Assembly (NCBI RefSeq): GCF_000504285.1 | Contig: NZ_KI632511.1 | Span: forward strand, 1,795,372-1,859,371 | Direction of reading: 5' to 3' | Origin: Actinospica robiniae DSM 44927 | Lineage (GTDB): Bacteria > Actinomycetota > Actinomycetes > Streptomycetales > Catenulisporaceae | DNA: 64,000 bases | Part shown: one piece after another, positions 1-64,000 of the stretch | Position numbering within the stretch: the first letter of the stretch is position 1 | Layout: each line of letters opens with the position of its first letter | Position numbers and translations under genes: made by a program | The notes under the pieces: generated by a model | Databases searched by the model: none | The model's input: only the letters and a program-made list of their open reading frames with translations | What the model was told of the DNA's origin: nothing

Positions 1-2
1 TC

Positions 3-269
3 GACCGGCACGGCGAGATTTCCGACATCGTCATCGACACCGTGGTCGGCGATTCCTGGGTCCTTCGTGAGATTCGCCGTATCGTCGGGGTCCTGCGCGC
101 CGCGAGGCGAACAGCAGGGTTGTCCCAAACGGCCATCGCGGCGGCGGCCGGGGTGACGGCGTGGTCGCTCGGCCATTTCGAGCGCTGCCAGGTCAATCCA
201 CGCCTGGTGGTGCTCGCCGCCTGGGTGCGCGCCGTCGGATGCAGCGCGCGCTGGCAACGGATAGTTTGA
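3..269 (+). CDS. Small XRE-type helix-turn-helix protein, 5' end outside the window
   Basis: The reading frame is open from the first bases of the window and stops with TGA at 267-269. An in-frame GTG lies at 42, but the frame continues upstream of it, so the true start may lie before the window. The visible part has a helix-turn-helix pattern: an LxxARxxxGLSQTxIAxxxGV segment followed by a second helix and a hydrophobic C-terminal helix. This resembles the DNA-binding part of XRE regulators. No ligand or effector domain is visible. Target and partner are unknown. The SARP gene downstream starts about 220 bp later on the same strand. Confidence 0.45.
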   Translation, partial: DRHGEISDIVIDTVVGDSWVLREIRRIVGVLRAARRTAGLSQTAIAAAAGVTAWSLGHFERCQVNPRLVVLAAWVRAVGCSARWQRIV

Positions 270-487
270 CGCACAATTGCACCGGAGATACGGCTAATGC
301 GAGGCATCATCGCCTCCTGATATATGCACGCATGCTATCGCAATTGCCGCTGCACGATGCACGGGCGAAAAGTCGTTCAGGTGTGCGAAATTTTATTTCG
401 CCGATGCACAGCCATACGAGTGCGTATCCGGTTGCGCCGTCACGGGGACACGCGGACCGCTCACCCGGTGGATCACGAGGAGGGTTC

Positions 488-3400
488 TTGATCTTCCGAC
501 TGCTCGGGCCGGTCGACGTGTGGGCGCAGCAACGCAGCCACTCCGTCGGGCAGATAAAGGCCCAGACCATATTGTCGATACTGCTGCTCGAATCGGGCCG
601 TGCGGTCTCCGTGCAGATGCTGGCAGAGCGGTTATGGGACGAGGAGATACCCACTCAGGCACGGGAGACGCTGCAAGTCTACATAAGTCGGCTGCGCCAT
701 CGGCTACGCGCGGCCGGCGACGAAACAGGGGCGATAGCCAGCACGCCGAACGGCGGCTACCGGATGAACGCCGACCCGCGGCTCGTCGACGCGCACCTGC
801 TCGGCCGGCTCATCGCCCGCGCCCGGGACGCCACCACCGGACACGACCTGACTCGCGCTCGCGCCCTACTGCTCGAGGCCGAAGCACTCTGGCGGGGCGA
901 GCCGCTCGAGGGCCTGCCCGGCCGGTGGGCACAGGCTGCGCGCAGCACGTTGCTCGAGCGCCATCGCAACGGCCTTCTGGCGCGCATCGGTTTGGATCTC
1001 AAGGATGAGGCGCGGCGCGACGACGCCCTCGGCGAACTGACCGAGTTCACCCGGGCCGGGCGGATCGATCAACAGGCCATCGCCATGCTGATGACCTCGC
1101 TGGCCGATGTCGGCCGACAGGACGAGGCCCTGGAGGTCTTCCGCACCGCCCGGCTGCGTATGCGTGACGAACTGGGGGTTGACCCGCGCCGGGAGCTCAC
1201 GTCAGTCCACGAAGCCATCCTGCGCGGCGAGCCGACGACCGCAACAGCGCTGGTGGCGCACGCCCGCAGCGGGCCACTCGCGCCGCGCACTCTGGACCGC
1301 GATCCGCCGCACCTGATAGGCCGAGACGAGAAAGTGCACGAGGTCATGTCGGCGGCCGCCGAGGACCTGGCGGTGCCCGGTGGGATCGCGTTGTTCGCGA
1401 TCGACGGAATGCCGGGTATCGGGAAGACGGCGCTCGCGCTGCATGTCGCACACCGCCTCGCCTCGAACTGCCCCGACGGTGCGCTCCAGATCAGTTTCCG
1501 AACGCACGACCCGCGTCAGGCTCCGCTCGACGCGCGAACCGCGTTGCTGATTCTGCTCGAAGCGCTCGGCACTGGATCCGAGGAGCTCGGGCCGGCCGCG
1601 TCCCCGGACGAACTGGCCGCCCTCTGGCGCCGCCGCACCGACGGGCTGCGCCTGCTCCTCGTGTTCGACGACGTCCACGACGCTGGGCAGATAGCCCCGC
1701 TGCTTCCGGTGGCCGCAGGGTCGGTGACCATCGTGACCTCCCGTCAGCGCCTTGCTCATCTTCCCGGCGCGCGCCATCTCACTCTCAGCACACTGAACGA
1801 CCTCGCCTCGACCCGGCTTCTCGCCCGGATCACCCACCGCCAGTTCCCCGGCAAGAGCCGCGAACTACGGCGGTTCGCCGCTCGGTGCGGTGGGCTGCCG
1901 CTGGCCGTCACCCTGGCCGCGGCACATTTACGCGCGCACCCGACATGGGCGCTGTCCGACCTCGTCGAGCGGCTGGAACACCCCGGCCCCGCAGCCTCGG
2001 ACTTCCTCTCCGCGCCGGTGCACCGTACCTTCGACCTGTCCTACCAGACCCTCTCTCCCCCACACCGCAGGCTCCTGCGGCTCGCCGCGCACCAGCCGGC
2101 CCCCGATCTCGGCGTCCGAGCCGCTGCCGCCCTGCTCGGCACCGATACCGCGACCGCCGACCTCCTGCTCGAGGCGCTGGTGGAGCAGCGCCTCATCGAC
2201 GAGGTCAGCCGGCACCGGTATCGGCTGCACGATCTGCTGCGCAACTTCGCCGCCCACGAACCGCCGGACGAGCAGGACGCCGGGATCACGTCGGCGATCG
2301 AGCACATGATCGACTACTACGTCGCGGCAACCGCCCAGGCCGAGCGCACGCTGCGCCCGCACCGGCGGCTGCCGGACGGCATCACGAGCTGCCCGCTCAC
2401 CGCCGAGCTCGATCTCGACGTAGCCGCCGGCGCCCACGCGTGGCTCGAAACCGAGTCCGCGAACCTGCTCGCCCTCGCCGCCTACACCGACGCCCCAACC
2501 GGAGCCTCCCACCGCCACGCCGGCATTCTCGCGGCCTTGCTCACCGCCCACCTCGAGCGCCGAGGGCTGTGGCCGCAAGCCGTCGACGTCTTGACCCGGG
2601 CGGAGCTCGCGCTCGACTCCGCGGGCGGCAAACAGACCGAGGCGAACCACGCCCAGGTGCTCGTCCATCTCGCCGCCGCCCAGATCCGAGTCGGAGCGCT
2701 CGACGATGCCGGCGCACGCGCCACCACCGCGCTCGCCGCGTGGCGCGACCTCGACGACCTACGCGGGCAGGCGGACTCGCTGCTCGAGCTCGGCCGCATC
2801 CACTGGTACTCCGGGCGGCTCCAGCAGGCCATCGACGCCTACGAGTCCAGCGAGGCCCTCTACCGGCGACTTCGGCTGCCGCACGGCCGCGCCATCACCC
2901 AATACCACCGTGCCATCATCCTCTACCAGCAGCATCGGCATCTGGACGCCGTCACCATGGCCCGCAGCGCTCTCGGGCTCGTCGCCGAACTCGACGACCA
3001 GGCCCTCAAGTGCATCATCCTGGTCAACTTGGGCGAGACGTACCGGCGGACCGGTCGAGACGAACTCGCAGACCCCTGCTTCCGCCAGGCCAGAGATCTC
3101 GCCCCGGACCGCGCGGATCCCCAGTACCTGGCCGTACTCGCGCTGAACACCGGAATCCTCGATCACCGTGCCGGTCGAAAACAGGCCGCCCGCCGATCTC
3201 TGCAGACAGCGTTCGAGCTCTACGAGTCGCTGGGCGACCGAGTCGACCAGGTGGACGCCCTCACGGCTCTCGCCGCCGCCCTGGCCGAAGACGACCCCGA
3301 GGGCGCTCGGGCCCGGCTCAGACGAGCCGAGCAGCTACTCGCGGAGCTCGACGACCCGTCACGGAGCGCCTGTCTCGAGACCACCCTTGCCGGGGTTCTG

Positions 3401-3613
3401 GTGCGGGAAGGGCGCCAGGTCGAGGCCGCGGAGCACCTCCGGGCAGCTATCGACCTCGCCGGCACGGTCGGCGCACCGCTGGAGGAGGCGCACGCGCACC
3501 GGGCCCTGCACGAGGTCATGGCGGCGCTCGGCGACACGGACGCCGCTCACCGCCATCTGCGTCGAGCCGAAGAGCTCTACCGGGCGCTGGGTTACCCCCT
3601 CAGCCGAACGTGA
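488..3613 (+). CDS. SARP/AfsR-type transcriptional regulator with BTAD, NB-ARC and TPR domains
   Basis: About 1041 residues. I chose the TTG at 488 because a GAGGAGG ribosome site ends 4 bp before it and translation from there begins directly with the OmpR-like winged helix (IFRLLGPVDVW). The open frame runs further upstream, but that extension has no domain. Order: winged helix about 1-95, bacterial transcriptional activation domain about 100-250, NB-ARC ATPase with P-loop GMPGIGKT near residue 308 and Walker B LLVFDDV near 390, then TPR-like helices to the end. SARPs activate secondary-metabolite or developmental genes. No biosynthetic cluster is visible nearby, so the target is unknown. 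The stop overlaps the convergent effector gene by 14 bp. Confidence 0.9.
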   Translation: MIFRLLGPVDVWAQQRSHSVGQIKAQTILSILLLESGRAVSVQMLAERLWDEEIPTQARETLQVYISRLRHRLRAAGDETGAIASTPNGGYRMNADPRLVDAHLLGRLIARARDATTGHDLTRARALLLEAEALWRGEPLEGLPGRWAQAARSTLLERHRNGLLARIGLDLKDEARRDDALGELTEFTRAGRIDQQAIAMLMTSLADVGRQDEALEVFRTARLRMRDELGVDPRRELTSVHEAILRGEPTTATALVAHARSGPLAPRTLDRDPPHLIGRDEKVHEVMSAAAEDLAVPGGIALFAIDGMPGIGKTALALHVAHRLASNCPDGALQISFRTHDPRQAPLDARTALLILLEALGTGSEELGPAASPDELAALWRRRTDGLRLLLVFDDVHDAGQIAPLLPVAAGSVTIVTSRQRLAHLPGARHLTLSTLNDLASTRLLARITHRQFPGKSRELRRFAARCGGLPLAVTLAAAHLRAHPTWALSDLVERLEHPGPAASDFLSAPVHRTFDLSYQTLSPPHRRLLRLAAHQPAPDLGVRAAAALLGTDTATADLLLEALVEQRLIDEVSRHRYRLHDLLRNFAAHEPPDEQDAGITSAIEHMIDYYVAATAQAERTLRPHRRLPDGITSCPLTAELDLDVAAGAHAWLETESANLLALAAYTDAPTGASHRHAGILAALLTAHLERRGLWPQAVDVLTRAELALDSAGGKQTEANHAQVLVHLAAAQIRVGALDDAGARATTALAAWRDLDDLRGQADSLLELGRIHWYSGRLQQAIDAYESSEALYRRLRLPHGRAITQYHRAIILYQQHRHLDAVTMARSALGLVAELDDQALKCIILVNLGETYRRTGRDELADPCFRQARDLAPDRADPQYLAVLALNTGILDHRAGRKQAARRSLQTAFELYESLGDRVDQVDALTALAAALAEDDPEGARARLRRAEQLLAELDDPSRSACLETTLAGVLVREGRQVEAAEHLRAAIDLAGTVGAPLEEAHAHRALHEVMAALGDTDAAHRHLRRAEELYRALGYPLSRT

Positions 3614-3950
3614 TCGACCCGGAGACATCCCGGGCCTGGACGATGTTGCCGGTCACCCGGGCATCGCCTCCGATCGAATTCGTCATGTCCCCGTTGACGT
3701 CGAGACCGGCGACCTGCTCGATCCAGAAGCGGAGATCGGCCGCGAACCGCGGATCCTCGTCCGCCTTCTCGATAAGCGTCGCGGCCAGGTCCTCGGGTCG
3801 CTCGCCCTCGACGACGGCGGTCGGGTGACGGCGCGCCCTGCGCACTAGGGCGACAAGACCTTGCCATACTCGCTTTCCCGCCTCCTGCGATGCCGCGTTG
3901 GCCGCTGTGTTCACGCTTCCGAGGACCAAGGTCGCCAGTGCCGGATCCAC
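3600..3950 (-). CDS. Small putative effector with C-terminal amyloid-signalling-like motif
   Basis: 116 residues from a GTG at 3950, preceded by GGGAGGG at good spacing. Longer in-frame extensions overlap the NLR gene and have no recognisable domain. The N-terminal 80 residues are helical, starting with an Ala/Gly-rich hydrophobic stretch and then an Arg-rich helix, which could act at membranes; this resembles the Bell/HeLo-like effectors described with bacterial NLRs (inference). Residues 103-116, IVQARDVSGSITFG, match residues 27-40 of the NLR encoded 103 bp upstream at 9 of 14 positions. The arrangement NLR then effector on one strand, with the motif at the effector C-terminus, suggests that the NLR templates effector assembly. 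Confidence 0.7.
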   Translation of the reverse strand: MDPALATLVLGSVNTAANAASQEAGKRVWQGLVALVRRARRHPTAVVEGERPEDLAATLIEKADEDPRFAADLRFWIEQVAGLDVNGDMTNSIGGDARVTGNIVQARDVSGSITFG

Positions 3951-4053
3951 CGTCGTTCCCTCCCGGCCGGGAGCGCGAATCGACTGCCCGGCCTCGTCTT
4001 GAATGTCCCACCCGCGCGCCGATCGACACGCGGGAACACGCTGAAACGCGGCA

Positions 4054-6456
4054 TCACGTAGCAGTGCGCTGTTCGAGCGAACGCAAGTGTTCGCGCATCG
4101 CGGCGGTACGCGCGTCGGTGAAGGGCTCGAGCAGGCTGTACGCCTCGGCTCGCGCGGCGTCGGCACGGCCGTCGTCAGCGGTCTGCTCGAAGGCCTCGGC
4201 CAGGTGCGACAGCGTCGCAGCAAGCTGCCAAGGCGAAGGCGGGTGCCGGTTGAGGACCGCGGCGGCCAGATGGAATTCGATCGCTTCCGGCAGCCGGCCC
4301 AGCGCACGCAGACTCAGGCCTGTGCCATCGTAGGCGACCGCCTGGTGTGCCGGATCGCCAGCGGAGCGCTCCGCGTTCTGATACTGCCAGTAGAGTTCGA
4401 GTGCCTGCTCGTGCCGGCCGTTCGCGCGCGCGAGTTCGGCGCGCTCGAGCAGCACGGCGTGACCGAGAGCCGTGTGATCGAGTTGGTCGACGATCGCGGC
4501 CGCCCGGTCGAGATGGCCGGCGGCCCTGTCGTAGCGGGACGATTCCCGATCGACGCGCGCGAGCAGGAGCAGCGGATCGACCTGAAGGTACGCGGGCGCG
4601 GATTGGTGTTCGAGCGCGGCGAGCGACTGTTCGACCAGGTCCACCGCCGGTTCCAGGTCGCCGGCTTCCACGTGCACATAGGCGAGGCAGCACAGCGCAG
4701 GCGCCCGCCACGCATCGTTGCCGGGCCGTCGGGCGAAATCGAGGGTCTGTTCGAAACTGACGAGAGCCTCGTCGAGCTGGCGGCTCTTCAGTTGCACCAA
4801 GCCGAGATGGTGGCCTGACGCGGCCATACCGGGCCGATCTGCCAGCTCGTCGCGCAGCGCGAAGGCCGCCCGATGCTGGGAGGCGGCCTGCTCGAGCCGA
4901 CCAGCCGCCGTCCACGCGATACCGAGACTCTCGTGCAGAACCGCTTGGGCTCGCCGGTCACCCAGCCGCCGGGCGGCCTCCAGGCCCAGCGTGGCCAGCT
5001 GCGTCCAGTCATCGAGCGGATTGCGCGCCACGTGCAGGCCGTGCAGTGCCGCCGGCAGCTGCCAGGCAAGCTGGTCGAGGCCGGCCTCGGCGGCGGCACG
5101 CACCACGGCCAGAAGGTTGGCCTGCTCGGCACGATGCCAACCGAGCGCCGCGGCGTAGTCGGCGAACCTCATCGGCGCGATGACGCTCTCCGGCAGGGGG
5201 CCGAGCTCCGGTGGGTTGAAGGTGTCGGCCACGCCCACTGCGGCGACGACGCTGTGCAGGTACCAGGCGGCGAGTCGAGCGAGTGCCGCGCGACGCTCGT
5301 CCGTGCTCTCCTCCCGTCGCGCCTGGTCGGCGGCGTAGGCACGGAGCAGATCATGGAACTGATAGCGCTGCTGCCCGGTCTGCTCGAGCAGGTGCGCCCC
5401 GACCAGCAGGTCCAGCAGACCCGAGACGCCGTCGGGCTGCTGGTCGGCGACCGCGGCAGCCGCCGGAACGGCGAAGTGCGGGCCGGGGTGAAGGCCAAGT
5501 CGCCGGAAGACCCGCGCGGCGGCCGGAGGCAGCACTCGGTAGGACCAGGCGAACACGGCCCGTACCGCGTCGGCCTCCTCGCCGTCCTCGGTCGAGAGCG
5601 CATCCCAGAGCGCCGACTCGTCGCGCAGGTCTTCGATCAGCGTGTGCAGCGGCATCCAAGGGCGCGCGGCCGCACGCTCGGCGGCGATGCGCAGGGCCAG
5701 CGGCAGATACGCGCACAGCCGCGCCAGTTCGGCCACCTGGCCCTGATCGTCCCCCTGCCGGTACGCGGCCGTGTTCGCCTCGACCAGCGCCAAGGCTTGC
5801 GGCTCGCTCAGCAGACCCAGCGTCAAACGCTGGGCACCGTCGCGGGCTGCCAAGCCGGACAGCCGACTTCTGCTGGTCACCAGCACCAGGCAGTCGGGCT
5901 CGCCCGGCAGCAGCGCGCGGATCTGGCCGACGGTGGCGGCGTTATCCAGCACGACCAGGATCCTGCGACCCGCCAGCAGAGATCGGTACAGCTCGGCCCG
6001 CTCCTCCAACTCCATCGGCAGCGCCTGCGACGCCACGCCCAGCGCGCGCAGAAACCGGCCGAGCGCTCGCTGCGGCGCGAGCGGAGGGCCCGTGTCATAG
6101 CCGTGAAGGTTCACGAACAGCTGCCCATCGGGATAGCGATCGCGCAACCGGTGGGCCAGACGCAGTGCCAACGCGGTCTTGCCCGCTCCTGCCGTCCCGG
6201 CGATGACGACCACTGTCCCCGTATCGCTGTCCTGAGCCGCGAGGGCGTGGAGGCGCTGCAGTTCTTCTTCGCGTCCGATGAACCCACGGGCCTCGCCCGG
6301 CAGTTGCCGCGGAACCTGGGGCGGCGAGCCGGCGTGGTGGAAGTGGATGCCGCCGTGCACATCCCGCGCCTGCACCACGTCGTGCGCCGTACCCGACAGC
6401 GACGAGGAGACCGCTGCCGGATTCGGCCGAGCTGTTACATGGTTCTCGTCCGTCAC
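4054..6456 (-). CDS. NB-ARC/TPR NLR-like protein with N-terminal amyloid-signalling-like motif
   Basis: 800 residues from GTG 6456, preceded by GAGGGGG about 7 bp upstream. Residues 27-40 carry VVQARDVHGGIHFH, a short beta-prone motif of the kind reported at the N-termini of actinobacterial NLRs (bacterial amyloid signalling sequences). The NB-ARC ATPase follows, with P-loop GTAGAGKT at 87-94, Walker B LVVLDN near 170, and a C-terminal winged-helix segment with FHDLLRAYA (MHD-like). From about residue 440 to the end are TPR helices, the presumed sensor. Together with the downstream small effector it looks like a two-gene NLR immunity or cell-death module. The trigger is unknown. Known: the domain family. 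Inferred: the pairing and defence role. Confidence 0.85.
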   Translation of the reverse strand: MTDENHVTARPNPAAVSSSLSGTAHDVVQARDVHGGIHFHHAGSPPQVPRQLPGEARGFIGREEELQRLHALAAQDSDTGTVVVIAGTAGAGKTALALRLAHRLRDRYPDGQLFVNLHGYDTGPPLAPQRALGRFLRALGVASQALPMELEERAELYRSLLAGRRILVVLDNAATVGQIRALLPGEPDCLVLVTSRSRLSGLAARDGAQRLTLGLLSEPQALALVEANTAAYRQGDDQGQVAELARLCAYLPLALRIAAERAAARPWMPLHTLIEDLRDESALWDALSTEDGEEADAVRAVFAWSYRVLPPAAARVFRRLGLHPGPHFAVPAAAAVADQQPDGVSGLLDLLVGAHLLEQTGQQRYQFHDLLRAYAADQARREESTDERRAALARLAAWYLHSVVAAVGVADTFNPPELGPLPESVIAPMRFADYAAALGWHRAEQANLLAVVRAAAEAGLDQLAWQLPAALHGLHVARNPLDDWTQLATLGLEAARRLGDRRAQAVLHESLGIAWTAAGRLEQAASQHRAAFALRDELADRPGMAASGHHLGLVQLKSRQLDEALVSFEQTLDFARRPGNDAWRAPALCCLAYVHVEAGDLEPAVDLVEQSLAALEHQSAPAYLQVDPLLLLARVDRESSRYDRAAGHLDRAAAIVDQLDHTALGHAVLLERAELARANGRHEQALELYWQYQNAERSAGDPAHQAVAYDGTGLSLRALGRLPEAIEFHLAAAVLNRHPPSPWQLAATLSHLAEAFEQTADDGRADAARAEAYSLLEPFTDARTAAMREHLRSLEQRTAT

Positions 6457-6623
6457 GGCAGCCCCCTCTTCCCACCCGCGAATTCGGCCCCTTTATCAGT
6501 ACTCTAACCACTAATTCGGGGCGCGCCAGGGGCTCGGAGACGCCGCGGCCACGCGCGGCCCGCCGTCGTATTCCGGAGGCGGGCCGCAGGCTCAACACGT
6601 CATGCGCGTTGCGTCATCGCAAC

Positions 6624-6824
6624 TTAGACGGGAAACTCGAACTCCCCGTTGAAAGCCCCTAACAGGAACGCCTCCCACTCCCCACGGTCGAACACCAGCA
6701 CCGGACCGTCGATCTGCCGGCTCTGGCGAACCTGCGCCATGCCGTCGAGGAAGCGCACCTCGACGCAGTTGGGGTTCGGATTGCTGTAGCTGCTCTTGAA
6801 CCATCCCCCGATTGACGGGCTCAT
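6624..6824 (-). CDS. DUF397 family protein
   Basis: 66 residues from ATG 6824, which follows a GGAGGGAGAAGGGG ribosome site. It has the family signature: WFKSSYSNPNPNCVEV near the start, then a variable region and a C-terminal GEWEAFLLGAFNGEF. DUF397 proteins in actinomycetes normally sit beside an XRE/DUF5753 regulator and are linked to development (WhiJ-like modules). Here no intact XRE/DUF5753 gene is adjacent, so this copy appears orphaned. Molecular function is unknown. Confidence 0.85.
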   Translation of the reverse strand: MSPSIGGWFKSSYSNPNPNCVEVRFLDGMAQVRQSRQIDGPVLVFDRGEWEAFLLGAFNGEFEFPV

Positions 6825-7415
6825 CCCCCTTCTCCCTCCACTCAGTGATGGCACTCCACGACCTTCCGGTCGATCGAGTGCCGGTCATCGTCGGACGGCA
6901 CAGGGCTCTCAGCCGAACGACATGAGCGTCGCGGCTGCTTGTGCCGATCTCACTGATGTAGGGATTCCACGACTTCTTGCAGTGGGCTTACACCGCAGTT
7001 GACGCCGCGCTTGCATGTTGAGTTCACGGGCCGGCGCGGCGCCCGCCTCAGCGCGATCATGCGGCTGAGGACGTTCCCCTCAGCTGCATGACCTGGGCTA
7101 CAGACGCCGTGAGAGCGTCCAATGCTGGGCGCCAGTGCCGTTGCAGGCCCAGTACTGGATTCGGGCGGGCCGGATCCTGGCGTCCGACAGACCAGCCCTG
7201 GTCCTCGACCTCGACCTCGACCTCGACGCGCTGGCGTCGCGGGTGCTCCAGCCAGCCCCGGATCAAGGCCGCGCGGGTCTCGTGCCCTGGTTGGGGCGCC
7301 GGGCACGGCCGCGTGTGCGGCGATGGCCGCGGTCACCGGCCACTTGACGGTCTATAGGGGCTTGAGTCAAGCGGAGAACCGTTGACGCATGGGCCAATCA
7401 CCGCAGGCCGCCGGC
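6825..7415. other. 591 bp without a supported gene
   Basis: Several overlapping short frames exist on both strands, but none has convincing family features with a ribosome site. Four perfect CTCGAC hexamers stand in tandem at 7204-7227 and give an alternating Glu/Val run on the minus strand. A minus-strand frame at 7057-7266 might be a decayed gene, but I cannot assign it. Confidence 0.4.
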
Positions 7416-8873
7416 CTACCGTGCCTTCGGCAGGGCCAGGGTGGCCACGACCGTCAGCGCCAGCAGGACCACCGCGATCAGCAGGCTCAGATGCAGTCCG
7501 GCCACGAAGCCGCCGCGGCCGGCGACGAGCGCGCCGAATCCGGCCACGGCCAGGGCGCCGCCGGTCTGCCGGACCGAGTTGAGCACGCCCCCGGCCAGCC
7601 CGGCCCGCTCCGGCGCGATCCCGCCGAGCATCATCGCGGTGAGCGAGGGGACAGCGAAGCCGAGCCCGCCCGCCAGCGGCAGCAGCAGCGCGGCGAGGGC
7701 GAGCCCGCCGGTGCCGCGACCCACTACGAACAGCAGCACCAACCCGAAGGCGCAGACCACCTGGCCGATCAGGACCGGGAACCGGGGACCGAAGCGGTTC
7801 GCGGCCTTCGCCGAGGCCAGGTTCGTCAGGGTGCACAGGACCGCGGTCGGCAGGAAGATCAGCCCGGCGCGCACCGGCGAGTCGCCCAGGACGTTCTGGG
7901 CGAAGAGCCCGAACACGAAAATCAGGCCGTAATAAGCGGCGTTGACGACGAAGCCGATGGACAGGCAGACCGCGACGACTCGGTCCCGCAGTAGCGCCGG
8001 CGGCACCATCGGGTCGTCGGAGCGCAGCTCGACCACGGCGAACGCGGCAAAGCTGAGCACGGCGATCAGAAGGCTGACGACGGCGAGCGGTCGGCCGAAC
8101 CCGAACGCGCCGCCCTCGATCACGCCATAGGTCAACGCGCCGAGCCCGAGTACCGCAGTGATCTGACCCGGCACGTCGAGCGCGGCGGAATGGCGGGGCG
8201 AGGCGGGCACCCGGGCCACGGCGAACAACACGACCAGGCCGATCGGCAGGTTCAGAAAAAAGATCGAGCGCCAGCCTACGCTGCTGGTGAGCAGCCCGCC
8301 GAGGACCGGCCCGGCCGCAGTGGCGGCAGCGCCGGACATGGTCCACTGAGCGATGGCCTTGGCCCGCGCACGCGCTTCCGGGAAGGACTGCCGCACCAGC
8401 GCGAGCGAGGCCGGCAGCATCAGCGCGGCCGCCGCGCCCTGAACCAGGCGTGCACCGATCAGGAAGGAGAGCGAGGGCGCGAGCCCGCAAGCCACCGAGG
8501 CGAGCGTGAACGCGGCCGCCCCGCCCGCGTAGAGCCGGTTGGCACCGAGCCGGTCGGAGAACGCGCCGGCCGAGAGCAGCAGCGCCGCGAACATCAGCGT
8601 GTAAGCATCCACGATCCACTGCAGCCCGGAGGTGGAGCCGCCGAGGCCGCGGCCGACCGCGGGCAACGCCACGTTCACTGCGGAGGCGTCGAGGGCGATC
8701 ATGACGAAGCCGAGCAGCGCGGCGAAGAGCGTCAGCCGCGGCGCGGGCGGCGCGATGGCCGACGGTGTGGGCCGCGTGATCGATGCGGCGGGCGCGACCT
8801 CGAGGACGGCGTAAGGGTTGGTGCGAGCCGAGGCCGGTTCGGTGTGGTGGCCGATGAGCGCCGTGGTGGACAT
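7416..8873 (-). CDS. DHA2-family MFS drug efflux transporter
   Basis: 485 residues from ATG 8873 with a GAGGGG ribosome site six bases upstream. After a 45-residue cytoplasmic tail the protein has about 14 hydrophobic segments. It shows the DHA2 hallmarks: FVMIALDASAVNVALP in the first membrane segment, a motif A-like GAFSDRLG loop and a motif C-like GPVLGGLL. Such proton antiporters export hydrophobic drugs, dyes or small metabolites. The MmyB-type regulator encoded divergently 165 bp away probably controls it. The substrate cannot be predicted from sequence. Confidence 0.9.
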   Translation of the reverse strand: MSTTALIGHHTEPASARTNPYAVLEVAPAASITRPTPSAIAPPAPRLTLFAALLGFVMIALDASAVNVALPAVGRGLGGSTSGLQWIVDAYTLMFAALLLSAGAFSDRLGANRLYAGGAAAFTLASVACGLAPSLSFLIGARLVQGAAAALMLPASLALVRQSFPEARARAKAIAQWTMSGAAATAAGPVLGGLLTSSVGWRSIFFLNLPIGLVVLFAVARVPASPRHSAALDVPGQITAVLGLGALTYGVIEGGAFGFGRPLAVVSLLIAVLSFAAFAVVELRSDDPMVPPALLRDRVVAVCLSIGFVVNAAYYGLIFVFGLFAQNVLGDSPVRAGLIFLPTAVLCTLTNLASAKAANRFGPRFPVLIGQVVCAFGLVLLFVVGRGTGGLALAALLLPLAGGLGFAVPSLTAMMLGGIAPERAGLAGGVLNSVRQTGGALAVAGFGALVAGRGGFVAGLHLSLLIAVVLLALTVVATLALPKAR

Positions 8874-9038
8874 CGTGGTTCCCCTCTCCACGCGGCGGGA
8901 TCTCGCCGCTGACCTCCACTCTGCTGGGATCGGCCCGGACGTGGCAGACCGCGATGTTCAGGGGTGTGAGAGCGGGGGTGTGCCAGGGCCCCTCTGTCCG
9001 CTTCCATTCGGCGGGGTCGGCTTGGCACACTCGAGATC

Positions 9039-9950
9039 ATGACGGAGCAGCAACCGGAACTCGGCAGATTCCTTCGAGCTCGCCGCGCGGCGGTCAGCCC
9101 GGCCGACCTCGGCCTGCCGACCGGGGCCGGGCACCGGCGTACGCCGGGGCTGCGGCGCGAGGAGCTGGCGGCACTCGCCGGGGTGAGCATCGACTACTAC
9201 ATCCGATTGGAGCGGGGCAAGGAGACGCGGCCGAGCTCGTCCGTCGTCGATGCGCTGGCCCGGGCACTGCGGCTGGACCACGAGGAGGAGGCCTACCTGC
9301 GCGAGCTCGCGGCGCAGGCGGCGCGGGGCGGTTCCGCTCCGCGGCAGAGCGTGTCGCGTGCGGTGCGGCCGACGGTCAAGCTGGTGCTCGAGTCCTTGCG
9401 GCCGAATCCGGCGTACGTGGTCTCGCGCACCAACGACATACTCGCGGCCAACCCGGGCGGCCTCGCGCTGCTGCCGGGCATGGCGGACTGGCCCGCGCGG
9501 CAGCGCAACACGATCCGCTACACGTTTCTGCACCCGGCGGCGCGCACGCTCTGGCCGGACTGGGAGGTCAAGGCCCGGGCGTGCGTCGCGCACCTGCGCG
9601 CGGTGGCCGGGACGGATCCGGACGCGCCGGACCTGCTCGCGGTAGTCGGCGAGCTGGTGGTCAAGAGCCCGGATTTCAGCCGGATCTGGGAGCGCTACGA
9701 CGTGCGGCGGGTCGGCAACGGTCAGAAGACCTTCGTCCACCCCGAAGTCGGTACGTTCACGCTGGCGCATGAGGTGATGGAGATCAACCGCACCGACGGC
9801 CAGCGGCTGGTGGTCTACGGCGCGGAACCGGGAACCGCCGAGTACGACACGATGGTGCTTCTGGACATGAAAGGCGCGGGCTCGCTCGGCGGGCTTTCGG
9901 CCGACGCTCAGGAGCCGGCGACGCCGGCCGCAGAGCTCGATCGCGCCTGA
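9039..9950 (+). CDS. XRE-family regulator with MmyB-like ligand-binding domain
   Basis: 303 residues from ATG 9039. The N-terminal HTH (about 8-75) includes the RRTPGLRREELAALAGVS segment and YYIRLERGK typical of this family. The C-terminal 200 residues form the MmyB-like PAS-type domain, with NPAYVVSRTNDILAANP and a WPDWEVKARACVAHLR helix; MmyB-like domains bind hydrophobic ligands such as fatty acids. The divergent arrangement with the DHA2 exporter (7416-8873) is a classic regulator and efflux-pump pair. It most likely represses or activates that pump, and possibly its own gene, from the shared 165 bp promoter region. Confidence 0.9.
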   Translation: MTEQQPELGRFLRARRAAVSPADLGLPTGAGHRRTPGLRREELAALAGVSIDYYIRLERGKETRPSSSVVDALARALRLDHEEEAYLRELAAQAARGGSAPRQSVSRAVRPTVKLVLESLRPNPAYVVSRTNDILAANPGGLALLPGMADWPARQRNTIRYTFLHPAARTLWPDWEVKARACVAHLRAVAGTDPDAPDLLAVVGELVVKSPDFSRIWERYDVRRVGNGQKTFVHPEVGTFTLAHEVMEINRTDGQRLVVYGAEPGTAEYDTMVLLDMKGAGSLGGLSADAQEPATPAAELDRA

Positions 9951-9977
9951 GCTTGACGCTGAAGCTCCTATGAAGCG

Positions 9978-10391
9978 TCACGTGGCGGGTGAGGCCGTCG
10001 ATGAACGTCCGGAGGCGCTGGTCAGGTGGCGGTACGTCTCGCGGACTGCGAAGCACTTGAGGCACCTGGTGACTTCCGTCGTCTTGAAGCCTTTGACGGT
10101 TCGCCGTACGACGTGATCGCGGGTGCGATGCTTGTGCCGCATGCGGACCACGACGATCGCGTGCAATGTGCGGTTGGCTTGGCGGTCGCCGGTGCGGTTG
10201 AGGCGGTGACGGTCGGTGCGTCCAGATGAGGCCGGTACCGGCGCGGCGGCGCACAGGTGGGCGAAGGCGGCCTCCAGAGCGAGCCGCTCGGGGTCGCCTC
10301 CGGAGGCGATGAGCAGTTGCCGGCGGTTTCGGTGCCGGCCCCCGGCAACGCGAGAAGGCCGGGGGCGGTGCCGATGATCAGGGCACATCAA
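9978..10391 (-). pseudogene. IS110-family transposase, C-terminal remnant
   Basis: The minus-strand frame matches the C-terminal half of IS110/IS116-type transposases: GDPERLALEAAFAHLC, then PASSGRTDRHRLNRTGDRQA, LHAIVVVRMRH and CLKCFAVRETYRHL. The LPGAGTETAG motif that should precede it lies in a different frame at about 10348-10320, so at least one frameshift has occurred. The N-terminal RuvC-like half is missing. This is dead mobile DNA at the downstream side of the cyclase/TerY-P locus and may mark an old insertion point. Confidence 0.8.
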
Positions 10392-10916
10392 TCACTCCAG
10401 GAAACCTGGGACGGATCATGTCCGAACATCGCGGTGATCAAGGCTGAGGCGGCGCCCCCAGCATGCCTGGCGCTTCGTCTCCCGCGCCAACGTGTTCCGC
10501 TCGTGCACTGCGTCGTCATGGAGCAGGGCGGTGTCGTCCACGAGGTTGCCGAACTCCACGCCCTCCTCATGGGCGTCGACCCCGGCCCCCACGCCCCCGG
10601 CGTCACCGTCGTCATGCCCTGTGGCCTCGCGCCCTTTCACCCCGCCGACCCGAAAGCCCGCGTCATCGGCATGGTCCCGGCTGCATCGAGCCGACCGTCA
10701 CCGGCTCCGCGAATGCGAACCTCTCCGCCTTCGCCTGCGCACGTTCGACGGCAAGCTCCAGGTCTCGCAGCTGTTCAACAGCCTCACCGGCGCCGGCGCG
10801 AAGTCGGTGCGGGTGGGCTGAGGCGGGGAGACCCGGAGCCGCTGGGTGTGTCGGCCCTCACGCGGTGCTCGTGCGGTTCCGTGCCAGGCGGCGGCCTGGC
10901 ACGGCCGCGTGGCGGC
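10392..10916. other. 525 bp without a supported gene
   Basis: All frames here are short and overlap one another. A plus-strand frame ending near 10821 finishes with a plausible protein tail (LRTFDGKLQVSQLFNSL), so a decayed gene is possible, but I cannot name it. The stretch lies between the IS110 remnant and the stop of the vWA gene. Confidence 0.35.
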
Positions 10917-11645
10917 TCACCGCATGTATTCGAGTTCTACGGAACGGAACCCGTCCATCACCTCCGGCACCTGGAGCACTCCCCGAGTCGCCGACGCCGA
11001 CAGGCTCTTCACCAGGAAGCTGAACAGCTCGCGCAGCGATTCCGCCTGGTCCTGCGCCTGCTCTGCGATGAAGGCCTGCAGGGTGGCGACGGCGGCGATC
11101 ACCGAGGACCTGGCCTTGCCGAAGCCGAAGGCGACGACGTGCGGATGGCGGTCCCAGGACTCGTCCGTAAGCCGGGCGAACGCGTCGCGCCAGATGCGCT
11201 CGTCTCCGTTCTTATCGCCCTGGCGCATCCCGTCGGTCGGGAGGCCGTCCGTCATGAAGAACACGACCGGCCGCTGCACCTGCAGGCCCGCCGCGAGCAG
11301 ATTGGGCACGTCGACCTCGATACGCTCCCGGATCAGATCGAAGGCCTTCGCGTATTCGGTGATTCCGCCACACGCGACTCGCGGCAGCCGGTCGACCTCG
11401 CTGATGTCCGACATGGGCAGGGCGACGCTGGCCTCGTTGTTGAACACGACGATCGAGATATGCGCGTACTGCGAGATCTCGGGGTCGTGGTAGGCCGCCC
11501 GGTGGACGAACTTGAGGCTGTCGTTGAGCAGGTCGGTGTAAGGCTTCATCGAGTCCGAGGTGTCGAGCACCAGGTAGGTCGGCAGGCACTTGGGCTTCGC
11601 CGCTCCCGCGATGACGACGGGCTCTTCGCCACGGTCGTGGATCAT
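10917..11645 (-). CDS. TerY-like von Willebrand factor A domain protein
   Basis: 242 residues from ATG 11645, with an AAAGGA ribosome site 8 bp upstream. Nearly the whole protein is a vWA fold. The MIDAS metal site is intact: DTSDS at 28-32 in YLVLDTSDSMKPY, a conserved Thr in GGITEYAKA and Asp in FFMTDGLPTDG. TerY-type vWA proteins act with a PP2C phosphatase and a kinase as the TerY-P triad in tellurium-resistance-like and conflict systems, and those two partners are encoded directly upstream. Last gene of the presumed eight-gene run; 26 bp separate it from the kinase-like gene. Likely a metal-dependent scaffold for complex assembly. Confidence 0.88.
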   Translation of the reverse strand: MIHDRGEEPVVIAGAAKPKCLPTYLVLDTSDSMKPYTDLLNDSLKFVHRAAYHDPEISQYAHISIVVFNNEASVALPMSDISEVDRLPRVACGGITEYAKAFDLIRERIEVDVPNLLAAGLQVQRPVVFFMTDGLPTDGMRQGDKNGDERIWRDAFARLTDESWDRHPHVVAFGFGKARSSVIAAVATLQAFIAEQAQDQAESLRELFSFLVKSLSASATRGVLQVPEVMDGFRSVELEYMR

Positions 11646-11671
11646 CGTCTGCGTCCTTTCTTAGAACTCTG

Positions 11672-12916
11672 CTACACGAAATGAATGATCAGGAGGATGA
11701 TTCCGATGAGCACGCCGAGGAGGAAGAGTCCCACCGCGGCGGCGATGGCGCTTTCGCCCCGCGTCAGCGGCGGCAGCGGTTGCCGGGTCTCTCCCGCGCC
11801 GCCGGCCGCCTGCAGGGAGGGGGCCGAACCCGTGCTGCTTCTGGTCGGAGCGCTGCTCGGGGCACTGCCGCCGTATACCCGTGCCGGCGGAATCGGCACG
11901 GTCGGTTCGGTCGGCGGCCGCGGGGATGACCGCGCGGGCGGCGATCGCCTCGGCGGCGCCGGTTTACGGCGCGGCGGCGGCTCTACGGGATCCCAGCCGA
12001 CGATGGTCGAGGACAGCGGGCCGGCCGACAGCGTCGTGCCCTGCGTCGTGCCCCGCAACGCTCCTCGCACCTCGGCGATCGCCGGACGCGTCGTCCGACT
12101 TCGCGCTTCCACGATGCACCGCAGCACCGGCGCGATCCGCTGCACCCGCTCGTCGTGCATCAGACCACCGAGCGCACCCATGGCCTTGTGCTGATTCCGA
12201 TCTCCAGTCAGGCAGGCCGCGACCGCGATGGCGCAGCGGAACCGGTCGGTGTACGTGTCCACCATCTGGCCCTGCCGGGTCTGAAGATCCTCGAAACCGT
12301 AGCTCTCGACCCACGGCTGCGGTCCGAAGGAACACGCGTCGGTGTCGATGAAATACACCGAGAGCCGTTCCGCGGACCAGAAGATGTTCTTGTAGCCCCA
12401 GTCGCCGTACACCAGGCTGTGGCGTTCGAAGAGGTCGCCCACGTCGATGAGCCCACCGCACAGCGTCAGGCGCTGGGCCAGCGACGGTGCGGCCAGCCCC
12501 TTGCGCGCGAGCTGGTCGTCCTGCGAAGCGAGATGGGTCAATACCAGCGGCACGTCCGCGGCCTCGCCGTAAGCGTCCACGATCTTCGCGTAGACCTGCC
12601 TGGGCGCCGTGGGAATCACCACGCCGACGGTGGTCGCTCCCTCGACGACTCGGGCCACCGGCCAGCTCACGCTCTGCTCCAGCAGCTCCCGGTCGGCCGT
12701 CGTCATCTGCCCCGGCAGCCGGACGAGCCGATCGAGTCGGAGCGGGTCCGCGGGCTTGAGCTGGGTCGGGCGATACTCCTTGAACAGATAGCCGGGCTTG
12801 CCGAGCAGCGGATACACCGCCTTGCACTGGCCCGGCGAGCCGATCGGGACGCCCAGCGGCCCGAGCTGCGCCCGGCTGACGACGGGCGGGAAGGGGGCGG
12901 TCCGGCTGGTCGTCAT
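11672..12916 (-). CDS. Kinase-like protein with C-terminal membrane anchor (TerY-P type)
   Basis: 414 residues. The ATG at 12916 overlaps the stop of the PP2C gene (ATGA), implying translational coupling. It has a divergent protein-kinase fold: candidate ATP-binding Lys in YLFKEY near residue 46, catalytic-loop-like LVYGDWGYKN and a metal-binding-loop-like FIDTDAC in place of DFG. A Pro/Ser/Arg-rich linker follows, then one hydrophobic helix at about 391-412. Kinases of this type accompany TerY vWA and PP2C proteins, and the phosphatase gene directly upstream presumably encodes the opposing activity. The kinase domain should lie in the cytoplasm, tethered to the membrane. Whether it phosphorylates protein or another substrate is unknown. 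Confidence 0.8.
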   Translation of the reverse strand: MTTSRTAPFPPVVSRAQLGPLGVPIGSPGQCKAVYPLLGKPGYLFKEYRPTQLKPADPLRLDRLVRLPGQMTTADRELLEQSVSWPVARVVEGATTVGVVIPTAPRQVYAKIVDAYGEAADVPLVLTHLASQDDQLARKGLAAPSLAQRLTLCGGLIDVGDLFERHSLVYGDWGYKNIFWSAERLSVYFIDTDACSFGPQPWVESYGFEDLQTRQGQMVDTYTDRFRCAIAVAACLTGDRNQHKAMGALGGLMHDERVQRIAPVLRCIVEARSRTTRPAIAEVRGALRGTTQGTTLSAGPLSSTIVGWDPVEPPPRRKPAPPRRSPPARSSPRPPTEPTVPIPPARVYGGSAPSSAPTRSSTGSAPSLQAAGGAGETRQPLPPLTRGESAIAAAVGLFLLGVLIGIILLIIHFV

Positions 12917-14256
12917 CGCCGCCCCCGCTCGTCGGGCGGGGTCCAGACGAGCACCGCAGTGCGGTCGTCGTACTGGCCCGGCGCGTCGAAGAGCAGATCG
13001 CGCAGGAACCGGGGCAACGTGGGCGGCCGAGCCCAGCGCCGCGCCAGTTCCTCCGGCGCGCTGCTCACATCGCTGAGCGCATCCCCGAGCCCGTCGCTCA
13101 TCAGCGCGAGAGCCTGGCCGGGACGCAAGTCGACGACGGTCTGGAGCAGTTCGCCCGGTCGACCCGGCAGGCAGCTCTCGATGGTGTTCCGGTCGAAGCC
13201 GCTCTTCTCCGTGCCGGCCACGCGGCTCCACCCGTCGGCGCCCAGCACCCAGGCGCTCGAATCGCCGAGCCAGGCAAGCCGTACCCGCCGCACACCATAG
13301 GGATCCGGCGCACTCGGAACCACGGCGGTGATGAGCGTGGTGCGATAGTCCGTGGGCGGGCGGCGCACGCGGCGGCCCTCCTGAACAATGGCCCCGGCAG
13401 CTTCGTGAAACGTCTTATCGAAGACGTTGACGCCGATGTCCTGCCCGTCGCCGATGGCGTGGCGAAGCGCTAGTACTGCCGAATGGGTAGCGATCGCAGA
13501 GCCCTTTTCCGAGTATCGGCTCGCGGACACCCCGTCGGCGACTGCGACCAGCAGGTGCCCGCGGTCCCGGGTGGTGCCCAGCTGGTACGCGTCCTGACAT
13601 GGAGTGGCCTTTGCCTCGTCGTGCCGGTGCGAGGGGCCGAGCACGGCGGCCGCGCGGACGATGAGGTCGCCGATCGTGGCCTGATCTGCATGCACGCCGG
13701 AGCGGGACGGCTCAGCCGGCAGCCGCCAGTCGGCAGTGCCGAGCTGGGTGGGGTGTACGAACGCCAGGGGTTGAAGGGCGGCGTCCGCCGGCGTGCGAGG
13801 CGGTGCCTGGGGCGGATCCTGAGGTACGCGCCGGGTCGGCGCGGAGTTTTCCGAGGCCGTGCTCGAGGACTCCTCCCTCGCGCGAGACACCGTCGCCGAG
13901 CTGGTCGGCGCAAGCGCCACGGGTTTCGGAGGCCGCGCCTCGGTCTGGGTTCCGATGCCCCGCGCCGACAGCCAGTCGTAACCGAGGCTGAGTAGCCGGT
14001 TGATGACCAAGACGAGGACTCCGATCAGCAGGGCTGCGGGAAGTTCACGACGACTGCCGAACTGCTCGACCAGGATGGCGGCCACTGCGATGGACAACAG
14101 TCCGGTGAGCCAGACGACCCAAGGGCGGCCCGGCCCCCCGACGAGGCTTCGGTGGCCGTCCGCCCGGGCCGTGCCACCCGGCGCGGAGGGGGCAGGGCGC
14201 CGCGCGATACCCGGCGATGCCGTGCTCTCCGCGCGCGTGTGCGGTCGCATCGTCAC
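12913..14256 (-). CDS. PP2C-family protein phosphatase with N-terminal membrane segments
   Basis: 447 residues from GTG 14256, which overlaps the SPFH gene stop (GTGA). Two hydrophobic helices at about 44-65 and 71-95 anchor it. After a Pro-rich linker comes a PP2C domain with the expected metal-binding segments: QDAY, VAVADGVSAS, MSDGLGDAL and YDDRTAVLVW. It would remove phosphates from Ser/Thr residues, probably opposing the kinase-like protein encoded next. Phosphatase, kinase and vWA in one run match the TerY-P triad. The putative membrane anchoring of both enzymes suggests that the signalling happens at the inner face of the membrane. Confidence 0.88.
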   Translation of the reverse strand: MTMRPHTRAESTASPGIARRPAPSAPGGTARADGHRSLVGGPGRPWVVWLTGLLSIAVAAILVEQFGSRRELPAALLIGVLVLVINRLLSLGYDWLSARGIGTQTEARPPKPVALAPTSSATVSRAREESSSTASENSAPTRRVPQDPPQAPPRTPADAALQPLAFVHPTQLGTADWRLPAEPSRSGVHADQATIGDLIVRAAAVLGPSHRHDEAKATPCQDAYQLGTTRDRGHLLVAVADGVSASRYSEKGSAIATHSAVLALRHAIGDGQDIGVNVFDKTFHEAAGAIVQEGRRVRRPPTDYRTTLITAVVPSAPDPYGVRRVRLAWLGDSSAWVLGADGWSRVAGTEKSGFDRNTIESCLPGRPGELLQTVVDLRPGQALALMSDGLGDALSDVSSAPEELARRWARPPTLPRFLRDLLFDAPGQYDDRTAVLVWTPPDERGRR

Positions 14257-15335
14257 TGCGCTCCCCGGCCCGTTCCGGTGGAGGGCTCCACGTCGTCCCA
14301 GGCGATGACCCCGCCGAGCGGCCGGCTGCTCGAGTTGTCGGCCGGCGGCGGCGCCGTGACGTTCCCGCCGGTCGGCGGCGGCGGCGCGGGCGGCGCAGGC
14401 GGCAGGGGAGCCGCGCCGCCCGGCCCCGGAGAGGCGGTGACCGGCGGGGGAATCGCGCTCCCGCCGGTCAAGGCGAGCCCGGACGGTCCGAGGACGCCCG
14501 GACCGGGCGCGGGCCCGACCGCGGGCGGCAGCACGTAGTCGAGATACCTGGCCAGGTCGACGTCCTGGATCACGCCCTCCTTGAGCAGCACCGTGCGCAG
14601 CTCCTGACGCTCCTGCTCGCTGACACGACGGGCGTCGAGCACCATCTTGAGCACCTCGCGGGTGGAGTCGTCGTTCTTCGTCAGATGCTCGACCAGGACG
14701 CCGAACTCGCCTCGTTGCAGCGCCCGTTCCACCTCCTCACGGGTCATCGCGTCGATCTCGATCCGACCCCGCACTCGCGCGCGCTCGGCCAGCTGCGCCG
14801 CGATCGCCGGGTCGAGGTGCAGGTGAGCGGTGAACCGGAAGACGCTGATGCCGATGTCAAGCCGCATCTCCTTCGCGAACTGGGAGTTGAGCTGCGACTC
14901 CGCATAGCTCCACTGTTCGGGGCGACAGGCCGTCGCGATTTCGTGCATCGGGATCAGCAGCTTCTGCCTGATCGCCGACTCGGCGCCCTTCACGTCGATG
15001 CCGCGACGCACCACGGTGGCCGGGTCATGGACCCGCCAGGCCAGCGAGACCGCGTACTCGAAGTAGAAGCCGTTCTCCATGCTGGGCAGGTCGGAGCCGG
15101 TCCACTCGGTCGCCCTGTCGGTCAGGTCGACGTCGTATCTGCGCTTGGCCGAGAAGGCCTGCCGAGTGCTGATACGCCGATCGCTGACCGTGTAGTCGCC
15201 GTCGGCGGTGACGAACACGTGGGCGGTACCCGGCACGACGTGCGGCCGGGACGTCCCGCTCTGCGGATGGGGGCCGGTGAACAAGCGGTTCGGGTCATAC
15301 CCGGCCGGCGAGCCGGGCGTCTGGTACATGCTCAT
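14253..15335 (-). CDS. SPFH/band-7-like protein with Pro-rich tail
   Basis: 360 residues from ATG 15335, just after AAGGAGGAG; a second ATG two codons later is also possible. Residues about 35-215 look like an SPFH/band-7 (prohibitin-like) domain: a beta-rich start, then FYFEYAVSLAWRVHDPATVV and the long charged helix LAERARVRGRIEIDAMTREE. The last 80 residues are Pro/Gly-rich and probably disordered. There is no membrane helix. SPFH proteins oligomerise and organise membrane platforms; here it may cluster the membrane-anchored phosphatase and kinase. The gene lies 18 bp after the ATPase gene and overlaps the PP2C gene by 4 bp. The assignment rests on pattern, not on a search. Confidence 0.6.
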   Translation of the reverse strand: MSMYQTPGSPAGYDPNRLFTGPHPQSGTSRPHVVPGTAHVFVTADGDYTVSDRRISTRQAFSAKRRYDVDLTDRATEWTGSDLPSMENGFYFEYAVSLAWRVHDPATVVRRGIDVKGAESAIRQKLLIPMHEIATACRPEQWSYAESQLNSQFAKEMRLDIGISVFRFTAHLHLDPAIAAQLAERARVRGRIEIDAMTREEVERALQRGEFGVLVEHLTKNDDSTREVLKMVLDARRVSEQERQELRTVLLKEGVIQDVDLARYLDYVLPPAVGPAPGPGVLGPSGLALTGGSAIPPPVTASPGPGGAAPLPPAPPAPPPPTGGNVTAPPPADNSSSRPLGGVIAWDDVEPSTGTGRGAQ

Positions 15336-15353
15336 GTCTCCTCCTTGGTTCCG

Positions 15354-17537
15354 TCAGATGCCTTGCAGGGCCGCGGCCGCGTGCGGAGCATTCCCGCCGC
15401 CATCCCGCCCGGTCCAGTCCTTGGCGAGCAGATCCACGATCTGCGCGGTTCGATGCGTGGCTGCGACGGCCGTGAGCAGCCGTGCCAGCGCCCGGCAGCC
15501 GACCGCGTCGGCGTCGACCGAGGTCGCCCAGGCGGTGAGCACCTCACGCGCAGTCAGATACAGATCAGATGAGTTGAGAGAGTCGGCCCACAGGTAGCGG
15601 ATGATCGGCGAGTAGTGCGGGTCCTGGTCCATGTGCAGGAATGCCGGCCAGGTCCGGCCGCCCGCCTCGCCCGACCCGGCGTTGGGACGTCGCCGCGCGA
15701 CGAGGTCGGCCGCCGCGAAGAGGAAGACCATACGGCCCGTCGTACGCAGCAGTCGCTTGCGCCCGCTGACCCACTCACCGAGCAGTCGGAAGACTCGCGC
15801 GGTCGCCTCGCCGTAGTCGTCCGCGATCAACTCGGTCAGGCTGCGTGCGACCGCGATCGCCACGTGCAGCCGATCGACCGTGGCCAGCCGGGTCAGTGCT
15901 TTGATCGCCTCGTCGAGTCGGGTTGTGCCGTACGGGGCCCCGTATGCGCGGGCCGCGGTGACTTGAAGCGACTCTCTACTGTCGATCTGGGACCACTCAT
16001 CGAGCGTTGCTTTGATCGGTGCGGCGAAGCGGGTGTCCGTGCCCAGCGTCTGCAGCGCGACGGCGGCAGCATCCTGCTGGTTGATGTTGCCCGATTCGGC
16101 CCATGGAGTGATCACCGTGTCGTTGATGTGGTCGTAGGAGCCCTTGGCGAGGGCGCCCACGGTCACTCCGGCCTTGATGCGGACGTCCTCGAGCCCGCTA
16201 CTACCGAGTTCGCGCAGCCACCGCGTCACTGCGCCGCGCTCCGCGTCATACTGCTGCCATACATGGGCGAGCAGGCGCCGCGGCAGATCGCGGTTGATGT
16301 AGCGGACGATCAGGTCGCGCTTCCCCTCCGGGTCGGTGGTGCGCTCGTCCGGTACCTGGATCGCCCGAAGCTGCTGGAGACGCAAGCTGTTCCGACCGCT
16401 GAAGGGGCTGTCCTGCCCACGCTGTTGATCGCGCGCCTCCGCGGTCTCCGGAGCGAGCAGTCGCTCGAGCCGGATACCGGCGCTCGTCACCTTCTCGTTC
16501 GGAAGACCGTTGAGCACGGCCAATGCGATCGCATAGCACTGATTCTGGCCTCGAGTGCCGGCCAAGCCCTCGAACCAGCGCTCGAGATCGTCGGCCTGGC
16601 CCGCCCGAAGGCCGAGCTCTGCGTTTGCCGCCATCGATTCCGGGTCCGCCGACGCGTCCTTGAGCAGACTCGCGAGCAGTGCCGCCTCGGCGAGCGGCCG
16701 CTCGGGCCCGGAGTGCGCCCTGATGAGCGCCGCCACGTCCTGCCGCTGGAGCAGCGCGTGCGCGCTCGTCTGCATCGAAGCCGAGAACCGGTAGCGGAAC
16801 TGGGCGGCCACCACCGCCTGGGGATCGGGCCGCGGACCGAACGGCGCGAGGTACGAGTTCACGCTCGGGCATCCCCAGACGACCGTGGGGGCCGCCGCGA
16901 CGACCATCTTCTGGCCGTTGGTGATCAGCATGTCGAGCAGGCGCCGAAGCGCGAACTCATCGAGGCGGCCCGCCGCTCGCGCGGTGATGTCGGGCAGAAC
17001 GATCCCGCACGCCTTCGGCAGCGGTTGGGCGGCCAGCGTCGCGAAGTCGGTGTCGGGATGCAGCACGTGGATCGCCTGCCGCCCGGTCGCCGAGCACAAC
17101 AGGTGGACCGCGGCGGCGGTACGGCCCGACCCCGGGCTTCCGCTGATCACCGTGAGCGGCCGGCCGACGGCGAAGGACTCCAGCTTCGCGTAGTCCCGTG
17201 GGGCCACGAAGGCGTTCGCCTCGTCGAGCTGCTCGGCTGATAGCCGGACCTCCAGAAGAACGCTGCCGTCCACCGCACCGTAGAAGACGTTCGTGACGTT
17301 CTTGTCTCCCATGACGGCGTCCTGGAGCGAACCGCCTAAGAGCTGGCGCTCAGCGGACCGGTGCTGGCTGAGGCTTCTCGAGCTGCGGTTCGGGTTGCTC
17401 GCCGCAGAGGTGGCGAACCCGTTGCGCATGCTCGCCGCGTCCGCCTCGGTGGTGGGCTGCCCCGGTGCGCCGTCCGGCTCGGCCGGTGCACCGGGCTGAG
17501 GCTCGGACGCCTTCGCGTTCGGCGTTTCCTCGCTCAT
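15354..17537 (-). CDS. P-loop ATPase with helical-repeat C-terminus
   Basis: 727 residues. ATG 17537 overlaps the cyclase stop (ATGA) and also has its own AGGAGG. The first 65 residues are low complexity. Residues 68-87, GGSLQDAVMGDKNVTNVFYG, resemble the C-terminal motif of the cyclase encoded upstream. A P-loop GSPGSGRT lies at 133-140, with a Walker B-like GIVLPD segment about 45 residues later. The rest is helical and HEAT-like without a named family. Architecture (short N-terminal adaptor motif, NTPase, helical sensor) is STAND/NLR-like. Possible role: a switch that senses a trigger and recruits or activates the cyclase through the shared motif (inference). Confidence 0.75.
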   Translation of the reverse strand: MSEETPNAKASEPQPGAPAEPDGAPGQPTTEADAASMRNGFATSAASNPNRSSRSLSQHRSAERQLLGGSLQDAVMGDKNVTNVFYGAVDGSVLLEVRLSAEQLDEANAFVAPRDYAKLESFAVGRPLTVISGSPGSGRTAAAVHLLCSATGRQAIHVLHPDTDFATLAAQPLPKACGIVLPDITARAAGRLDEFALRRLLDMLITNGQKMVVAAAPTVVWGCPSVNSYLAPFGPRPDPQAVVAAQFRYRFSASMQTSAHALLQRQDVAALIRAHSGPERPLAEAALLASLLKDASADPESMAANAELGLRAGQADDLERWFEGLAGTRGQNQCYAIALAVLNGLPNEKVTSAGIRLERLLAPETAEARDQQRGQDSPFSGRNSLRLQQLRAIQVPDERTTDPEGKRDLIVRYINRDLPRRLLAHVWQQYDAERGAVTRWLRELGSSGLEDVRIKAGVTVGALAKGSYDHINDTVITPWAESGNINQQDAAAVALQTLGTDTRFAAPIKATLDEWSQIDSRESLQVTAARAYGAPYGTTRLDEAIKALTRLATVDRLHVAIAVARSLTELIADDYGEATARVFRLLGEWVSGRKRLLRTTGRMVFLFAAADLVARRRPNAGSGEAGGRTWPAFLHMDQDPHYSPIIRYLWADSLNSSDLYLTAREVLTAWATSVDADAVGCRALARLLTAVAATHRTAQIVDLLAKDWTGRDGGGNAPHAAAALQGI

Positions 17538-18322
17538 CGACTTACACCTCCTGATCCGGGCTCGCTGGAGTTCACTGTCTTCGGGCCGTTGACGAGGTCG
17601 TTGAAGTGAGAGCCGTAGATCTGGGTGCTGTAGGTCGGCTGCCCCGCCGTCGCACCGTCCGGTCCCGTGGGGGCCGTGCGCGTGGCGACGATCGCGGGAT
17701 CCTGCGGCTGAGCGGGGGCGACGTAGGGCGGCAGGCCGGGAGGCGAGCTCAACCCGGGAACGTGAACCCAGGCTGTTTCCCGCATTTCCTTCACGGCGAG
17801 CAGCAACGGCGCGTACGAATCCGCATCGACGCCGTCGTGACCCTGCCGGATCACCCCCCGGTACCACGTATCCGAGACGATCACCGCCACCGTCGAGCGC
17901 GCGGCGGCGGTCAGCACCTCGCGCAGCGGCTGGGCGTCGACCATGCGACACGCGATGTTCAGGTCGCTGCCGAATACACCGAACTCGTCGTCGTTGACCT
18001 CGCCGCCGTGCAACGAGACACGCAGCCGCATCTCCTCGACGGGAGTCTCGGCCAGTGTGCGCATGACCAGGGCTCGGTGCAGCTGCCATGTCATCGCGCG
18101 GGTGACGACCGCCTTGGGGACGGACGGCGGAACGAACATGATCGCCCCGTCCCCGGTCTCCTTCACGTGCACGCAGGACCAATCGACGTGCAGCGCGCGG
18201 AAGGCGCCCGAAAGCGCGGCGTGCAGGTCCCGGCGCAGCGCGCGTTGCGCCGCGTCGTTCCTCGAGCCGAAGCGTTCGATGTCGGCGACGGCAATCGCCG
18301 AGTACAACGCTGGTGCGTTCAT
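17534..18322 (-). CDS. Class III nucleotide cyclase-like protein, possible Pycsar cyclase
   Basis: 262 residues from ATG 18322. The catalytic domain fills about 8-190. Metal-binding Asp candidates are D14 (AVADIERFG) and D58 (ETGDGAIMFVP), and the transition-state Asn-x3-Arg pair is N122/R126 (LNIACR), so it should be active. A Pro-rich linker leads to a C-terminal motif GSHFNDLVNGPKTVN at 237-251, similar to the N-terminal region of the next protein. A Pycsar-type membrane effector is encoded 99 bp upstream, which fits a cCMP or cUMP cyclase, but the base made cannot be read with confidence. A promoter-like AT-rich element lies just upstream. Confidence 0.82.
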   Translation of the reverse strand: MNAPALYSAIAVADIERFGSRNDAAQRALRRDLHAALSGAFRALHVDWSCVHVKETGDGAIMFVPPSVPKAVVTRAMTWQLHRALVMRTLAETPVEEMRLRVSLHGGEVNDDEFGVFGSDLNIACRMVDAQPLREVLTAAARSTVAVIVSDTWYRGVIRQGHDGVDADSYAPLLLAVKEMRETAWVHVPGLSSPPGLPPYVAPAQPQDPAIVATRTAPTGPDGATAGQPTYSTQIYGSHFNDLVNGPKTVNSSEPGSGGVSR

Positions 18323-18353
18323 GCAACTCTCGCCTTTCCGGAGGTTTCAAGCA

Positions 18354-18382
18354 CGTATATTTACATCACGCTATATCAACAA
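18354..18382 (-). promoter_or_regulatory. Candidate sigma-70-type promoter of the cyclase operon
   Basis: Reading the minus strand, TTGTTG (18382-18377) and TATACG (18359-18354) are separated by exactly 17 bp. The surrounding 50 bp are AT-rich in an otherwise very GC-rich region. Transcription would begin near 18347, about 25 bp before the cyclase start codon, so the cyclase and the genes after it could be expressed separately from the membrane effector. Confidence 0.5.
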
Positions 18383-18421
18383 TTTTAATAGGGGAAGCCG
18401 GTCGGTGGCGGCCCACGGCCG

Positions 18422-18949
18422 CTAACCCAAGAGCAGTCCGACGACCGCGAACGCGGCGCCGAATCCCAGGAGCGCCATGCCGATCCGCACGTAGCGGAAC
18501 TTGGTCATCGCGATTCGGCCCAGCACTTCCGCCTGGGCGCGCAGCCATCGTTCAGGGTCGGCGTTCGCCGTACTCAGTACGCTGCTCAACGTGGCGGAGT
18601 CGTGCTTGCCGGGGAACTGGTGCAGCCACACGGCGTCCTCGGGCGAGCCCGCGAAGCGCGGGAAGATCGCGGCGCCCAGTGCCGCGATTCCGGCGACCCA
18701 GCACACGCCCGCACCGATGAGCAGGGTGAGCCCCGCGGCGCCGGGGTGTGCCGTGCCGAGGCCCTGAGCGGCGAAGATCAGGATCGCGGTCGCCGTCGCG
18801 GCGAGTGCGCTCGCCTTCCCGTCAGCGCGCTCGATGGCGTGCTCGGCCTGCGCGGCCAGATGCGCGACCACCGACGGCTGCTGCCGAACCGGGGCCTGCT
18901 CACCGGTGGCGCGCGCTTTTTGAGCGCGCGACAAGAGAACACTCCTCAT
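18422..18949 (-). CDS. Pycsar-type transmembrane effector (Pycsar_TM/DUF5706-like)
   Basis: 175 residues from ATG 18949, preceded by GGGAGGG. It has the layout of Pycsar membrane effectors: a helical N-terminus ending in the RADGKAS signature at 41-47, membrane helices at about 48-64 and 70-97, a cytoplasmic helical region, an AMTKFRYVR segment and a third membrane helix at 153-174. In Pycsar defence, a cyclase makes cCMP or cUMP after phage infection and this kind of protein damages the membrane, stopping growth of the infected cell. The cyclase gene follows at 99 bp on the same strand. Family assignment is by visible pattern. Confidence 0.75.
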   Translation of the reverse strand: MRSVLLSRAQKARATGEQAPVRQQPSVVAHLAAQAEHAIERADGKASALAATATAILIFAAQGLGTAHPGAAGLTLLIGAGVCWVAGIAALGAAIFPRFAGSPEDAVWLHQFPGKHDSATLSSVLSTANADPERWLRAQAEVLGRIAMTKFRYVRIGMALLGFGAAFAVVGLLLG

Positions 18950-19126
18950 GCATCCCTCCCTCTCCGACGCGGACCACCACCGCGCGAAGCCGACCCGATC
19001 CCACGCACGGACGTCCGCGGAATCCCTATCTTCCGTATCAGCGCCGGGCGACGCTGTAGCCGATTACACAAAGCCGCCACCACGGCTCGGCGTCGACGGT
19101 CGGCTGCCGTATGCGCCGAAGAGCGG

Positions 19127-19786
19127 TCACAAATCGGCTATGGCACGCAGCGCCCGCACGTCCGCGACGACCACCCGGCGGTCCACGGACCGCACGATGC
19201 CTCGTTCGCGAAGGGCCGCCAGGTTCTTGGCGACCGCCTCTCTGCTCGCCCCGATGGCCGCGGCCATCTCCTGCTGGGTCAATCGCGCGACGGCCTCGGC
19301 CGGCCGGTCGGTCCCGGCCAGGTCGAGCAGCAGCCGGGCCAATCGCCGCAGGACGGGAAGCGTAGCCATGTCCTGGCTGAGGAAGTCGGCGGAACGCAGA
19401 CGTGCGGTGAGCAGACGGGTGACCGCCGCGGCGGCACGCGGATGCCGTTCGAGATACCCGCGGAAGTCCGGTGCATTGATGACACGCGCCTCGACCGGGG
19501 TCAGGGCGGTCACCGTCGCCGTGCGCGGACCGCCGTCGAGTGCAGCAATCTCGCCGATCAGATCCTTCGGACCGAGCAGCCCGAAGATGACCGAGCGGCC
19601 GTTGTCCGCCTCGCCCCGCACGACGGTCCACCCACTGATAACGGCCACTACATGAGTGCTCGCATATCCCTGTTTGAGTATGCGCTCATCCGCGGAGAAA
19701 GTGTGAGGGTACCCTAGCCTTAGTAGAGTACGAAGGTCTTCACTTTCGAGGGCCGACAACAGCGGCTCGTCGCTGAAGATCGCCAA
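19127..19786 (-). CDS. Crp/Fnr-family transcriptional regulator
   Basis: 219 residues from TTG 19786, which follows GGAGGGAGGGTGA. Residues about 10-125 form a cyclic-nucleotide-binding beta-barrel whose phosphate-binding cassette looks intact: FGLLGPKDLIGEIAALDGGPRTATV contains the conserved Gly-Glu and the Arg that bind the cyclic phosphate. A dimer helix and the Crp-type winged helix follow (LTQQEMAAAIGASREAVAKNLAAL). It is encoded directly upstream of the Pycsar-type effector and cyclase on the same strand, 177 bp away. It could therefore sense the nucleotide made by that cyclase, or simply control the locus. It could also be an unrelated global regulator. Confidence 0.88.
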   Translation of the reverse strand: MAIFSDEPLLSALESEDLRTLLRLGYPHTFSADERILKQGYASTHVVAVISGWTVVRGEADNGRSVIFGLLGPKDLIGEIAALDGGPRTATVTALTPVEARVINAPDFRGYLERHPRAAAAVTRLLTARLRSADFLSQDMATLPVLRRLARLLLDLAGTDRPAEAVARLTQQEMAAAIGASREAVAKNLAALRERGIVRSVDRRVVVADVRALRAIADL

Positions 19787-19971
19787 TCACCCTCCCTCCT
19801 CCGCTTTGAGTCCCCTCAGTATGCGGTAGGCCCAGGAAGGCCTCTACCAGCTTAATCGCTTCGAGACCTGCGCGTAAGCGGGCCTTGCTCCGATGCGGCT
19901 CGCGGCACTGCATACGTCTCACCGTCAACGGGAGTGTGAGAACGTCTCATTCTGCACCCCTACTTTCCTCA
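19787..19971. other. Intergenic region upstream of the Crp-type gene
   Basis: Holds the GGAGGGAGGG ribosome site of the Crp-type gene at its left edge and probably its promoter. I see no gene here. The DUF5753-like remnant begins immediately to the right. Confidence 0.4.
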
Positions 19972-20247
19972 TATATCCGTCGGCAGAGATCTGCGTCCAG
20001 GCTCCCGCGCAGCCCCTCCCAAAGAGCGGCCGCCGCTCCTCATGCCTGCATCGCTTAGCGCGTCCCGTTCGTCCCGACCGGGATCACCGAGCAAGCCGAC
20101 GGCCCGAAGAGATGAGATGAAGTCAGAGGTCTGCAAGAGGCTGGGCACGAACATGTGCCGGGCAAGCTTGGACTCCGACTCCGTGCAGGGGCCGACCGCC
20201 TGGGACGGCCATCCGTCGGAAGAGGGAGAAAACGCCGGGCAAGGCGA
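19972..20247 (-). pseudogene. Possible remnant of an XRE/DUF5753 regulator
   Basis: One minus-strand frame, opened by a TAG at 20250-20248, reads SESKLARHMFVPSLLQTSDF and then SSLRAVGLLGDPGRDERDAL. This resembles the DUF5753 segment of actinomycete XRE regulators (normally ...EPHLVPGLLQTEDYARAL...). The DNA-binding domain and the rest are missing. No ribosome site supports a short gene, so I read it as decay. Confidence 0.35.
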
Positions 20248-20499
20248 CTATGACAGGGCGTCAGATTAAGGTCGATCGTGGCGAAGTGCTCACGATCTGC
20301 CCGTTTCTCACGGGGAACGTCGGAGGGACGTGCAGCTCGTCACGCTGCGCGCCGTCGCGTTCATGGATGTCCGCCACGCGGTTATTCCGCCGGGCGGACC
20401 GCGATCGCCGATCAACACCTCAATCAGCTACCGCCCGCACGCAGCCCTCCGATCCGTTCCGGCACCGCAGGGTCAGGCGGCGCGCTCAAATGCCTTCGA
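20248..20499. other. Spacer with no supported gene
   Basis: Short overlapping frames only, with no ribosome site and family match together. It separates the DUF5753-like remnant from the stop of the methyltransferase gene. Confidence 0.35.
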
Positions 20500-21258
20500 T
20501 CACGCAGGCTCGCAGACACAGAGTTGAAGGGGCGCATCCCCGGCAAAGGGTCGCCCGGACCAGTCGCCGAAGCGTTCGACGAGCCGAAGGCCGCCGAGCG
20601 AGAGGAGCAGCGGCAGCTCTTGCGGGAAGATGCTCCTGATCTCAAGCGGTGTGACGAGGAAGTCGGGGTCGGAGACAGTCGAGAAGTGCCACATCCCGCG
20701 GTTAACCTGCGTGGCCGCATCGTAGACCTCGGCGACATCGACGCTCACGGTGCCACGATCGGGATCCACGAACGACAACGACTCTCGGGTGCGCCGCACG
20801 CCGTCGGCTTCGGCGAGCATCCGCACGCTTGGGTTGAAGACATCGAAGGCGAACCGTGCTCCAGGTGCCAGGTGCTCGCGAACCGAGCGGAAGCAGCTCA
20901 CCAGATCCGTAGCCTCATACAGATGCAGCAGCGCGTTGGAGGCGATGAAGACGAAGTCGAACGTGCGCCCCAGGTCGAAGGCCCGCATGTCGCCGTGCAC
21001 CCATTCCACCGCCACCGACACACCGCGCTCGTTCGCCTTGCGCTCAGCCTCAGCCAGCATGTCCGACGAGAAGTCCAGGCCGACGCACGGATGCCCGTCG
21101 GACGCGATGGGGATCAACTTCTGCCCGGTGCCGCAACCGAGCTCCAGCACGCGCCCGCCTTGGCGCTTGGCCTCCGCCAGGTAGAAGTCGACTGACGGCC
21201 CGCCGCCCGGGAACATCAGGTCGTACAGCCTCGCCTGCGAGTAAAACGCCTCACTCAT
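20500..21258 (-). CDS. Class I SAM-dependent methyltransferase
   Basis: 252 residues from ATG 21258; GGATGAGG lies six bases upstream, whereas an ATG four codons earlier has no room for a ribosome site. The SAM-binding motif is VLELGCGTGQ at about residue 38, followed by the acidic VGLDFSSDML, and HGDMRAFDLG marks motif II. The C-terminal half has FAFDVFNPS and a beta-rich extension typical of small-molecule methyltransferases. Substrate unknown. It is not closely linked to another gene: decayed DNA lies on one side and a transporter gene 564 bp away on the other. Confidence 0.85.
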   Translation of the reverse strand: MSEAFYSQARLYDLMFPGGGPSVDFYLAEAKRQGGRVLELGCGTGQKLIPIASDGHPCVGLDFSSDMLAEAERKANERGVSVAVEWVHGDMRAFDLGRTFDFVFIASNALLHLYEATDLVSCFRSVREHLAPGARFAFDVFNPSVRMLAEADGVRRTRESLSFVDPDRGTVSVDVAEVYDAATQVNRGMWHFSTVSDPDFLVTPLEIRSIFPQELPLLLSLGGLRLVERFGDWSGRPFAGDAPLQLCVCEPA

Positions 21259-21822
21259 GAAGGGCCTCATCCTTTCGCCGATACCGCAAAACCCCGGATG
21301 TACACGTAGCCGCGCCCCGCCATCCGCCAAAAGCTCACACGCCTTATCGATTTGATCGGCGGCCCGCCGAGCCCTGCCCGGGCGCTGAGAGTGTGCCGGG
21401 ACTGGGGACCGAGGCGTTGATGAGCCGACGGTCGGCGTGTAGTGCTCGGGATGGACAGCACGCAACGCCGGCGGGAGCTGCCCCACGTTCCCAGCACATA
21501 GAGCCGATCCTCAGGCGATACATGGCGAGCCTCAATCGCCGAAGCGACGTCGGGAACCGCCGTGGGACGCCCGCAGATCCCACCCGTAGATGTGCAGGCC
21601 GCCGGCGACCTGCACATCCATCGCGATCAGTCCGTCCAGGGGCGCTTCCAGCACGTCGGCCAAGTCGTCTTCTACGGCCATAGACATACTCTAGGGAAAC
21701 CGCGCGCCGGACGTTGTCACCGGCCCCTCGATCGCGAACGCCGACAGTCGGACCGACGTCACGCAACCGGGTCAGAACCTTGAATCTCCCTGGTCCGCGC
21801 TCTGTTCGGAGGCCAGTCGCGC
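21259..21822. other. 564 bp without a confident gene
   Basis: The only self-contained small frame of note is on the minus strand at 21532-21687 (51 residues, beginning MSMAVEDDLADVLEAP and ending RRRFGD). It has no ribosome site and no family I recognise. The other frames are arginine-rich shadows. Confidence 0.3.
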
Positions 21823-23070
21823 TCAGCCCATCTCCTGGCCGCGAGACGTAGTCAGCGTCGTCGACCGCGCATCTCTCGCGGGCTGCATTCCGTTGGGCTC
21901 GTTGTCCCGATCGGTGTGCAGCGCCAGCCAGTAGATGCCGCACGCAGCGAGGCCGAGCACGAGAAGGGACGGGCCAACGGCGTACGCACCGACTGCTCCG
22001 ATGAGCAGCCCGATGCCTGCCGGCAGCACGGCGCCTCCGATCGCGGAGCCCGCGACCTGCAGGCCGACCGTCGTAGCCATGGCTTCGGCGCGATCGCGGT
22101 CACCGGCGGTGAGCATGAGCAGAGGAAAGACCGGCGCGGTCGCAAGTCCCAAGAGCATCATCCCGGCGACCGCGACCGGCGCCGGGGCGGGCAGAGCGGT
22201 CAGCAGCGCGCCCAGCGGTACGGCGGTGACGGCTCCCGCCAAGACCCGGGAGGAGCCGAGCCGGTCGGCGAGCGGACCGAGCAGCATCCGACCGGCGAAC
22301 ATCATCGCCCAGTATGCGGAGACGGCGATACCCGCCGCCGTCTGCGGCAGGCCGCGCCCGGCGGTGAGGAACACATATCCCCACACGCCCGCGCCCGACT
22401 CGATCCCGTCTTCCACGGCCATGAAAGCCACCCCGGCCACCAGGGCTCGCGACCAGCGCGCCGTCTGCCCCACAGCACCCGCCGAGGGCGATGTATCAGG
22501 GAGCGGCGGAGTCGCCGCGCTCGAGAGTGCGGGGCGATCCCACGAGCGATGTGTGAACGCGAGCAGGACACCCACCAGCGCGATGACGCCCGCCATGAAC
22601 CCAAGCGAGACGCGCCAATTCAAGCCGCCCGTCAGCAGCACGGTGACGATCAACGGCCCGGCGGTGGCGCCCAGTCCGTAGCCGGCGTGCATCCAGGTGA
22701 TGTTCCGGGCACTGAAATGCCCGGCCGCGTACACGTTGAGCGCAGTGTCGATCATTCCGAAGCCCAGCCCGAAGACCGCCACGCCAAGGGCCATCACCCA
22801 AAGCGCGGGAGCCACGGACTCCAGGGCCAAGGCTGCACTGATCGTCATGGTGCCGAGAACCAGGAGCGGCCCCATCGACATCCGGGCCGACAGACGCCCG
22901 GTAGCGGCGCTGGACAGGGCTGAAGCAGCAACGCCGGCAGCGAGCAGGACCCCGAGTGCTCCCGTCGGCTGGTGGAGGCTGACGCGCATCGACGGCCACA
23001 ACTGTCCCAGGGTCGACCCGGGCAGCGCCGTGCTGAGATAAACAAGGCAGGACAGGATGAAGCAAGACAC
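21823..23070 (-). CDS. MFS transporter, 12 membrane segments
   Basis: 415 residues from GTG 23070, with GAAGGG 7-8 bp upstream. Twelve hydrophobic segments are visible, with a central loop at about 175-205 and MFS-type loops such as ATGRLSARMSMGPL and GPLADRLGSSRVL. The long Ala/Gly-rich membrane helices and the absence of a 14-segment layout separate it from the DHA2 exporter at 7416-8873. Whether it imports sugars or exports drugs cannot be said. No regulator gene is adjacent. The last 25 residues are polar and cytoplasmic. Confidence 0.85.
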   Translation of the reverse strand: MSCFILSCLVYLSTALPGSTLGQLWPSMRVSLHQPTGALGVLLAAGVAASALSSAATGRLSARMSMGPLLVLGTMTISAALALESVAPALWVMALGVAVFGLGFGMIDTALNVYAAGHFSARNITWMHAGYGLGATAGPLIVTVLLTGGLNWRVSLGFMAGVIALVGVLLAFTHRSWDRPALSSAATPPLPDTSPSAGAVGQTARWSRALVAGVAFMAVEDGIESGAGVWGYVFLTAGRGLPQTAAGIAVSAYWAMMFAGRMLLGPLADRLGSSRVLAGAVTAVPLGALLTALPAPAPVAVAGMMLLGLATAPVFPLLMLTAGDRDRAEAMATTVGLQVAGSAIGGAVLPAGIGLLIGAVGAYAVGPSLLVLGLAACGIYWLALHTDRDNEPNGMQPARDARSTTLTTSRGQEMG

Positions 23071-23175
23071 GAATGTGCCCTTCGAGGAGTGGTGCTGCGC
23101 TTCCGGAGCAGCACGCGGTGACAGGTCTATGAGTCAGCGCGTGCGTGCCGGCCGACGACCCCAACTCCTCGGAGG

Positions 23176-23660
23176 TTGTTCACGGCGACGAGGCTAATGG
23201 TGAACCGGGTACAACGCCAGCGCATTATCGGGGACGCACCGCTCTCGAACCCCGATGCCGCCCGCGTGAAGGCGTGGCGCGGGCTCGTGCGCGAGGGCTG
23301 CCTTCCGCCGGTCCTGCTGCGGTGGATCAGTGGTCTCAAGTGCTGTGTCGTGCTCGACGGGCACGACCGGATCGTCGCGGTCCAGGCCGAACGAGTCGCA
23401 CCGCAGGTTCGCATCCTGGCCCGCGCCCGACCTGGCAGCACCAAAGCCAACGCGGCTGGGCCATAAGCGCCTATGAGGAGCGGATGTCACGCGCTCAACA
23501 AGGAGCGGCGGATCGCGACCCGTTCGCGCCTCTCGTCATTTCGTCCGCGGGGCGGATCCTGGCGAAAGAGCTACACGAGATCGCCTCAATGCCTGCTCGA
23601 ACGCGAGCCATGCAGATGCCCGATGGTGCATGTCAACCTAAAGATACGCAGACGGATCAG
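23176..23660 (+). pseudogene. Hypothetical gene broken by a frameshift
   Basis: The frame from 23176 (or ATG 23197) reads a plausible protein, including WRGLVREGCLPPVLLRWISG and CCVVLDGHDRIVAVQAE, and stops at 23466. Just after that, a different frame continues in similar style (AYEERMSRAQQGAADRD, then VISSAGRILAKELHEIA). This looks like one actinomycete hypothetical protein split by a frameshift near 23455, then decaying. I do not know its function. If the first part is translated alone it makes about 90 residues. Confidence 0.4.
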
Positions 23661-23792
23661 CGAGCTCAAAGCAGACCTGCCGGCCCGACGGGAACTCGCC
23701 GTCGCCGAGCGACGGGCCGGAGAGATCGACGTCATCGACCTGTTCCGGTCCCCGATCTTCCTGCATTCGGGCCAACCAGGCCGCTTCGAAGC

Positions 23793-24206
23793 TCACAGCC
23801 GGAAGTGCCACCAGTTGCGGTTCTCCCCGACACGCGGCGGCCGGGGATCGGGCAACGTCTTGCGCTCGAACTCCACATCCAGCCGTGCCACGAGCAGCCG
23901 CAGGTCACGGCCCGTTGCGGAAGGGAGTGCTCCAAGAACGTCCTGCAGAGTGTCCCGCGCATAGACCGGGTCACAGCACGGGCACTCATGCCAGGGCCTA
24001 TACAAAGGCCGACCCGGCCGCCGAAGGAAGCGTTCATACGTGGCGATCGCCTCGGCCACCGCGCCTGGACCCAGCCGCGTGCGCTCCAACCGCTTGACGG
24101 CGGCAGATGTTCGCTGGCTGATGCCTCTGACCTGGCTGAATTTCCGTAGCCCGCCTCGCCGCATCTGATAGTCGGTGCGCACCGCGCCGGGCGACCTACG
24201 CGACAT
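23793..24206 (-). CDS. Hypothetical protein with a Cys-Pro-Cys-Cys motif
   Basis: 137 residues from ATG 24206. It begins with an arginine-rich segment, has WHECPCCDPVYARDTL in the middle, then a helical LPSATGRDLRLLVARLDVEFERKTLPDP and an aromatic end NWWHFRL. Similar small Cys-containing hypothetical proteins occur in actinomycetes, but no function is known to me. The CPCC cluster could bind a metal. The surrounding DNA is partly decayed, so this may be an accessory gene. Confidence 0.55.
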   Translation of the reverse strand: MSRRSPGAVRTDYQMRRGGLRKFSQVRGISQRTSAAVKRLERTRLGPGAVAEAIATYERFLRRPGRPLYRPWHECPCCDPVYARDTLQDVLGALPSATGRDLRLLVARLDVEFERKTLPDPRPPRVGENRNWWHFRL

Positions 24207-24432
24207 AGGCCTTTCGTATCGACGTCATGGCTCCATCATGCCATGGCAGACGACCTCACGAATCAAGGCTTGGAGATGACCAGTTGACCGGAACGCTAGT
24301 CCGAACGAGTCAAGTACAGAGAAGCACGAGCGAGCACAAGGTGAAGGTCTTGCTGCCGGAGACGCGCCGCCGTCTCGGCTCCGTGGATGCCTCCAAGAAT
24401 AGGTCTCGAGCCGCTGCAGCACCCGGCTCGCA

Positions 24433-24882
24433 TTACCGAAGCCGAAGTCTCTCGCGGTGGGAATTGACGAACGGGGCAACGACCGGGTCGTTGAGCAGCA
24501 GGAAGTCGACCATGCCCCAGAACTCCGGCAGCAGCGGGCTCGCCAGCGCGGCAGCACGGTCGAGCTTGGCCCCGAACAGTGCACTGTCGCCGAACACATT
24601 GCCGCCGGTCGTCAGCGAACACATCGGCTGCTCATGGCCTTCGACCGCTCCCCAACGACAGCCGAACGTCACGTGATCGCTGAAATCACCGGTGCCCCAC
24701 GTGCCGATGACGATGTCGAAGAAGACCTCACCGCCAACAGCATGGTGGTAGCAACTGGCGTAGAACACCGCTCGATCCACGCCGGCCTCGGACAGGTTGG
24801 CCCACGTCCGATCGACAATGGAGTTGCAGCACTGGCACGGGAACTGGCGAACGTGACGCTCGCCGCTGAACATGAGGTCCAT
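24433..24882 (-). CDS. Hypothetical protein
   Basis: 149 residues from ATG 24882; a second ATG lies three codons in. It contains FPCQCCNSIVDR near the start, then VFYASCYHHAVGGEVFFDIV and WGTGDFSDHVTFGCRWG, giving a mixed alpha/beta protein rich in Cys, His and aromatics. I do not recognise the family. There is no strong ribosome site. It could be a truncated accessory gene in the same decayed zone as its neighbours. Confidence 0.45.
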   Translation of the reverse strand: MDLMFSGERHVRQFPCQCCNSIVDRTWANLSEAGVDRAVFYASCYHHAVGGEVFFDIVIGTWGTGDFSDHVTFGCRWGAVEGHEQPMCSLTTGGNVFGDSALFGAKLDRAAALASPLLPEFWGMVDFLLLNDPVVAPFVNSHRERLRLR

Positions 24883-25329
24883 GGCCGATCATCATCCCGG
24901 TCCGAGCTCGCCATGGCTACTCCGCAGCCCTGCAGCCGCGGAGACGCGGAGACGCGGCGGTCTCAGCGAGCTGATTGAGCGGGCCGACGCCGAGCAGCCG
25001 CCCAGCCGCCCGCTCGCCCGGCGCTAGCGATCAGACAGGGCGGCAGGTCGAGCAGCGACGCGTAAACGTGAGCGACCACGTTCGAACAGGGGCTGCGGGA
25101 AAGTTTCACAGAGTCTTAAGCAGGGTCCGGATTCAGCCCGCAGCATCGTAAGACCACCCGCGCACTCTCATCTGCGGCTCCGAGTCGTCGCGACGACGGT
25201 GTGCGGGCGGGCGTCGGTGTTCATGTGTCAGGGGTCTGAACCGCTGAGCCCGTTTGCCCGTTCCCCGGGGCGGAACGAGAGCACGGGCGCGGCCCACGCG
25301 CCCGCACGACCTCGTCAAGGAGGATCGAC
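24883..25329. other. 447 bp intergenic region upstream of the HAF-repeat gene
   Basis: No gene is supported. The right end holds the AAGGAGGATCGAC ribosome site of the HAF-repeat gene. Short frames here are arginine-rich and lack ribosome sites. Confidence 0.5.
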
Positions 25330-26436
25330 ATGCATCCACGCACCCTGCTCGCGGCGGCACTCGCCGTCGGGCTCGCGGGCGGCTCGAGCGTCCTGGGGGC
25401 CGCCGCGGCCTCGGCGGCTACGGCCGGCTACACCGTCACGGACCTGGGCACCCTCGGCTACATCTCCTCGTCCGGCGGCGGTCTGAACGCCGCCGGGGAA
25501 GTCGGCGGCGTCTCCTCGCTGTCCGAGACGCTTCCCGCGACCGGCTGCCCGCCCAAGTACGGCGTGCGCAAGCCGTGCGTCGTGCACCCGGAGCACGCCT
25601 TCAGCTACGCGGCCGGGACCATGACCGACCTGGGCACACTCGGCGGGATGGACTCGTCCGCGAACGCGATCAACACCGGCGGCACCCTCGTCGGCTCGGC
25701 GCAGCTGGCCAGCGGATCCACCCACGCCGCCGTCTTCAGCGGCGGCACCATCACCGACCTGGGCACGCTCGACGGCGCCGCAGCCGCCAGCAACGCCCTC
25801 GCCGTCAACGACAACGGGCAGATCGCCGGCTGGTCCACCGCTCCCGGCGCCACCGGAAACCACGCCTTCCTGTACACGAACGGATCGATGATCGACCTCG
25901 GCACGATCGACGGCGGTACCAGCAGCGTGGCCAACGGGATCAACGACGCGGGCGTGGTGATCGGCAACTCCGACACCGCGGACAGCGACGAGCGCGGCTT
26001 CGTGTACCAGAACGGCACCGTGACCGACGTCGGCACCCTCGGCGGCCCGAACTCCTCGGTGAACGCCATCAACGACGCCGGCGTCGTCACCGGATCCTCC
26101 CAGGACGCCGGCGACACCTCGCACCCGTTCGTCTACTCCAACGGCAAGATGACCAGTCTCGGCACGTACAACATCGACACCACCCCACAGGCGATCAACG
26201 ACGCCGGCGTCATCGTCGGCCAGACCTACGGCGTCAACACCGCAGGCGACCCCTTCGAGGACGCGTTCATCTACCGCAACGGCACCTTCACGGACCTCAA
26301 CACCCTCATCCCGGCCGGCTCGGGCTGGGAACTGACCGACGCCGTCTCCATCACCGGCACCGGAGAGATCCTCGCCGACGCCACGAACACCACCACCGGC
26401 CAGAACCACGCCGTACTGCTGACCCCGGCGGGCTGA
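25330..26436 (+). CDS. Secreted HAF-repeat beta-propeller-like protein
   Basis: 368 residues from ATG 25330 with AAGGAGG 5-6 bp upstream. A signal peptide (LLAAALAVGLAGGSSVLGAAAASA, cleaved after about residue 30) is followed by at least six HAF-type repeats of about 45-55 residues. Each repeat has a HAF-like tripeptide or variant (HAFSY, HAAVF, HAFLY), then TDLGTLGG or a variant, and an AIND.G.V.G element. HAF repeats form propeller-like extracellular domains of unknown function. It stands alone, with a strong terminator hairpin 32 bp after the stop. It may have an envelope or surface role, or bind a polymer. Confidence 0.9.
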   Translation: MHPRTLLAAALAVGLAGGSSVLGAAAASAATAGYTVTDLGTLGYISSSGGGLNAAGEVGGVSSLSETLPATGCPPKYGVRKPCVVHPEHAFSYAAGTMTDLGTLGGMDSSANAINTGGTLVGSAQLASGSTHAAVFSGGTITDLGTLDGAAAASNALAVNDNGQIAGWSTAPGATGNHAFLYTNGSMIDLGTIDGGTSSVANGINDAGVVIGNSDTADSDERGFVYQNGTVTDVGTLGGPNSSVNAINDAGVVTGSSQDAGDTSHPFVYSNGKMTSLGTYNIDTTPQAINDAGVIVGQTYGVNTAGDPFEDAFIYRNGTFTDLNTLIPAGSGWELTDAVSITGTGEILADATNTTTGQNHAVLLTPAG

Positions 26437-26468
26437 CCCCGGTCGCCCGTCGACGGCCCACACGCATC

Positions 26469-26501
26469 GGCCCCGGGACCGGGACATCCGGTTCCGGGGC
26501 C
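26469..26501. terminator. Terminator hairpin after the HAF-repeat gene
   Basis: GGCCCCGGGACCGG and CCGGTTCCGGGGCC form a 14 bp stem with one G-T-type mismatch around a GACAT loop, 32 bp after the stop codon. Confidence 0.7.
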
Positions 26502-26636
26502 CGGTCGCGCCCCACGAAGTAGACGTGGCCGATGATGTCGAACCCGGTAGCATTGGCGTGACGCTCCGTGGATGCGGTCGTCTGCCGATCTCATCACGCT
26601 GCTTCTGTCGGTCGCCGATCGTTGGGGTATCCGGGT

Positions 26637-27170
26637 ATGGTGCTGATCGGCGTGCGTGGCGGCGACACTGTCGCGGAGTTGAACTCGTTGGCGAAATCGC
26701 TGGGCGCCGAGCGTGATCTGGCCGGCCTTGTCCGCCGGGTACCCGGGCCGATCGGGCCGACGGATCTGGGCGGCGCGCTGGACACCCTGAGCGTGGCGCT
26801 GGGCTCCGGCGGGATCGGTGTCGCGCTGGCTCAGTCGCTGTCGGTCTGGCTACGCACGCGGCGCTCGGACGTGAAGCTCACCATCTTCGTGGATGCCGAC
26901 GGAATCCGCTGGAACGTCGATGGACACGAGCGTGAGATCCGCTGGGACTCCATCCAGCGCGTGCGGTTGACCGGTACCGGCATCGGGGCACGCCTCCTCG
27001 TCTGGTGCGAACCCGCCGTCACGCCTCCCAAGCCTGCGCGGCGCGGACCGCACGGCAGTTACTTACTCCTGCAGCCCGCCGTGTACTACGGCCAAGACTC
27101 CTCCCGGACTGTGAACGAGCACATCCGGCAGGCGCTCATGACCTTCGCCGGGGACATGTACGCTCACTGA
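26637..27170 (+). CDS. EACC1-like (effector-associated constant component) protein with a C-terminal beta domain
   Basis: 177 residues from ATG 26637; an in-frame upstream extension to 26568 lacks domain content. The N-terminal half fits the EACC1 pattern: LAKSLGAERDLAGLVRRV, then GPTDLGGALDTLSVALGSGG and a hydrophobic SLSVWLRTRR helix. EACC1 proteins are constant partners of NTP-dependent conflict systems. The C-terminal half (FVDADGIRWNVDGHEREIRWDSI and onward) looks like a PH/GRAM-type beta domain. No effector or NTPase gene is adjacent, which is unusual, and a terminator follows directly. Function as a stand-alone protein is unknown. The ribosome site is weak, so the start is uncertain. 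Confidence 0.6.
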   Translation: MVLIGVRGGDTVAELNSLAKSLGAERDLAGLVRRVPGPIGPTDLGGALDTLSVALGSGGIGVALAQSLSVWLRTRRSDVKLTIFVDADGIRWNVDGHEREIRWDSIQRVRLTGTGIGARLLVWCEPAVTPPKPARRGPHGSYLLLQPAVYYGQDSSRTVNEHIRQALMTFAGDMYAH

Positions 27171-27185
27171 CAGCTCTCGCCTTGA

Positions 27186-27211
27186 GCCGGCGAGCCCGCA
27201 GGCTCGCCGGC
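27186..27211. terminator. Terminator hairpin after the EACC1-like gene
   Basis: GCCGGCGAGCC and GGCTCGCCGGC pair perfectly (11 bp) around CGCA, 15 bp after the stop codon. It lies between convergent genes and may serve both. Confidence 0.75.
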
Positions 27212-27299
27212 CGGGTGACGATCGGCCGGGTTCGTCCGGAATATCATCGTCAAAACCCTGCGGCGCGGCCGTGCGTCACTCGACGTCAGTGCGCTCCGC

Positions 27300-28475
27300 T
27301 CATGCGCCGTTGAAGTTGAGCTGCTGCGCTCCGAACTGGCCCTGATTGATCACTCCAGGGTCCGTCAACAGGCTCGCACCGTTCTTGTTGTGCGGGCCGG
27401 TCGGGCCGACCAGCCCGTTCCACGCCATGAAGTAGGAGGCGAGGGGGTAGTTTTTGTGCAGGGCATTGATCCAGGCGGTGAAGTCGACGGCTGAGTCCGC
27501 CCCGTTGTTCCCGTTGTCGCCGCCGAGTTCGGCGAACGCGAAGGGCTTGCTTTCGTGTTGGGCCAGCCCGGAAAGCTCCTTGTAGGTTTGCGGCACGTCC
27601 TGGGTGTGAGCGGGGGCGGGTCCGGCGGGCTGGTTGGTGTAGCAGTCCGCTCCGACGACGTCGGCGTATTGCCTGCCCGGGAAGTAGTCCGTGGTGGCGG
27701 TGGCTTGGCCGGTCGCGCCGCCGGCGCCGCCCGCCGTCTCGCAAGCGGGCGACCAGACCCAGAGCACGTTGTGCCCTGACGTGCCGAGACTCGCGCCGAC
27801 GCGGCGGAACATGTCCTGCCAGACCTGGCGGAAGACCGCCGGGTCCTGACCGCTCCACCAGAAGGACGCGCCGTTCATCTCGGGCAACGGTCGGAAGAGC
27901 ACGGGCACCCCTGCGTTCGTCAGACGGGCTAATCCGGCTGCGACCTGCGTGAGTTGTCCGTCCCACGCCCGGCCGATCGAGGTGTTCGGCTGGGTCAACT
28001 GAGCGAACTGAGCCGCCGTCATGGGTTTGGTGAATACTGCGCCGGACGGGTTAGGCGCATGGACGCTCACGGCGACCAGTCCACCGGCCGAGGCGTACTG
28101 CGACAGCGCGCCGTCGCAGGACGTGTCGATCACCGGCTGGCCCGAGGCGGGAAGATCGACGTAGTCGCAGCCGATCAGCCCCGGAGAATGCCCGTCGGCC
28201 GACCAGGACGTTGCCGAGAAGCCGGTTCCGTATCCGCCGAAGTACCCGGAGGCGAGCCGTGGTCCCGACGCTCGGGTGGGCAGTGCCTCGAACCAGGCGA
28301 GCTCGCGTTGCGCCGCGGTTCCGGCCAGGGTGTCCGCGGGCGACGCCATGCTGACGTTCGGAACCGTGGACGACGAGTCGCATCCAGCGGCCCCCGTACA
28401 CACCATGCCCAAGCACACGCCGGCCGCCGCGAGGCGGGCCCTGCAGCTGCGCCCGAGGGATCGTGCTCCGGCCAT
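27300..28475 (-). CDS. GH26-like secreted glycoside hydrolase lipoprotein (beta-mannanase type)
   Basis: 391 residues from ATG 28475, which has GGAAGG seven bases upstream; an ATG five codons earlier has none. A lipobox (TGAAGC, Cys near residue 32) indicates anchoring to the outer face of the membrane. The barrel shows GH26 features: VLFRPLPEMNGASFWW carries the acid/base Glu, FAFAELGG the nucleophile Glu, and WVWSP and YFMAWN are typical strands. GH26 enzymes cut beta-mannan or related glucans. It lies on the left flank of the hemicellulase island and faces the EACC1-like gene. The two catalytic Glu residues are present, so it should be active. Confidence 0.82.
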   Translation of the reverse strand: MAGARSLGRSCRARLAAAGVCLGMVCTGAAGCDSSSTVPNVSMASPADTLAGTAAQRELAWFEALPTRASGPRLASGYFGGYGTGFSATSWSADGHSPGLIGCDYVDLPASGQPVIDTSCDGALSQYASAGGLVAVSVHAPNPSGAVFTKPMTAAQFAQLTQPNTSIGRAWDGQLTQVAAGLARLTNAGVPVLFRPLPEMNGASFWWSGQDPAVFRQVWQDMFRRVGASLGTSGHNVLWVWSPACETAGGAGGATGQATATTDYFPGRQYADVVGADCYTNQPAGPAPAHTQDVPQTYKELSGLAQHESKPFAFAELGGDNGNNGADSAVDFTAWINALHKNYPLASYFMAWNGLVGPTGPHNKNGASLLTDPGVINQGQFGAQQLNFNGA

Positions 28476-28776
28476 GATTCCGCCTTCCATGATATTCGTA
28501 TCCTAATAAACCGACCCTGTTTGCCCGCTTACGGGCCGGTTCATCCCAGATTACGGTGCGAGAGCCGGAACGACGGCAATGCGGGAGGCGCGCCGATCCA
28601 TGCCCCCGCCGCCGGACTCCTCCGAAGGGCCCGCGACACCACCGCGAACGCCTCCCCTAACGCCTCCGCGAACGCCGAATCCGGCGTCCCCGTCGTCGCG
28701 CGCTTCACCCGTTTCGCCTAATTCGCCGCCCTCGAAGCGGGTGCCGCGGTCGCCGGGCAATCACGTTGCCTGAGTG
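28476..28776. other. 301 bp without a gene
   Basis: Holds an AT-rich patch around 28490-28515 just upstream of the GH26 start (likely its promoter) and a Pro-rich spurious plus-strand frame at 28579-28773. No gene is supported. Confidence 0.5.
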
Positions 28777-30360
28777 TCACGCCCAGGGCGGGTGCACGAC
28801 GAAGGAGCTCTCGTCGTCGAACGCGGTGGTGCCGTCGGAGACATCGATGTAGAAGGCGCCGGCGCGCAGCCGGATGACCAGATAGGGGTAGTTCAGTGAC
28901 TGCAGATGCACCGAGTCGGCTGTTGCGCCGGGGTGGGGGCAGAACGTGGCGTCTTCGTGGAACAGCTGTGTGCCGTCTGGGGCGCTGAGCTGAAGTCGCA
29001 GTTCGTAGTGGCGCAGGTAGAGCCCGTTGGAGGCGACGAATGAGACGCACTTTGCGTCGGCGAGGCCGCGGACCACCGTGAACGTCGCTTGTCTCCTGGC
29101 GGTCAGGTTGCTGGAGGCGGAAACCGAAGCCAGGTCGGCGTACACGGCCGGGTCGGCGAGGTAGTGGCCGGGTTCGGATACCAGTTCCAGCGACAACGGG
29201 CCGAGCGGCACTGTGCCGGCCGGTATCGCGCTCGGCGAAGGCGACGGGTCAGGGTCAGGGGTGTGGCTTGCGGGGTGCACGGCTGCTGTCGGGGCCGCGG
29301 TCGGGGTCGGCTTGTGCGTCGAGGCGGGCGGCCAGGTCGTAGTCGCGATGACGCCCACGACCACTGCGACGCCGATCGCGCTGGTGACGGCGGGATGCGC
29401 CGCTGCCGGACGCACCACTTTGCGGATCTGGGACGTACCGCGCAGACCGTGTCGAGCGGCGTGAGCTCCCGCTCGACCGACCCTTGCAGCCGAGTGGGCG
29501 CCGGCCACAGCGGCACCCGGCGAACTCCCTACCGCCGCTGATGCCGCAGGCATCCACGCCAACAAGCCTTTCGCATGCAGCGCGGTAACCAGCGACGCAG
29601 GGACACCGATCGGGGCGAGCGACGGAAGCAGCCGCTCCAAGGGGATACGCCGCGCGGCGGCGACCGTGCAGACGGGGCACTGCCGCGTGTGACGGACTAT
29701 TCGCTTACGCCACAACGGCGAACGCCGACCGTCCCAGCTGGAGATCAGGTCCGCCAGGTCGGGACACCGCGGCTTGGCCACGAGAGCCGCGACCAGGCCG
29801 CGCGCTTGTTCCATCTGTTCGCGCATCCGCTGCACCCGCACCCCGGCGTGCGCAACACTCGTGTCAACCGCTTTCGCGAGCTCAGGCCGGCTCAGCAGCC
29901 CGGCTGTCTCCTGCCACCACAGCCCGAGTACCGCTCGGAAGCCGGGATCGAGCCAGCGGGCTGCCTCGGCAACTCGGCGCCGCTCGTCGGACAGCTCCAT
30001 CCGCAAAACGGTCTCGTTCTCGAGCGCGACGTCTCCCGGCAAAGCTCTCGCGTCGTCGACGGCTGCGGTTCGCTCATCCGCCGTCCGCTGCCTGCGCAGG
30101 TGCCCGTCGATCTGATGCACCGCTATGGCCAGCAGCCAAGGTCGGAAGCTCTCGGGTGACCGCAGATCCTTCAGGTCGCGTACGGCCCGCAGCAGGGTCT
30201 CCTGGACGACGTCGTCGACATCGACGTGCCCGCTCAACGCGCGCCCGACGACGTTGTACAGGAGCGGAAGATACTCCGCGACAAGCGCGTCACGCGCCCG
30301 GGCGTCGCCCTGCTGCGCCTCGAGGACGAGCTGGGAACCCTTGGCACTCGCGGTCGTCAC
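28777..30360 (-). CDS. ECF-type sigma factor fused to zinc anti-sigma motif, membrane helix and extracellular AbfB domain
   Basis: 527 residues from GTG 30360, with GGAGGGTG upstream. Sigma region 2 lies at about 15-90 (VDDVVQETLLRAVRDL, FRPWLLAIAVHQI) and region 4 at about 125-185. Residues 224-231, HTRQCPVC, are the H-x3-C-x2-C motif of zinc-binding anti-sigma domains. A single membrane helix lies at about 323-343, followed by a Thr/Pro linker and an AbfB-like arabinose-binding beta-trefoil at about 386-523 (YLRHYELRLQLSAPDGTQLF, EDATFCPHPG). The layout suggests a membrane-tethered sigma factor that senses arabinan or arabinoxylan outside the cell and is released to switch on genes, perhaps the enzyme island beginning 1.1 kb away. 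Confidence 0.85.
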   Translation of the reverse strand: MTTASAKGSQLVLEAQQGDARARDALVAEYLPLLYNVVGRALSGHVDVDDVVQETLLRAVRDLKDLRSPESFRPWLLAIAVHQIDGHLRRQRTADERTAAVDDARALPGDVALENETVLRMELSDERRRVAEAARWLDPGFRAVLGLWWQETAGLLSRPELAKAVDTSVAHAGVRVQRMREQMEQARGLVAALVAKPRCPDLADLISSWDGRRSPLWRKRIVRHTRQCPVCTVAAARRIPLERLLPSLAPIGVPASLVTALHAKGLLAWMPAASAAVGSSPGAAVAGAHSAARVGRAGAHAARHGLRGTSQIRKVVRPAAAHPAVTSAIGVAVVVGVIATTTWPPASTHKPTPTAAPTAAVHPASHTPDPDPSPSPSAIPAGTVPLGPLSLELVSEPGHYLADPAVYADLASVSASSNLTARRQATFTVVRGLADAKCVSFVASNGLYLRHYELRLQLSAPDGTQLFHEDATFCPHPGATADSVHLQSLNYPYLVIRLRAGAFYIDVSDGTTAFDDESSFVVHPPWA

Positions 30361-30797
30361 GCGTTCACCCTCCTGCAGAGTCGAATGCGGAGCAGGTAGG
30401 CACTCACCCTATAGCGATCAACAGCATCCCTCGTCGGCAAGACCGCCTGAGCGGTGCCGGCGGGAACCGTCGGGAGAAAACCGAGGTCACGAATCTCCCA
30501 GAGAACTGCTTCGCCGTCAACACGCGTAGGAATCACAACCGCAGTGCGTGATACAGAACAGAAATCACCGCATATGTCGAATGCAGCCGAATCGGCGACA
30601 GCGGCGAGCCGAACATGGAGGTCAGTGCAGCGGGCCCGGCAGCGCACCGGTCATATCACTTTTCTGCTGTGAGTCTTCTCGCACGGGCCCCTCATCTTGA
30701 CGGGAGATCACACGAGCGTCATAGTGAGGGCCGTCGAGCCGAATCAACCATCCCCGTATGAATTCAGCCCTCTTACACGCATTTCGAGGAGACTCAA
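30361..30797. other. 437 bp intergenic region between the sigma fusion and an FCD gene
   Basis: Promoter space for two divergent genes. I see no coding frame with a family match and no clear palindrome of the types found in the enzyme island. The GGAGGGTG site at its left edge serves the sigma gene and GAGGAG at 30787-30792 serves the FCD gene. Confidence 0.5.
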
Positions 30798-31355
30798 GTG
30801 AGCTATCACATTCGCTCACCACGGCTGAAGATGATGCCGGGGTCCCCGCGAGTACTGGAGCTCGCGCATGACGCCCCGAACGTGGCGACGCGGGAGACCA
30901 CGCGGCCGACGGAACCTCTCTCCCCAAATGTCCTGCTCGAGCTCATCGAGGTACGCCGGCTATTCGAGCCGGCCATCGCCTCCCTCGCGGCAACGCGCGT
31001 CGCGGAGGACTACCTGACCGAGATCGCCGCCCTGCTTGAAGCGATGACCGCGGCCCGCGACGACGCAGCCGCGTTCGGCAGGCTCGATATCGCCTTCCAT
31101 CGCACGGTGACCTTCGCCACCGGGAACGATGCGCTGGCGAGGCTTTTCGGCGGTGTGCCGGCCCAGACCGCCCTCGCCTGGATACCGCGCGGGGTCCTCG
31201 ACGAAGACACCGCAGACACCGTGGTCGCCGAGCACGCCGCCATCCACGCCGCTCTCGCATCCCGCGATCCCGTGCTCGCCCACGCAGCCGCGCTCATCCA
31301 CGTGAGTACCGCGGAGAAATGGCTGCGCAGATCCCTGCTGACCCCGCCGAGCTGA
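30798..31355 (+). CDS. FCD-domain protein lacking the GntR DNA-binding domain
   Basis: 185 residues from GTG 30798 after GAGGAGACTCAA. After an unstructured N-terminus of about 40 residues comes a complete FCD ligand-binding domain (LLELIEVRRLFEPAIASLAA, the metal-site region DIAFHRTV, EHAAIHAAL, and a final HVSTAEKWLRR helix). The winged helix that normally precedes it in FadR-type regulators is absent, and no HTH is found upstream in any frame. It is closely related to the FCD part of the full regulator at 48602-49363 and to a second HTH-less copy at 55759-56268. It could modulate that regulator through mixed dimers, or act as a sugar-acid sensor. Confidence 0.8.
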   Translation: MSYHIRSPRLKMMPGSPRVLELAHDAPNVATRETTRPTEPLSPNVLLELIEVRRLFEPAIASLAATRVAEDYLTEIAALLEAMTAARDDAAAFGRLDIAFHRTVTFATGNDALARLFGGVPAQTALAWIPRGVLDEDTADTVVAEHAAIHAALASRDPVLAHAAALIHVSTAEKWLRRSLLTPPS

Positions 31356-31419
31356 CGGTGAAGCGAACCGGAGGACGGCCACGGAGGAGGCTTCTGCGAT
31401 AGCGATGGCGATACACGAG

Positions 31420-31453
31420 CCGCCCGCCTGGAGAAAGGTCTCCAGGCGGGCGG
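31420..31453. terminator. Bidirectional terminator between convergent FCD and GH12 genes
   Basis: CCGCCCGCCTGGAGA and TCTCCAGGCGGGCGG form a perfect 15 bp stem around AAGG. It lies between the stops of two convergent genes and can serve both. Confidence 0.85.
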
Positions 31454-31471
31454 TCGCGCGGTGCTGCTGTG

Positions 31472-32872
31472 TCAGCTCAGGGTGCAGCTGAGTGTCGGAG
31501 TGGTGTTGGAACCCGAGTAGCTGGCCTGGAACCCGAACGAGGTGTTTCCGCCGGCCGCGACGGAGCCGTTGAAGCTCGCGTTGGTGACGGTCTCGCTCTG
31601 CCCGCTGTGGCTCTCGACTCCGTTCCAGAGGTTGGTGATCTGCTGGTTGCCGCCCCAGTTCCAGGCCACCTTCCAACCCTTGGCGGCCGTGGTCCCGTTG
31701 TTCGTCACGGTGACGTTGGCGGTGAACCCGTTCGCCCATTGGCTGCTCACCACGTAGCTGGCGACGCATCCGCCGCCACTGCCCGTGCCACCGCCGCCGC
31801 CGGAGGAGGAGGTGGTCGCGGCCACGCCGGCGGACTGGGCCGAGACGTTCCCGGCCGCGTCGTAGGCGGCGACCGTGTAGGTGTAGTTCGTCGACGCCGA
31901 CAGGCCGGTGTCGGTGAACGTGGTTCCGCTCGCCGTGCCGACCTGGGTGCCGTTGCGGTACACCCGGTAGCCGGTCACCCCGACGTTGTCGGTGGACGGC
32001 GACCAGGACAGCGAGGCCGAGGAGCTGGTCACGCCGGCGACCTTCACGTCGGTCGGCGTCGAGGGCGCGCTCGTGTCACCACCGCCGCCGCCACCACTGC
32101 TGCCGGCCGTGGCCGAGACCGAGAAGCTGTTCGTGCCCAGACCCTGGCCGCCCTGCCAGATCTCGAAGCCCGCCTCGACGTCGATCAGGTAGTTCGACGG
32201 GTTGATCGAGCCGCGCGAGACCGCGTCCTGGAACAGGGACTTGAGGTCGAGGTTGCTCACGGAGGTCGCGCCGGGGTTCAGCACATAGGAGATGATCTTC
32301 CACGAGGTCTGCTGGCCGGTCCACACGTTCCAGTTCATGCCGTCGACGTTCGAGGTGCCGGTCTGCGAGCCGAAGGGCTGCACACCGCCGCGGCTGTTGA
32401 GCCAGATCATCACCTCGGTGCCGTCCGGCTGGCCGCTGGTGGTGGGCGTGGAGTTGAACCAGATGTCGTAGGAGACGTCGTAGGCACCCGAGGAGGGCTG
32501 CGTGGTGCTCCACGAGGAGACGGCGCTGCCCAGGTTGCTCATCTGGATCGGCAGGCCGCTGTTCGCGGTGCACAACCCCCAGTGGCAGCCCTTGAAGATG
32601 GACGGGTACGTGGCGGGGGCGCCGTTGGTCGCGAGGTTGAAGTTCGCCGTCGACACGGTCCAGGCGGTCCCGCTGGTGTAGTCGATGCACTGCTGCGCGC
32701 TCGAGTTCCACTCGTTGGCCTGGATCTCGTAGGCGCCGGCCGCGATCGTGCCCGTGCCCGAGCAGGTGGACGTGTCCGCCTGCGCGGCCGGTACGGCGAC
32801 GATGGACAGCGCCGCCGCGAAGGCGACCGCGAGGACCGCCGCAAGCGCGCGCGGCCGGAATCTTCGAGTCAT
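31472..32872 (-). CDS. Secreted GH12 endoglucanase/xyloglucanase with Fn3 and CBM2 modules
   Basis: 466 residues from ATG 32872, with AAGGAG seven bases upstream. A signal peptide ends near residue 32. The GH12 domain (about 37-245) has the nucleophile Glu in TEVMIWLNSRGG (E153) and the acid/base Glu in VEAGFEIW (E237). A fibronectin type III domain (about 265-350) follows, then Gly/Ser linkers and a C-terminal CBM2 (about 363-466) with its surface Trp residues and two Cys. GH12 enzymes cut internal beta-1,4 links in cellulose, mixed glucan or xyloglucan. The GH29 and GH27 enzymes in the same island favour xyloglucan or decorated hemicellulose as target. A cre-like palindrome lies 54 bp upstream. 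Confidence 0.9.
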   Translation of the reverse strand: MTRRFRPRALAAVLAVAFAAALSIVAVPAAQADTSTCSGTGTIAAGAYEIQANEWNSSAQQCIDYTSGTAWTVSTANFNLATNGAPATYPSIFKGCHWGLCTANSGLPIQMSNLGSAVSSWSTTQPSSGAYDVSYDIWFNSTPTTSGQPDGTEVMIWLNSRGGVQPFGSQTGTSNVDGMNWNVWTGQQTSWKIISYVLNPGATSVSNLDLKSLFQDAVSRGSINPSNYLIDVEAGFEIWQGGQGLGTNSFSVSATAGSSGGGGGGDTSAPSTPTDVKVAGVTSSSASLSWSPSTDNVGVTGYRVYRNGTQVGTASGTTFTDTGLSASTNYTYTVAAYDAAGNVSAQSAGVAATTSSSGGGGGTGSGGGCVASYVVSSQWANGFTANVTVTNNGTTAAKGWKVAWNWGGNQQITNLWNGVESHSGQSETVTNASFNGSVAAGGNTSFGFQASYSGSNTTPTLSCTLS

Positions 32873-33204
32873 TGGGTACTCCTTTGAGAGACGAGCGAAG
32901 CCGGGTGGGTGGGCCAGCCCGGTTTCGCAAACGTTTCCATCGCTCGGGACCATGCCAAGACGTTGCCCGGGGCTCAAGTACCGGCCGGGTCGACCGAGCG
33001 GCCGGACAACGCAGGACACGCGGGACATCGCAGGTCAGAGCCCTGACCGAGTCGGCTGCCGGAAGGCTGCGTGAGCTCGAATCTGTGAAACTTCCACATA
33101 CCAGTACCTTGATGCGGTGCCAGTCGGAACCTTGTGCCAATCCACCCAGGGGCCGTCCGTCCACGGTGCGGCGCCGGGCCACAGGACCCGGCGCCGCGAT
33201 TTGA
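32873..33204. other. 332 bp promoter region of GH12
   Basis: It separates GH12 (starting at its left edge) from the stop of a GH54 gene. Besides the cre-like site it contains TGTGAAACTTCCACA at 33085-33099, a loose relative of the TGAAATTTTCA palindromes seen elsewhere in the island. No gene is seen. Confidence 0.45.
32926..32939. promoter_or_regulatory. cre-like LacI-family operator upstream of GH12
   Basis: CGCAAACGTTTCCA (reverse TGGAAACGTTTGCG) is close to the palindromic TGWAARCGYTWNCW pattern bound by LacI/CcpA-type regulators. It lies 54 bp upstream of the GH12 start. Binding is inferred, not shown. Confidence 0.45.
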
Positions 33205-34659
33205 TCAGTGGCCGTAGCCTGCGGCCACGATGTTCGCCTGGACCGCGGCGTCGGTCGCGGCGGACGGGTAGCCGGAGGTCATCACGCCCTCGTAGAACGT
33301 GCCCTGCGCGCCGTCGCTGTTGTCACCGCCGGTGCCCAGGATGATGGCTCCCTGCTTGTGCATCGGGTTGTAGCCGGAGACGTTCGGGCGCACGCCGTCG
33401 TAGAACGTCGAGAGGCTGCCGGACTGGGCGTTGCCGCCGAGGATGGCCCAGTGGTTCGGGCCGCCGTTGACCATCGCGGTGAGGTAGCGGTAGCTCACGC
33501 TCGGGTCGTTCGAGTTGAGATGCTGGTTGACGCCGGAGAACAGGCCGTTCTCGAGGTCCGCCATGATCCACGGGCCGTTGCCCGAACCGTAGCCCCAGAC
33601 CTTGATGTTGCCGAAGTAGATCGCTTCCATGGTGCCGTTGCCGTCGTCGCGGCTGTTGGTCTCGGCGTTGCCGTAGTCGAAGCAGCAGCCGCCGTTGTAG
33701 TGGGTGCCGTCGAAGATGGCGTATTCGCCCTCGGAGTTGTCGCCGGTGGCGGTGCCGGTGGCGGAGTTGTCGCGGTAGCCGGTGCCCGGCGGGATGTAGA
33801 CGCCGTAGGCCTTGTGCCCGTTGAGTGTGGTCGCGGCCGAGGTCGCGTTGGCGAGGTTGTCCGGTCCCCCGGCGGCACCGCCGGCCGGTGCCTGGGTCAG
33901 GTTGTTGTGATGAGAGGTCTGGTCGTAGATGACCGTGATGACGCAGGTCGTGCCGGAGCAGAACGAGTCCTGGGTCGCCGCGTTGGCCACGCCGCCGGTG
34001 CTGACGACGCCGATGTCCTTCGTGGTGTTGTCCGAGGAACGGCGCACCTGGTAGAGCGGGCCGTTGTAGCCGGCGAACAGCGCGCGCGTGGTCGAGTGCG
34101 CGGCGACGCACGGCGTGCCGCCCGCGGCGAAGATGTCGCACGGCTCCTGCCCGGCGGGCGGCGGAGTCGGCGAGGTCGTCGGCGAACTGCTCGGGCTGGC
34201 GGAGGCGGACGTGGGTGCGGACGAGGTCGTCGTGACGCTGCCGGTACAGGCGACGCCGTTCAAGGCGAAGTTCGTCGGAGTCGGGTTGGAGCTGTTGTTC
34301 CAGGAGCCGTTGAACCCGAATGCCGCGGTTCCGCCGGTGGCGAGCGCACCGTTGTACGAGGCGTTCGCCACGGTCACGTTCGCGCCGGATTCGGTGTAGG
34401 TCCCGTTCCACAGCTGCGTGACCGTCTGCCCGGCGCCGAACGACCAGGTCAGGTTCCACGAACTGATCGCGTTGCCGAGGTTCGTGATGGTGACGTCGGC
34501 CCCGAATCCGCCGGGCCACTGGGAACTGACGGCGTAGTTCACGGAGCAGCCTGCTGCGGTGGCCGCCTGCGCCGAGACGGTGGCCAGCACGACGCCGGCG
34601 GTGGCGAGCCCCGCCGCCACGCCGGCCGCCACGGCCGCGCGACTTCGCGGAGAGAGCAT
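33205..34659 (-). CDS. Secreted CBM2-GH54 alpha-L-arabinofuranosidase (copy 1)
   Basis: 484 residues from ATG 34659, with GGAGG just upstream. A signal peptide to about residue 33 is followed by an N-terminal CBM2 (about 37-140), a Ser/Thr/Pro linker and a GH54 catalytic domain (about 172-484). Family features include PCDIFAAGGTPCVAAHSTTRAL, the Cys-Cys of GGCCFDYGN, Glu in TMEAIYFGN (candidate nucleophile) and Asp in GGDNSDG (candidate acid/base). It removes arabinofuranose from arabinoxylan or arabinan outside the cell. The fungal-type C-terminal AbfB module of GH54 is absent; CBM2 takes its place at the other end. A LacI-type operator sits 13 bp upstream of the start codon. Confidence 0.9.
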   Translation of the reverse strand: MLSPRSRAAVAAGVAAGLATAGVVLATVSAQAATAAGCSVNYAVSSQWPGGFGADVTITNLGNAISSWNLTWSFGAGQTVTQLWNGTYTESGANVTVANASYNGALATGGTAAFGFNGSWNNSSNPTPTNFALNGVACTGSVTTTSSAPTSASASPSSSPTTSPTPPPAGQEPCDIFAAGGTPCVAAHSTTRALFAGYNGPLYQVRRSSDNTTKDIGVVSTGGVANAATQDSFCSGTTCVITVIYDQTSHHNNLTQAPAGGAAGGPDNLANATSAATTLNGHKAYGVYIPPGTGYRDNSATGTATGDNSEGEYAIFDGTHYNGGCCFDYGNAETNSRDDGNGTMEAIYFGNIKVWGYGSGNGPWIMADLENGLFSGVNQHLNSNDPSVSYRYLTAMVNGGPNHWAILGGNAQSGSLSTFYDGVRPNVSGYNPMHKQGAIILGTGGDNSDGAQGTFYEGVMTSGYPSAATDAAVQANIVAAGYGH

Positions 34660-34672
34660 GGAGAGCCTCCAA

Positions 34673-34686
34673 TGTTAACGCTAACA
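34673..34686. promoter_or_regulatory. Operator A (TGTTAACGCTAACA), GH54 copy 1
   Basis: A near-perfect palindrome of the LacI-family operator type, 13 bp upstream of the GH54 start codon and just ahead of its ribosome site. The same 14 bp sequence recurs at GH54 copy 2, GH62 and GH27, with variants at GH30 and GH29. Confidence 0.65.
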
Positions 34687-34957
34687 GTGCATCGTCGAGT
34701 GCTCGCCGTGGATGGCCATGGCGAGCTGTCCCTGATGCGCGCCCCGGACGGGATGACCGCAAAGGAGAGTGCGGCCCTCGGACGACGACGTGCGCACCGT
34801 ATAAATCCGCAAGTCCGCCTGCAATGCCCAGCCGGAAACCGGCGCGAGCCGCGCCGTGATCGCTTCGAGCGGCGATGCGCGCCACGGAGCCGTTCAGCAG
34901 CGACTCTTCGGGCACGAGAGCCGCCCTGCCGCCGCCGCCGGCCGAGCAGAGCGCAGA

Positions 34958-34968
34958 TGAAATTTTCA
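34958..34968. promoter_or_regulatory. Operator B (TGAAATTTTCA) between GH54 and GH30
   Basis: A perfect 11 bp palindrome around a central T, in the divergent promoter region of GH54 copy 1 and GH30. The same sequence occurs at 43613, 46818 and 53605. Confidence 0.55.
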
Positions 34969-35292
34969 CGAGCGGGGCGATGCACGATGACGAGCGGCCC
35001 GGCCGACGCCGCGCCGGCCTACAGGGTGGGTGACAACGGCTTCGATCTGCGCGCGGAAACGGCGCCTGATCAGCTGTAAGTTTCCGCGGGCGCAGACATC
35101 GGCCGGTTGTCCGGCGAGGGCAAATCATTGCAGTTGACGGGCCGTGTCGGCGGGCCGTCGGTTCGCAATGCGGACGGATCCGCCGTGAGGCTGTTGAGCT
35201 TTTCGCAGGGGCCTGGCAGCGTCCCTCGATGACGTGGCCGCCGTGCCCGACACCCCTGTCCCCGACATATCTCAGCAGCCGAATTCGCTTGT

Positions 35293-35306
35293 TGTTAGCG
35301 TTAACG
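35293..35306. promoter_or_regulatory. Operator A variant (TGTTAGCGTTAACG) upstream of GH30
   Basis: Differs from the TGTTAACGCTAACA palindrome by a few bases and lies about 155 bp upstream of the GH30 start codon. Confidence 0.55.
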
Positions 35307-35460
35307 AAGCACGTCACAGCCTCTTCGACGGGTCGCCGAGGCGCGCGGTCATCCCATGTCACATCGACTCATGCCGACCGATCCGGCACCCACGGCCAGC
35401 TTTGGCCAGATTCGGCCAGGTGCCGGGCAGGTCGGGCCGCCTACTCGAGGAAGTCATCCC

Positions 35461-37290
35461 ATGCCCGATAAGCCATCTCTACGAGGCGCGGCTTGCGCCG
35501 GCCTGGCTGCCGTCGTCGGTGCCGGCCTGCTGGTCGCCGCGGCTCAGACACCGGCCAACGCGGCCTCCACCGTCGCGATCAACGGCGGCACGACCTACCA
35601 GACCATCGACGGATTCGGCATCTCCGAGGCCTTCGGTCAGGCGAACTCCATCCGCAGCCTGACCGGCTCCGCCCAGAAGCAGGCGCTGGATCTGCTGTTC
35701 AACACCAGCACCGGCGCCGGATTCAGCATCCTGCGCAGCCTGATCCCCTCCGGCAGCGACTCGATCGAACCGAACAGCCCGGGCAGCCCGTCCGCCACGC
35801 CTACGTACGTATGGAACGGCAACAGCGACGCCACAGACGACGGGCAGCTGTGGCTCGCCAAGCAGGCCAAGACCTACGGCGTATCCGACTTCTACGAAGA
35901 CGCCTGGAGCGCTCCGGGCTACATGAAGACCAACGGAAGCAACATCAACGGCGGCTCGCTGTGCGGCACGCCGGGCGCCACCTGCTCATCAGGCGACTGG
36001 CGCCAGGCCTACGCGAACTACCTGGTGCAGTACGCGAAGGACTGGTCCTCGGTCGGGCTCACCCCCTCAGCCGTCGACTTCGTCAACGAGCCCTCCCTGA
36101 CCACCACCTACGACAGCATGCTGGTCAACTCCTCGCAGGCGGCCAGCTTCCTATCCGTGCTCGGGCCGACCATGAAGGCCTCGGGCCTTTCCACGAAGGT
36201 GGCCTGCTGCGACACGCTCGGGTTCAACGTCCTTCCCGGCTACGTCAGTGCCGTGCAGGGCAACTCGACCGCGAACGCCGACGTCGGCCTGTTCACCAGC
36301 CACGGCTACTCCGGCGCGCCGAGCTCGCCGATCAGCTCGAACGGACGCCCGGTGTGGGAGTCGGAGTGGTCGATCAACGGCAGCAACTGGGACACCGCCT
36401 GGGACGACGGCACCGCGGACTCCGGCTACAGCTGGGCGCAGAACATCCAGACTGGCATGACCGGCGCGAACCTCAATGCGTTCCTCTACTGGTGGGGAAT
36501 CAGCTCGACCAGCCACGACAGCTCCCTGATCGGGCTGAGCGGGTCCACTCTCACGCCGTCCAAGCGCTACTACGCCCTGGCCAACTACAGCCGGTTCATC
36601 CGGCCGGGCGCCGTGCGCATCGCAGCCACCGGCGCCCCCAGCGGCCTGAGCGTGAGCGCCTACCGCAACAGCGACGGCTCGATCATCCTCGTCGCACTGA
36701 ACTCGGCGAGCAGCGCCACGACCACCGGCTTCAGCCTGACCGGCACCGGCGTCTCGAACGGGACGGCCACGCCGTATGTGACCAATAGCTCGAGCAGCAC
36801 GGCGGCGCAGTCGGCGATCGCCGTGAGCGGCGGCGCGTTCAACGCCACGGTTCCGGCACGGTCGCTCGTCACCTACCGCATCACCGGGAGTGGCGGCACC
36901 GGCGGGCCGAGCACTTCGGCCTCACCCTCGGCGAGCCCCAGCAAAAGCGCGAGCCCCAGCGCCTCTCCGTCGCAGTCCACTCCGCCAGCCACCGGCGGCT
37001 GCACGGCGGCATACACGGTGACCAACACCTGGCCGGGCGGGTTCCAGGCCACCGTGACCGTCTCGGCCGGTTCTACGCCGACCAGCGCATGGAACGTGCA
37101 CTGGACACTGCCGAGCGGCCAGGCCATCAGCCAACTGTGGAGCGGCGTTCTGACGACGAGTGGCAGCAGCGTGTCCGTCACGAACGAGAGCTATAACGGC
37201 ACGCTGGCCGTCGGCGGGAGCACGACCTTCGGGTTCACGGCCACCGGCAACTCCACACCGACGCCCACGCTGACATGTAGCAGCAGCTGA
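35461..37290 (+). CDS. Secreted GH30 hydrolase with C-terminal CBM2
   Basis: 609 residues. ATG 35461 follows GAGGAAG and opens directly on a signal peptide (cleaved near residue 38); the open frame extends 105 bp further without a signal. The GH30 barrel plus beta side domain covers about 40-480: TIDGFGISEAFGQA at the start, acid/base Glu in DFVNEPS near residue 209, nucleophile Glu in VWESEWS near 302. A Ser/Pro-rich linker and a CBM2 (about 510-609) follow. GH30 enzymes in this context usually cut (glucurono)xylan; the subfamily cannot be fixed by eye. The gene faces GH51, with 14 bp between the two stops. Confidence 0.88.
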   Translation: MPDKPSLRGAACAGLAAVVGAGLLVAAAQTPANAASTVAINGGTTYQTIDGFGISEAFGQANSIRSLTGSAQKQALDLLFNTSTGAGFSILRSLIPSGSDSIEPNSPGSPSATPTYVWNGNSDATDDGQLWLAKQAKTYGVSDFYEDAWSAPGYMKTNGSNINGGSLCGTPGATCSSGDWRQAYANYLVQYAKDWSSVGLTPSAVDFVNEPSLTTTYDSMLVNSSQAASFLSVLGPTMKASGLSTKVACCDTLGFNVLPGYVSAVQGNSTANADVGLFTSHGYSGAPSSPISSNGRPVWESEWSINGSNWDTAWDDGTADSGYSWAQNIQTGMTGANLNAFLYWWGISSTSHDSSLIGLSGSTLTPSKRYYALANYSRFIRPGAVRIAATGAPSGLSVSAYRNSDGSIILVALNSASSATTTGFSLTGTGVSNGTATPYVTNSSSSTAAQSAIAVSGGAFNATVPARSLVTYRITGSGGTGGPSTSASPSASPSKSASPSASPSQSTPPATGGCTAAYTVTNTWPGGFQATVTVSAGSTPTSAWNVHWTLPSGQAISQLWSGVLTTSGSSVSVTNESYNGTLAVGGSTTFGFTATGNSTPTPTLTCSSS

Positions 37291-37304
37291 TCAGCCATCA
37301 TCGG

Positions 37305-38804
37305 TCAGTGAAGGGCGATCGCCGTCCAGGACACCGCCGGCAGGTCGATGGTGAGCACGCCGTCGGCGAGCGTCGCGCTCTTGTTGGCGGACGGGGTCAC
37401 CCGGTACTGGTCGGTGAGCGTGTTCTTCGCGTATACGTCGGAGTCGGCGAGGGTGAGCGCCTCGACGATGCGCGATGAGCCGAGGCTGCGCAGGTCGATC
37501 GTGACCTGCGCAGCCTCGGTGAGGTCGCGGTTGACGAGGAAGAGCGCGGCTCGGTCCTCATCCACGGTCGCCACGGCGTCGACGAGGGATGCCTCGCCGT
37601 GGCGTGCCGTCTCGTACGTCGACGTATGGATCACGGGCCGGATCACCTCGCCCGAGGCGAGCCGGCTCGTGATCGAGAACGGGTAGAACGTCGTCTGACG
37701 CCAGGCCGGGCCGCCAGGCTCGGTCATGATCGGCGCGATCACGTTGACGAGCTGGGCGAGCGAGGCGGAGGTGACGCGGTCGCTGCGCTTGAGCAGCGTC
37801 ATCAGCAGGTTGCCGACGACGACGGCGTCCGCGACCGTGTAGACGTCCTCGAGCTTGCGCGGGGCGTAGTGCCATCCCTCGTCAGGCTTCTCGGACTCCA
37901 TGTGCTCCTTGAGGTACCAGATGTTCCACTCGTCGAAGGAGATGTTGATCTTCTTGTTCGAGCGCTTCTTGTACCCGACGTGGTCCGCGGTCGCGACGAC
38001 GGTGTCGATGAAGAAGTCCATGTCGAGCGCCGAGGCGAGGAAGGAGCCGAGGTCGCCGTCGTGCTCCTGGTAGTAGGCGTGGCAGGAGATGTAGTCGACG
38101 TGGTCGTAGCTGTGCTCGAGTACCGTGCGCTCCCAGTCGCCGAAGGTCGGCATGCCGGAGCCGGAGGAGCCGCAGACGACGAGTTCGAGGTCCTTGTCGG
38201 CCATCTTCATCGCGGCCGCGGTGCGCGCGGCGAGCTTGCCGTAGTCCTGCGCCGTCATGAACCCGGTCTGCCACGGGCCGTCCATCTCGTTGCCCAGGCA
38301 CCACATGCGCACGTTGTGCGGATCCGGCGTGCCGTTGGCGATACGCAGGTCGGAGAGCGCCGTGCCGGACGGGTGGTTGGCGTACTCGAGCAGGTCGAGC
38401 GCGGGCAGGATGCCGCGGGTGGCGATGTTGACCGCAAGCATCAGCTCGGAGTCGGTGAGCTTGAGCCACCTGGCGAACTCGTCGAGCCCGACCTGGTTCG
38501 ATTCGAGCGAGTGCCAGGCGAGGTCGCGGCGCACCGGGCGCTTCTCGCGCGGGCCGACCGAGTCCTCCCAGCGGAAGCCGGAGACGAAGTTGCCGCCGGG
38601 GTAGCGCACGGTCGTACTGCCGAGCTCTTTGACGAGCTCGACGACGTCCATGCGGAACCCGTCCTCGTTCGCGCTCGGGTGTCCCGGCTCGTAGAGCCCG
38701 TTGTACACGCAGCGGCCGAGGTGCTCGACGAACGAGCCGAAGGTGCGGCGCCGGACGGGGGCGATGACGGCGCTTCGGTCGAGTTCGATGTGGGCGCGGG
38801 GCAA
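37305..38804 (-). CDS. abfA: Intracellular GH51 alpha-L-arabinofuranosidase
   Basis: 499 residues from TTG 38804, with AGGAAGG upstream. There is no signal peptide, so it is cytoplasmic. Family marks: FGSFVEHLGRCVYNGLYEPG near the start, VRYPGGNFVSGF, acid/base Glu in CLGNEMDGPW near residue 174 and nucleophile Glu in ISFDEWNIWY near 295, then a C-terminal beta-sandwich. It would cut arabinose from short arabino-oligosaccharides after import, complementing the secreted GH54 and GH62 enzymes. It is divergent from a LacI gene (38967-39995); a matching GTTGCGCAA-containing site stands before each gene, suggesting control by that repressor. Confidence 0.93.
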   Translation of the reverse strand: MPRAHIELDRSAVIAPVRRRTFGSFVEHLGRCVYNGLYEPGHPSANEDGFRMDVVELVKELGSTTVRYPGGNFVSGFRWEDSVGPREKRPVRRDLAWHSLESNQVGLDEFARWLKLTDSELMLAVNIATRGILPALDLLEYANHPSGTALSDLRIANGTPDPHNVRMWCLGNEMDGPWQTGFMTAQDYGKLAARTAAAMKMADKDLELVVCGSSGSGMPTFGDWERTVLEHSYDHVDYISCHAYYQEHDGDLGSFLASALDMDFFIDTVVATADHVGYKKRSNKKINISFDEWNIWYLKEHMESEKPDEGWHYAPRKLEDVYTVADAVVVGNLLMTLLKRSDRVTSASLAQLVNVIAPIMTEPGGPAWRQTTFYPFSITSRLASGEVIRPVIHTSTYETARHGEASLVDAVATVDEDRAALFLVNRDLTEAAQVTIDLRSLGSSRIVEALTLADSDVYAKNTLTDQYRVTPSANKSATLADGVLTIDLPAVSWTAIALH

Positions 38805-38823
38805 CGTACTGGTCCTTCCTTAT

Positions 38824-38836
38824 CTTGCGCAACTTT
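38824..38836. promoter_or_regulatory. Operator C near the GH51 start
   Basis: CTTGCGCAACTTT, the reverse complement of AAAGTTGCGCAAG, lies 20 bp upstream of the GH51 start codon and shares the palindromic core TTGCGCAA with the copy at 38927-38939. Confidence 0.55.
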
Positions 38837-38926
38837 GAGGCCAACGACGGCCGGGCGCGAGGAGTAATTCGCGCATGGACAGCTTAGGAACGATACATCG
38901 GCTTCGGATCGGCAGGCCATAGGGAG

Positions 38927-38939
38927 AAAGTTGCGCAAC
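38927..38939. promoter_or_regulatory. Operator C upstream of the LacI gene
   Basis: AAAGTTGCGCAAC lies 28 bp before ATG 38967 and mirrors the site at 38824-38836. It probably mediates autoregulation. If translation instead began at TTG 38931, the site would lie over the start codon. Confidence 0.55.
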
Positions 38940-38966
38940 AAATGCAGTGCGCCGCATACTCGCGGC

Positions 38967-39995
38967 ATGACGCAGCGCGCATGGCGCAGACCTCCCGGAT
39001 CGCCGACGCTGACCCAGATCGCCCGAGCCGCGGGCGTGCCGGTGCCGGTGGTCTCGAAGGTGCTCAACGGGCGCAGCGACGTGTCGCCGTCGGTGCGCGA
39101 GACCGTCGCCGAGCAGCTTCGGCTGGCCGGTTACACCCCGGCCCCGTCGGTGAATGCTTCCGCGCTGACCGCTCTGCTCGACCTCGTGGTCTCGGCCGTG
39201 GAAGGCACCTGGGCGAACGTCATGCTCTCCGGGATCGAGGGCGCGGCGGCGGAGACGGGTCTCGACGTCGTCGTCGTGCTCGCGCGCGAGGGCGTGCCGG
39301 AGGAACGCGACTGGGTCCAGCGCCTGATCGATCGCGGCAGTAAGGGCGCGGTGCTCGCGCTGGTCGCCCCGACCGCCGCCGAATACCGCCGACTGCGGGC
39401 CGCCGGCGTCCAGGTGGTCGCCCTCGACCCGCACAAGCCGATCTCCGGCGCGATCCCGACCGTGGGCGCGAGCCACTGGACCGGCGGCCGGCAGGCCGCA
39501 GAACACTTGATCGCCCTGGGGCACGAGCGTTTCGCGGTCATCGCAGGCACAGCGCGCCACCAGTACAGCCAGGCCCGGGTCGACGGATTCCGCTCCGCGC
39601 TCATCGCCCACGGCTTCGCCGGCGACACGCTCGATGTGGGTTACGGCGACTGGCGACGCAGCGGAGCGGCCGAGGCCGCACGGGTGCTGCTCGACCAGCC
39701 GGACCGGCCGACCGCGATCTTCGCCTGCTCCGACCGGATGGCGCTCGGCGTCTTCGACGCGGCCGCCGAACGGGAACTGCGGGTCCCGGGTGATCTGAGC
39801 GTCGTCGGGTTCGACGACCTCCCCGAGGCGCGCTGGCTCAGCCCGGGGCTGACCACCGTCCGCCAGCCCGTGCGCGAGATGGCTGAGCAGGCCGCCCGGA
39901 TGCTGCTGCGCCTGATCGACGGCGAGCAGCTTCAGGTACCCCGGGTCGAGTTGCAAACCCAGCTGATCGAGCGCGGGAGTACCTGCGCCTTCTGA
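38967..39995 (+). CDS. LacI-family repressor, likely regulator of GH51
   Basis: 342 residues from ATG 38967; a TTG at 38931 with AGGGAG upstream is an alternative that adds 12 residues. The LacI HTH is PTLTQIARAAGVPVPVVSKVLNGRSDV with the hinge region following. The periplasmic-binding-protein-like sensor (about 65-330) has VALDPHKPIS, HLIALGHERFAVIAG, IFACSDRMALGVFDAA and SVVGFDDLPEARWLSPGLTTVRQP. It likely binds an arabino- or xylo-oligosaccharide. Matching operator C sites before this gene and before divergent GH51 suggest it controls both. A terminator hairpin overlaps its stop codon. Confidence 0.9.
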   Translation: MTQRAWRRPPGSPTLTQIARAAGVPVPVVSKVLNGRSDVSPSVRETVAEQLRLAGYTPAPSVNASALTALLDLVVSAVEGTWANVMLSGIEGAAAETGLDVVVVLAREGVPEERDWVQRLIDRGSKGAVLALVAPTAAEYRRLRAAGVQVVALDPHKPISGAIPTVGASHWTGGRQAAEHLIALGHERFAVIAGTARHQYSQARVDGFRSALIAHGFAGDTLDVGYGDWRRSGAAEAARVLLDQPDRPTAIFACSDRMALGVFDAAAERELRVPGDLSVVGFDDLPEARWLSPGLTTVRQPVREMAEQAARMLLRLIDGEQLQVPRVELQTQLIERGSTCAF

Positions 39996-40012
39996 ACTGG
40001 CGCAGGTACTCC
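39976..40012. terminator. Terminator hairpin overlapping the LacI stop codon
   Basis: GGAGTACCTGCGCC and GGCGCAGGTACTCC form a perfect 14 bp stem; the left arm encodes the last LacI residues and the TGA lies in the loop. It can also terminate the convergent GH10 transcript. Confidence 0.8.
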
Positions 40013-40039
40013 GGATTCGCCCGAGCGTGGCAACAGCGG

Positions 40040-41347
40040 TCAGCTGAGGGTCCACTGCTGGTTGGTCTGGCCGTTGCAGGCCCAGATGATGGCTTTGGTG
40101 CCGTTGGTGGTGCCGTTGTCGTTGGCGTCGAGGCAGTCGGTGGTGCCGTTGACGGTGAGGGTGAGTTGTCCGGAGGAGGTGTGGGTCCAGTGCTGGTTGG
40201 CTTGGCCGTTGCAGTCGTAGATCTGCTGCTGGGTGCCGCCGGTGGTGGTCGAGTTCGGGTCGTCCAGGCACTTGCCGGCACCCACCGCGTGCAACGCACC
40301 ACTCGTACCGCCACCGGGAGGCGGCGAGCTCGAGGAGGATCCGCCACCGCCGCCGAGAGCGGCCAGAGTCGAGGTGCACGCGGGCTTGGGCTGGTAGTTG
40401 CTGTCGTACATCGTCGCCGCTCCCCACCCGGAGAAGGTGCCCGGGATCCATGAGTCGGCGTCGCCCACGCCCCACTGCGAGACGCCCACGCAGCCGGAGA
40501 CGGCCAGGCAGTCGCGGACGACGGTGGCGTAATCCGTCGCCTGCTGCTGAAGGTTCGCGCTCGATGCCGGCGTCTGGATCCGGTCGTCGAGCTCGGTCAC
40601 GGCCACGTCCAGGCCGAGGTTGGCAAAGCGCTGCATGTTCGCCTGCATGTCGGAGGGGATCTGGCCGACGATGAAGTGGCTCTCGAAGCCGATTCCGTTC
40701 AGCGGCACGCCCTGCGAGAGCAGCGACTGGGCGAGCGAGTACATCGCGTTGCTCTTCGCGTTCTCGCCTTCGATGCTGTAGTCGTTCAGGTACAGCTTGG
40801 CGTTGGGGTCCGCGGCGTGCGCGGTGCGCAGGGCGTCGGCGATGTAGCCCGAGCCCATCGCCTTGTAGAACGGATCCGAGACGAGCGAGCCGTCGCCGTT
40901 GAACGGCTCGTTCACCACATCCCACGAATAGACCTTGGCCTTGAAGTGGCTCACCTCGGTGGTGATGTGGGACTCCATGGCGCCCTGGATCTGATTGGTC
41001 GGCAGGCTCGAGACCCACGAGGGCAGCTGGTTCTGCCACACCAGGTTGTGCCCCCGAACCTGCATGCCGTGCGAGGACGCGAAGGAGACGATCGCGTCGC
41101 CCCCGCTGAAGTTGTACGACCCGTTCGAGGGCTCGGTGGCGTCCCACTTCATCTCGTTGCCGGGGGTGACCATGTCGAACTGGGTGGCGGCCAGATTCGT
41201 GATGGTCGAGTTGTCGACCATGTTGCCGGTCAGCTCGGTACCGAAGTACCGCCCGCCGTCGGCGGAGGCGGCGGCCACGGCGGTGGCGAGCGCCGCGAGG
41301 GCGCGCGGCCCGCCGCGTGAACGGGTCAGTGATCTGAGGAAAGACAT
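40040..41347 (-). CDS. Secreted GH10 xylanase with shortened ricin-type module (copy 1)
   Basis: 435 residues from ATG 41347, with GGAAGG upstream. After a short signal peptide (to about residue 28) the GH10 barrel spans about 30-335, with acid/base Glu in WDVVNEPFN and nucleophile Glu in AVTELDDR. After a Gly/Ser/Pro linker there is a ricin-type lectin region with only two QxW repeats (GKCLDDPNS...NQHW, DCLDAND...NQQW). The full module in the GH54 and GH27 neighbours has three, so this beta-trefoil lacks its third lobe. It hydrolyses internal xylan bonds. It shares its promoter region with divergent GH54 copy 2. Confidence 0.92.
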   Translation of the reverse strand: MSFLRSLTRSRGGPRALAALATAVAAASADGGRYFGTELTGNMVDNSTITNLAATQFDMVTPGNEMKWDATEPSNGSYNFSGGDAIVSFASSHGMQVRGHNLVWQNQLPSWVSSLPTNQIQGAMESHITTEVSHFKAKVYSWDVVNEPFNGDGSLVSDPFYKAMGSGYIADALRTAHAADPNAKLYLNDYSIEGENAKSNAMYSLAQSLLSQGVPLNGIGFESHFIVGQIPSDMQANMQRFANLGLDVAVTELDDRIQTPASSANLQQQATDYATVVRDCLAVSGCVGVSQWGVGDADSWIPGTFSGWGAATMYDSNYQPKPACTSTLAALGGGGGSSSSSPPPGGGTSGALHAVGAGKCLDDPNSTTTGGTQQQIYDCNGQANQHWTHTSSGQLTLTVNGTTDCLDANDNGTTNGTKAIIWACNGQTNQQWTLS

Positions 41348-41565
41348 GTGGGTTCCTTCCCAGGTGAGTCACCTGTGGGATACGGCTCACCCGCCCACCG
41401 CGCTATGGCGTCGAGGCGCCGCGAAAGGGGCGTGTGACGGGATGACTCGGCGCGCTGGGCGCCGAACGATGCAGCACCGGCACTGCGGGACCGCCCGGCA
41501 TGCGGCCCCTGACCCGGGCTGTGGGAAGCAGGAAACTCGCCCGACACACGGACGTCAAGCCCTCA

Positions 41566-41576
41566 TGTAAGTTTCA
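41566..41576. promoter_or_regulatory. Operator B-like site (TGTAAGTTTCA)
   Basis: One mismatch in the left arm relative to the TGAAANTTTCA palindrome. It lies between the divergent GH10 and GH54 genes. Confidence 0.35.
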
Positions 41577-41738
41577 TGAGGACTCATGGGCTCACCTCGC
41601 GTTTCCCTGCACACTTGGCGGAGCGTCGAACCGGTTGCGTCCGTCTCTCTTGACAACCCCCGCCCGCCGGGTGCACCGTCTCCCCTCGCAACACCCCCGG
41701 GGTCTTCCTCGGTTTCCGGCCCACCCGCGAAGCCGAGT

Positions 41739-41752
41739 TGTTAACGCTAACA
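41739..41752. promoter_or_regulatory. Operator A (TGTTAACGCTAACA) upstream of GH54 copy 2
   Basis: Exact copy of the recurrent palindrome, 33 bp upstream of GTG 41786. Confidence 0.65.
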
Positions 41753-41785
41753 ATCACTGTGCCCGATCTACCAGGAAGGCAACCG

Positions 41786-43315
41786 GTGAGACCACTTCCG
41801 CTCCACCTCGCCCGCACCCGCAGCGAGCGCACGCGGCCGCCGGGCCGGCTCCGCACGCTCGGCCGGATGTCCGCTGCCACGGCGCTCGCCGCGGCGGCGC
41901 TGACCGGCTACGCGATCACGGCCGGCACCGCGCAGGCGGCGTCGCAGGGTCCGTGTGACATCTACGCGGCGGGCGGCACTCCGTGCGTGGCCGCCCACTC
42001 CACCACCCGGGCCCTGTACGCCGCGTACAGCGGGAACCTGTACCAGGTGCGGCGTTCGTCGGACAATACGACGCTGAACATCGGCGTCACCTCGGCCGGC
42101 GGCTACGCGAACGCCGCGGCGCAGGACTCGTTCTGCGCGGGCACCTCGTGCGTGATCACCGAGATCTACGACCAGTCCGGGCGCGGCAACAACCTCACCG
42201 ACGCCCCGGCCGGCGGCGCACAGCCCGGACCGGACAAGCTCGCGGTGGCCAACGCCGCACCCACCACCCTGGGCGGCCACGAGGCCTACGGCGTCGCGAT
42301 CGTCCCGGGCACCGGCTACCGCGACGACGCCACCAACGGCATCGCCACCGGCGATAACCCCGAGTCCGAGTACGCGGTCCTCGACGGCCAGGACTACAAC
42401 GGCGGCTGCTGCTTCGACTACGGCAACGCCGAGACGAACAACAACGACGACGGCAACGGCACCATGGAAGCCATCTACTTCGGCAGCATCAAGGTCTGGG
42501 GCTACGGCGCCGGCAACGGCCCGTGGATCATGGCCGACATGGAGAACGGCCTGTACTCCGGCCGCAACGCCGGATACAACGCCAACGACCCGACGACCAG
42601 CTACCGCTACACCACCGCGATGATCGAGGGCGGCGCCAACCAGTGGGCCATCCTCGGCGGCAACGCCCAGTCCGGCACCCTCGCCACCGACTACAGCGGC
42701 GCGCGGCCCAACGTCTCGGGCTACAACCCGATGAAGAAGCAGGGCGCGATCATCCTCGGCATCGGCGGCGACAACAGCGACGGCGTCGACGGCACCTTCT
42801 ACGAAGGCGTCATGACCACCGGCTACGCCTCCGCCACCACCGAAGCCTCAGTCCAGGCCAACATCGTCGCGGCCGGCTACGGCTCCGGCAGCACCGGCGG
42901 TGGCACCGGCGGTGGCGGGACGTCCGGGGAGATCCACGCCGTCGGCGCGGGCAAGTGCCTGGACGACCCCAACGGCAGCACGACCGGCGGCACCCAGCAG
43001 CAGATCTACGACTGCTGGGGCGGGGCCCCGCAGGTCTGGACCCACACCGCCTCCGGTCAGCTGACCGTCACGAACAACGGCACAACCGACTGCCTCGATG
43101 CCAACGGCAACGGTACGACGAACGGCACCAAGGTGATCATCTGGCCCTGCAACGGCCAGACCAACCAGCAGTGGAACATCAACTCCAACGGCTCCATCAC
43201 CGGCGTTCAGTCAGGCCTCTGCCTGGACGTGGTGGGCGCCGGGACCGCCGACGGCACGCTCATTCAGCTCTACAGCTGCTCGGGCGGATCCAACCAGAAG
43301 TGGTCGCTGAGCTGA
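41786..43315 (+). CDS. Secreted GH54 alpha-L-arabinofuranosidase with ricin-type module (copy 2)
   Basis: 509 residues. GTG 41786 follows AGGAAGG; the frame extends to 41738, but that would place the start over operator A. A long signal peptide is cleaved near residue 52. The GH54 domain (about 55-370) has PCDIYAAGGTPCVAAHSTTRAL, GGCCFDYGN, TMEAIYFGS and GGDNSDGVDGTFYEG. A Gly-rich linker is followed by a complete ricin-type beta-trefoil with three QxW repeats, which replaces the CBM2 of copies 1 and 3. It releases arabinofuranose from polymers; the lectin module probably binds xylan or galactose/arabinose chains. A terminator follows 28 bp after the stop. Confidence 0.92.
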   Translation: MRPLPLHLARTRSERTRPPGRLRTLGRMSAATALAAAALTGYAITAGTAQAASQGPCDIYAAGGTPCVAAHSTTRALYAAYSGNLYQVRRSSDNTTLNIGVTSAGGYANAAAQDSFCAGTSCVITEIYDQSGRGNNLTDAPAGGAQPGPDKLAVANAAPTTLGGHEAYGVAIVPGTGYRDDATNGIATGDNPESEYAVLDGQDYNGGCCFDYGNAETNNNDDGNGTMEAIYFGSIKVWGYGAGNGPWIMADMENGLYSGRNAGYNANDPTTSYRYTTAMIEGGANQWAILGGNAQSGTLATDYSGARPNVSGYNPMKKQGAIILGIGGDNSDGVDGTFYEGVMTTGYASATTEASVQANIVAAGYGSGSTGGGTGGGGTSGEIHAVGAGKCLDDPNGSTTGGTQQQIYDCWGGAPQVWTHTASGQLTVTNNGTTDCLDANGNGTTNGTKVIIWPCNGQTNQQWNINSNGSITGVQSGLCLDVVGAGTADGTLIQLYSCSGGSNQKWSLS

Positions 43316-43342
43316 CGTTCTGAAGGCTCAGCAGCAGACAGT

Positions 43343-43387
43343 CACCTCCTGCCGTCCCGTCACCCGGTGTCGGGGCGGCAGGAGGTG
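43343..43387. terminator. Terminator hairpin after GH54 copy 2
   Basis: CACCTCCTGCCGTCCCG and CGGGGCGGCAGGAGGTG form a 17 bp stem with one G-U pair around an 11-base loop. Confidence 0.85.
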
Positions 43388-43612
43388 TCCACTCCCCTAC
43401 GCCGTGGTTCCCGCCCGCGGCGCGCCGAGATGGGATGTGCCGGCTCGGGCGCGGACCGCGTCGATGGATGAAGCCGCCAAGACCGCGCCGAAAGCTTAAG
43501 AGCCGCACATGTCGAGTGCGACGGCGGATGGGCGCACCCGCACCGGAAACGGCAGCTCAGGAGGCTGTCATAGCAAGGCCTCAGCCGCGTGCTGCTTTCA
43601 AGCCGCGGGCAG

Positions 43613-43623
43613 TGAAATTTTCA
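43613..43623. promoter_or_regulatory. Operator B (TGAAATTTTCA) upstream of GH10 copy 2
   Basis: A perfect palindrome 235 bp before the GH10 start. Confidence 0.55.
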
Positions 43624-43731
43624 GGTCCGCAGCCCCCTCGTCCCGGCCACTCGACGGCGCGCCCTGGTCGGTCCATCAGGACATCCCACCGGCCTGATGC
43701 GCCACGATGCCGCTTCGCCCGGCGGCCTGGT

Positions 43732-43742
43732 CGAAAGTTTCG
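43732..43742. promoter_or_regulatory. Operator B variant (CGAAAGTTTCG) upstream of GH10 copy 2
   Basis: A perfect 11 bp palindrome of the same GAAA-N-TTTC type, extended by flanking T and A, 116 bp before the GH10 start. Sites of this form are typical for LacI-type xylan/xyloside repressors in actinomycetes (recalled, not searched). Confidence 0.55.
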
Positions 43743-43858
43743 AGAGTCAGTCGTTGAGGTTTCGGCCAGCCTTTGACACACTCCACGACGCGAAGGCCCC
43801 GGGCCTCGCATCTCAGCCGTCTTCGTCCGCGCTGCGCGGACGAGAAAGGTGAACACCC

Positions 43859-45400
43859 ATGGGTATCGACAGCGATATCAGATCTTCGAGCAGCCGCCGG
43901 CTGCGCGCTCGCCTCGCCGCCGCGACGGTGGCCGTCGTCGCCATGACCACCGGCGCCGTCGTCGTGATGGCCGGCAGCGCCTCCGCGGCGACCACGCTCG
44001 GCGGGGCCGCCGCGACCAGCGGGCGGTACTTCGGCGTCTCGGTGGGCCAGAGCGACCTGAGCAACTCCTCCGCCGCCAACCTCGCCGGCACCCAGTTCAA
44101 CATGGTGACCCCCGAGAACGAGATGAAGTGGGACACCATCGAGCCGTCCAACGGCTCGTACAACTTCGGACCGGGTGACGCGATCGTCAACTTCGCGACC
44201 TCGCACAACGAAAAGGTGCGCGGACACAACCTGGTCTGGGAGAACCAGCTGCCCTCCTGGGTCACCAGCCTGCCGACCAGCCAGGTCAAAGCCGCGATGG
44301 AAGCGCACATCACCGCCGAGGTCAGCCACTACAAGGGCAAGATCTACGCCTGGGACGTGGTCAACGAGCCCTTCAACGACGACGGCACCTACCGGCAGGA
44401 CGTGTTCTACAACGCCTTCGGCGGCGGCGAGCAGTACATCGCCGACGCGATCAACACCGCGCACGCGGCCGACCCGAACGCGAAGCTCTACATCAACGAC
44501 TACAACATCGAGGGCTCCGGCGCGAAGGCCAACGCCATGTACACCCTCGCCCAGCAACTGCTCCAGGCGGGCGTGCCGCTGAGCGGCATCGGGTTCGAGA
44601 GCCACTTCATCGTCGGACAGGTCCCCTCCACCCTGGCCTCGAACATGGCCCGCTTCACCGCGCTCGGCCTGGACGTCGCGATCACAGAGCTCGACGACCG
44701 CATGCCCACCCCGGCCAGCAGCGCCAACCTCACCCAGCAGGCCACTGACGACGCGAACATCGTCAAGGTCTGCCTGGCCAACGCACACTGCCCCGGCGTC
44801 ACCCAGTGGAACATCAGTGACGCCGACTCCTGGGTCCCCGGCACGTTCTCCGGCTACGGCGCCGCCACGCTGTTCGACAGCAACTGGCAGCCCAAAGCCT
44901 CGTACACCTCCGTGCTCAACGCCCTGAACGGCGGCGGCGTCCAGCCGAGCAACTCCCCCTCGGCCTCACCGTCCTCCAGCCCGTCCAGCTCCCCGTCCGC
45001 GAGCCCGTCCGCGTCGCCCTCAAGCAGCCCGTCGAAGTCGCCCTCGGCCAGCCCGTCGAGCTCGCCCACCGGTGGCGGATCCAGCTGCAAGGTCAGCTAC
45101 AGCATCTCCAGCCAGTGGGGAGGCGGCTTCGGCGCCAACATCATCGTCACCAACCTCGGCAGCCCGATCAGCAGCTGGACCCTGACCTGGTCCTTCGGCG
45201 CCGGCCAGACGATCACCCAGCTGTGGAACGGCAGCTACACCCAGTCCGGCGCGAACGTCACCGTCAAGAACGTCTCCTACAACGGTTCGCTCGCCACCGG
45301 CGGCAACACCACCTTCGGCTTCAACGGAGCCTGGAACAACAGCTCCAACCCGGTCCCGACGAACTTCGCGCTCAACGGCGCATCCTGCACCACCGGCTGA
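43859..45400 (+). CDS. Secreted GH10 xylanase with CBM2 (copy 2)
   Basis: 513 residues from ATG 43859 (GAAAGGTG upstream). A signal peptide ends near residue 43. The GH10 barrel covers about 50-360, with acid/base Glu in WDVVNEPFNDDG and nucleophile Glu in AITELDDRM. A 45-residue Ser/Pro repeat linker leads to a C-terminal CBM2 (about 410-513). It is clearly related to the GH10 at 40040-41347 but has a different binding module, so the pair probably works on different parts of the xylan or cell-wall surface. A terminator follows 37 bp after the stop. Confidence 0.93.
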   Translation: MGIDSDIRSSSSRRLRARLAAATVAVVAMTTGAVVVMAGSASAATTLGGAAATSGRYFGVSVGQSDLSNSSAANLAGTQFNMVTPENEMKWDTIEPSNGSYNFGPGDAIVNFATSHNEKVRGHNLVWENQLPSWVTSLPTSQVKAAMEAHITAEVSHYKGKIYAWDVVNEPFNDDGTYRQDVFYNAFGGGEQYIADAINTAHAADPNAKLYINDYNIEGSGAKANAMYTLAQQLLQAGVPLSGIGFESHFIVGQVPSTLASNMARFTALGLDVAITELDDRMPTPASSANLTQQATDDANIVKVCLANAHCPGVTQWNISDADSWVPGTFSGYGAATLFDSNWQPKASYTSVLNALNGGGVQPSNSPSASPSSSPSSSPSASPSASPSSSPSKSPSASPSSSPTGGGSSCKVSYSISSQWGGGFGANIIVTNLGSPISSWTLTWSFGAGQTITQLWNGSYTQSGANVTVKNVSYNGSLATGGNTTFGFNGAWNNSSNPVPTNFALNGASCTTG

Positions 45401-45437
45401 TCAGGCACAGAACCGGCCGCGCGTCTGCGCGAGCACG

Positions 45438-45469
45438 AGTGCCGCACCGCACAACGGCGGTGCGGCACT
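45438..45469. terminator. Terminator hairpin after GH10 copy 2
   Basis: AGTGCCGCACCG and CGGTGCGGCACT form a perfect 12 bp stem around CACAACGG, just before the stop of the convergent LacI gene; it may serve both. Confidence 0.8.
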
Positions 45470-45481
45470 TCGGTGCGCCTC

Positions 45482-46618
45482 TTACCCCCGCGAACGCGGC
45501 GGAGCCGTCGACGCCCGAACGACCAGGCCCGGTGCGACCGTCAATCTCGGCGCGGTCGTCGGCGACGGCCGCCCGCCCTGGCCCGCTTCGCCACGCACGA
45601 GTTCCATGAGCGTCGACAGCGCGTGCCGACCGAGCTCGTCGAAGTGCTGCCGGACGGTGGTGAGAGGCGGGCCGATGAACTCCGCCTCGGGGATGTCGTC
45701 GAACCCGACCACGCTCACGTCCTCCGGCACGCGCACGCCGGCCTGCTGGAACGCGCGGACGAGCCCGAGCGCGGCATGGTCGTTGGCGCAGAAGACGGCG
45801 GTGATCGGATCGGCCTCGTCATAGACCCGCTGCACCATTTCACGGCCGAGCGCGAAGCCCGAGCGGGCGGACCAGTCGCCTCCGTACATCGGCTCGACGA
45901 CCGGGGCGCCGCGCTCGAGAAGGGCCCGGCGCCACCCGGCTTCACGCTCCTGCGCCTCAAGCCACAGCCGCGGACCGGCGACGTGGTGGACGGTGCGGTG
46001 CCCCAGGTCGAGAAGGAACGAGGTGGCCTGCGCGGCACCGGCTTCGTTGTCGACGGCCGCCGAGGCCACCCCGGCATGGGTACCGCAGCCGACCGCGACC
46101 AACGGGATGCCAGAGGGCACCTGGCCGAGCGCGCGCACGGCGCTCGCCTGAGGCGCTATCACAATCAGGCCTTCCACAGCCTGGTCGCGGAGACGGTCCA
46201 CGGCGTCGAGCACCGCTCGCCGGTCCAACGACGAGAGCGCGGCGACCATGACGAAGTAGTCGAGATCCTTGGCGGCCTGTTCGATCCCGTACAACATCGA
46301 GGCCGGCCCGTAGAGCGTGGTGTTGAAGGCGACGACGCCTAGGGTCCGGGACTTCCTGGTGACGAGCGCACGCGCGGCCACGTTCGGCCGATATCCCATT
46401 TCCTTGATGACCTCGAGCACGCGATCGCGCGTGGCCGGCTTCACGTTCGGGTGGTCGTTGAGCACCCTGGAGACGGTCTGGTGCGAGACGCCTGCGAAGC
46501 GCGCCACGTCCGCCATCCGCGGGGCCCGTCCGTCCGGTCCTCCGCCGGCCGCGGCAGGCCGCGGACGGGCGGTGAACCCGTTCTGGACGGACAAGGGCGC
46601 TGATTCGGGCGAAGCCAT
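45482..46618 (-). CDS. LacI-family regulator of the hemicellulase island
   Basis: 378 residues from ATG 46618, with AGGAAGG 10 bp upstream. After an unusual 34-residue N-terminal extension comes the HTH (MADVARFAGVSHQTVSRVLNDHPNV) and the hinge (YRPNVAARALVT). The sensor domain has LGVVAFNTTLYGPASMLYGIE, AVFCANDHAALGLVRAF and SVVGFDDIPEAEFIGPPLTTVRQHF. It is divergent from GH62, and the intergenic region contains operator A and operator B, so it is the best candidate for one of those sites. The ligand is probably an arabino- or xylo-oligosaccharide. Which of the two motifs it reads is not decidable by eye. Confidence 0.9.
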   Translation of the reverse strand: MASPESAPLSVQNGFTARPRPAAAGGGPDGRAPRMADVARFAGVSHQTVSRVLNDHPNVKPATRDRVLEVIKEMGYRPNVAARALVTRKSRTLGVVAFNTTLYGPASMLYGIEQAAKDLDYFVMVAALSSLDRRAVLDAVDRLRDQAVEGLIVIAPQASAVRALGQVPSGIPLVAVGCGTHAGVASAAVDNEAGAAQATSFLLDLGHRTVHHVAGPRLWLEAQEREAGWRRALLERGAPVVEPMYGGDWSARSGFALGREMVQRVYDEADPITAVFCANDHAALGLVRAFQQAGVRVPEDVSVVGFDDIPEAEFIGPPLTTVRQHFDELGRHALSTLMELVRGEAGQGGRPSPTTAPRLTVAPGLVVRASTAPPRSRG

Positions 46619-46817
46619 GGTCGAAGTGCCTTCCTCGCGAAGGGAATGCGCGAATCGCAGTGCGGTGGTGATGCGGCACGAGCCCCGGCCGCATCCGTGA
46701 TGTTGTAGCGCGGGCTCCCCGGCACCGTCCAGCGCTCTGATGTCTCTTCCGGCCCCGCAAGCGCCCAGTGATGGGATGGCTGTTCGCGAACGCCGCGGAA
46801 CTATCGAAGCACACTTA

Positions 46818-46828
46818 TGAAATTTTCA
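46818..46828. promoter_or_regulatory. Operator B (TGAAATTTTCA) between LacI and GH62
   Basis: A perfect palindrome, 200 bp upstream of the LacI start and 267 bp upstream of the GH62 start. Confidence 0.55.
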
Positions 46829-47050
46829 CTATCCCCTATCGGATTTCCGTCCGAAGGGGCTTATCGGCAGCCGCCTCCACCCCCAGCTGGCAAGGGATTC
46901 CGGATACCGACCGAGCACGCCGCGCCGCGCGGGTCGCCGCAGACACCTTGCCCACGCCCACACAGCTTGGCAGTTTTAACTGGCGACACCTCACCATCTC
47001 GTCAGAATCATCCCATCACCCACATCGGCCCTTTTCTGCTCGACATCTCA

Positions 47051-47064
47051 TGTTAACGCTAACA
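47051..47064. promoter_or_regulatory. Operator A (TGTTAACGCTAACA) upstream of GH62
   Basis: Exact copy of the recurrent palindrome, 30 bp upstream of GTG 47095. Confidence 0.65.
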
Positions 47065-47094
47065 GATACAGCATCCCTCCTCGGAGTGTGCACC

Positions 47095-47505
47095 GTGAGT
47101 CTTCTGCGTCATCGTTCGTGGCTGGCCGGCGGCAGCGCCGCCGTGCTGGCCGCCGCCGGGTTGACCCTGGCCTCGACCACCACCGCCCAAGCCGCCGCCG
47201 GCTGCCAGGTCTCCTACACCGTCAGCAGCCAGTGGCAAGGCGGCTTCGGCGCGAACGTCACCATCACCAACCTCGGCAGCCCGATCAGCGCGTGGAGCCT
47301 GGGCTGGTCCTTCACCACCGGCCAGGCCATCACCCAACTCTGGAACGGCAGCTACACCCAGACCGGCACGAACGTCACCGTCACCAACGCCTCCTACGAC
47401 GGCGCGATCCCCACCAACGGCACCACCACGTTCGGGTTCAACGGCTCCTGGACCACCGCGAACCCCGCCCCGGCCCAGTTCACCCTCAACGGCACAGTCT
47501 GCACC
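47095..47505 (+). repeat. Inverted repeat arm, about 410 bp, left copy
   Basis: This signal peptide plus CBM2 coding segment is repeated on the minus strand at 50525-50935. By eye I find only two differences in the aligned stretch, both silent third-position changes (CAA/CAG and TAC/TAT). The identity ends near the end of the CBM2. Confidence 0.9.
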
Positions 47506-48600
47506 GGCTCGGTCGCCAGCAGCACCCCCAGCGCCACGCCCACCACCGCGTCACCGAGCGCGAGCGCCTCCCCCAGTGCCTCGCCCACGCCGTCATCGAC
47601 CGGCGGCGGAACGGGCGGGAGCTTGCCGAGCAGCTTCAAGTGGAGTTCGAGCAACATCCTGATCAGCCCCAAGTCCGACTCCACGCACAACATCATTGCC
47701 GTGAAGGACCCGTCGGTCGTCTCCTACAACGGCCGCTGGTACGTCTACATGTCGACCGTGGACGCGAGCGGGAACTACGGCATGGCGACCATCAACTTCA
47801 CCGACTGGTCCCAGGCCGCCTCCGCGCCCGTCACCTACCTGGACACCACCCCGATCGGCGGCGGGTACAAGACCGCACCCATGCTGTTCTACTTCGCCCC
47901 GCAGAAGCTGTGGTACCTGACGTACCAGACCGGCAGCAACATCGGATACTCGACCAACCCCGACATCACCAACCCGTCCGGCTGGAGCGCGACGCACAAC
48001 TTCTACAGCAACGGCATGCCCTCGATCATCAGCCAGAACATCGGCAGCGGCTACTGGGTCGACAGCTGGGTCATCTGCGACACCGCCAACTGCTACCTCT
48101 TCTCCGCCGACGACAACGGCCACATCTACCGCTCGACCAGCTCGCTCGCCCAGTTCCCGAGCGGCTTCGGCAACGGCTCGAACACCGTCATCGCAGCCTC
48201 GGACAGCAACAAGAACGACATGTTCGAAGCCGACAACGTCTACCAGGTCGCCGGATCGAACACCTACCTGCTCATCGTCGAGGCGATCGGCACCGACGGG
48301 CACCGGCTCTTCCACTCCTGGACCTCGAACAGCCTCACCGGGACCTGGACCCCACTGGCCGCGACCCAGTCCAACCCGTTCATGGGCGCCTCCGACGTCA
48401 CCTTCCCGTCCGGCACCCCGGTGTGGACCCAGGACTTCAGCAGCGGTGAGGCGATCCGCACCACCTACAACCAGACGCCCACGATCGACCCCTGTCACCT
48501 CCAGTACCTGTACCAGGGCGTGGCTCCCGGCTCGACCCAGAGCTACAACCTGCTGCCCTGGCGGATCGGCCTGGCCACCGGAACGAACCCGGCCTGCTGA
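47095..48600 (+). CDS. Secreted CBM2-GH62 alpha-L-arabinofuranosidase
   Basis: 501 residues. GTG 47095 opens directly on a signal peptide (LLRHRSWLAGGSAAVLAAAG, cleaved near residue 32); the longer open frame would translate operator A. A CBM2 (about 33-138), a Ser/Thr/Pro linker and the GH62 five-bladed propeller (about 180-501) follow. Candidate catalytic residues are Asp in IAVKDPSVV (base) and Glu in MFEADNVYQV (acid). GH62 removes arabinose from arabinoxylan. The first 410 bp are almost identical to the start of GH54 copy 3 in inverted orientation. The stop abuts that of the convergent FadR gene, with one base between. Confidence 0.93.
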   Translation: MSLLRHRSWLAGGSAAVLAAAGLTLASTTTAQAAAGCQVSYTVSSQWQGGFGANVTITNLGSPISAWSLGWSFTTGQAITQLWNGSYTQTGTNVTVTNASYDGAIPTNGTTTFGFNGSWTTANPAPAQFTLNGTVCTGSVASSTPSATPTTASPSASASPSASPTPSSTGGGTGGSLPSSFKWSSSNILISPKSDSTHNIIAVKDPSVVSYNGRWYVYMSTVDASGNYGMATINFTDWSQAASAPVTYLDTTPIGGGYKTAPMLFYFAPQKLWYLTYQTGSNIGYSTNPDITNPSGWSATHNFYSNGMPSIISQNIGSGYWVDSWVICDTANCYLFSADDNGHIYRSTSSLAQFPSGFGNGSNTVIAASDSNKNDMFEADNVYQVAGSNTYLLIVEAIGTDGHRLFHSWTSNSLTGTWTPLAATQSNPFMGASDVTFPSGTPVWTQDFSSGEAIRTTYNQTPTIDPCHLQYLYQGVAPGSTQSYNLLPWRIGLATGTNPAC

Positions 48601-48601
48601 T

Positions 48602-49363
48602 TCAGGACAAGACCGGGTCCTCGTCCGCAAGGGGCTCGGCGTCGTCGCCGCGGTCGTCCAGCACATCCGGGACGGCCGCGGCGACATCCGCGAGATGTCT
48701 CCTGAGCCACGTCTCCGTCGTGTTCACATGCATCAACGCCGTCGCCTGAGCAAGAGCGGCATCACCGGCCGCCAGCGCGTCGTAAATCGCCTGGTGCTCG
48801 TTCAGGGTGCCCTGTGCCGCATTTCCGTCGATCATCCCGCGCCACACCCGCGCACGCACGGTCCGGCCGGCGATCCCGTCCATCAGGCTGGCGAGCGTCT
48901 CGTTGCCGGTGGCGGCCACCACGGCGCGGTGGAAGGCCGCGTCGTGCCGGTTCAGGAGCTCCACGTCGTCGTGGGCCGCGCGCATGGCGGCGAGGTGGCC
49001 GGCGACCACCTCCAACGCGTCCGCCGAGATCCTGGTGGCCGCCAACCCGGTGGCCACCGGCTCGAACAGCCGCCGGGCCTCGATCATCTCCAGCAGAGTG
49101 TCGCCCTGCAGGAGCTCGACCGCGGAGCCGAGCCCTTCGAGCAGCACCCCGGGCTCGAGACTGGTGACGTAGGTCCCCGCGCCGCGGCGGATCTCCAGCA
49201 CCCGCGCCATCACCAGCGACTTGACCGCCTCGCGCATCAGGTTCCTGGAGATCCCCAGCTGGGCGGCGAGCCCCGGTTCGGAAGGCAGGCGGGACCCGGG
49301 AGGCAACTGGCCGGACAGGATCAGTTCCCGGATATGCTCGATGGCCTTGTCGGTCAACGACAT
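48602..49363 (-). CDS. FadR/GntR-family regulator with FCD domain
   Basis: 253 residues from ATG 49363 (GAGGTG eight bases upstream); upstream in-frame codons to 49411 add no domain. The winged helix (about 1-70) has HIRELILSGQLPPGSRLPSEPGL and GISRNLMREAVKSLVMARVLE. The FCD domain (about 88-225) has LLEMIEARRLFEPVATGLAA, RHDAAFHRAVV and NEHQAIYDAL with the His/Asp metal-site pattern. FCD regulators sense small sugar acids or related metabolites. This is the only complete member of three FCD proteins in the window and may set the response to breakdown products of the secreted enzymes. Confidence 0.92.
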   Translation of the reverse strand: MSLTDKAIEHIRELILSGQLPPGSRLPSEPGLAAQLGISRNLMREAVKSLVMARVLEIRRGAGTYVTSLEPGVLLEGLGSAVELLQGDTLLEMIEARRLFEPVATGLAATRISADALEVVAGHLAAMRAAHDDVELLNRHDAAFHRAVVAATGNETLASLMDGIAGRTVRARVWRGMIDGNAAQGTLNEHQAIYDALAAGDAALAQATALMHVNTTETWLRRHLADVAAAVPDVLDDRGDDAEPLADEDPVLS

Positions 49364-49486
49364 CTGTCGCACCTCACTCAGGGACGCCTCGCTGCGGCAG
49401 CGTAACAGCACGCTGCCGGTAATATAGAGGCGGAGACAGGAACCAGGCGCGGCGCGACCACGTGGCGCGACCCTGTGGGCGGGGGC

Positions 49487-50935
49487 CTATTGGTATCCGG
49501 CGGCCACGATGCTCGCTTGGATGGCGCTGTCGGTTGCGTCCGAGGGGTAGCCGGCGACGATGGCGCCTTCGTAGAACGTGCCCTGGCTCTGGTTGGTGTT
49601 GCGGGCGCAGCAGTCGCCGCCGCTGCCGAGGATGATCGCGCCCTGCTGCTTCATCGGGTCGTATCCCGGCGGGAGTGATCCGTTCCACAGGGTGCTCAGC
49701 GTGCCGGACTGCGCGTTCGCGCCCTTCAGCGCCATCTGGGTGCTCCCGTTGTTCTTCAGCATCGCGGTGACGAACTTGCTGGTGAACGCGCGCTGGCCCG
49801 GGTTCCAGGAGGAGCTGCCGCCGGGGAAGAGCCCGTACTCGAGGTCCGCCTGGACCCACGGCCCGGTCCCGGAGCAGCCGCCGAACCAGCAGCTGGTGCC
49901 GAAGTAGATCGCGTCCATCGCGCCGGCGCCGTCGGCGCTGCGGTCGGTTTCGCTGTTGCCGTAGTCGAAGCAGCAGCCGCTGTTGACGTGCGTGCCCGAG
50001 GTGACCATGTAAATGCCCTGCGGACTGCTGCCGGTGGGTATGCCGGAGGATGAACCGTTGTGCCAGTAGCTGTTGCCGGGCTTGATGTAGAGCGAGTAGG
50101 CCTTGTGGCCGCCGGCGCTCAGCGACTCGGTGGTGGCGGTCGCCGCCGTGTCCTCGCCGCCGGCTCCGCCAGAGCCCTGATACGTCATGTTGTTGCCGTG
50201 TCCGGACTGGTCGTAGACGATCGTGATCACGCAGCTCGTGTTCGCGCAGAACGCGTCCTGGGCCGCTGCGTTCGCGTATCCCCCGGTAGCCAGGACTCCG
50301 ATGTCCTTCGTCGTGTTGTCCGAGGAGCGCCGCACCTGGTAGAGCGAGCCGGAATACGCGGCGTAAAGCGCACGCACGGTGCTGTGGGCCGCGACGCACG
50401 GGGTGCCCCCGGCCGCGTAGATGTCGCACGGCAGCTTCGACGAACTGGCCGTTCCCGTCGGCGACGCGGAAGCGGACGCGCTCGCGGAAGCACTGGCGCT
50501 AGCGCTGGTGGCGGTGACCGCGCCGGTGCAGGTGGTGCCGTTGAGGGTGAACTGGGCCGGGGCGGGGTTCGCGGTGGTCCAGGAGCCGTTGAACCCGAAC
50601 GTGGTGGTGCCGTTGGTGGGGATCGCGCCGTCGTAGGAGGCGTTGGTGACGGTGACGTTCGTGCCGGTCTGGGTGTAGCTGCCGTTCCAGAGTTGGGTGA
50701 TGGCCTGGCCGGTGGTGAAGGACCAGCCCAGGCTCCACGCGCTGATCGGGCTGCCGAGGTTGGTGATGGTGACGTTCGCGCCGAAGCCGCCTTGCCACTG
50801 GCTGCTGACGGTATAGGAGACCTGGCAGCCGGCGGCGGCCTGGGCGGTGGTGGTCGAGGCCAGGGTCAACCCGGCGGCGGCCAGCACGGCGGCGCTGCCG
50901 CCGGCCAGCCACGAACGATGACGCAGAAGACTCAC
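49487..50935 (-). CDS. Secreted CBM2-GH54 alpha-L-arabinofuranosidase (copy 3)
   Basis: 482 residues from GTG 50935 (weak AGGA upstream). The signal peptide and CBM2 are essentially identical to those of GH62. A linker rich in Ser/Ala leads to the GH54 domain (about 165-482), with PCDIYAAGGTPCVAAHSTVRAL, GGCCFDYGNSE, MDAIYFGTSCWFGGCSG and GGDCCARNTNQSQGTFYEG. Extra Cys residues and an Asp in place of the Glu of MEAIYFG in copies 1 and 2 are notable: the usual nucleophile position reads MDAIYFG. It lies 86 bp after GH29 on the same strand with no operator between, so the two probably form an operon. Confidence 0.88.
   Translation of the reverse strand: MSLLRHRSWLAGGSAAVLAAAGLTLASTTTAQAAAGCQVSYTVSSQWQGGFGANVTITNLGSPISAWSLGWSFTTGQAITQLWNGSYTQTGTNVTVTNASYDGAIPTNGTTTFGFNGSWTTANPAPAQFTLNGTTCTGAVTATSASASASASASASASPTGTASSSKLPCDIYAAGGTPCVAAHSTVRALYAAYSGSLYQVRRSSDNTTKDIGVLATGGYANAAAQDAFCANTSCVITIVYDQSGHGNNMTYQGSGGAGGEDTAATATTESLSAGGHKAYSLYIKPGNSYWHNGSSSGIPTGSSPQGIYMVTSGTHVNSGCCFDYGNSETDRSADGAGAMDAIYFGTSCWFGGCSGTGPWVQADLEYGLFPGGSSSWNPGQRAFTSKFVTAMLKNNGSTQMALKGANAQSGTLSTLWNGSLPPGYDPMKQQGAIILGSGGDCCARNTNQSQGTFYEGAIVAGYPSDATDSAIQASIVAAGYQ
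50525..50935 (-). repeat. Inverted repeat arm, about 410 bp, right copy
   Basis: Mirror of 47095-47505, coding for the same signal peptide and CBM2. The two arms are in opposite orientation and about 3 kb apart. Confidence 0.9.
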
Positions 50936-51021
50936 GAAAACGTCCTGTTCTGTCTCGAAGCAAGAACTGCCGGGCACGCCCGGAGGAGGAGCGAGCGCGC
51001 CCGGCAGCAGCCGTGTGATCT

Positions 51022-53016
51022 TCAGACCCCGGTGATGGTCCATTCGTTGTTGGTGCTGCCGTTCGGCGCCCACAGCTCTGCCGTCGAACCGGTCGTGGTG
51101 CTGCCCGCGCCGTCCAGAGCCGTGCCGGACCCGCGGTTGACGATCTGGTACCGGCCGTTGCCGACGCTGGTCAGGCTCCACTGCTGGTTGTTGCCGCCGT
51201 TCCACGCGGCCTGGCGCGCGGGCGCACCGTTGGCGGTGTCACCCCAGCTGTCGGCGACCATGCCGTTGGTGTTGTTGACGATGCGGTAGTAACCGCCGCC
51301 CAGACTCACGAACTGCCACTGCAGGTTCGGGCTGCCGTTATAGGACCACTGCTTGAGGTTGGACCCCGACGCGACGCTGCCGCCGCTATCGAGCACGAGC
51401 CCGCTGGTGGCGTTCGCAATCTTCGTCCAGCCGGTCGGTATGCCACTGCCGCTGCCGCCCGTGCCCAGCGTCGGAATCTGCCCGGAGAAGGTCAGCTTGA
51501 CGACATACGCCAGGGCACTGAACGGCGCCGTGGAAGCGGGCATGGCGAGGTGCAGGCCCGAGGCGTCCTGAGTGGGCTTGGGCAGATTCGTGTAGCTGCC
51601 CGCCGTGTTGCCGAGAAGCTGCGCCGAGACGAGATTGCTCAGACTGAACTGGTTCGAGTTCAGCGTCGCGATCGTCATCGTGCTCCCCTGCCAGCCGAGC
51701 GCGGTGGCATACAGCACCGTGCCGTCCTTGCTGCGCGTGAAGCGGATGTCCTTCGCCGTGCCCGCGACATCCCCGGTGAACGCGCCGCCACCCATCTGCG
51801 TGGGCCCCTCGCCATACGCCGTCCACGCCCGGGTCGCGTAGATCGACTCGCCGAAACGGCCGAGATAGTCGCCGATCCCCAGCAGCACGGACTGCTGCGC
51901 GGAGGGGATCGTGCCGCTCGCCATCGGCGCGATGTTGAGCAGCATCGTGCCGCCCTTGCTGATCCGGTCGATCATCGAATGCAGCAGCTGCTGGGTCGTG
52001 TAATAGCCGATACCGGTGACATAGCACCAAGTGGAGCCGGAGATGCTGTCGTCGGTCTCCCAGTAGGGCGTCAGCAGCCCGCCCGGCCCTCCACGCTCGT
52101 AGTCGTAGACCTCGCCCAGGCTGTCGAACCCGTCCTTGTACGTCGTCAGGACGTCCTTGTTCCAGGCGACCGCCTGGTTGAAGTAGTAGGAGAGGAACTG
52201 CAGCCGGTAGCTCTCCTCGACCAGGTTCAGATCGAAGTCGTGGTAGATCAGGTCCGGCTGGTAGCCGTTGATCACCTCGACGAGCTTGTTGTACCAGAGC
52301 TGGTTCTCCGCAGCCGTACCGAGCTGCCCGTAGAGCTTCTGCAGCGTGGCGCTCGACTGCGCCGGCACGTGGTCGTAGTAGCCGTTGAAGTGGTACGCGG
52401 TATGGAAGGTCGTGATGAACTTCAACCCCTGCGCGCGGATAGCCTGAGCGTGCAGGCCCACCAGATCCAGATGCGGACCCCGCCCGACCGAGTTCCACTC
52501 GTTGACCTGGCTGTTCCACATCGAGTACCCGTCGTGGTGCTCGGCCACCGGCCCCGCGAACTTCGCACCGGCGCTCTTGAACAGCTGAGCCCACGCGTTC
52601 GGATCGAACGCGCCGCCCGCCGAGGCGAGCTTCGGCGCGAACTGCACGAAGTTGCCGGACTTGTCGTACCCGCCGTCGATGAAGTCGTTATACGGCCACA
52701 CCGACGGATCCCCGTAGGTCGCGATGTGGTGGGTGTTGCACGCGTCCCCGGAGATGTACATCCGCCGCGGGTACCACTCGTCCCCGTACGCGGGAACGCT
52801 GAACACACCCCAGTGGAAGTAGATCCCGAACTTCGCGTCCTGGAACCACTCCGGCGCCGGCGGGTGCTGATCGACCGAAGCCCACGAAGCGGTGTAACTC
52901 GACGGCCCGCTGGTGGCGCCCGCGACATCGACGCCGAGAAGGCCCGCCGCACCAGCGGCCCCGATCGTCGTCAGCAGCCTGCGCCGAGTGATCTCGAAGG
53001 CGGAGAGCGAAGACAT
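51022..53016 (-). CDS. Secreted GH29 alpha-L-fucosidase-like enzyme with ricin-type module
   Basis: 664 residues from ATG 53016 (AAGGG upstream). The N-terminus has a twin-arginine-type signal (ITRRRLLTTIGAAGAAGLLG), suggesting export of a folded protein. The GH29 barrel covers about 45-400: FGIYFHWGVFSVPAYGDEWYPR, AEHHDGYSMWNSQVNEWN, and the presumed nucleophile Asp in DLIYHDFDLNL. A beta-sandwich follows, and a ricin-type trefoil with three repeats (about 530-664). It would release fucose or a related deoxy-sugar from xyloglucan or pectin side chains. It is first in a likely operon with GH54 copy 3. A degenerate operator A lies 58 bp upstream. Confidence 0.9.
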   Translation of the reverse strand: MSSLSAFEITRRRLLTTIGAAGAAGLLGVDVAGATSGPSSYTASWASVDQHPPAPEWFQDAKFGIYFHWGVFSVPAYGDEWYPRRMYISGDACNTHHIATYGDPSVWPYNDFIDGGYDKSGNFVQFAPKLASAGGAFDPNAWAQLFKSAGAKFAGPVAEHHDGYSMWNSQVNEWNSVGRGPHLDLVGLHAQAIRAQGLKFITTFHTAYHFNGYYDHVPAQSSATLQKLYGQLGTAAENQLWYNKLVEVINGYQPDLIYHDFDLNLVEESYRLQFLSYYFNQAVAWNKDVLTTYKDGFDSLGEVYDYERGGPGGLLTPYWETDDSISGSTWCYVTGIGYYTTQQLLHSMIDRISKGGTMLLNIAPMASGTIPSAQQSVLLGIGDYLGRFGESIYATRAWTAYGEGPTQMGGGAFTGDVAGTAKDIRFTRSKDGTVLYATALGWQGSTMTIATLNSNQFSLSNLVSAQLLGNTAGSYTNLPKPTQDASGLHLAMPASTAPFSALAYVVKLTFSGQIPTLGTGGSGSGIPTGWTKIANATSGLVLDSGGSVASGSNLKQWSYNGSPNLQWQFVSLGGGYYRIVNNTNGMVADSWGDTANGAPARQAAWNGGNNQQWSLTSVGNGRYQIVNRGSGTALDGAGSTTTGSTAELWAPNGSTNNEWTITGV

Positions 53017-53074
53017 GTGATGCCCTTCAGCAGACGGAATGAGTTGGCGGCGCAGCAGCCGGCCGCCCTCGGCT

Positions 53075-53088
53075 CGTTAGCGCTCACA
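53075..53088. promoter_or_regulatory. Operator A variant (CGTTAGCGCTCACA) upstream of GH29
   Basis: Two to three mismatches from the palindrome TGTTAGCGCTAACA, 58 bp upstream of the GH29 start codon. Confidence 0.4.
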
Positions 53089-53114
53089 AGCTCGCGCCGG
53101 TCTGACGCTCGTTC

Positions 53115-53128
53115 ATGTGATGGGATGT
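53115..53128. repeat. Inverted element D, arm 1 (ATGTGATGGGATGT)
   Basis: Its exact reverse complement stands at 53347-53360, with centres 232 bp apart. Shorter versions of the same pair occur in the GH62 and GH10 copy 2 promoter regions. Confidence 0.6.
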
Positions 53129-53346
53129 GTCAGCCCGACGAAGCGGTATTGGTGGGTGACGATGCCACTGCACTGCGATGAGCGCAAGAGGCCGGATTCG
53201 CGCTCACGCGGGACGCTGGGCCCCGGGAGCACTCGTCAGCACTGGTCACGCCACCTGTCTGGCGTGCCGAGGCCGGTGCGCAATGGAAATTCGTCGAAGG
53301 ACCCTCATGCTCGCCCGACGGAACCCTGCCCTAGCGCGACGGCATG

Positions 53347-53360
53347 ACATCCCATCACAT
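53347..53360. repeat. Inverted element D, arm 2 (ACATCCCATCACAT)
   Basis: Perfect 14 bp reverse complement of 53115-53128. Too far apart for a terminator; more likely two binding sites in opposite orientation or part of two opposed promoters. Confidence 0.6.
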
Positions 53361-53604
53361 GCCTTCCAGCCCAGTCCGAATCGCCGAAGTCGACCGCGCG
53401 GGCAGCGGCAAACTAACGGTGCCCTCGAAGCGCGCGTCACTCCGACTTGTGAACGCTTCCAATCCAGCGGCCCCGCGATCGTGTAGACGGCGACCGATCT
53501 TCGGCCGTCCGTCACGACTCGATCCTGGAAGATGCTCGCTCGTAAGATCCCTGTTCAGGGCGCTTCGCCCCAGGGCCTCTGTCGAGAATTGAACTCAGGC
53601 GAAC

Positions 53605-53615
53605 TGAAATTTTCA
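53605..53615. promoter_or_regulatory. Operator B (TGAAATTTTCA) upstream of GH27
   Basis: A perfect palindrome, extended here to CTGAAATTTTCAG (13 bp), 345 bp before the GH27 start. Confidence 0.55.
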
Positions 53616-53842
53616 GGCCGCCTTCATCTTGACCGTTGTGCGGCGCCGCCGAATGCCACGCACGCCGCGAAGCACCAGACCGCCGGCGCCACGGCTCGCC
53701 TGCATCCGCAGAGCGCGCTTGTGTCGTATCAGCGACACGACCGCCGAACCTTGACAGCGCTCTTCGACGGGTGCAGGCTCACCCCCCGAGACGTCTCGAA
53801 TCCAACTCCGCAACTTTCGAAGACCTCGAAGCGGCGTCCGCG

Positions 53843-53856
53843 TGTTAACGCTAACA
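53843..53856. promoter_or_regulatory. Operator A (TGTTAACGCTAACA) upstream of GH27
   Basis: Exact copy of the recurrent palindrome, 104 bp upstream of the GH27 start codon. Confidence 0.65.
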
Positions 53857-53960
53857 GTTTCCCCTTGATCGTCAGCGGCGTCGCAGACCGCCCTGGCCGA
53901 TGCCCACCATCGGCCGGGCCGGGGTAAAGACCCACCCACCTCGACCAGAGGAGGTCGACC

Positions 53961-55595
53961 ATGCCTCCGGGCACCTCGATGCTGCGCCGACTGCGCGGCA
54001 GCCGCGCCAAGAGCATCGCGATCGCCGCCACAGTGGCCTTCGCGTCCGTGCCGGCGATCGCGCTCACGGCAGCCGCGCCGGCGCAGGCCTTGGGCAACGG
54101 GCTCGCGCTCACCCCGCAGATGGGCTTCAACGACTGGAACGCCTACGGCTGCAACGTTTCCGAATCCCTGATCAAGGCCACCGCGCTGGCCATGCACAAC
54201 GACGGTATGCAGGCCGCCGGCTACCAGTACGTCAACATCGACGACTGCTGGATGACGAAGACCCGCAACAGCGCGGGCCAACTCGTGCCCGACCCCGCCA
54301 AGTTCCCCGACGGCATCTCCGGCACCGCCACCTACGTCCACTCCCTCGGCCTGAAACTCGGCATCTACGAGGACGCCGGCACCGCCACGTGCGCCGGTTA
54401 CCCAGGCAGTCTCGGGCACGAGACCACCGACGCGAACTCGTTCGCCGCGTGGGGCGTCGACTATCTCAAGTACGACAACTGCAACAACAACGGCGTCAGC
54501 GCTCAGACGCGCTACACCACCATGCGCAACGCCCTCCAGGCCACCGGGCGCACGATCCTGTTCTCCCTGTGCAACTGGGGCCAGGAAAGCGTCTGGACCT
54601 GGGGCGCCGGCGTCGGCAACTCGTGGCGCACCACCGGCGACATCAACGCGAGCTTCTCCAGCATGCTCTCCAACTTCCACACCAATGTCGCCCTCGCCTC
54701 ATACGCCGGCCCGGGCGGCTGGAACGACCCCGACATGCTCGAGGTCGGCAACGGCATGAGCGCCACCGAAGACCAGAGCGAGTTCTCCCTCTGGTCCGAA
54801 ATGGCCGCGCCCCTGATCTCCGGCACCAACATCGCCAACGCCAGTTCGACCACGCTCTCCATCCTGACGAACAAGAACGTCATCGCCATCGACCAGGACT
54901 CCCTCGGCAAACAGGGCACCGAGGTCTCCTCCAGCGGCGGACTCGACGTCCTCGCCAAACCGCTCGCCAACGGCGACGTCTCCGTCGCCCTGTTCAACGA
55001 AACAGGCTCGAGCGCAACCATCTCCACCACCGCGGCGGCCATCGGAAAGTCCGGATCCTCCAGCTACACCCTGACCAACCTGTGGACCGGGACGACATCC
55101 ACCACCAGCAGCTCCATCAGCGCCTCCGTCCCCGCGCACGGCACGGTCATGTACCGGATCGCCGGAGGCAGCAGCACCGGCGGAGGCGGCACTCAGGGCA
55201 CGAGCGGCGAACTGCACGCCATCGGTGCCGGCAAGTGCCTCGACGTGCCGAACTCATCGACCACGCTCGGCACACAGGTCGGGATCTGGGACTGCAACGG
55301 CGCCTCGAACCAGATCTGGACGCACTCCGCGTCGAACCAGCTGACCGTCTACTCGGGCAGCACCCAGATGTGCCTGGACGCGTACAACAACCAGACGAGT
55401 GCGGGCACGAAGGTGGAGATCTGGTCCTGCAACGGCCAGGCCAACCAGCAGTGGAACGTCAACTCGAACGGCACCGTCACCGGCGTGCAGTCAGGGCTCT
55501 GCCTGGACGTGACGGGCGCGTCGACCTCCGACGGCGCGCTGGCCGAGTTGTGGACCTGCAACGGGCAGAGCAACCAGCAATGGAGCCTCGGCTGA
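53961..55595 (+). CDS. Secreted GH27 alpha-galactosidase-like enzyme with ricin-type module
   Basis: 544 residues from ATG 53961 (AGAGGAGG upstream). The signal peptide is cleaved near residue 43. The GH27 barrel (about 47-320) has MGFNDWNAYGCNV, the substrate-binding DD of NIDDCWM, the nucleophile Asp in YLKYDNC and acid/base Asp in GGWNDPDMLEVGN. A C-terminal beta domain and a full three-repeat ricin-type trefoil (about 415-544) follow. GH27 members cut alpha-galactose; some act as beta-L-arabinopyranosidases. The retained DD pair fits galactosidase, but arabinose activity remains possible given the island. Confidence 0.9.
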   Translation: MPPGTSMLRRLRGSRAKSIAIAATVAFASVPAIALTAAAPAQALGNGLALTPQMGFNDWNAYGCNVSESLIKATALAMHNDGMQAAGYQYVNIDDCWMTKTRNSAGQLVPDPAKFPDGISGTATYVHSLGLKLGIYEDAGTATCAGYPGSLGHETTDANSFAAWGVDYLKYDNCNNNGVSAQTRYTTMRNALQATGRTILFSLCNWGQESVWTWGAGVGNSWRTTGDINASFSSMLSNFHTNVALASYAGPGGWNDPDMLEVGNGMSATEDQSEFSLWSEMAAPLISGTNIANASSTTLSILTNKNVIAIDQDSLGKQGTEVSSSGGLDVLAKPLANGDVSVALFNETGSSATISTTAAAIGKSGSSSYTLTNLWTGTTSTTSSSISASVPAHGTVMYRIAGGSSTGGGGTQGTSGELHAIGAGKCLDVPNSSTTLGTQVGIWDCNGASNQIWTHSASNQLTVYSGSTQMCLDAYNNQTSAGTKVEIWSCNGQANQQWNVNSNGTVTGVQSGLCLDVTGASTSDGALAELWTCNGQSNQQWSLG

Positions 55596-55758
55596 GCCCG
55601 CGATGCCCGCGTTGCCCGCACGTCGCCGCGCCTGGCTCGCGTTCGCTGAGCCGGGCGCGGCAACCGGCTCTCCCACATCACACGACAGACACGCACGCTG
55701 CGGCCGGCCACACCCGGAGCGCCGCACCGATCAAGGAACAGGAACCTGGGGGCACCGG

Positions 55759-56268
55759 ATGAGCCAGCATGATCTCTCCCTGCTCGCACGCCGCCGCGGG
55801 CCCGATCCATCCAAGCGGCAGCCGCCTCGGCCGGACCCCCTTCTCGAGCTCGTCGAGGTGCGGCGGCTGTTCGAGCCGGCCACCGCAGCCCTCGCGGCCG
55901 CACGCGTCACCGACGCCGATCTCGCGGAATTCGCCGCACGACTCGAAGTGATGGCCGCGGTCCGTAATGATCCAGCGGCCTTCGCAGCACACGACGTCGC
56001 ATTCCATCAGGCAGTGACGTCCGTGACCAGGAACGAAATGCTGATGACCCTGCTCAACGCGGTATCCGCCCACGCTCTGCTCGCCGATCTCCCCCACCGC
56101 GTCCTCGATCACGACCTAGCGGACATCGTCCTCGCCGAGCACACCGCCATCCACGCCGCCCTCGAAGCACGCGACCCCACGCTGGCCCACGCGGCCGCGC
56201 TCCTCCACGTGAACACGACCGAGCAGTGGCTGCGCCGACACTTGGGGAACGTGCCGCCCGCTCATTGA
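55759..56268 (+). CDS. FCD-domain protein lacking the GntR DNA-binding domain (second copy)
   Basis: 169 residues from ATG 55759. About 25 polar residues are followed directly by the FCD domain: LLELVEVRRLFEPATAALAAARV, AHDVAFHQAVTS, LAEHTAIHAAL and HVNTTEQWLRRHL. As in the copy at 30798-31355, no winged helix precedes it in any frame, and the spacer after GH27 contains none. The two HTH-less copies flank the enzyme island on the left and right. Its end overlaps the convergent methyltransferase gene by 7 bp. It may dampen or tune the complete FadR-type regulator through heterodimers (inference). Confidence 0.78.
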   Translation: MSQHDLSLLARRRGPDPSKRQPPRPDPLLELVEVRRLFEPATAALAAARVTDADLAEFAARLEVMAAVRNDPAAFAAHDVAFHQAVTSVTRNEMLMTLLNAVSAHALLADLPHRVLDHDLADIVLAEHTAIHAALEARDPTLAHAAALLHVNTTEQWLRRHLGNVPPAH

Positions 56269-56954
56269 CGGCTCCACTCGTAGTAGGACGCGACGGCGGG
56301 CTGCCCGGTGTAGTTCGGGCCGGCAGCGTCATCAGCGCCCAGATAGGCTGCCTCGAAGTTCAGCGTGCAGGGCCCGAGGCAGCTCACGCGCTTTCGTCGC
56401 GTGTCATACTCCCATCCGGCTCTCCTCACGGCCGACGCGACTCTCCGCGCGCTGCTGCGGCCCCGGACGTCACGGACGCTCTCCGCGTCGAAATCCGCCA
56501 CGAGCAGGCCATCGGGAACAAGCCACGAGGCGGCCCGTTCGAGCACACGAAGTTTGTCGCCGACATAGTGCAGGCCGTGCACGCAGGTGATCAGATCGAA
56601 ACTCCGACGCGGCGACCAGTCGGCGACCGACGCCGCGATCAGCTCAAGCCCCGGTGGCCGAGGCCCGCCCATGAAGTGATCGACCAAGTCGATGCCGACC
56701 ATCGTGACCGCCGCCTCTGGCCGCTCGGCCGCGATCCGTCCCGCAGCGTAAATCAGGGCTTTGCCGGACCCGCAGCACAGGTCGAGCCACGCCTGCGCAC
56801 CTTGCCGCGCCGCGAGGAACTCGTACGGGTCAAAGCCGAGCTCCTTCGCGTAGCTGTTGGGGCCCGCCAGACCGCGCTCGCGGTTCATCGTGTTGTTCGC
56901 GACAACCGCCGACGCGGCCAACGCGGTGTCGTCGAGCAGCCGCCCTGAACTCAT
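56262..56954 (-). CDS. Class I SAM-dependent methyltransferase
   Basis: 230 residues from ATG 56954. After a helical N-terminus (NRERGLAGPNSYAKELGFDP) the SAM-binding motif is AWLDLCCGSGKALIYAA at about 55-71, then VGIDLVDHFM and LIAASVADW; DLITCVHGLHYVGDKL is the motif IV region. The layout is that of small-molecule methyltransferases. It is related in fold only to the methyltransferase at 20500-21258. No partner gene indicates the substrate. It marks the right border of the sugar-enzyme island. Confidence 0.85.
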   Translation of the reverse strand: MSSGRLLDDTALAASAVVANNTMNRERGLAGPNSYAKELGFDPYEFLAARQGAQAWLDLCCGSGKALIYAAGRIAAERPEAAVTMVGIDLVDHFMGGPRPPGLELIAASVADWSPRRSFDLITCVHGLHYVGDKLRVLERAASWLVPDGLLVADFDAESVRDVRGRSSARRVASAVRRAGWEYDTRRKRVSCLGPCTLNFEAAYLGADDAAGPNYTGQPAVASYYEWSRQ

Positions 56955-57222
56955 GTCTTCGGTTCCCCCGTTAGCGCGCTGTCAACGGCCGGCACGTCAC
57001 GTTCCACCTGGCACGACCGTCAGGGTAGCGGCTCCGCTGCCACCGAAGATTCGTATCATCACCTGAGGGCTGGATGCCGGACTCCTGGAACGAGCGATCG
57101 GATCCCCGCTCTTTCCGCGCCGAGCCGGACAGGCGACTTGACAACCCGTCAGCAGGCAGGAGAGTCTAGGTTCTAGATGAAAATGAAAGTCGTATTCATA
57201 TGAATCTGGGAGGCGGGCCGCG

Positions 57223-58204
57223 ATGAAGGTCGCGTTCGTCGGCAAGGGCGGCAGCGGCAAGACGACGCTGTCCGCGCTCTTCGCCCGGTATCTGGCCGAG
57301 GTCGCCCCGGTGGTGGCGGTGGATGCGGACATCAACCAGCATCTCGGGGTCGCGCTCGGCCTCGACGAACAGGCCGCCGGTTCGGTCCCGGCGCTGGGCG
57401 AGCACCTGAAGGCGGCCAAAGAGTTCCTGCGAGGCACCAACCCGCGCATCCGCAGGGCGGCCGAAATGGTCAAGACGACTCCCCCAGGCCGGGGCTCGCG
57501 GCTGCTGAGCGTCAACGGGGACGACCCGTTCCACCGGGACTGGGCCGTTCCAGCCGGAAAGGTACGGCTGCTGGCGACCGGGCCGTTCGCCGACGAGGAC
57601 CTGGGAGTCTCCTGCTACCACGCGAAGACCGGGGCGGTGGAGCTGTACCTCAACCACCTGCTCGACGGTCCGGGAGAGTACGTGGTGGTGGACATGACCG
57701 CAGGGGCGGACAGCTTCGCCTCGGGCCTGTTCACCCGCTTCGACCTGACATTCCTGATCGCCGAGCCGACCCGCCGCGGGGTCTCGGTCTACCGCCAGTA
57801 CCTCGACTACGCGCGCGGCTACGACGTCGCGCTGCGGGTGATCGGCAACAAGGTCGCCGACGAGGCGGATATCCGGTACCTGCGCACACATGTCGGTGAG
57901 GACCTGCTGGGCTGGCTCACCGTTTCCGGGTACGTACGCGCAGCGGAGCAGGGCCACCTCGGACCCCTCGACGCGCTCGAGCCCGAGAACGCCGCCGTCC
58001 TCGCGACGATGCGTGGCGCGGTTGACCGGCGGGTCAAGGACTGGGGTACCTTCCAGCGCCAGGCCGAACTCTTCCATGTCCGCAACGCCCTCGCGTGGGC
58101 CAACACCGCGATCGGAATCGACCTGCGCGGTCAGATCGACCTACTTCACCCCCGGGCCAGCGGAATCGGATCCGCCCGAGGAGCCCGTGCCCGCTGCCGT
58201 TTGA
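57223..58204 (+). CDS. ArsA/CooC-like P-loop ATPase with an apparent C-terminal frameshift
   Basis: ATG 57223 begins a deviant Walker A ATPase: VAFVGKGGSGKTTLSALFAR, VVAVDADINQHLG, VVVDMTAGADSFASGLF and a VIGNKVADE base-recognition segment, as in CooC/ArsA/MinD proteins. The family tail after RGQIDL appears in the +1 frame (TPGPAESDPPEEPVPAAV, TGA at 58202-58204). An extra base near 58141-58144 would explain this. As written, the original frame stays open and runs into the next gene, giving a 489-residue fusion. I list the likely original gene; a true fusion is possible. Metallocentre or cell-pole roles are known for the superfamily; this one is unassigned. Confidence 0.7.
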
Positions 58205-58287
58205 CGCTCGGCCCGGCCTCGTCGACAGCGCTTCGGCAAAGCCGGGCAGACCCCACCCTTCACACCCCTGACGAAAGGAATCCGACG

Positions 58288-58692
58288 ATGTCGCTCGACG
58301 TCTCCGACGAACTGCTCGCCCAGGCTGAGGCCGGCGAGGTAGACCCCGCCGCGTTCCTCGACACGGTGCGCACCTCCCTGCCGTACGCCTACGCAATGGT
58401 CGAACGCCTCGCCGCCGACTTGGCCGCCGGCCGCACCGCCGACGGGTTCGGCTTCGTGGACAACAGCACCGCGCCCGAGACCGAGGCGGAGCGCGGCCAA
58501 CTGCTGCGCGCCCTGGCTTCCAACGCCATCCGCTCCAGCCTCGAGGCCCACTTCGGGGTCGCACTCGCCTTCCAGAACTGCCACCGGCTGGCCGTCTTCC
58601 CGGCCGGCACCGAAGGATCGGCGCAGTACCGCAAGTTCGTCTCCGAACGCGCCCAACTGCTCAACCAGTCCCCGCTCCTGCGCGACTGCTGA
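58288..58692 (+). CDS. SCO5389-family protein
   Basis: 134 residues from ATG 58288 with GAAAGGA 9 bp upstream, so it has its own translation signal although it lies in the open frame of the preceding ATPase. Sequence features match the actinomycete SCO5389 family: MSLDVSDELLAQAEAGEVD, FLDTVRTSLPYAYAMVERL, QLLRALASNAIRSSLEAHFG, FQNCHRLAVFP and the final RAQLLNQSPLLRDC. Function is unknown. It is probably co-transcribed with the ATPase. Confidence 0.75.
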   Translation: MSLDVSDELLAQAEAGEVDPAAFLDTVRTSLPYAYAMVERLAADLAAGRTADGFGFVDNSTAPETEAERGQLLRALASNAIRSSLEAHFGVALAFQNCHRLAVFPAGTEGSAQYRKFVSERAQLLNQSPLLRDC

Positions 58693-58890
58693 GCTGCGAT
58701 CAGCTACGTGTCCTCGTGGAGCAGCCTCAGCGCCGCCCGCCGAAGGCCTCCCCATCTGCGACGATTGCATTAGTCATATCACTGATATGGACTGCGACGA
58801 ACGGGTGTTCCTCCTCCCCCGGTCGACCACGACACCCGATACGCCCGTATTTGCCCTATATTTAGACAACATCCCGGATGAGGAGTTGTC

Positions 58891-60654
58891 ATGAGCGATC
58901 GCGCAGGGCGCGGCGCGAGTAGCGGGCCTCCGGCCGACTCCGGCCTGGGCGCGGCCATGGGCGAGCTGTTCTACCAGGCGCCGGTGGCGATGATCTGCGT
59001 CGACCCGCAGCTGCGGATCCTGCACGTGAACCAGGCTTTCTGCAGGCTTCTCGGCCTGCCCGCGGAAGGGATCATCGGCCACCGGCTACCCGAGTTCCAG
59101 CATGGCTTCGATACCGGGTTCATCGAGCGCACCACGTCCGCAGAGGTCGTCGACCAGGGAGTCGCGGTCATGGGCGCCCGGCTGGCCCAACGCCTCGCCG
59201 ACGGGAGCGAGCGGACTGTGGCTTGGTCGGCGTTCCCGCTGACCCTCGACGGCCGGCAGCTCGCCGCGATCGGCATGCTGACCGACGTCACCGAGCGCGA
59301 GGGGACGGTCCACGAGCTCGAGCGTGCGCATTCCCGGCTGGATCTGCTGGAGCGGGCGGGCAACCAGGTCGGCACCACGCTCGACGTGCGCCGCACCGCC
59401 GCCGAGCTCGCCGACCTGGTGGTTCCCGCGCTCACCGACCGGATCGCGATCGACCTGCTCGACAGTGTGGTCAGCGGCGCGGCCGAGGACACCCATGAGG
59501 GCGATGAGCTGCGGCTGCGCCGTGTCGTCCTGCGCGATGTGAACCCGGAGCGGCCCCCCGTCTTCGCGGAAGGCGAGCTCATCATCACCCCGCTGACGGT
59601 CTCGCCCTCCATCGCCCTGACCACCGGCAAGCCGATTCTCGTCGCCGATCTGAAGAACTTCGGCGGCAAGGCCCTGTACAACGCCGGGGACATCACCGCG
59701 CTGCTCGCTTCGGGCATCCATTCGTTCCTCATCGTGCCGATGATCGCGCGAGGGGTCACCCTGGGTGTTGCGAACTTCGCGCGCGCCGAGACACCGGAGC
59801 CTTATTCGGACGCGGATCTGCAGCTCGCCGCCGACGTCGTCTCCCGCGCAGCGGTCAGTATCGACAATGCACGCATGTATATGCGCGAGCATGCCACTGC
59901 GCTGACCTTGCAGCAGAGCCTGCTGCCCGTCAGGATTCCGCAGGTGGAGGGGCTGGCGACTGCGCATCGGTACCAAGCGGTCAGCAATGCCGCACAGGTC
60001 GGCGGCGACTGGTTCGACGTGATCCCGCTGGAGGCCGGCCGGGTGGCCCTGGTCGTCGGCGACGTCACCGGCCACGACATCCACGCCGCCGCGGTCATGG
60101 GACAGCTGCGCACCACCATGACCAACCTGCTCCCCCTGGGCCTGCCGGCGAGCGAGATCATGAACCGGCTCTCCCAGATCGTCTCCGACCACGGCGAGGA
60201 GACCGGCGCCACCTGCGTCTACGGCGTCTACGACCCGAGCACAAGGCGGTGTCAGTTCACCACTGCGGGACACCTGCCGCCGGCCCTGCGCCACCCCGAC
60301 GGCACCGTCGAGTTCATCGACGCCCCCACCGGCACGATGCTGGGCCTGGGCCTGAGCGACTACGACCCCGTGGACGTCGACCTCCCGCCGGGATCAACCC
60401 TCGTGCTCTACACCGACGGGCTTGTCGAGAAGCCCGACCAGGACATCGTCACCGGCATGGCCCGTCTCGAGGCGGCGCTCGCGGAGAGCGAGACCTACCA
60501 GCCTCTCGGCGAGCTCAGCGACACCATCCTTTCCCGTTTGGGCCCCTTCACCGATGATGACGTCGCCGTGCTCCTGGCCCGCACCGACGCCGGCTCCGAC
60601 GAGCTGTTCATGACAGCCAGACGCCAGCCACATCGCGCCAGTGAGAGCCGATAG
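58891..60654 (+). CDS. PAS-GAF-PP2C (SpoIIE/RsbU-type) phosphatase
   Basis: 587 residues from ATG 58891 (GAGGAG upstream). A PAS domain (about 25-135; VAMICVDPQLRILHVNQAF) is followed by a GAF domain (about 150-330) and a SpoIIE-type PP2C phosphatase (about 350-570) with QVGGDWFDVIPL, VVGDVTGHDIHAAAVMGQL, FTTAGHLPPAL, VLYTDGLVE and DDDVAVLLAR. Such proteins dephosphorylate anti-anti-sigma factors in partner-switching networks in response to light, redox or small ligands. No anti-sigma or STAS gene is adjacent. Start and domain order are clear. Confidence 0.93.
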   Translation: MSDRAGRGASSGPPADSGLGAAMGELFYQAPVAMICVDPQLRILHVNQAFCRLLGLPAEGIIGHRLPEFQHGFDTGFIERTTSAEVVDQGVAVMGARLAQRLADGSERTVAWSAFPLTLDGRQLAAIGMLTDVTEREGTVHELERAHSRLDLLERAGNQVGTTLDVRRTAAELADLVVPALTDRIAIDLLDSVVSGAAEDTHEGDELRLRRVVLRDVNPERPPVFAEGELIITPLTVSPSIALTTGKPILVADLKNFGGKALYNAGDITALLASGIHSFLIVPMIARGVTLGVANFARAETPEPYSDADLQLAADVVSRAAVSIDNARMYMREHATALTLQQSLLPVRIPQVEGLATAHRYQAVSNAAQVGGDWFDVIPLEAGRVALVVGDVTGHDIHAAAVMGQLRTTMTNLLPLGLPASEIMNRLSQIVSDHGEETGATCVYGVYDPSTRRCQFTTAGHLPPALRHPDGTVEFIDAPTGTMLGLGLSDYDPVDVDLPPGSTLVLYTDGLVEKPDQDIVTGMARLEAALAESETYQPLGELSDTILSRLGPFTDDDVAVLLARTDAGSDELFMTARRQPHRASESR

Positions 60655-60753
60655 GCGGTGGCGGGCCGGGCGGCGCGAACCGCGCGTGCACGTGGTGGCC
60701 GACCCGGCCGGCGTCACCGCCCCGGTGTGCTGGGTCCAGGTCCTCTCCTCAGC

Positions 60754-61698
60754 TCAGGCACGCACATGAGCCGGCGCAGTCCGGCTCATGTGCCAGCCGT
60801 CGCAATGCGGGCCGATCAGGTCCGCGGGCCAACCTGCCAGGTCGACGGCTGCTTGGTAGACGGCTTCGCCGAAGGAGAGGACCGCGGCTTTCGGGTTGTC
60901 CTGCTCGCGCAGGCTGGACCACGGCAGCAGTACCAAACCGGCCTCCGGATTCCATCCGGCCCCCTCGACTCCCCAACTGCGCCCTTCGAGTCCCTGAGGC
61001 TGAGGCCAGATATACGCGTACATCCCGACGGCGGGCGCCTGTGCGCTGCCGAAGGAAAAGCCCACCGATACGTAGGCCTCCAGCTCGCCGTTCTGCATGA
61101 ACGCCGGCTTGTTCGGCCTGGGCAGCGTCGGCTGCGCGCGGTAGCGCGTGGATGAGAGGTCGAATCCGCCCCACATGACTCCGACGCGGGGCCGGTGCCC
61201 GAGGTAAGGCGCCTGCCACGTCTCGAGACCGTCGGCGACGAGGTTGAACCCGCGCCAGACGAGTTCGGCGGCGGCCCCGTCCCAGTGCCGGTGCTCGACG
61301 TCCTGGTCGAAACTCGGCGCCGCGTCCGGGATCTCGCACACCAGTTGGCTGGCGGGTGGACGAATCCCCAGTTCACCGGCCGCCTCGCAGAACGCGGCGT
61401 GGAACGCGGCGACGCTGCCGTGGGTCAGGCTCAGCGTCCGCGTCCCGGAGTCGGCCTCGATCAGGACGTCCTCGTCGAGCAGCCGGTAATGGACCGAGAA
61501 AGTCACCCCCGGTTGGCGCAACGTCGGCGTGCGCAGACCGCGGGGCGTGACGTCGAGCACGACGTTCCCCCAGCCGACCTCGAACGGCTCGTCGAGCGTG
61601 TACTTGCCCGCGACCTGTACCAACCGGTTCAGAAAAGCGACTGTCGGAGCCAGGTCGCCGTAGGACAACTCAGGCCACTCCTGTACATGATCACCCAT
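60754..61698 (-). CDS. DUF5996 family protein
   Basis: 314 residues from ATG 61698. Visible family features: WPELSYGDLAPTVAFLNRLVQVAGK at the start, FSVHYRLLDEDVLIE, WRGFNLVADGLETWQAPYLG, RVGVMWGGFDLSSTRY and a C-terminal WNPEAGLVLLPWSSLR. DUF5996 proteins are cytosolic and common in actinomycetes; their function is not known to me. It is encoded convergently to the PAS-GAF-PP2C gene with a hairpin near its 3' end. Confidence 0.85.
   Translation of the reverse strand: MGDHVQEWPELSYGDLAPTVAFLNRLVQVAGKYTLDEPFEVGWGNVVLDVTPRGLRTPTLRQPGVTFSVHYRLLDEDVLIEADSGTRTLSLTHGSVAAFHAAFCEAAGELGIRPPASQLVCEIPDAAPSFDQDVEHRHWDGAAAELVWRGFNLVADGLETWQAPYLGHRPRVGVMWGGFDLSSTRYRAQPTLPRPNKPAFMQNGELEAYVSVGFSFGSAQAPAVGMYAYIWPQPQGLEGRSWGVEGAGWNPEAGLVLLPWSSLREQDNPKAAVLSFGEAVYQAAVDLAGWPADLIGPHCDGWHMSRTAPAHVRA
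60763..60792. terminator. Hairpin at the end of the DUF5996 gene
   Basis: CACATGAGCCGG and CCGGCTCATGTG form a perfect 12 bp stem around CGCAGT. It lies over the last DUF5996 codons and is positioned to stop the convergent phosphatase transcript. Confidence 0.55.
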
Positions 61699-62058
61699 AG
61701 TGGCATTCTCGACGAGCGGGCTTCAGATCCGGCCAGGCGCACCGGCTGGCAATAGTGGACGTAACGCAGACGGCTGCAAGTCTTGGAGGCCACGAATAGA
61801 CGAATGCCCCGGCAACCCGGCGGGCGCGGCCGATCGACGTTCTGTGATGAACCTTTCATGCTGCGTACTCATTCCGGCAGGGCTCTCAACAGCCGTACTC
61901 GCTCGCGGGCGAAACTTGCGACGTCCAGGAGTTGAGGCGCGCCAGCCGCGAGTGAAACAGTGCCCTGAACCCCGCGTCCGCCGCAGGCCGATCCTCGTGA
62001 GTCCGGTCGCCGGACTGCTCCTCGTACCGGAAGCACGCCATCTGACAGGAGCTGCGCA
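61699..62058. other. 360 bp divergent intergenic region
   Basis: Promoter space between DUF5996 and the condensation-domain gene. I see no gene, palindrome or repeat in it. Confidence 0.5.
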
Positions 62059-63498
62059 ATGGCCGTCAAGCTGAGCGAGGTCCGGGTGCCGTTCGAGGGT
62101 GACGGGGCGGGTGTCGGGGAGCTGACCTGGGGTCAGGCGGGGATCTGGCGCACGACGCGGCGTACCGGCCGGACCATGAACATCGTCGTGGTGATGCCGC
62201 TGCCCGAAGCCACGCCGCTGACGGAGATGGCGGCAGTGCTGCGTTTCATCGTCGGACGGCATCCGGCGTTGCGCACCCGGCTGCGGTTCGCGGACGAGTC
62301 GTCTGAGGACCGAGTGCCGCAGCAGGTCGTCGCGGCGTCCGGCGAGGTGCCGCTGCAGATCGCGGACATCGACGAGGACGACGACCCGGCGCTCGTCGCG
62401 GAGGAGATGCGCTCGCGCTACGAGCTCACCGGCTTCGACTACGAGCACGAGTTCCCGGTGCGGATGGGGATCGTCCGGCGGGCGGGGGCGCTTCTCCAGC
62501 TGGTGCTGGGCTATAGCCACGTGATGGTGGACGGTGTCGGACTCGGTGTGCTCACCCGCGACCTCGATCACCTCGACCGGCTCACCGGGGAGGCCGACGC
62601 CCCGTTCGACGGGCCGAGTCCGCTGGAGCTGGCCCGCGCGCAGGCCGGCCCAGCCGGGCGGCGCCAGAGCGAGCGCTCCATCCGCTACTGCCTCGCCCAA
62701 CTGGCGCGTCTGACGCCGTGGAGTCCGGCCGAGCCGCCCACCCCTCGTGAGCCGCGGTTCTGGGAGCTCGTGGCGTACTCGCCCGCGATGGAACTCGGGA
62801 TGCGCGCGGTCGCGGCGCGCACCGGAGTGCCCACCACCTATGTGCTGCTCGCCGCCTACGCGTCGGCCGTCGCCCGAGTGTTCGGGCGCAACCCGAACGT
62901 CGCCCAGATCGTCGTGAGCAACCGGTTCCGCCCTGGTCTGGCGGAGGCGGTCGCTCAGATCTCGCAGCACGGGATCTGCGTGGTCGACACCGCGGACGCC
63001 ACTTTCGACGAGGTCGTACACAGGGCCTACAACGCCGCTACGAATGCGAGCTTCCACGGGTACTACGATCCGGCGGATCACGCGGCGATGCTGGAGGAGG
63101 TGACGGCTGCCCGCGGCGGGCGACCGCTCGGGCTCTCCTGGCACCTCAACGACCGCCGCGGACTGTTCAGGTCGGACGACGACACCGCCGAGGCCGCCGT
63201 CGGTGGCAGCGATGGAGAAGGTGCCGTGTCTATCCAGGCCGAGCTGACCAGGGGTCTCCCGCTGACCAGGATGTACTGGGACCGCCGGCAGGCGATGTTC
63301 GACGGCGCGCTCTTCCTCCAGGTCGACTCGGAGCCTGCGCTGGCCGCCCGGCGGGCCCAGACGGAAGGGCAGCCCGCCGTCCACTTCGAGGTCTGGACGG
63401 ACACGCACGAGTTTGCGCTCTCCCAGGTCGAGGAGCTCGTCCGGGAGATGGAAGCGGTCGTGGTGCGGGCCGTCCTGGACCCGCGCGCGGGCGGGTGA
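62059..63498 (+). CDS. Stand-alone condensation-domain acyltransferase-like protein
   Basis: 479 residues from ATG 62059. It has the condensation/acyltransferase fold of NRPS and PapA-type enzymes: ELTWGQAGIWRTTRR at the start, IVGRHPALRTRLRF, the active-site YSHVMVDGVGLG (H-x3-D-G) near residue 155, and a C-terminal half with VSNRFRPGLAEAVAQISQHG. No carrier or adenylation domain is attached. It could join an acyl or aminoacyl group to an amine or alcohol, for example in a lipid or small peptide pathway. The glycosyltransferase-like gene 129 bp downstream suggests a cell-surface or natural-product pathway that continues beyond the window. Confidence 0.88.
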   Translation: MAVKLSEVRVPFEGDGAGVGELTWGQAGIWRTTRRTGRTMNIVVVMPLPEATPLTEMAAVLRFIVGRHPALRTRLRFADESSEDRVPQQVVAASGEVPLQIADIDEDDDPALVAEEMRSRYELTGFDYEHEFPVRMGIVRRAGALLQLVLGYSHVMVDGVGLGVLTRDLDHLDRLTGEADAPFDGPSPLELARAQAGPAGRRQSERSIRYCLAQLARLTPWSPAEPPTPREPRFWELVAYSPAMELGMRAVAARTGVPTTYVLLAAYASAVARVFGRNPNVAQIVVSNRFRPGLAEAVAQISQHGICVVDTADATFDEVVHRAYNAATNASFHGYYDPADHAAMLEEVTAARGGRPLGLSWHLNDRRGLFRSDDDTAEAAVGGSDGEGAVSIQAELTRGLPLTRMYWDRRQAMFDGALFLQVDSEPALAARRAQTEGQPAVHFEVWTDTHEFALSQVEELVREMEAVVVRAVLDPRAGG

Positions 63499-63627
63499 CG
63501 GCGACGGTCCCCGAGCGCCGCAGCACATACTGCTCAGCGTCCCGTCAACCCGCGAACGCGCGGGTCCCGGATCGACTCCCGGCCCTCGCGGCGGTGGGAT
63601 CTCTTTTTCTCGGAGGGTTCGACCGAC

Positions 63628-64000
63628 ATGGAAAGCAGCGCGCAGCGGCACTCTACGGCCGACCACGGGTCACCGCTCGAGGTTGTGGCGTTCTTCCTTC
63701 CCCAGTTCCACCCGATCCCCGAGAACGACCGGTGGTGGGGCGCCGGCTTCACGGAATGGACACACGCCGCCGCGGCCCGCCCACTGTTCGACGGCCATAT
63801 CCAGCCGCGCCTGCCCGCGGACCTGGGGTTCTACGACCTGCGTGTGCCCGAGACCCGCCGCGCGCAGTGGGAGATGGCCTCCCAGTACGGCGTGACCGCC
63901 CTGTGCTATTGGCACTACTGGTTCGGCGACGGCGCGCAACTGCTGGCGCGGCCGGCCATGGACCTGCTCGAGAACCCGAAACTGCCGCACCGCTACTGCC
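63628..64000 (+). CDS. WbsX-type glycosyltransferase / GH99-like domain protein, 3' end outside the window
   Basis: Open from ATG 63628 (CGGAGGG upstream) to the window edge, 124 residues seen. The N-terminal domain has the WbsX family signature: FFLPQFHPIPENDRWWGAGF, then TEWTHAAAARPLFDGH, QPRLPADLGFYDLR and CYWHYWFGDGAQLL. WbsX proteins act in O-antigen or exopolysaccharide synthesis, and the fold is GH99-like. It follows the condensation-domain gene on the same strand, so the two probably belong to one operon. Confidence 0.88.
   Translation, partial: MESSAQRHSTADHGSPLEVVAFFLPQFHPIPENDRWWGAGFTEWTHAAAARPLFDGHIQPRLPADLGFYDLRVPETRRAQWEMASQYGVTALCYWHYWFGDGAQLLARPAMDLLENPKLPHRYC

What the first reader, a model, noticed from the sequence alone, without database searches (positions are those of the whole stretch)
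28777..30360. Membrane-tethered sigma factor with an extracellular arabinose-binding domain
One protein combines ECF-type sigma regions, an H-x3-C-x2-C anti-sigma zinc motif (224-231), one TM helix and an AbfB-like trefoil. It is encoded 1.1 kb from an island with five arabinofuranosidases. This suggests direct sensing of arabinoxylan or arabinan outside the cell and release of the sigma factor by proteolysis, a one-protein analogue of the clostridial RsgI/SigI sugar sensors.
Basis: partly seen in the sequence, partly recalled or inferred. Interest (0 to 1): 0.66.

Follow-up and report, generated by a model that had tools for sequence, protein, structure and literature searches.

The report
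Membrane sigma factor with arabinose sensor
One bacterial protein joins a gene-switching sigma factor, a likely built-in inhibitor, a membrane anchor and an outside arabinose-binding domain; relatives usually carry it next to a xylan-degrading enzyme gene, so it is probably a one-piece sugar sensor, a new variant of a kind of sigma factor already known.

Summary
The 527-aa protein at 28777-30360(-) has ECF sigma regions, C199-x24-H224-x3-C228-x2-C231, one TM segment (324-342), a Pro/Thr linker and a CBM42/AbfB beta-trefoil (PF05270, 8e-37). The five arabinofuranosidases are real (GH54 x3, GH51, GH62). One-protein sigma/zinc/TM/carbohydrate-domain factors are already described (ECF52, ECF53), so this is a new variant. 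New here: (1) 36 distinct sigma-CBM42 proteins with zinc ligands invariant, and one CBM42 pocket (H451/D470) invariant in the 30 checked; (2) 32 of 38 such loci have a GH10/GH62 gene directly downstream, against 1 of 45 paralog loci; (3) a candidate promoter, TTT-NN-GTTAC-N18-GCCTCC, between the two genes: of 25 sites in 246 Streptomyces genomes, 19 are at this locus and six elsewhere (reversed-pattern control: 9). Likely mechanism: arabinofuranosyl-xylan binding outside leads to proteolytic release of a self-inhibited sigma that drives the adjacent xylanase gene. Not supported: control of the whole island in this genome. The motif is absent here, while three of five arabinofuranosidase genes plus GH30 and GH27 have a LacI-type operator (21 sites genome-wide) that the sigma gene lacks.

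The parts
28777..30360 (-). sigma-CBM42 gene, 527 aa, GTG start
   Evidence: domains
29806..30297 (-). ECF sigma regions 2 to 4 (residues 22-185)
   Evidence: NCBIfam TIGR02937 2.3e-15; Sigma70_r2 26-92 7e-14
29668..29766 (-). putative zinc anti-sigma domain, C199-x24-H224-x3-C228-x2-C231
   Evidence: four ligands invariant in 71 of 71; helical model pLDDT 87.5; fold match inconclusive
29335..29391 (-). single transmembrane segment, residues 324-342
   Evidence: hydropathy 1.95; lowest rough dG -0.82, preceded by 11 K/R/H and no D/E in 57 residues (home-made scale)
29203..29334 (-). Pro/Thr/Ser-rich linker, residues 343-386
   Evidence: translation; pLDDT below 50 up to residue 375
28795..29181 (-). 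AbfB/CBM42 beta-trefoil, residues 394-522
   Evidence: PF05270 8.1e-37; fold match 9fnk TMt 0.90
28951..29010 (-). beta-pocket residues H451 to D470
   Evidence: both invariant in 30 of 30; spacing 19 as H70/D89 of AtAbf43C CBM42 (PMC12493170 passages)
27300..28490 (-). GH26 gene, nearest downstream gene on the same strand (gap 286 bp)
   Evidence: PF02156 1.3e-36; membership in a sigma regulon not shown
34673..34686 (.). LacI-type operator, 14 bp from the GH54-CBM2 start (rival regulation)
35293..35306 (.). LacI-type operator (1 mismatch), 63 bp from the GH30-CBM2 start
41739..41752 (.). LacI-type operator, 128 bp from the GH54-RicinB start
47051..47064 (.). LacI-type operator, 92 bp from the GH62-CBM2 start
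53843..53856 (.). LacI-type operator, 118 bp from the GH27-RicinB start

Best explanation
It is a membrane-tethered, self-inhibited ECF sigma factor that senses arabinofuranosyl side chains outside the cell. The cytoplasmic sigma regions are held inactive by the fused zinc domain (inferred from an invariant motif). One TM helix carries a Pro/Thr-rich stalk and a CBM42 trefoil to the outside (predicted). Binding of arabinofuranosyl decorations of xylan, or of released fragments, through the conserved beta pocket triggers cleavage and release of the sigma part (inferred by analogy with RsgI and the published ECF52 model). In relatives the released sigma most likely drives one adjacent hemicellulase gene, usually a GH10-GH62 xylanase/arabinofuranosidase, from a dedicated promoter TTT-NN-GTTAC-N18-GCCTCC (inferred from conservation, position and near-uniqueness). 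In the window's organism the target is not identified; the downstream GH26 gene is the simplest candidate.
For: Domains. Zinc ligands 71 of 71. H451/D470 and cysteines C438/C474 30 of 30. A gene matching GH10 and/or GH62 catalytic domains lies on the same strand within 2 kb downstream in 32 of 38 distinct sigma-CBM42 loci (29 of them match both) against 1 of 45 paralog loci, that one (L074) being a sensor-less member of the same clade (a looser clustering gave 33 of 39 against 3 of 45). Pfam on examples: GH10+RicinB+GH62 in L042, GH10+GH62 in L052 and L107. Outside Streptomyces, by BLAST: GH10 downstream and GH62 divergent in L066, divergent GH10 in L071; by Pfam GH10-GH62 then GH54 in L107. 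Motif: GCCTCC is at least 90% conserved in 31 of 37 regions that could be anchored on the T-tract/GTTA part. TTTNNGTTA[CT] is intergenic before a same-strand gene in 29 of 38 sigma-CBM42 loci and 1 of 45 paralog loci. Among 29 of the 30 best GH10-GH62-type loci fetched, all 17 with sigma-CBM42 upstream (16 seen, 1 at a contig edge) have the motif and 0 of 12 without it. Of 25 sites in 246 genomes, 18 have sigma-CBM42 beside them and 1 more is the contig-edge case.
Against: In this genome the motif is absent and island enzymes look LacI-regulated. Most of the 38 loci are Streptomyces orthologs, so counts are not independent; the 12 motif-less enzymes are also more divergent (66-73% against 78-92% identity). 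Two genomes with sigma-CBM42 (L107's and L066's) have no strict motif site. The motif could be another regulator's site; GTTAC/GCCTCC is not a textbook ECF promoter (recalled). L034, L050, L062, L064 and L082 have no intact GH10/GH62 neighbour within 7 kb (L062 has a GH62 fragment). [quoted passage not shown] A 13-member clade works, if at all, without the TM-linker-ectodomain part. No protease or binding data; how many of the 246 genomes have sigma-CBM42 could not be counted (searches failed).
Confidence: 0.6

Rival explanations
1. One reading: in this organism the sigma factor directly switches on the neighbouring arabinofuranosidase island.
For: Proximity (1.1 kb to GH12) and five arabinofuranosidases; in relatives the sigma is next to arabinoxylan enzymes.
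Against: LacI-type operators before 3 of 5 arabinofuranosidases plus GH30 and GH27, none at the sigma gene; by coordinates the same operator lies just upstream of all three other CBM42 proteins of the genome; relatives' motif not found above chance in the window.
Confidence: 0.15
2. The conserved element before GH10-GH62 is the site of another regulator or a vegetative promoter; the sigma acts elsewhere and is merely co-inherited.
For: Conservation extends to about 60 bp upstream of GTTA in Streptomyces; the short motif was not counted in 9 of 38 sigma-CBM42 loci (in some of them the next gene start was called too far away) and is absent from the window.
Against: Motif found again before differently arranged genes in Catellatospora L050, Paractinoplanes L071 and, weaker, Actinoplanes L107; sites above background lie at sigma-CBM42 loci.
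Confidence: 0.25
3. The zinc domain is a thiol-redox or zinc switch and the CBM42 only anchors the cell to xylan; the signal is stress, not sugar.
For: The motif resembles redox-sensitive zinc anti-sigma domains (recalled); the short clade keeps it without an ectodomain.
Against: Ectodomains vary while the core is kept, as in sensor swapping; the recurring neighbours are hemicellulases.
Confidence: 0.1

Closest known systems
ECF52 sigma factors, SCO4117 of Streptomyces coelicolor (PMC5826349, passages read)
   Same: ECF sigma, zinc motif, TM, Pro-rich extension and carbohydrate-binding domain in one actinobacterial protein; release by proteolysis is the proposed model there
   Different: ECF52 carries an NPCBM-type domain; of two NPCBM-bearing proteins judged by eye to be ECF52-like sigma factors, one aligns at 24.6% identity, E 0.15 (L186) and the other not at E up to 1 (L188); SCO4117 controls development and antibiotics
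ECF53 sigma factors (PMC10766802 section 6 read, PMC8999054 passages read)
   Same: Described as fused to anti-sigma and TM parts, some ECF52/ECF53 with predicted glycosyl hydrolase or carbohydrate-binding domains; 13 of 60 scanned C-termini here match Glyco_hydro_cc
   Different: No reference sequence or group model at hand; a CBM42 ectodomain and a linked target promoter were not found in the passages read
SigI5/RsgI5 of Clostridium (Acetivibrio) thermocellum (PMC4711584, PMC12203970, passages read; structure 9fnk)
   Same: Membrane sensor with CBM42 outside and sigma control inside; CBM42 fold match TMt 0.90
   Different: Two proteins; sigma-I family; RsgI autocleavage; here one protein with an ECF sigma and a zinc domain
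IutY of Pseudomonas putida (ECF243; PMC8999054, passages read)
   Same: Sigma and anti-sigma fused in one membrane protein and released by proteolysis
   Different: Responds to a xenosiderophore through cell-surface signalling; no sugar domain mentioned

Membership tests
CBM42/AbfB domain | PF05270 above the curated cut-off | tested here: met
   126.8 bits against 22.8
CBM42/AbfB domain | beta-trefoil fold of CBM42 | tested here: met
   AlphaFold model against 9fnk TMt 0.90, rmsd 1.4
CBM42/AbfB domain | arabinofuranose pocket His, Asp and Tyr | tested here: inconclusive
   beta pocket H451 and D470 kept 30 of 30, but the Y73 position is Leu in 26 of 30; gamma pocket lacks His in the window protein and Asp in most members; alpha pocket not tested (PMC12493170 passages)
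CBM42/AbfB domain | binds arabinofuranosyl sugars | not testable with these tools
   needs a binding assay
ECF sigma factor | match to the ECF sigma superfamily model | tested here: met
   TIGR02937 56.6 bits against a cut-off of 42.9
zinc anti-sigma domain | H-x3-C-x2-C plus an upstream Cys/His ligand (definition recalled) | tested here: met
   C199, H224, C228, C231 invariant 71 of 71
zinc anti-sigma domain | fold or profile match to known anti-sigma domains | tested here: inconclusive
   3hug_B E 0.96; 5wuq_C E 7.5, Z 2.2; no Pfam match
ECF52 | sigma, zinc motif, TM, Pro-rich stretch, carbohydrate-binding domain | tested here: met
ECF52 | close sequence relation to ECF52 sigma proteins | tested here: not met
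   24.6% identity, E 0.15 to the NPCBM-sigma protein of L186; none at E up to 1 to that of L188 (their ECF52 status judged by eye)
ECF53 | group membership by the ECF53 model | not testable with these tools
   two classification papers are not held and no model or reference sequence was available
RsgI/SigI | separate sigma-I and RsgI proteins with the RsgI N-terminal domain | tested here: not met
   one protein; only sigma region 2, AbfB and weak PhyR_sigma2 and DUF7910 in Pfam at E up to 10

The most novel reading that the evidence does not exclude
An actinobacterial family of one-protein transmembrane sigma switches whose ectodomains (CBM42, CAP, GH-like, beta-helix, ricin-type) are exchanged on a constant sigma-zinc-TM core. 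The CBM42 branch runs a private circuit of one sensor protein, one near genome-unique promoter and one arabinoxylan enzyme gene, and one branch has lost membrane anchor and sensor altogether.
Probability: 0.45. Interest if true: 0.7.

Novelty: new variant of a known kind. Interest (0 to 1): 0.55.

Why it matters
Sugar sensing by fused ECF sigma factors has been predicted for ECF52/ECF53 but, according to PMC10766802 (2024, section 6), not validated experimentally. This branch offers a defined ligand class, a near genome-unique candidate promoter and one adjacent target gene in ordinary Streptomyces strains, so the whole model can be tested with one deletion and one reporter. It would also be a simple part for engineered hemicellulase induction.

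Tried and rejected
Rejected: control of the whole island by this sigma (no motif in the window; LacI-type operators instead). Rejected: close ECF52 membership. Rejected: hydrophobic stretch 244-262 of the Streptomyces proteins as a second TM. It is weak in the window, L107, L082, L071 and L066, and a similar stretch is flagged in 9 of the 13 sensor-less short members; the dG scale was home-made, so topology of the Streptomyces members is less sure. The best motif scores in the window (30658 and 46841) are at chance level (40 first-order simulated windows). A single origin of the CBM42 fusion is not supported: 37 of 38 rows lie in one starred clade that also holds 13 short and 6 other rows, and L005 lies elsewhere (labels other than AbfB were assigned by rough text patterns and by length). 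The identities of boxes against spacer are circular, because the rows were picked with the motif, and are not used. Fold searches with the zinc domain alone listed RsiW among unrelated rows.

No paper on a CBM42-bearing sigma factor was seen in the listings of searches of the held library; Huang 2015 and Casas-Pastor 2021 are not held (identifiers recalled), Pinto and Mascher 2016 and Pinto 2019 were not looked up, so prior mention there cannot be excluded.

The window itself is not in these counts. A1 scanned 60 of 62 long C-termini (L083 and L097 left out) from residue 281; two of them proved to be CBM42. A2 holds 30 sigma-CBM42 proteins, A3 71 of 81 zinc-domain fragments, which were cut around H-x3-C-x2-C. 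One search used 29 of the 30 loci (L159, a GH62-only match, left out). The phylum sample scored 3 candidates per genome.

Full report
WHAT IS THERE. The gene at 28777-30360 on the minus strand encodes 527 aa. It matches sigma region 2 (26-92, 7e-14), the ECF superfamily model (22-185) and AbfB (394-522, 8.1e-37). Between them lie H-x3-C-x2-C at 224-231 and one hydrophobic segment at 324-342, then a Pro/Thr/Ser-rich stalk. The AlphaFold model from 30 sequences is confident in most of the sigma part and in the trefoil and below pLDDT 50 from 268 to 375. The trefoil matches GH54 enzyme 1wd3, AtAbf43C and, closely by target length, the CBM42 of the clostridial anti-sigma factor RsgI5 (9fnk, TMt 0.90, rmsd 1.4, 31% identity).

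LIGAND SITE. In AtAbf43C the CBM42 beta pocket uses H70, Y73 and D89 (PMC12493170, passages read). The same spacing gives H451 and D470 here, invariant in 30 of 30; the Tyr position is Leu in 26 of 30. The gamma pocket has lost its His in the window protein and its Asp in most members; the alpha pocket was not tested. One arabinofuranose site is thus probably kept, with altered detail. Cysteines C438 and C474 are invariant, which fits an extracytoplasmic domain.

A FAMILY WITH CHANGING ECTODOMAINS. In a sample of 396 genomes of the phylum only the own protein passed E 1e-80. A scan of 84,980 species genomes gave the 80 best loci of a capped list; 36 distinct sigma-CBM42 proteins were aligned. 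Of 60 other C-termini scanned, 24 match CAP, 13 Glyco_hydro_cc, 3 a beta-helix, 1 ricin-type, 1 Lcl_C, and 2 proved to be CBM42. C199, H224, C228 and C231 are invariant across 71 fragments. In a tree of 111 cores, 37 of 38 CBM42 rows fall in one well-supported clade with 13 short and 6 other rows; L005 lies elsewhere, which suggests a second acquisition.

NEIGHBOURS IN RELATIVES. Within 2 kb downstream on the same strand, 32 of 38 distinct sigma-CBM42 loci have a gene matching the GH10 and/or GH62 catalytic domains, 29 of them both; of 45 paralog loci one does, L074, itself a sensor-less member of the same clade. A looser clustering gave 33 of 39 against 3 of 45. Most loci are Streptomyces orthologs, so these are not independent events. 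In L042 the gene encodes GH10 xylanase, ricin-type domain and GH62 arabinofuranosidase. A gene family of about 730-890 aa, in L042 with ricin-type and Asp-box domains, is clustered in 23 of 39 against 0 of 45. More distant loci repeat the link in other arrangements: L066 (GH10 downstream, GH62 divergent), L071 (divergent GH10), L107 (GH10-GH62, then GH54 and a GH29-like gene). L034, L050, L062, L064 and L082 show none intact within 7 kb.

CANDIDATE PROMOTER. The intergenic region after the sigma gene holds TTT-NN-GTTAC-N18-GCCTCC; 27 of 37 regions have it in strict form. In the 31 of 37 regions that could be anchored on the T-tract/GTTA part, GCCTCC was at least 90% conserved although not used as anchor. 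The pattern TTTNNGTTAN{18,20}GCCTMC hit 10 of 13 chosen genomes, once in nine and twice in one; the own genome and those of L066 and L107 have none. In 246 Streptomyces genomes it has 25 sites in 24 genomes; the reversed control has 9 sites in 7 genomes (counted from the table). Eighteen of the 25 sites have sigma-CBM42 beside them, one more is a GH10-GH62 gene at a contig edge, and six are elsewhere, about the background. Of 29 GH10-GH62-type loci from the top of the list, 17 with sigma-CBM42 upstream (one inferred at the contig edge) all carry it and 12 without it do not; these 12 are also more diverged, so ancestry is a confounder. The loose form TTTNNGTTA[CT] stands before a same-strand gene in 29 of 38 sigma-CBM42 loci and 1 of 45 paralog loci (one search gave 29 of 39 with one contig counted twice). 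Variants recur in Catellatospora L050, Paractinoplanes L071 and Actinoplanes L107 in front of differently arranged genes, and AAGTGTTACG stands before the divergent GH62 of L066.

THIS GENOME IS DIFFERENT. Here the downstream gene is GH26. The motif scores no better than chance in the window. Instead TGTTARCGYTAACA occurs at 21 places in the genome with at most one mismatch (11 perfect; control 0), five of them in the island, before GH54 (33205), GH30, GH54 (41867), GH62 and GH27. A weaker copy precedes GH29. By coordinates, sites also lie just upstream of the genome's three other CBM42 proteins. No site lies at the sigma gene. GH51 and the GH54 at 49487 show none either. The simplest reading is that a LacI-family repressor controls most of the arabinofuranosidase genes and the sigma factor has a separate target.

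MECHANISM. Shown by sequence: domain order, conserved zinc ligands, conserved pocket, recurring neighbour, conserved motif. Predicted: single TM and outside location of CBM42. Inferred: intramolecular inhibition, sugar-triggered proteolysis and promoter recognition. The proteolysis step follows the model quoted for ECF52 (PMC5826349, passages) and the RsgI cascade (PMC12203970, passages). A search for a site-2 protease in this genome could not be run.

NOVELTY. PMC10766802 (section 6 read) states that some ECF52 and ECF53 proteins have predicted glycosyl hydrolase and carbohydrate-binding domains, without experimental validation. This is therefore a new variant of a known kind. The added value is a specific ligand domain, a recurring target gene and a testable promoter.

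Noticed in passing
L072, L074-L078, L080, L081, L087, L088, L091, L092, L114: A 13-member clade of sigma plus zinc domain that ends before the TM-linker-ectodomain part, nested among CBM42 members. In the two loci whose neighbours were scanned with Pfam, an MR_MLE enzyme, GH5-type and GH95 genes (L114) and a GH10 gene (L074) lie beside it: probably a sensor-less descendant.
   Followed up: partly
L035:5930-8071 (own genome, near 2.863 Mb): A sigma-zinc protein of 241 aa without TM starts 18 bp after a GH54-AbfB enzyme gene on the same strand: the CBM42 sits on the enzyme there and the sigma has no membrane anchor.
   Followed up: partly
window 34673, 35293, 41739, 47051, 53843 and 16 further places of the genome: LacI-type operator TGTTARCGYTAACA marks an arabinofuranosidase regulon; by coordinates it also lies upstream of the three other CBM42 proteins.
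   Followed up: partly
L040, L043 and other Streptomyces loci, upstream of GH10-GH62: An inverted repeat CTTCAGGGG ... CCCCTGAAG lies between the candidate promoter and the enzyme's start codon, a possible leader hairpin.
   Followed up: no
window 33205-34659, 41867-43315, 49487-50887: None of the three GH54 enzymes of the island shows the AbfB domain in Pfam; they carry CBM2 or a ricin-type domain instead.
   Followed up: no
window 47143 and 49487-50887: The called GH62 and GH54 genes begin with the same 40 residues (signal and start of CBM2), suggesting recent duplication or conversion.
   Followed up: no
window 38804-39036: The divergent region of GH51 and a LacI-like gene holds TTGCGCAA palindromes, a possible separate operator.
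   Followed up: no
L005/L034 (G029): A CBM42-sigma protein whose core groups with L016 and L021, away from all other CBM42 members; its neighbours include a melibiase-type gene.
   Followed up: no
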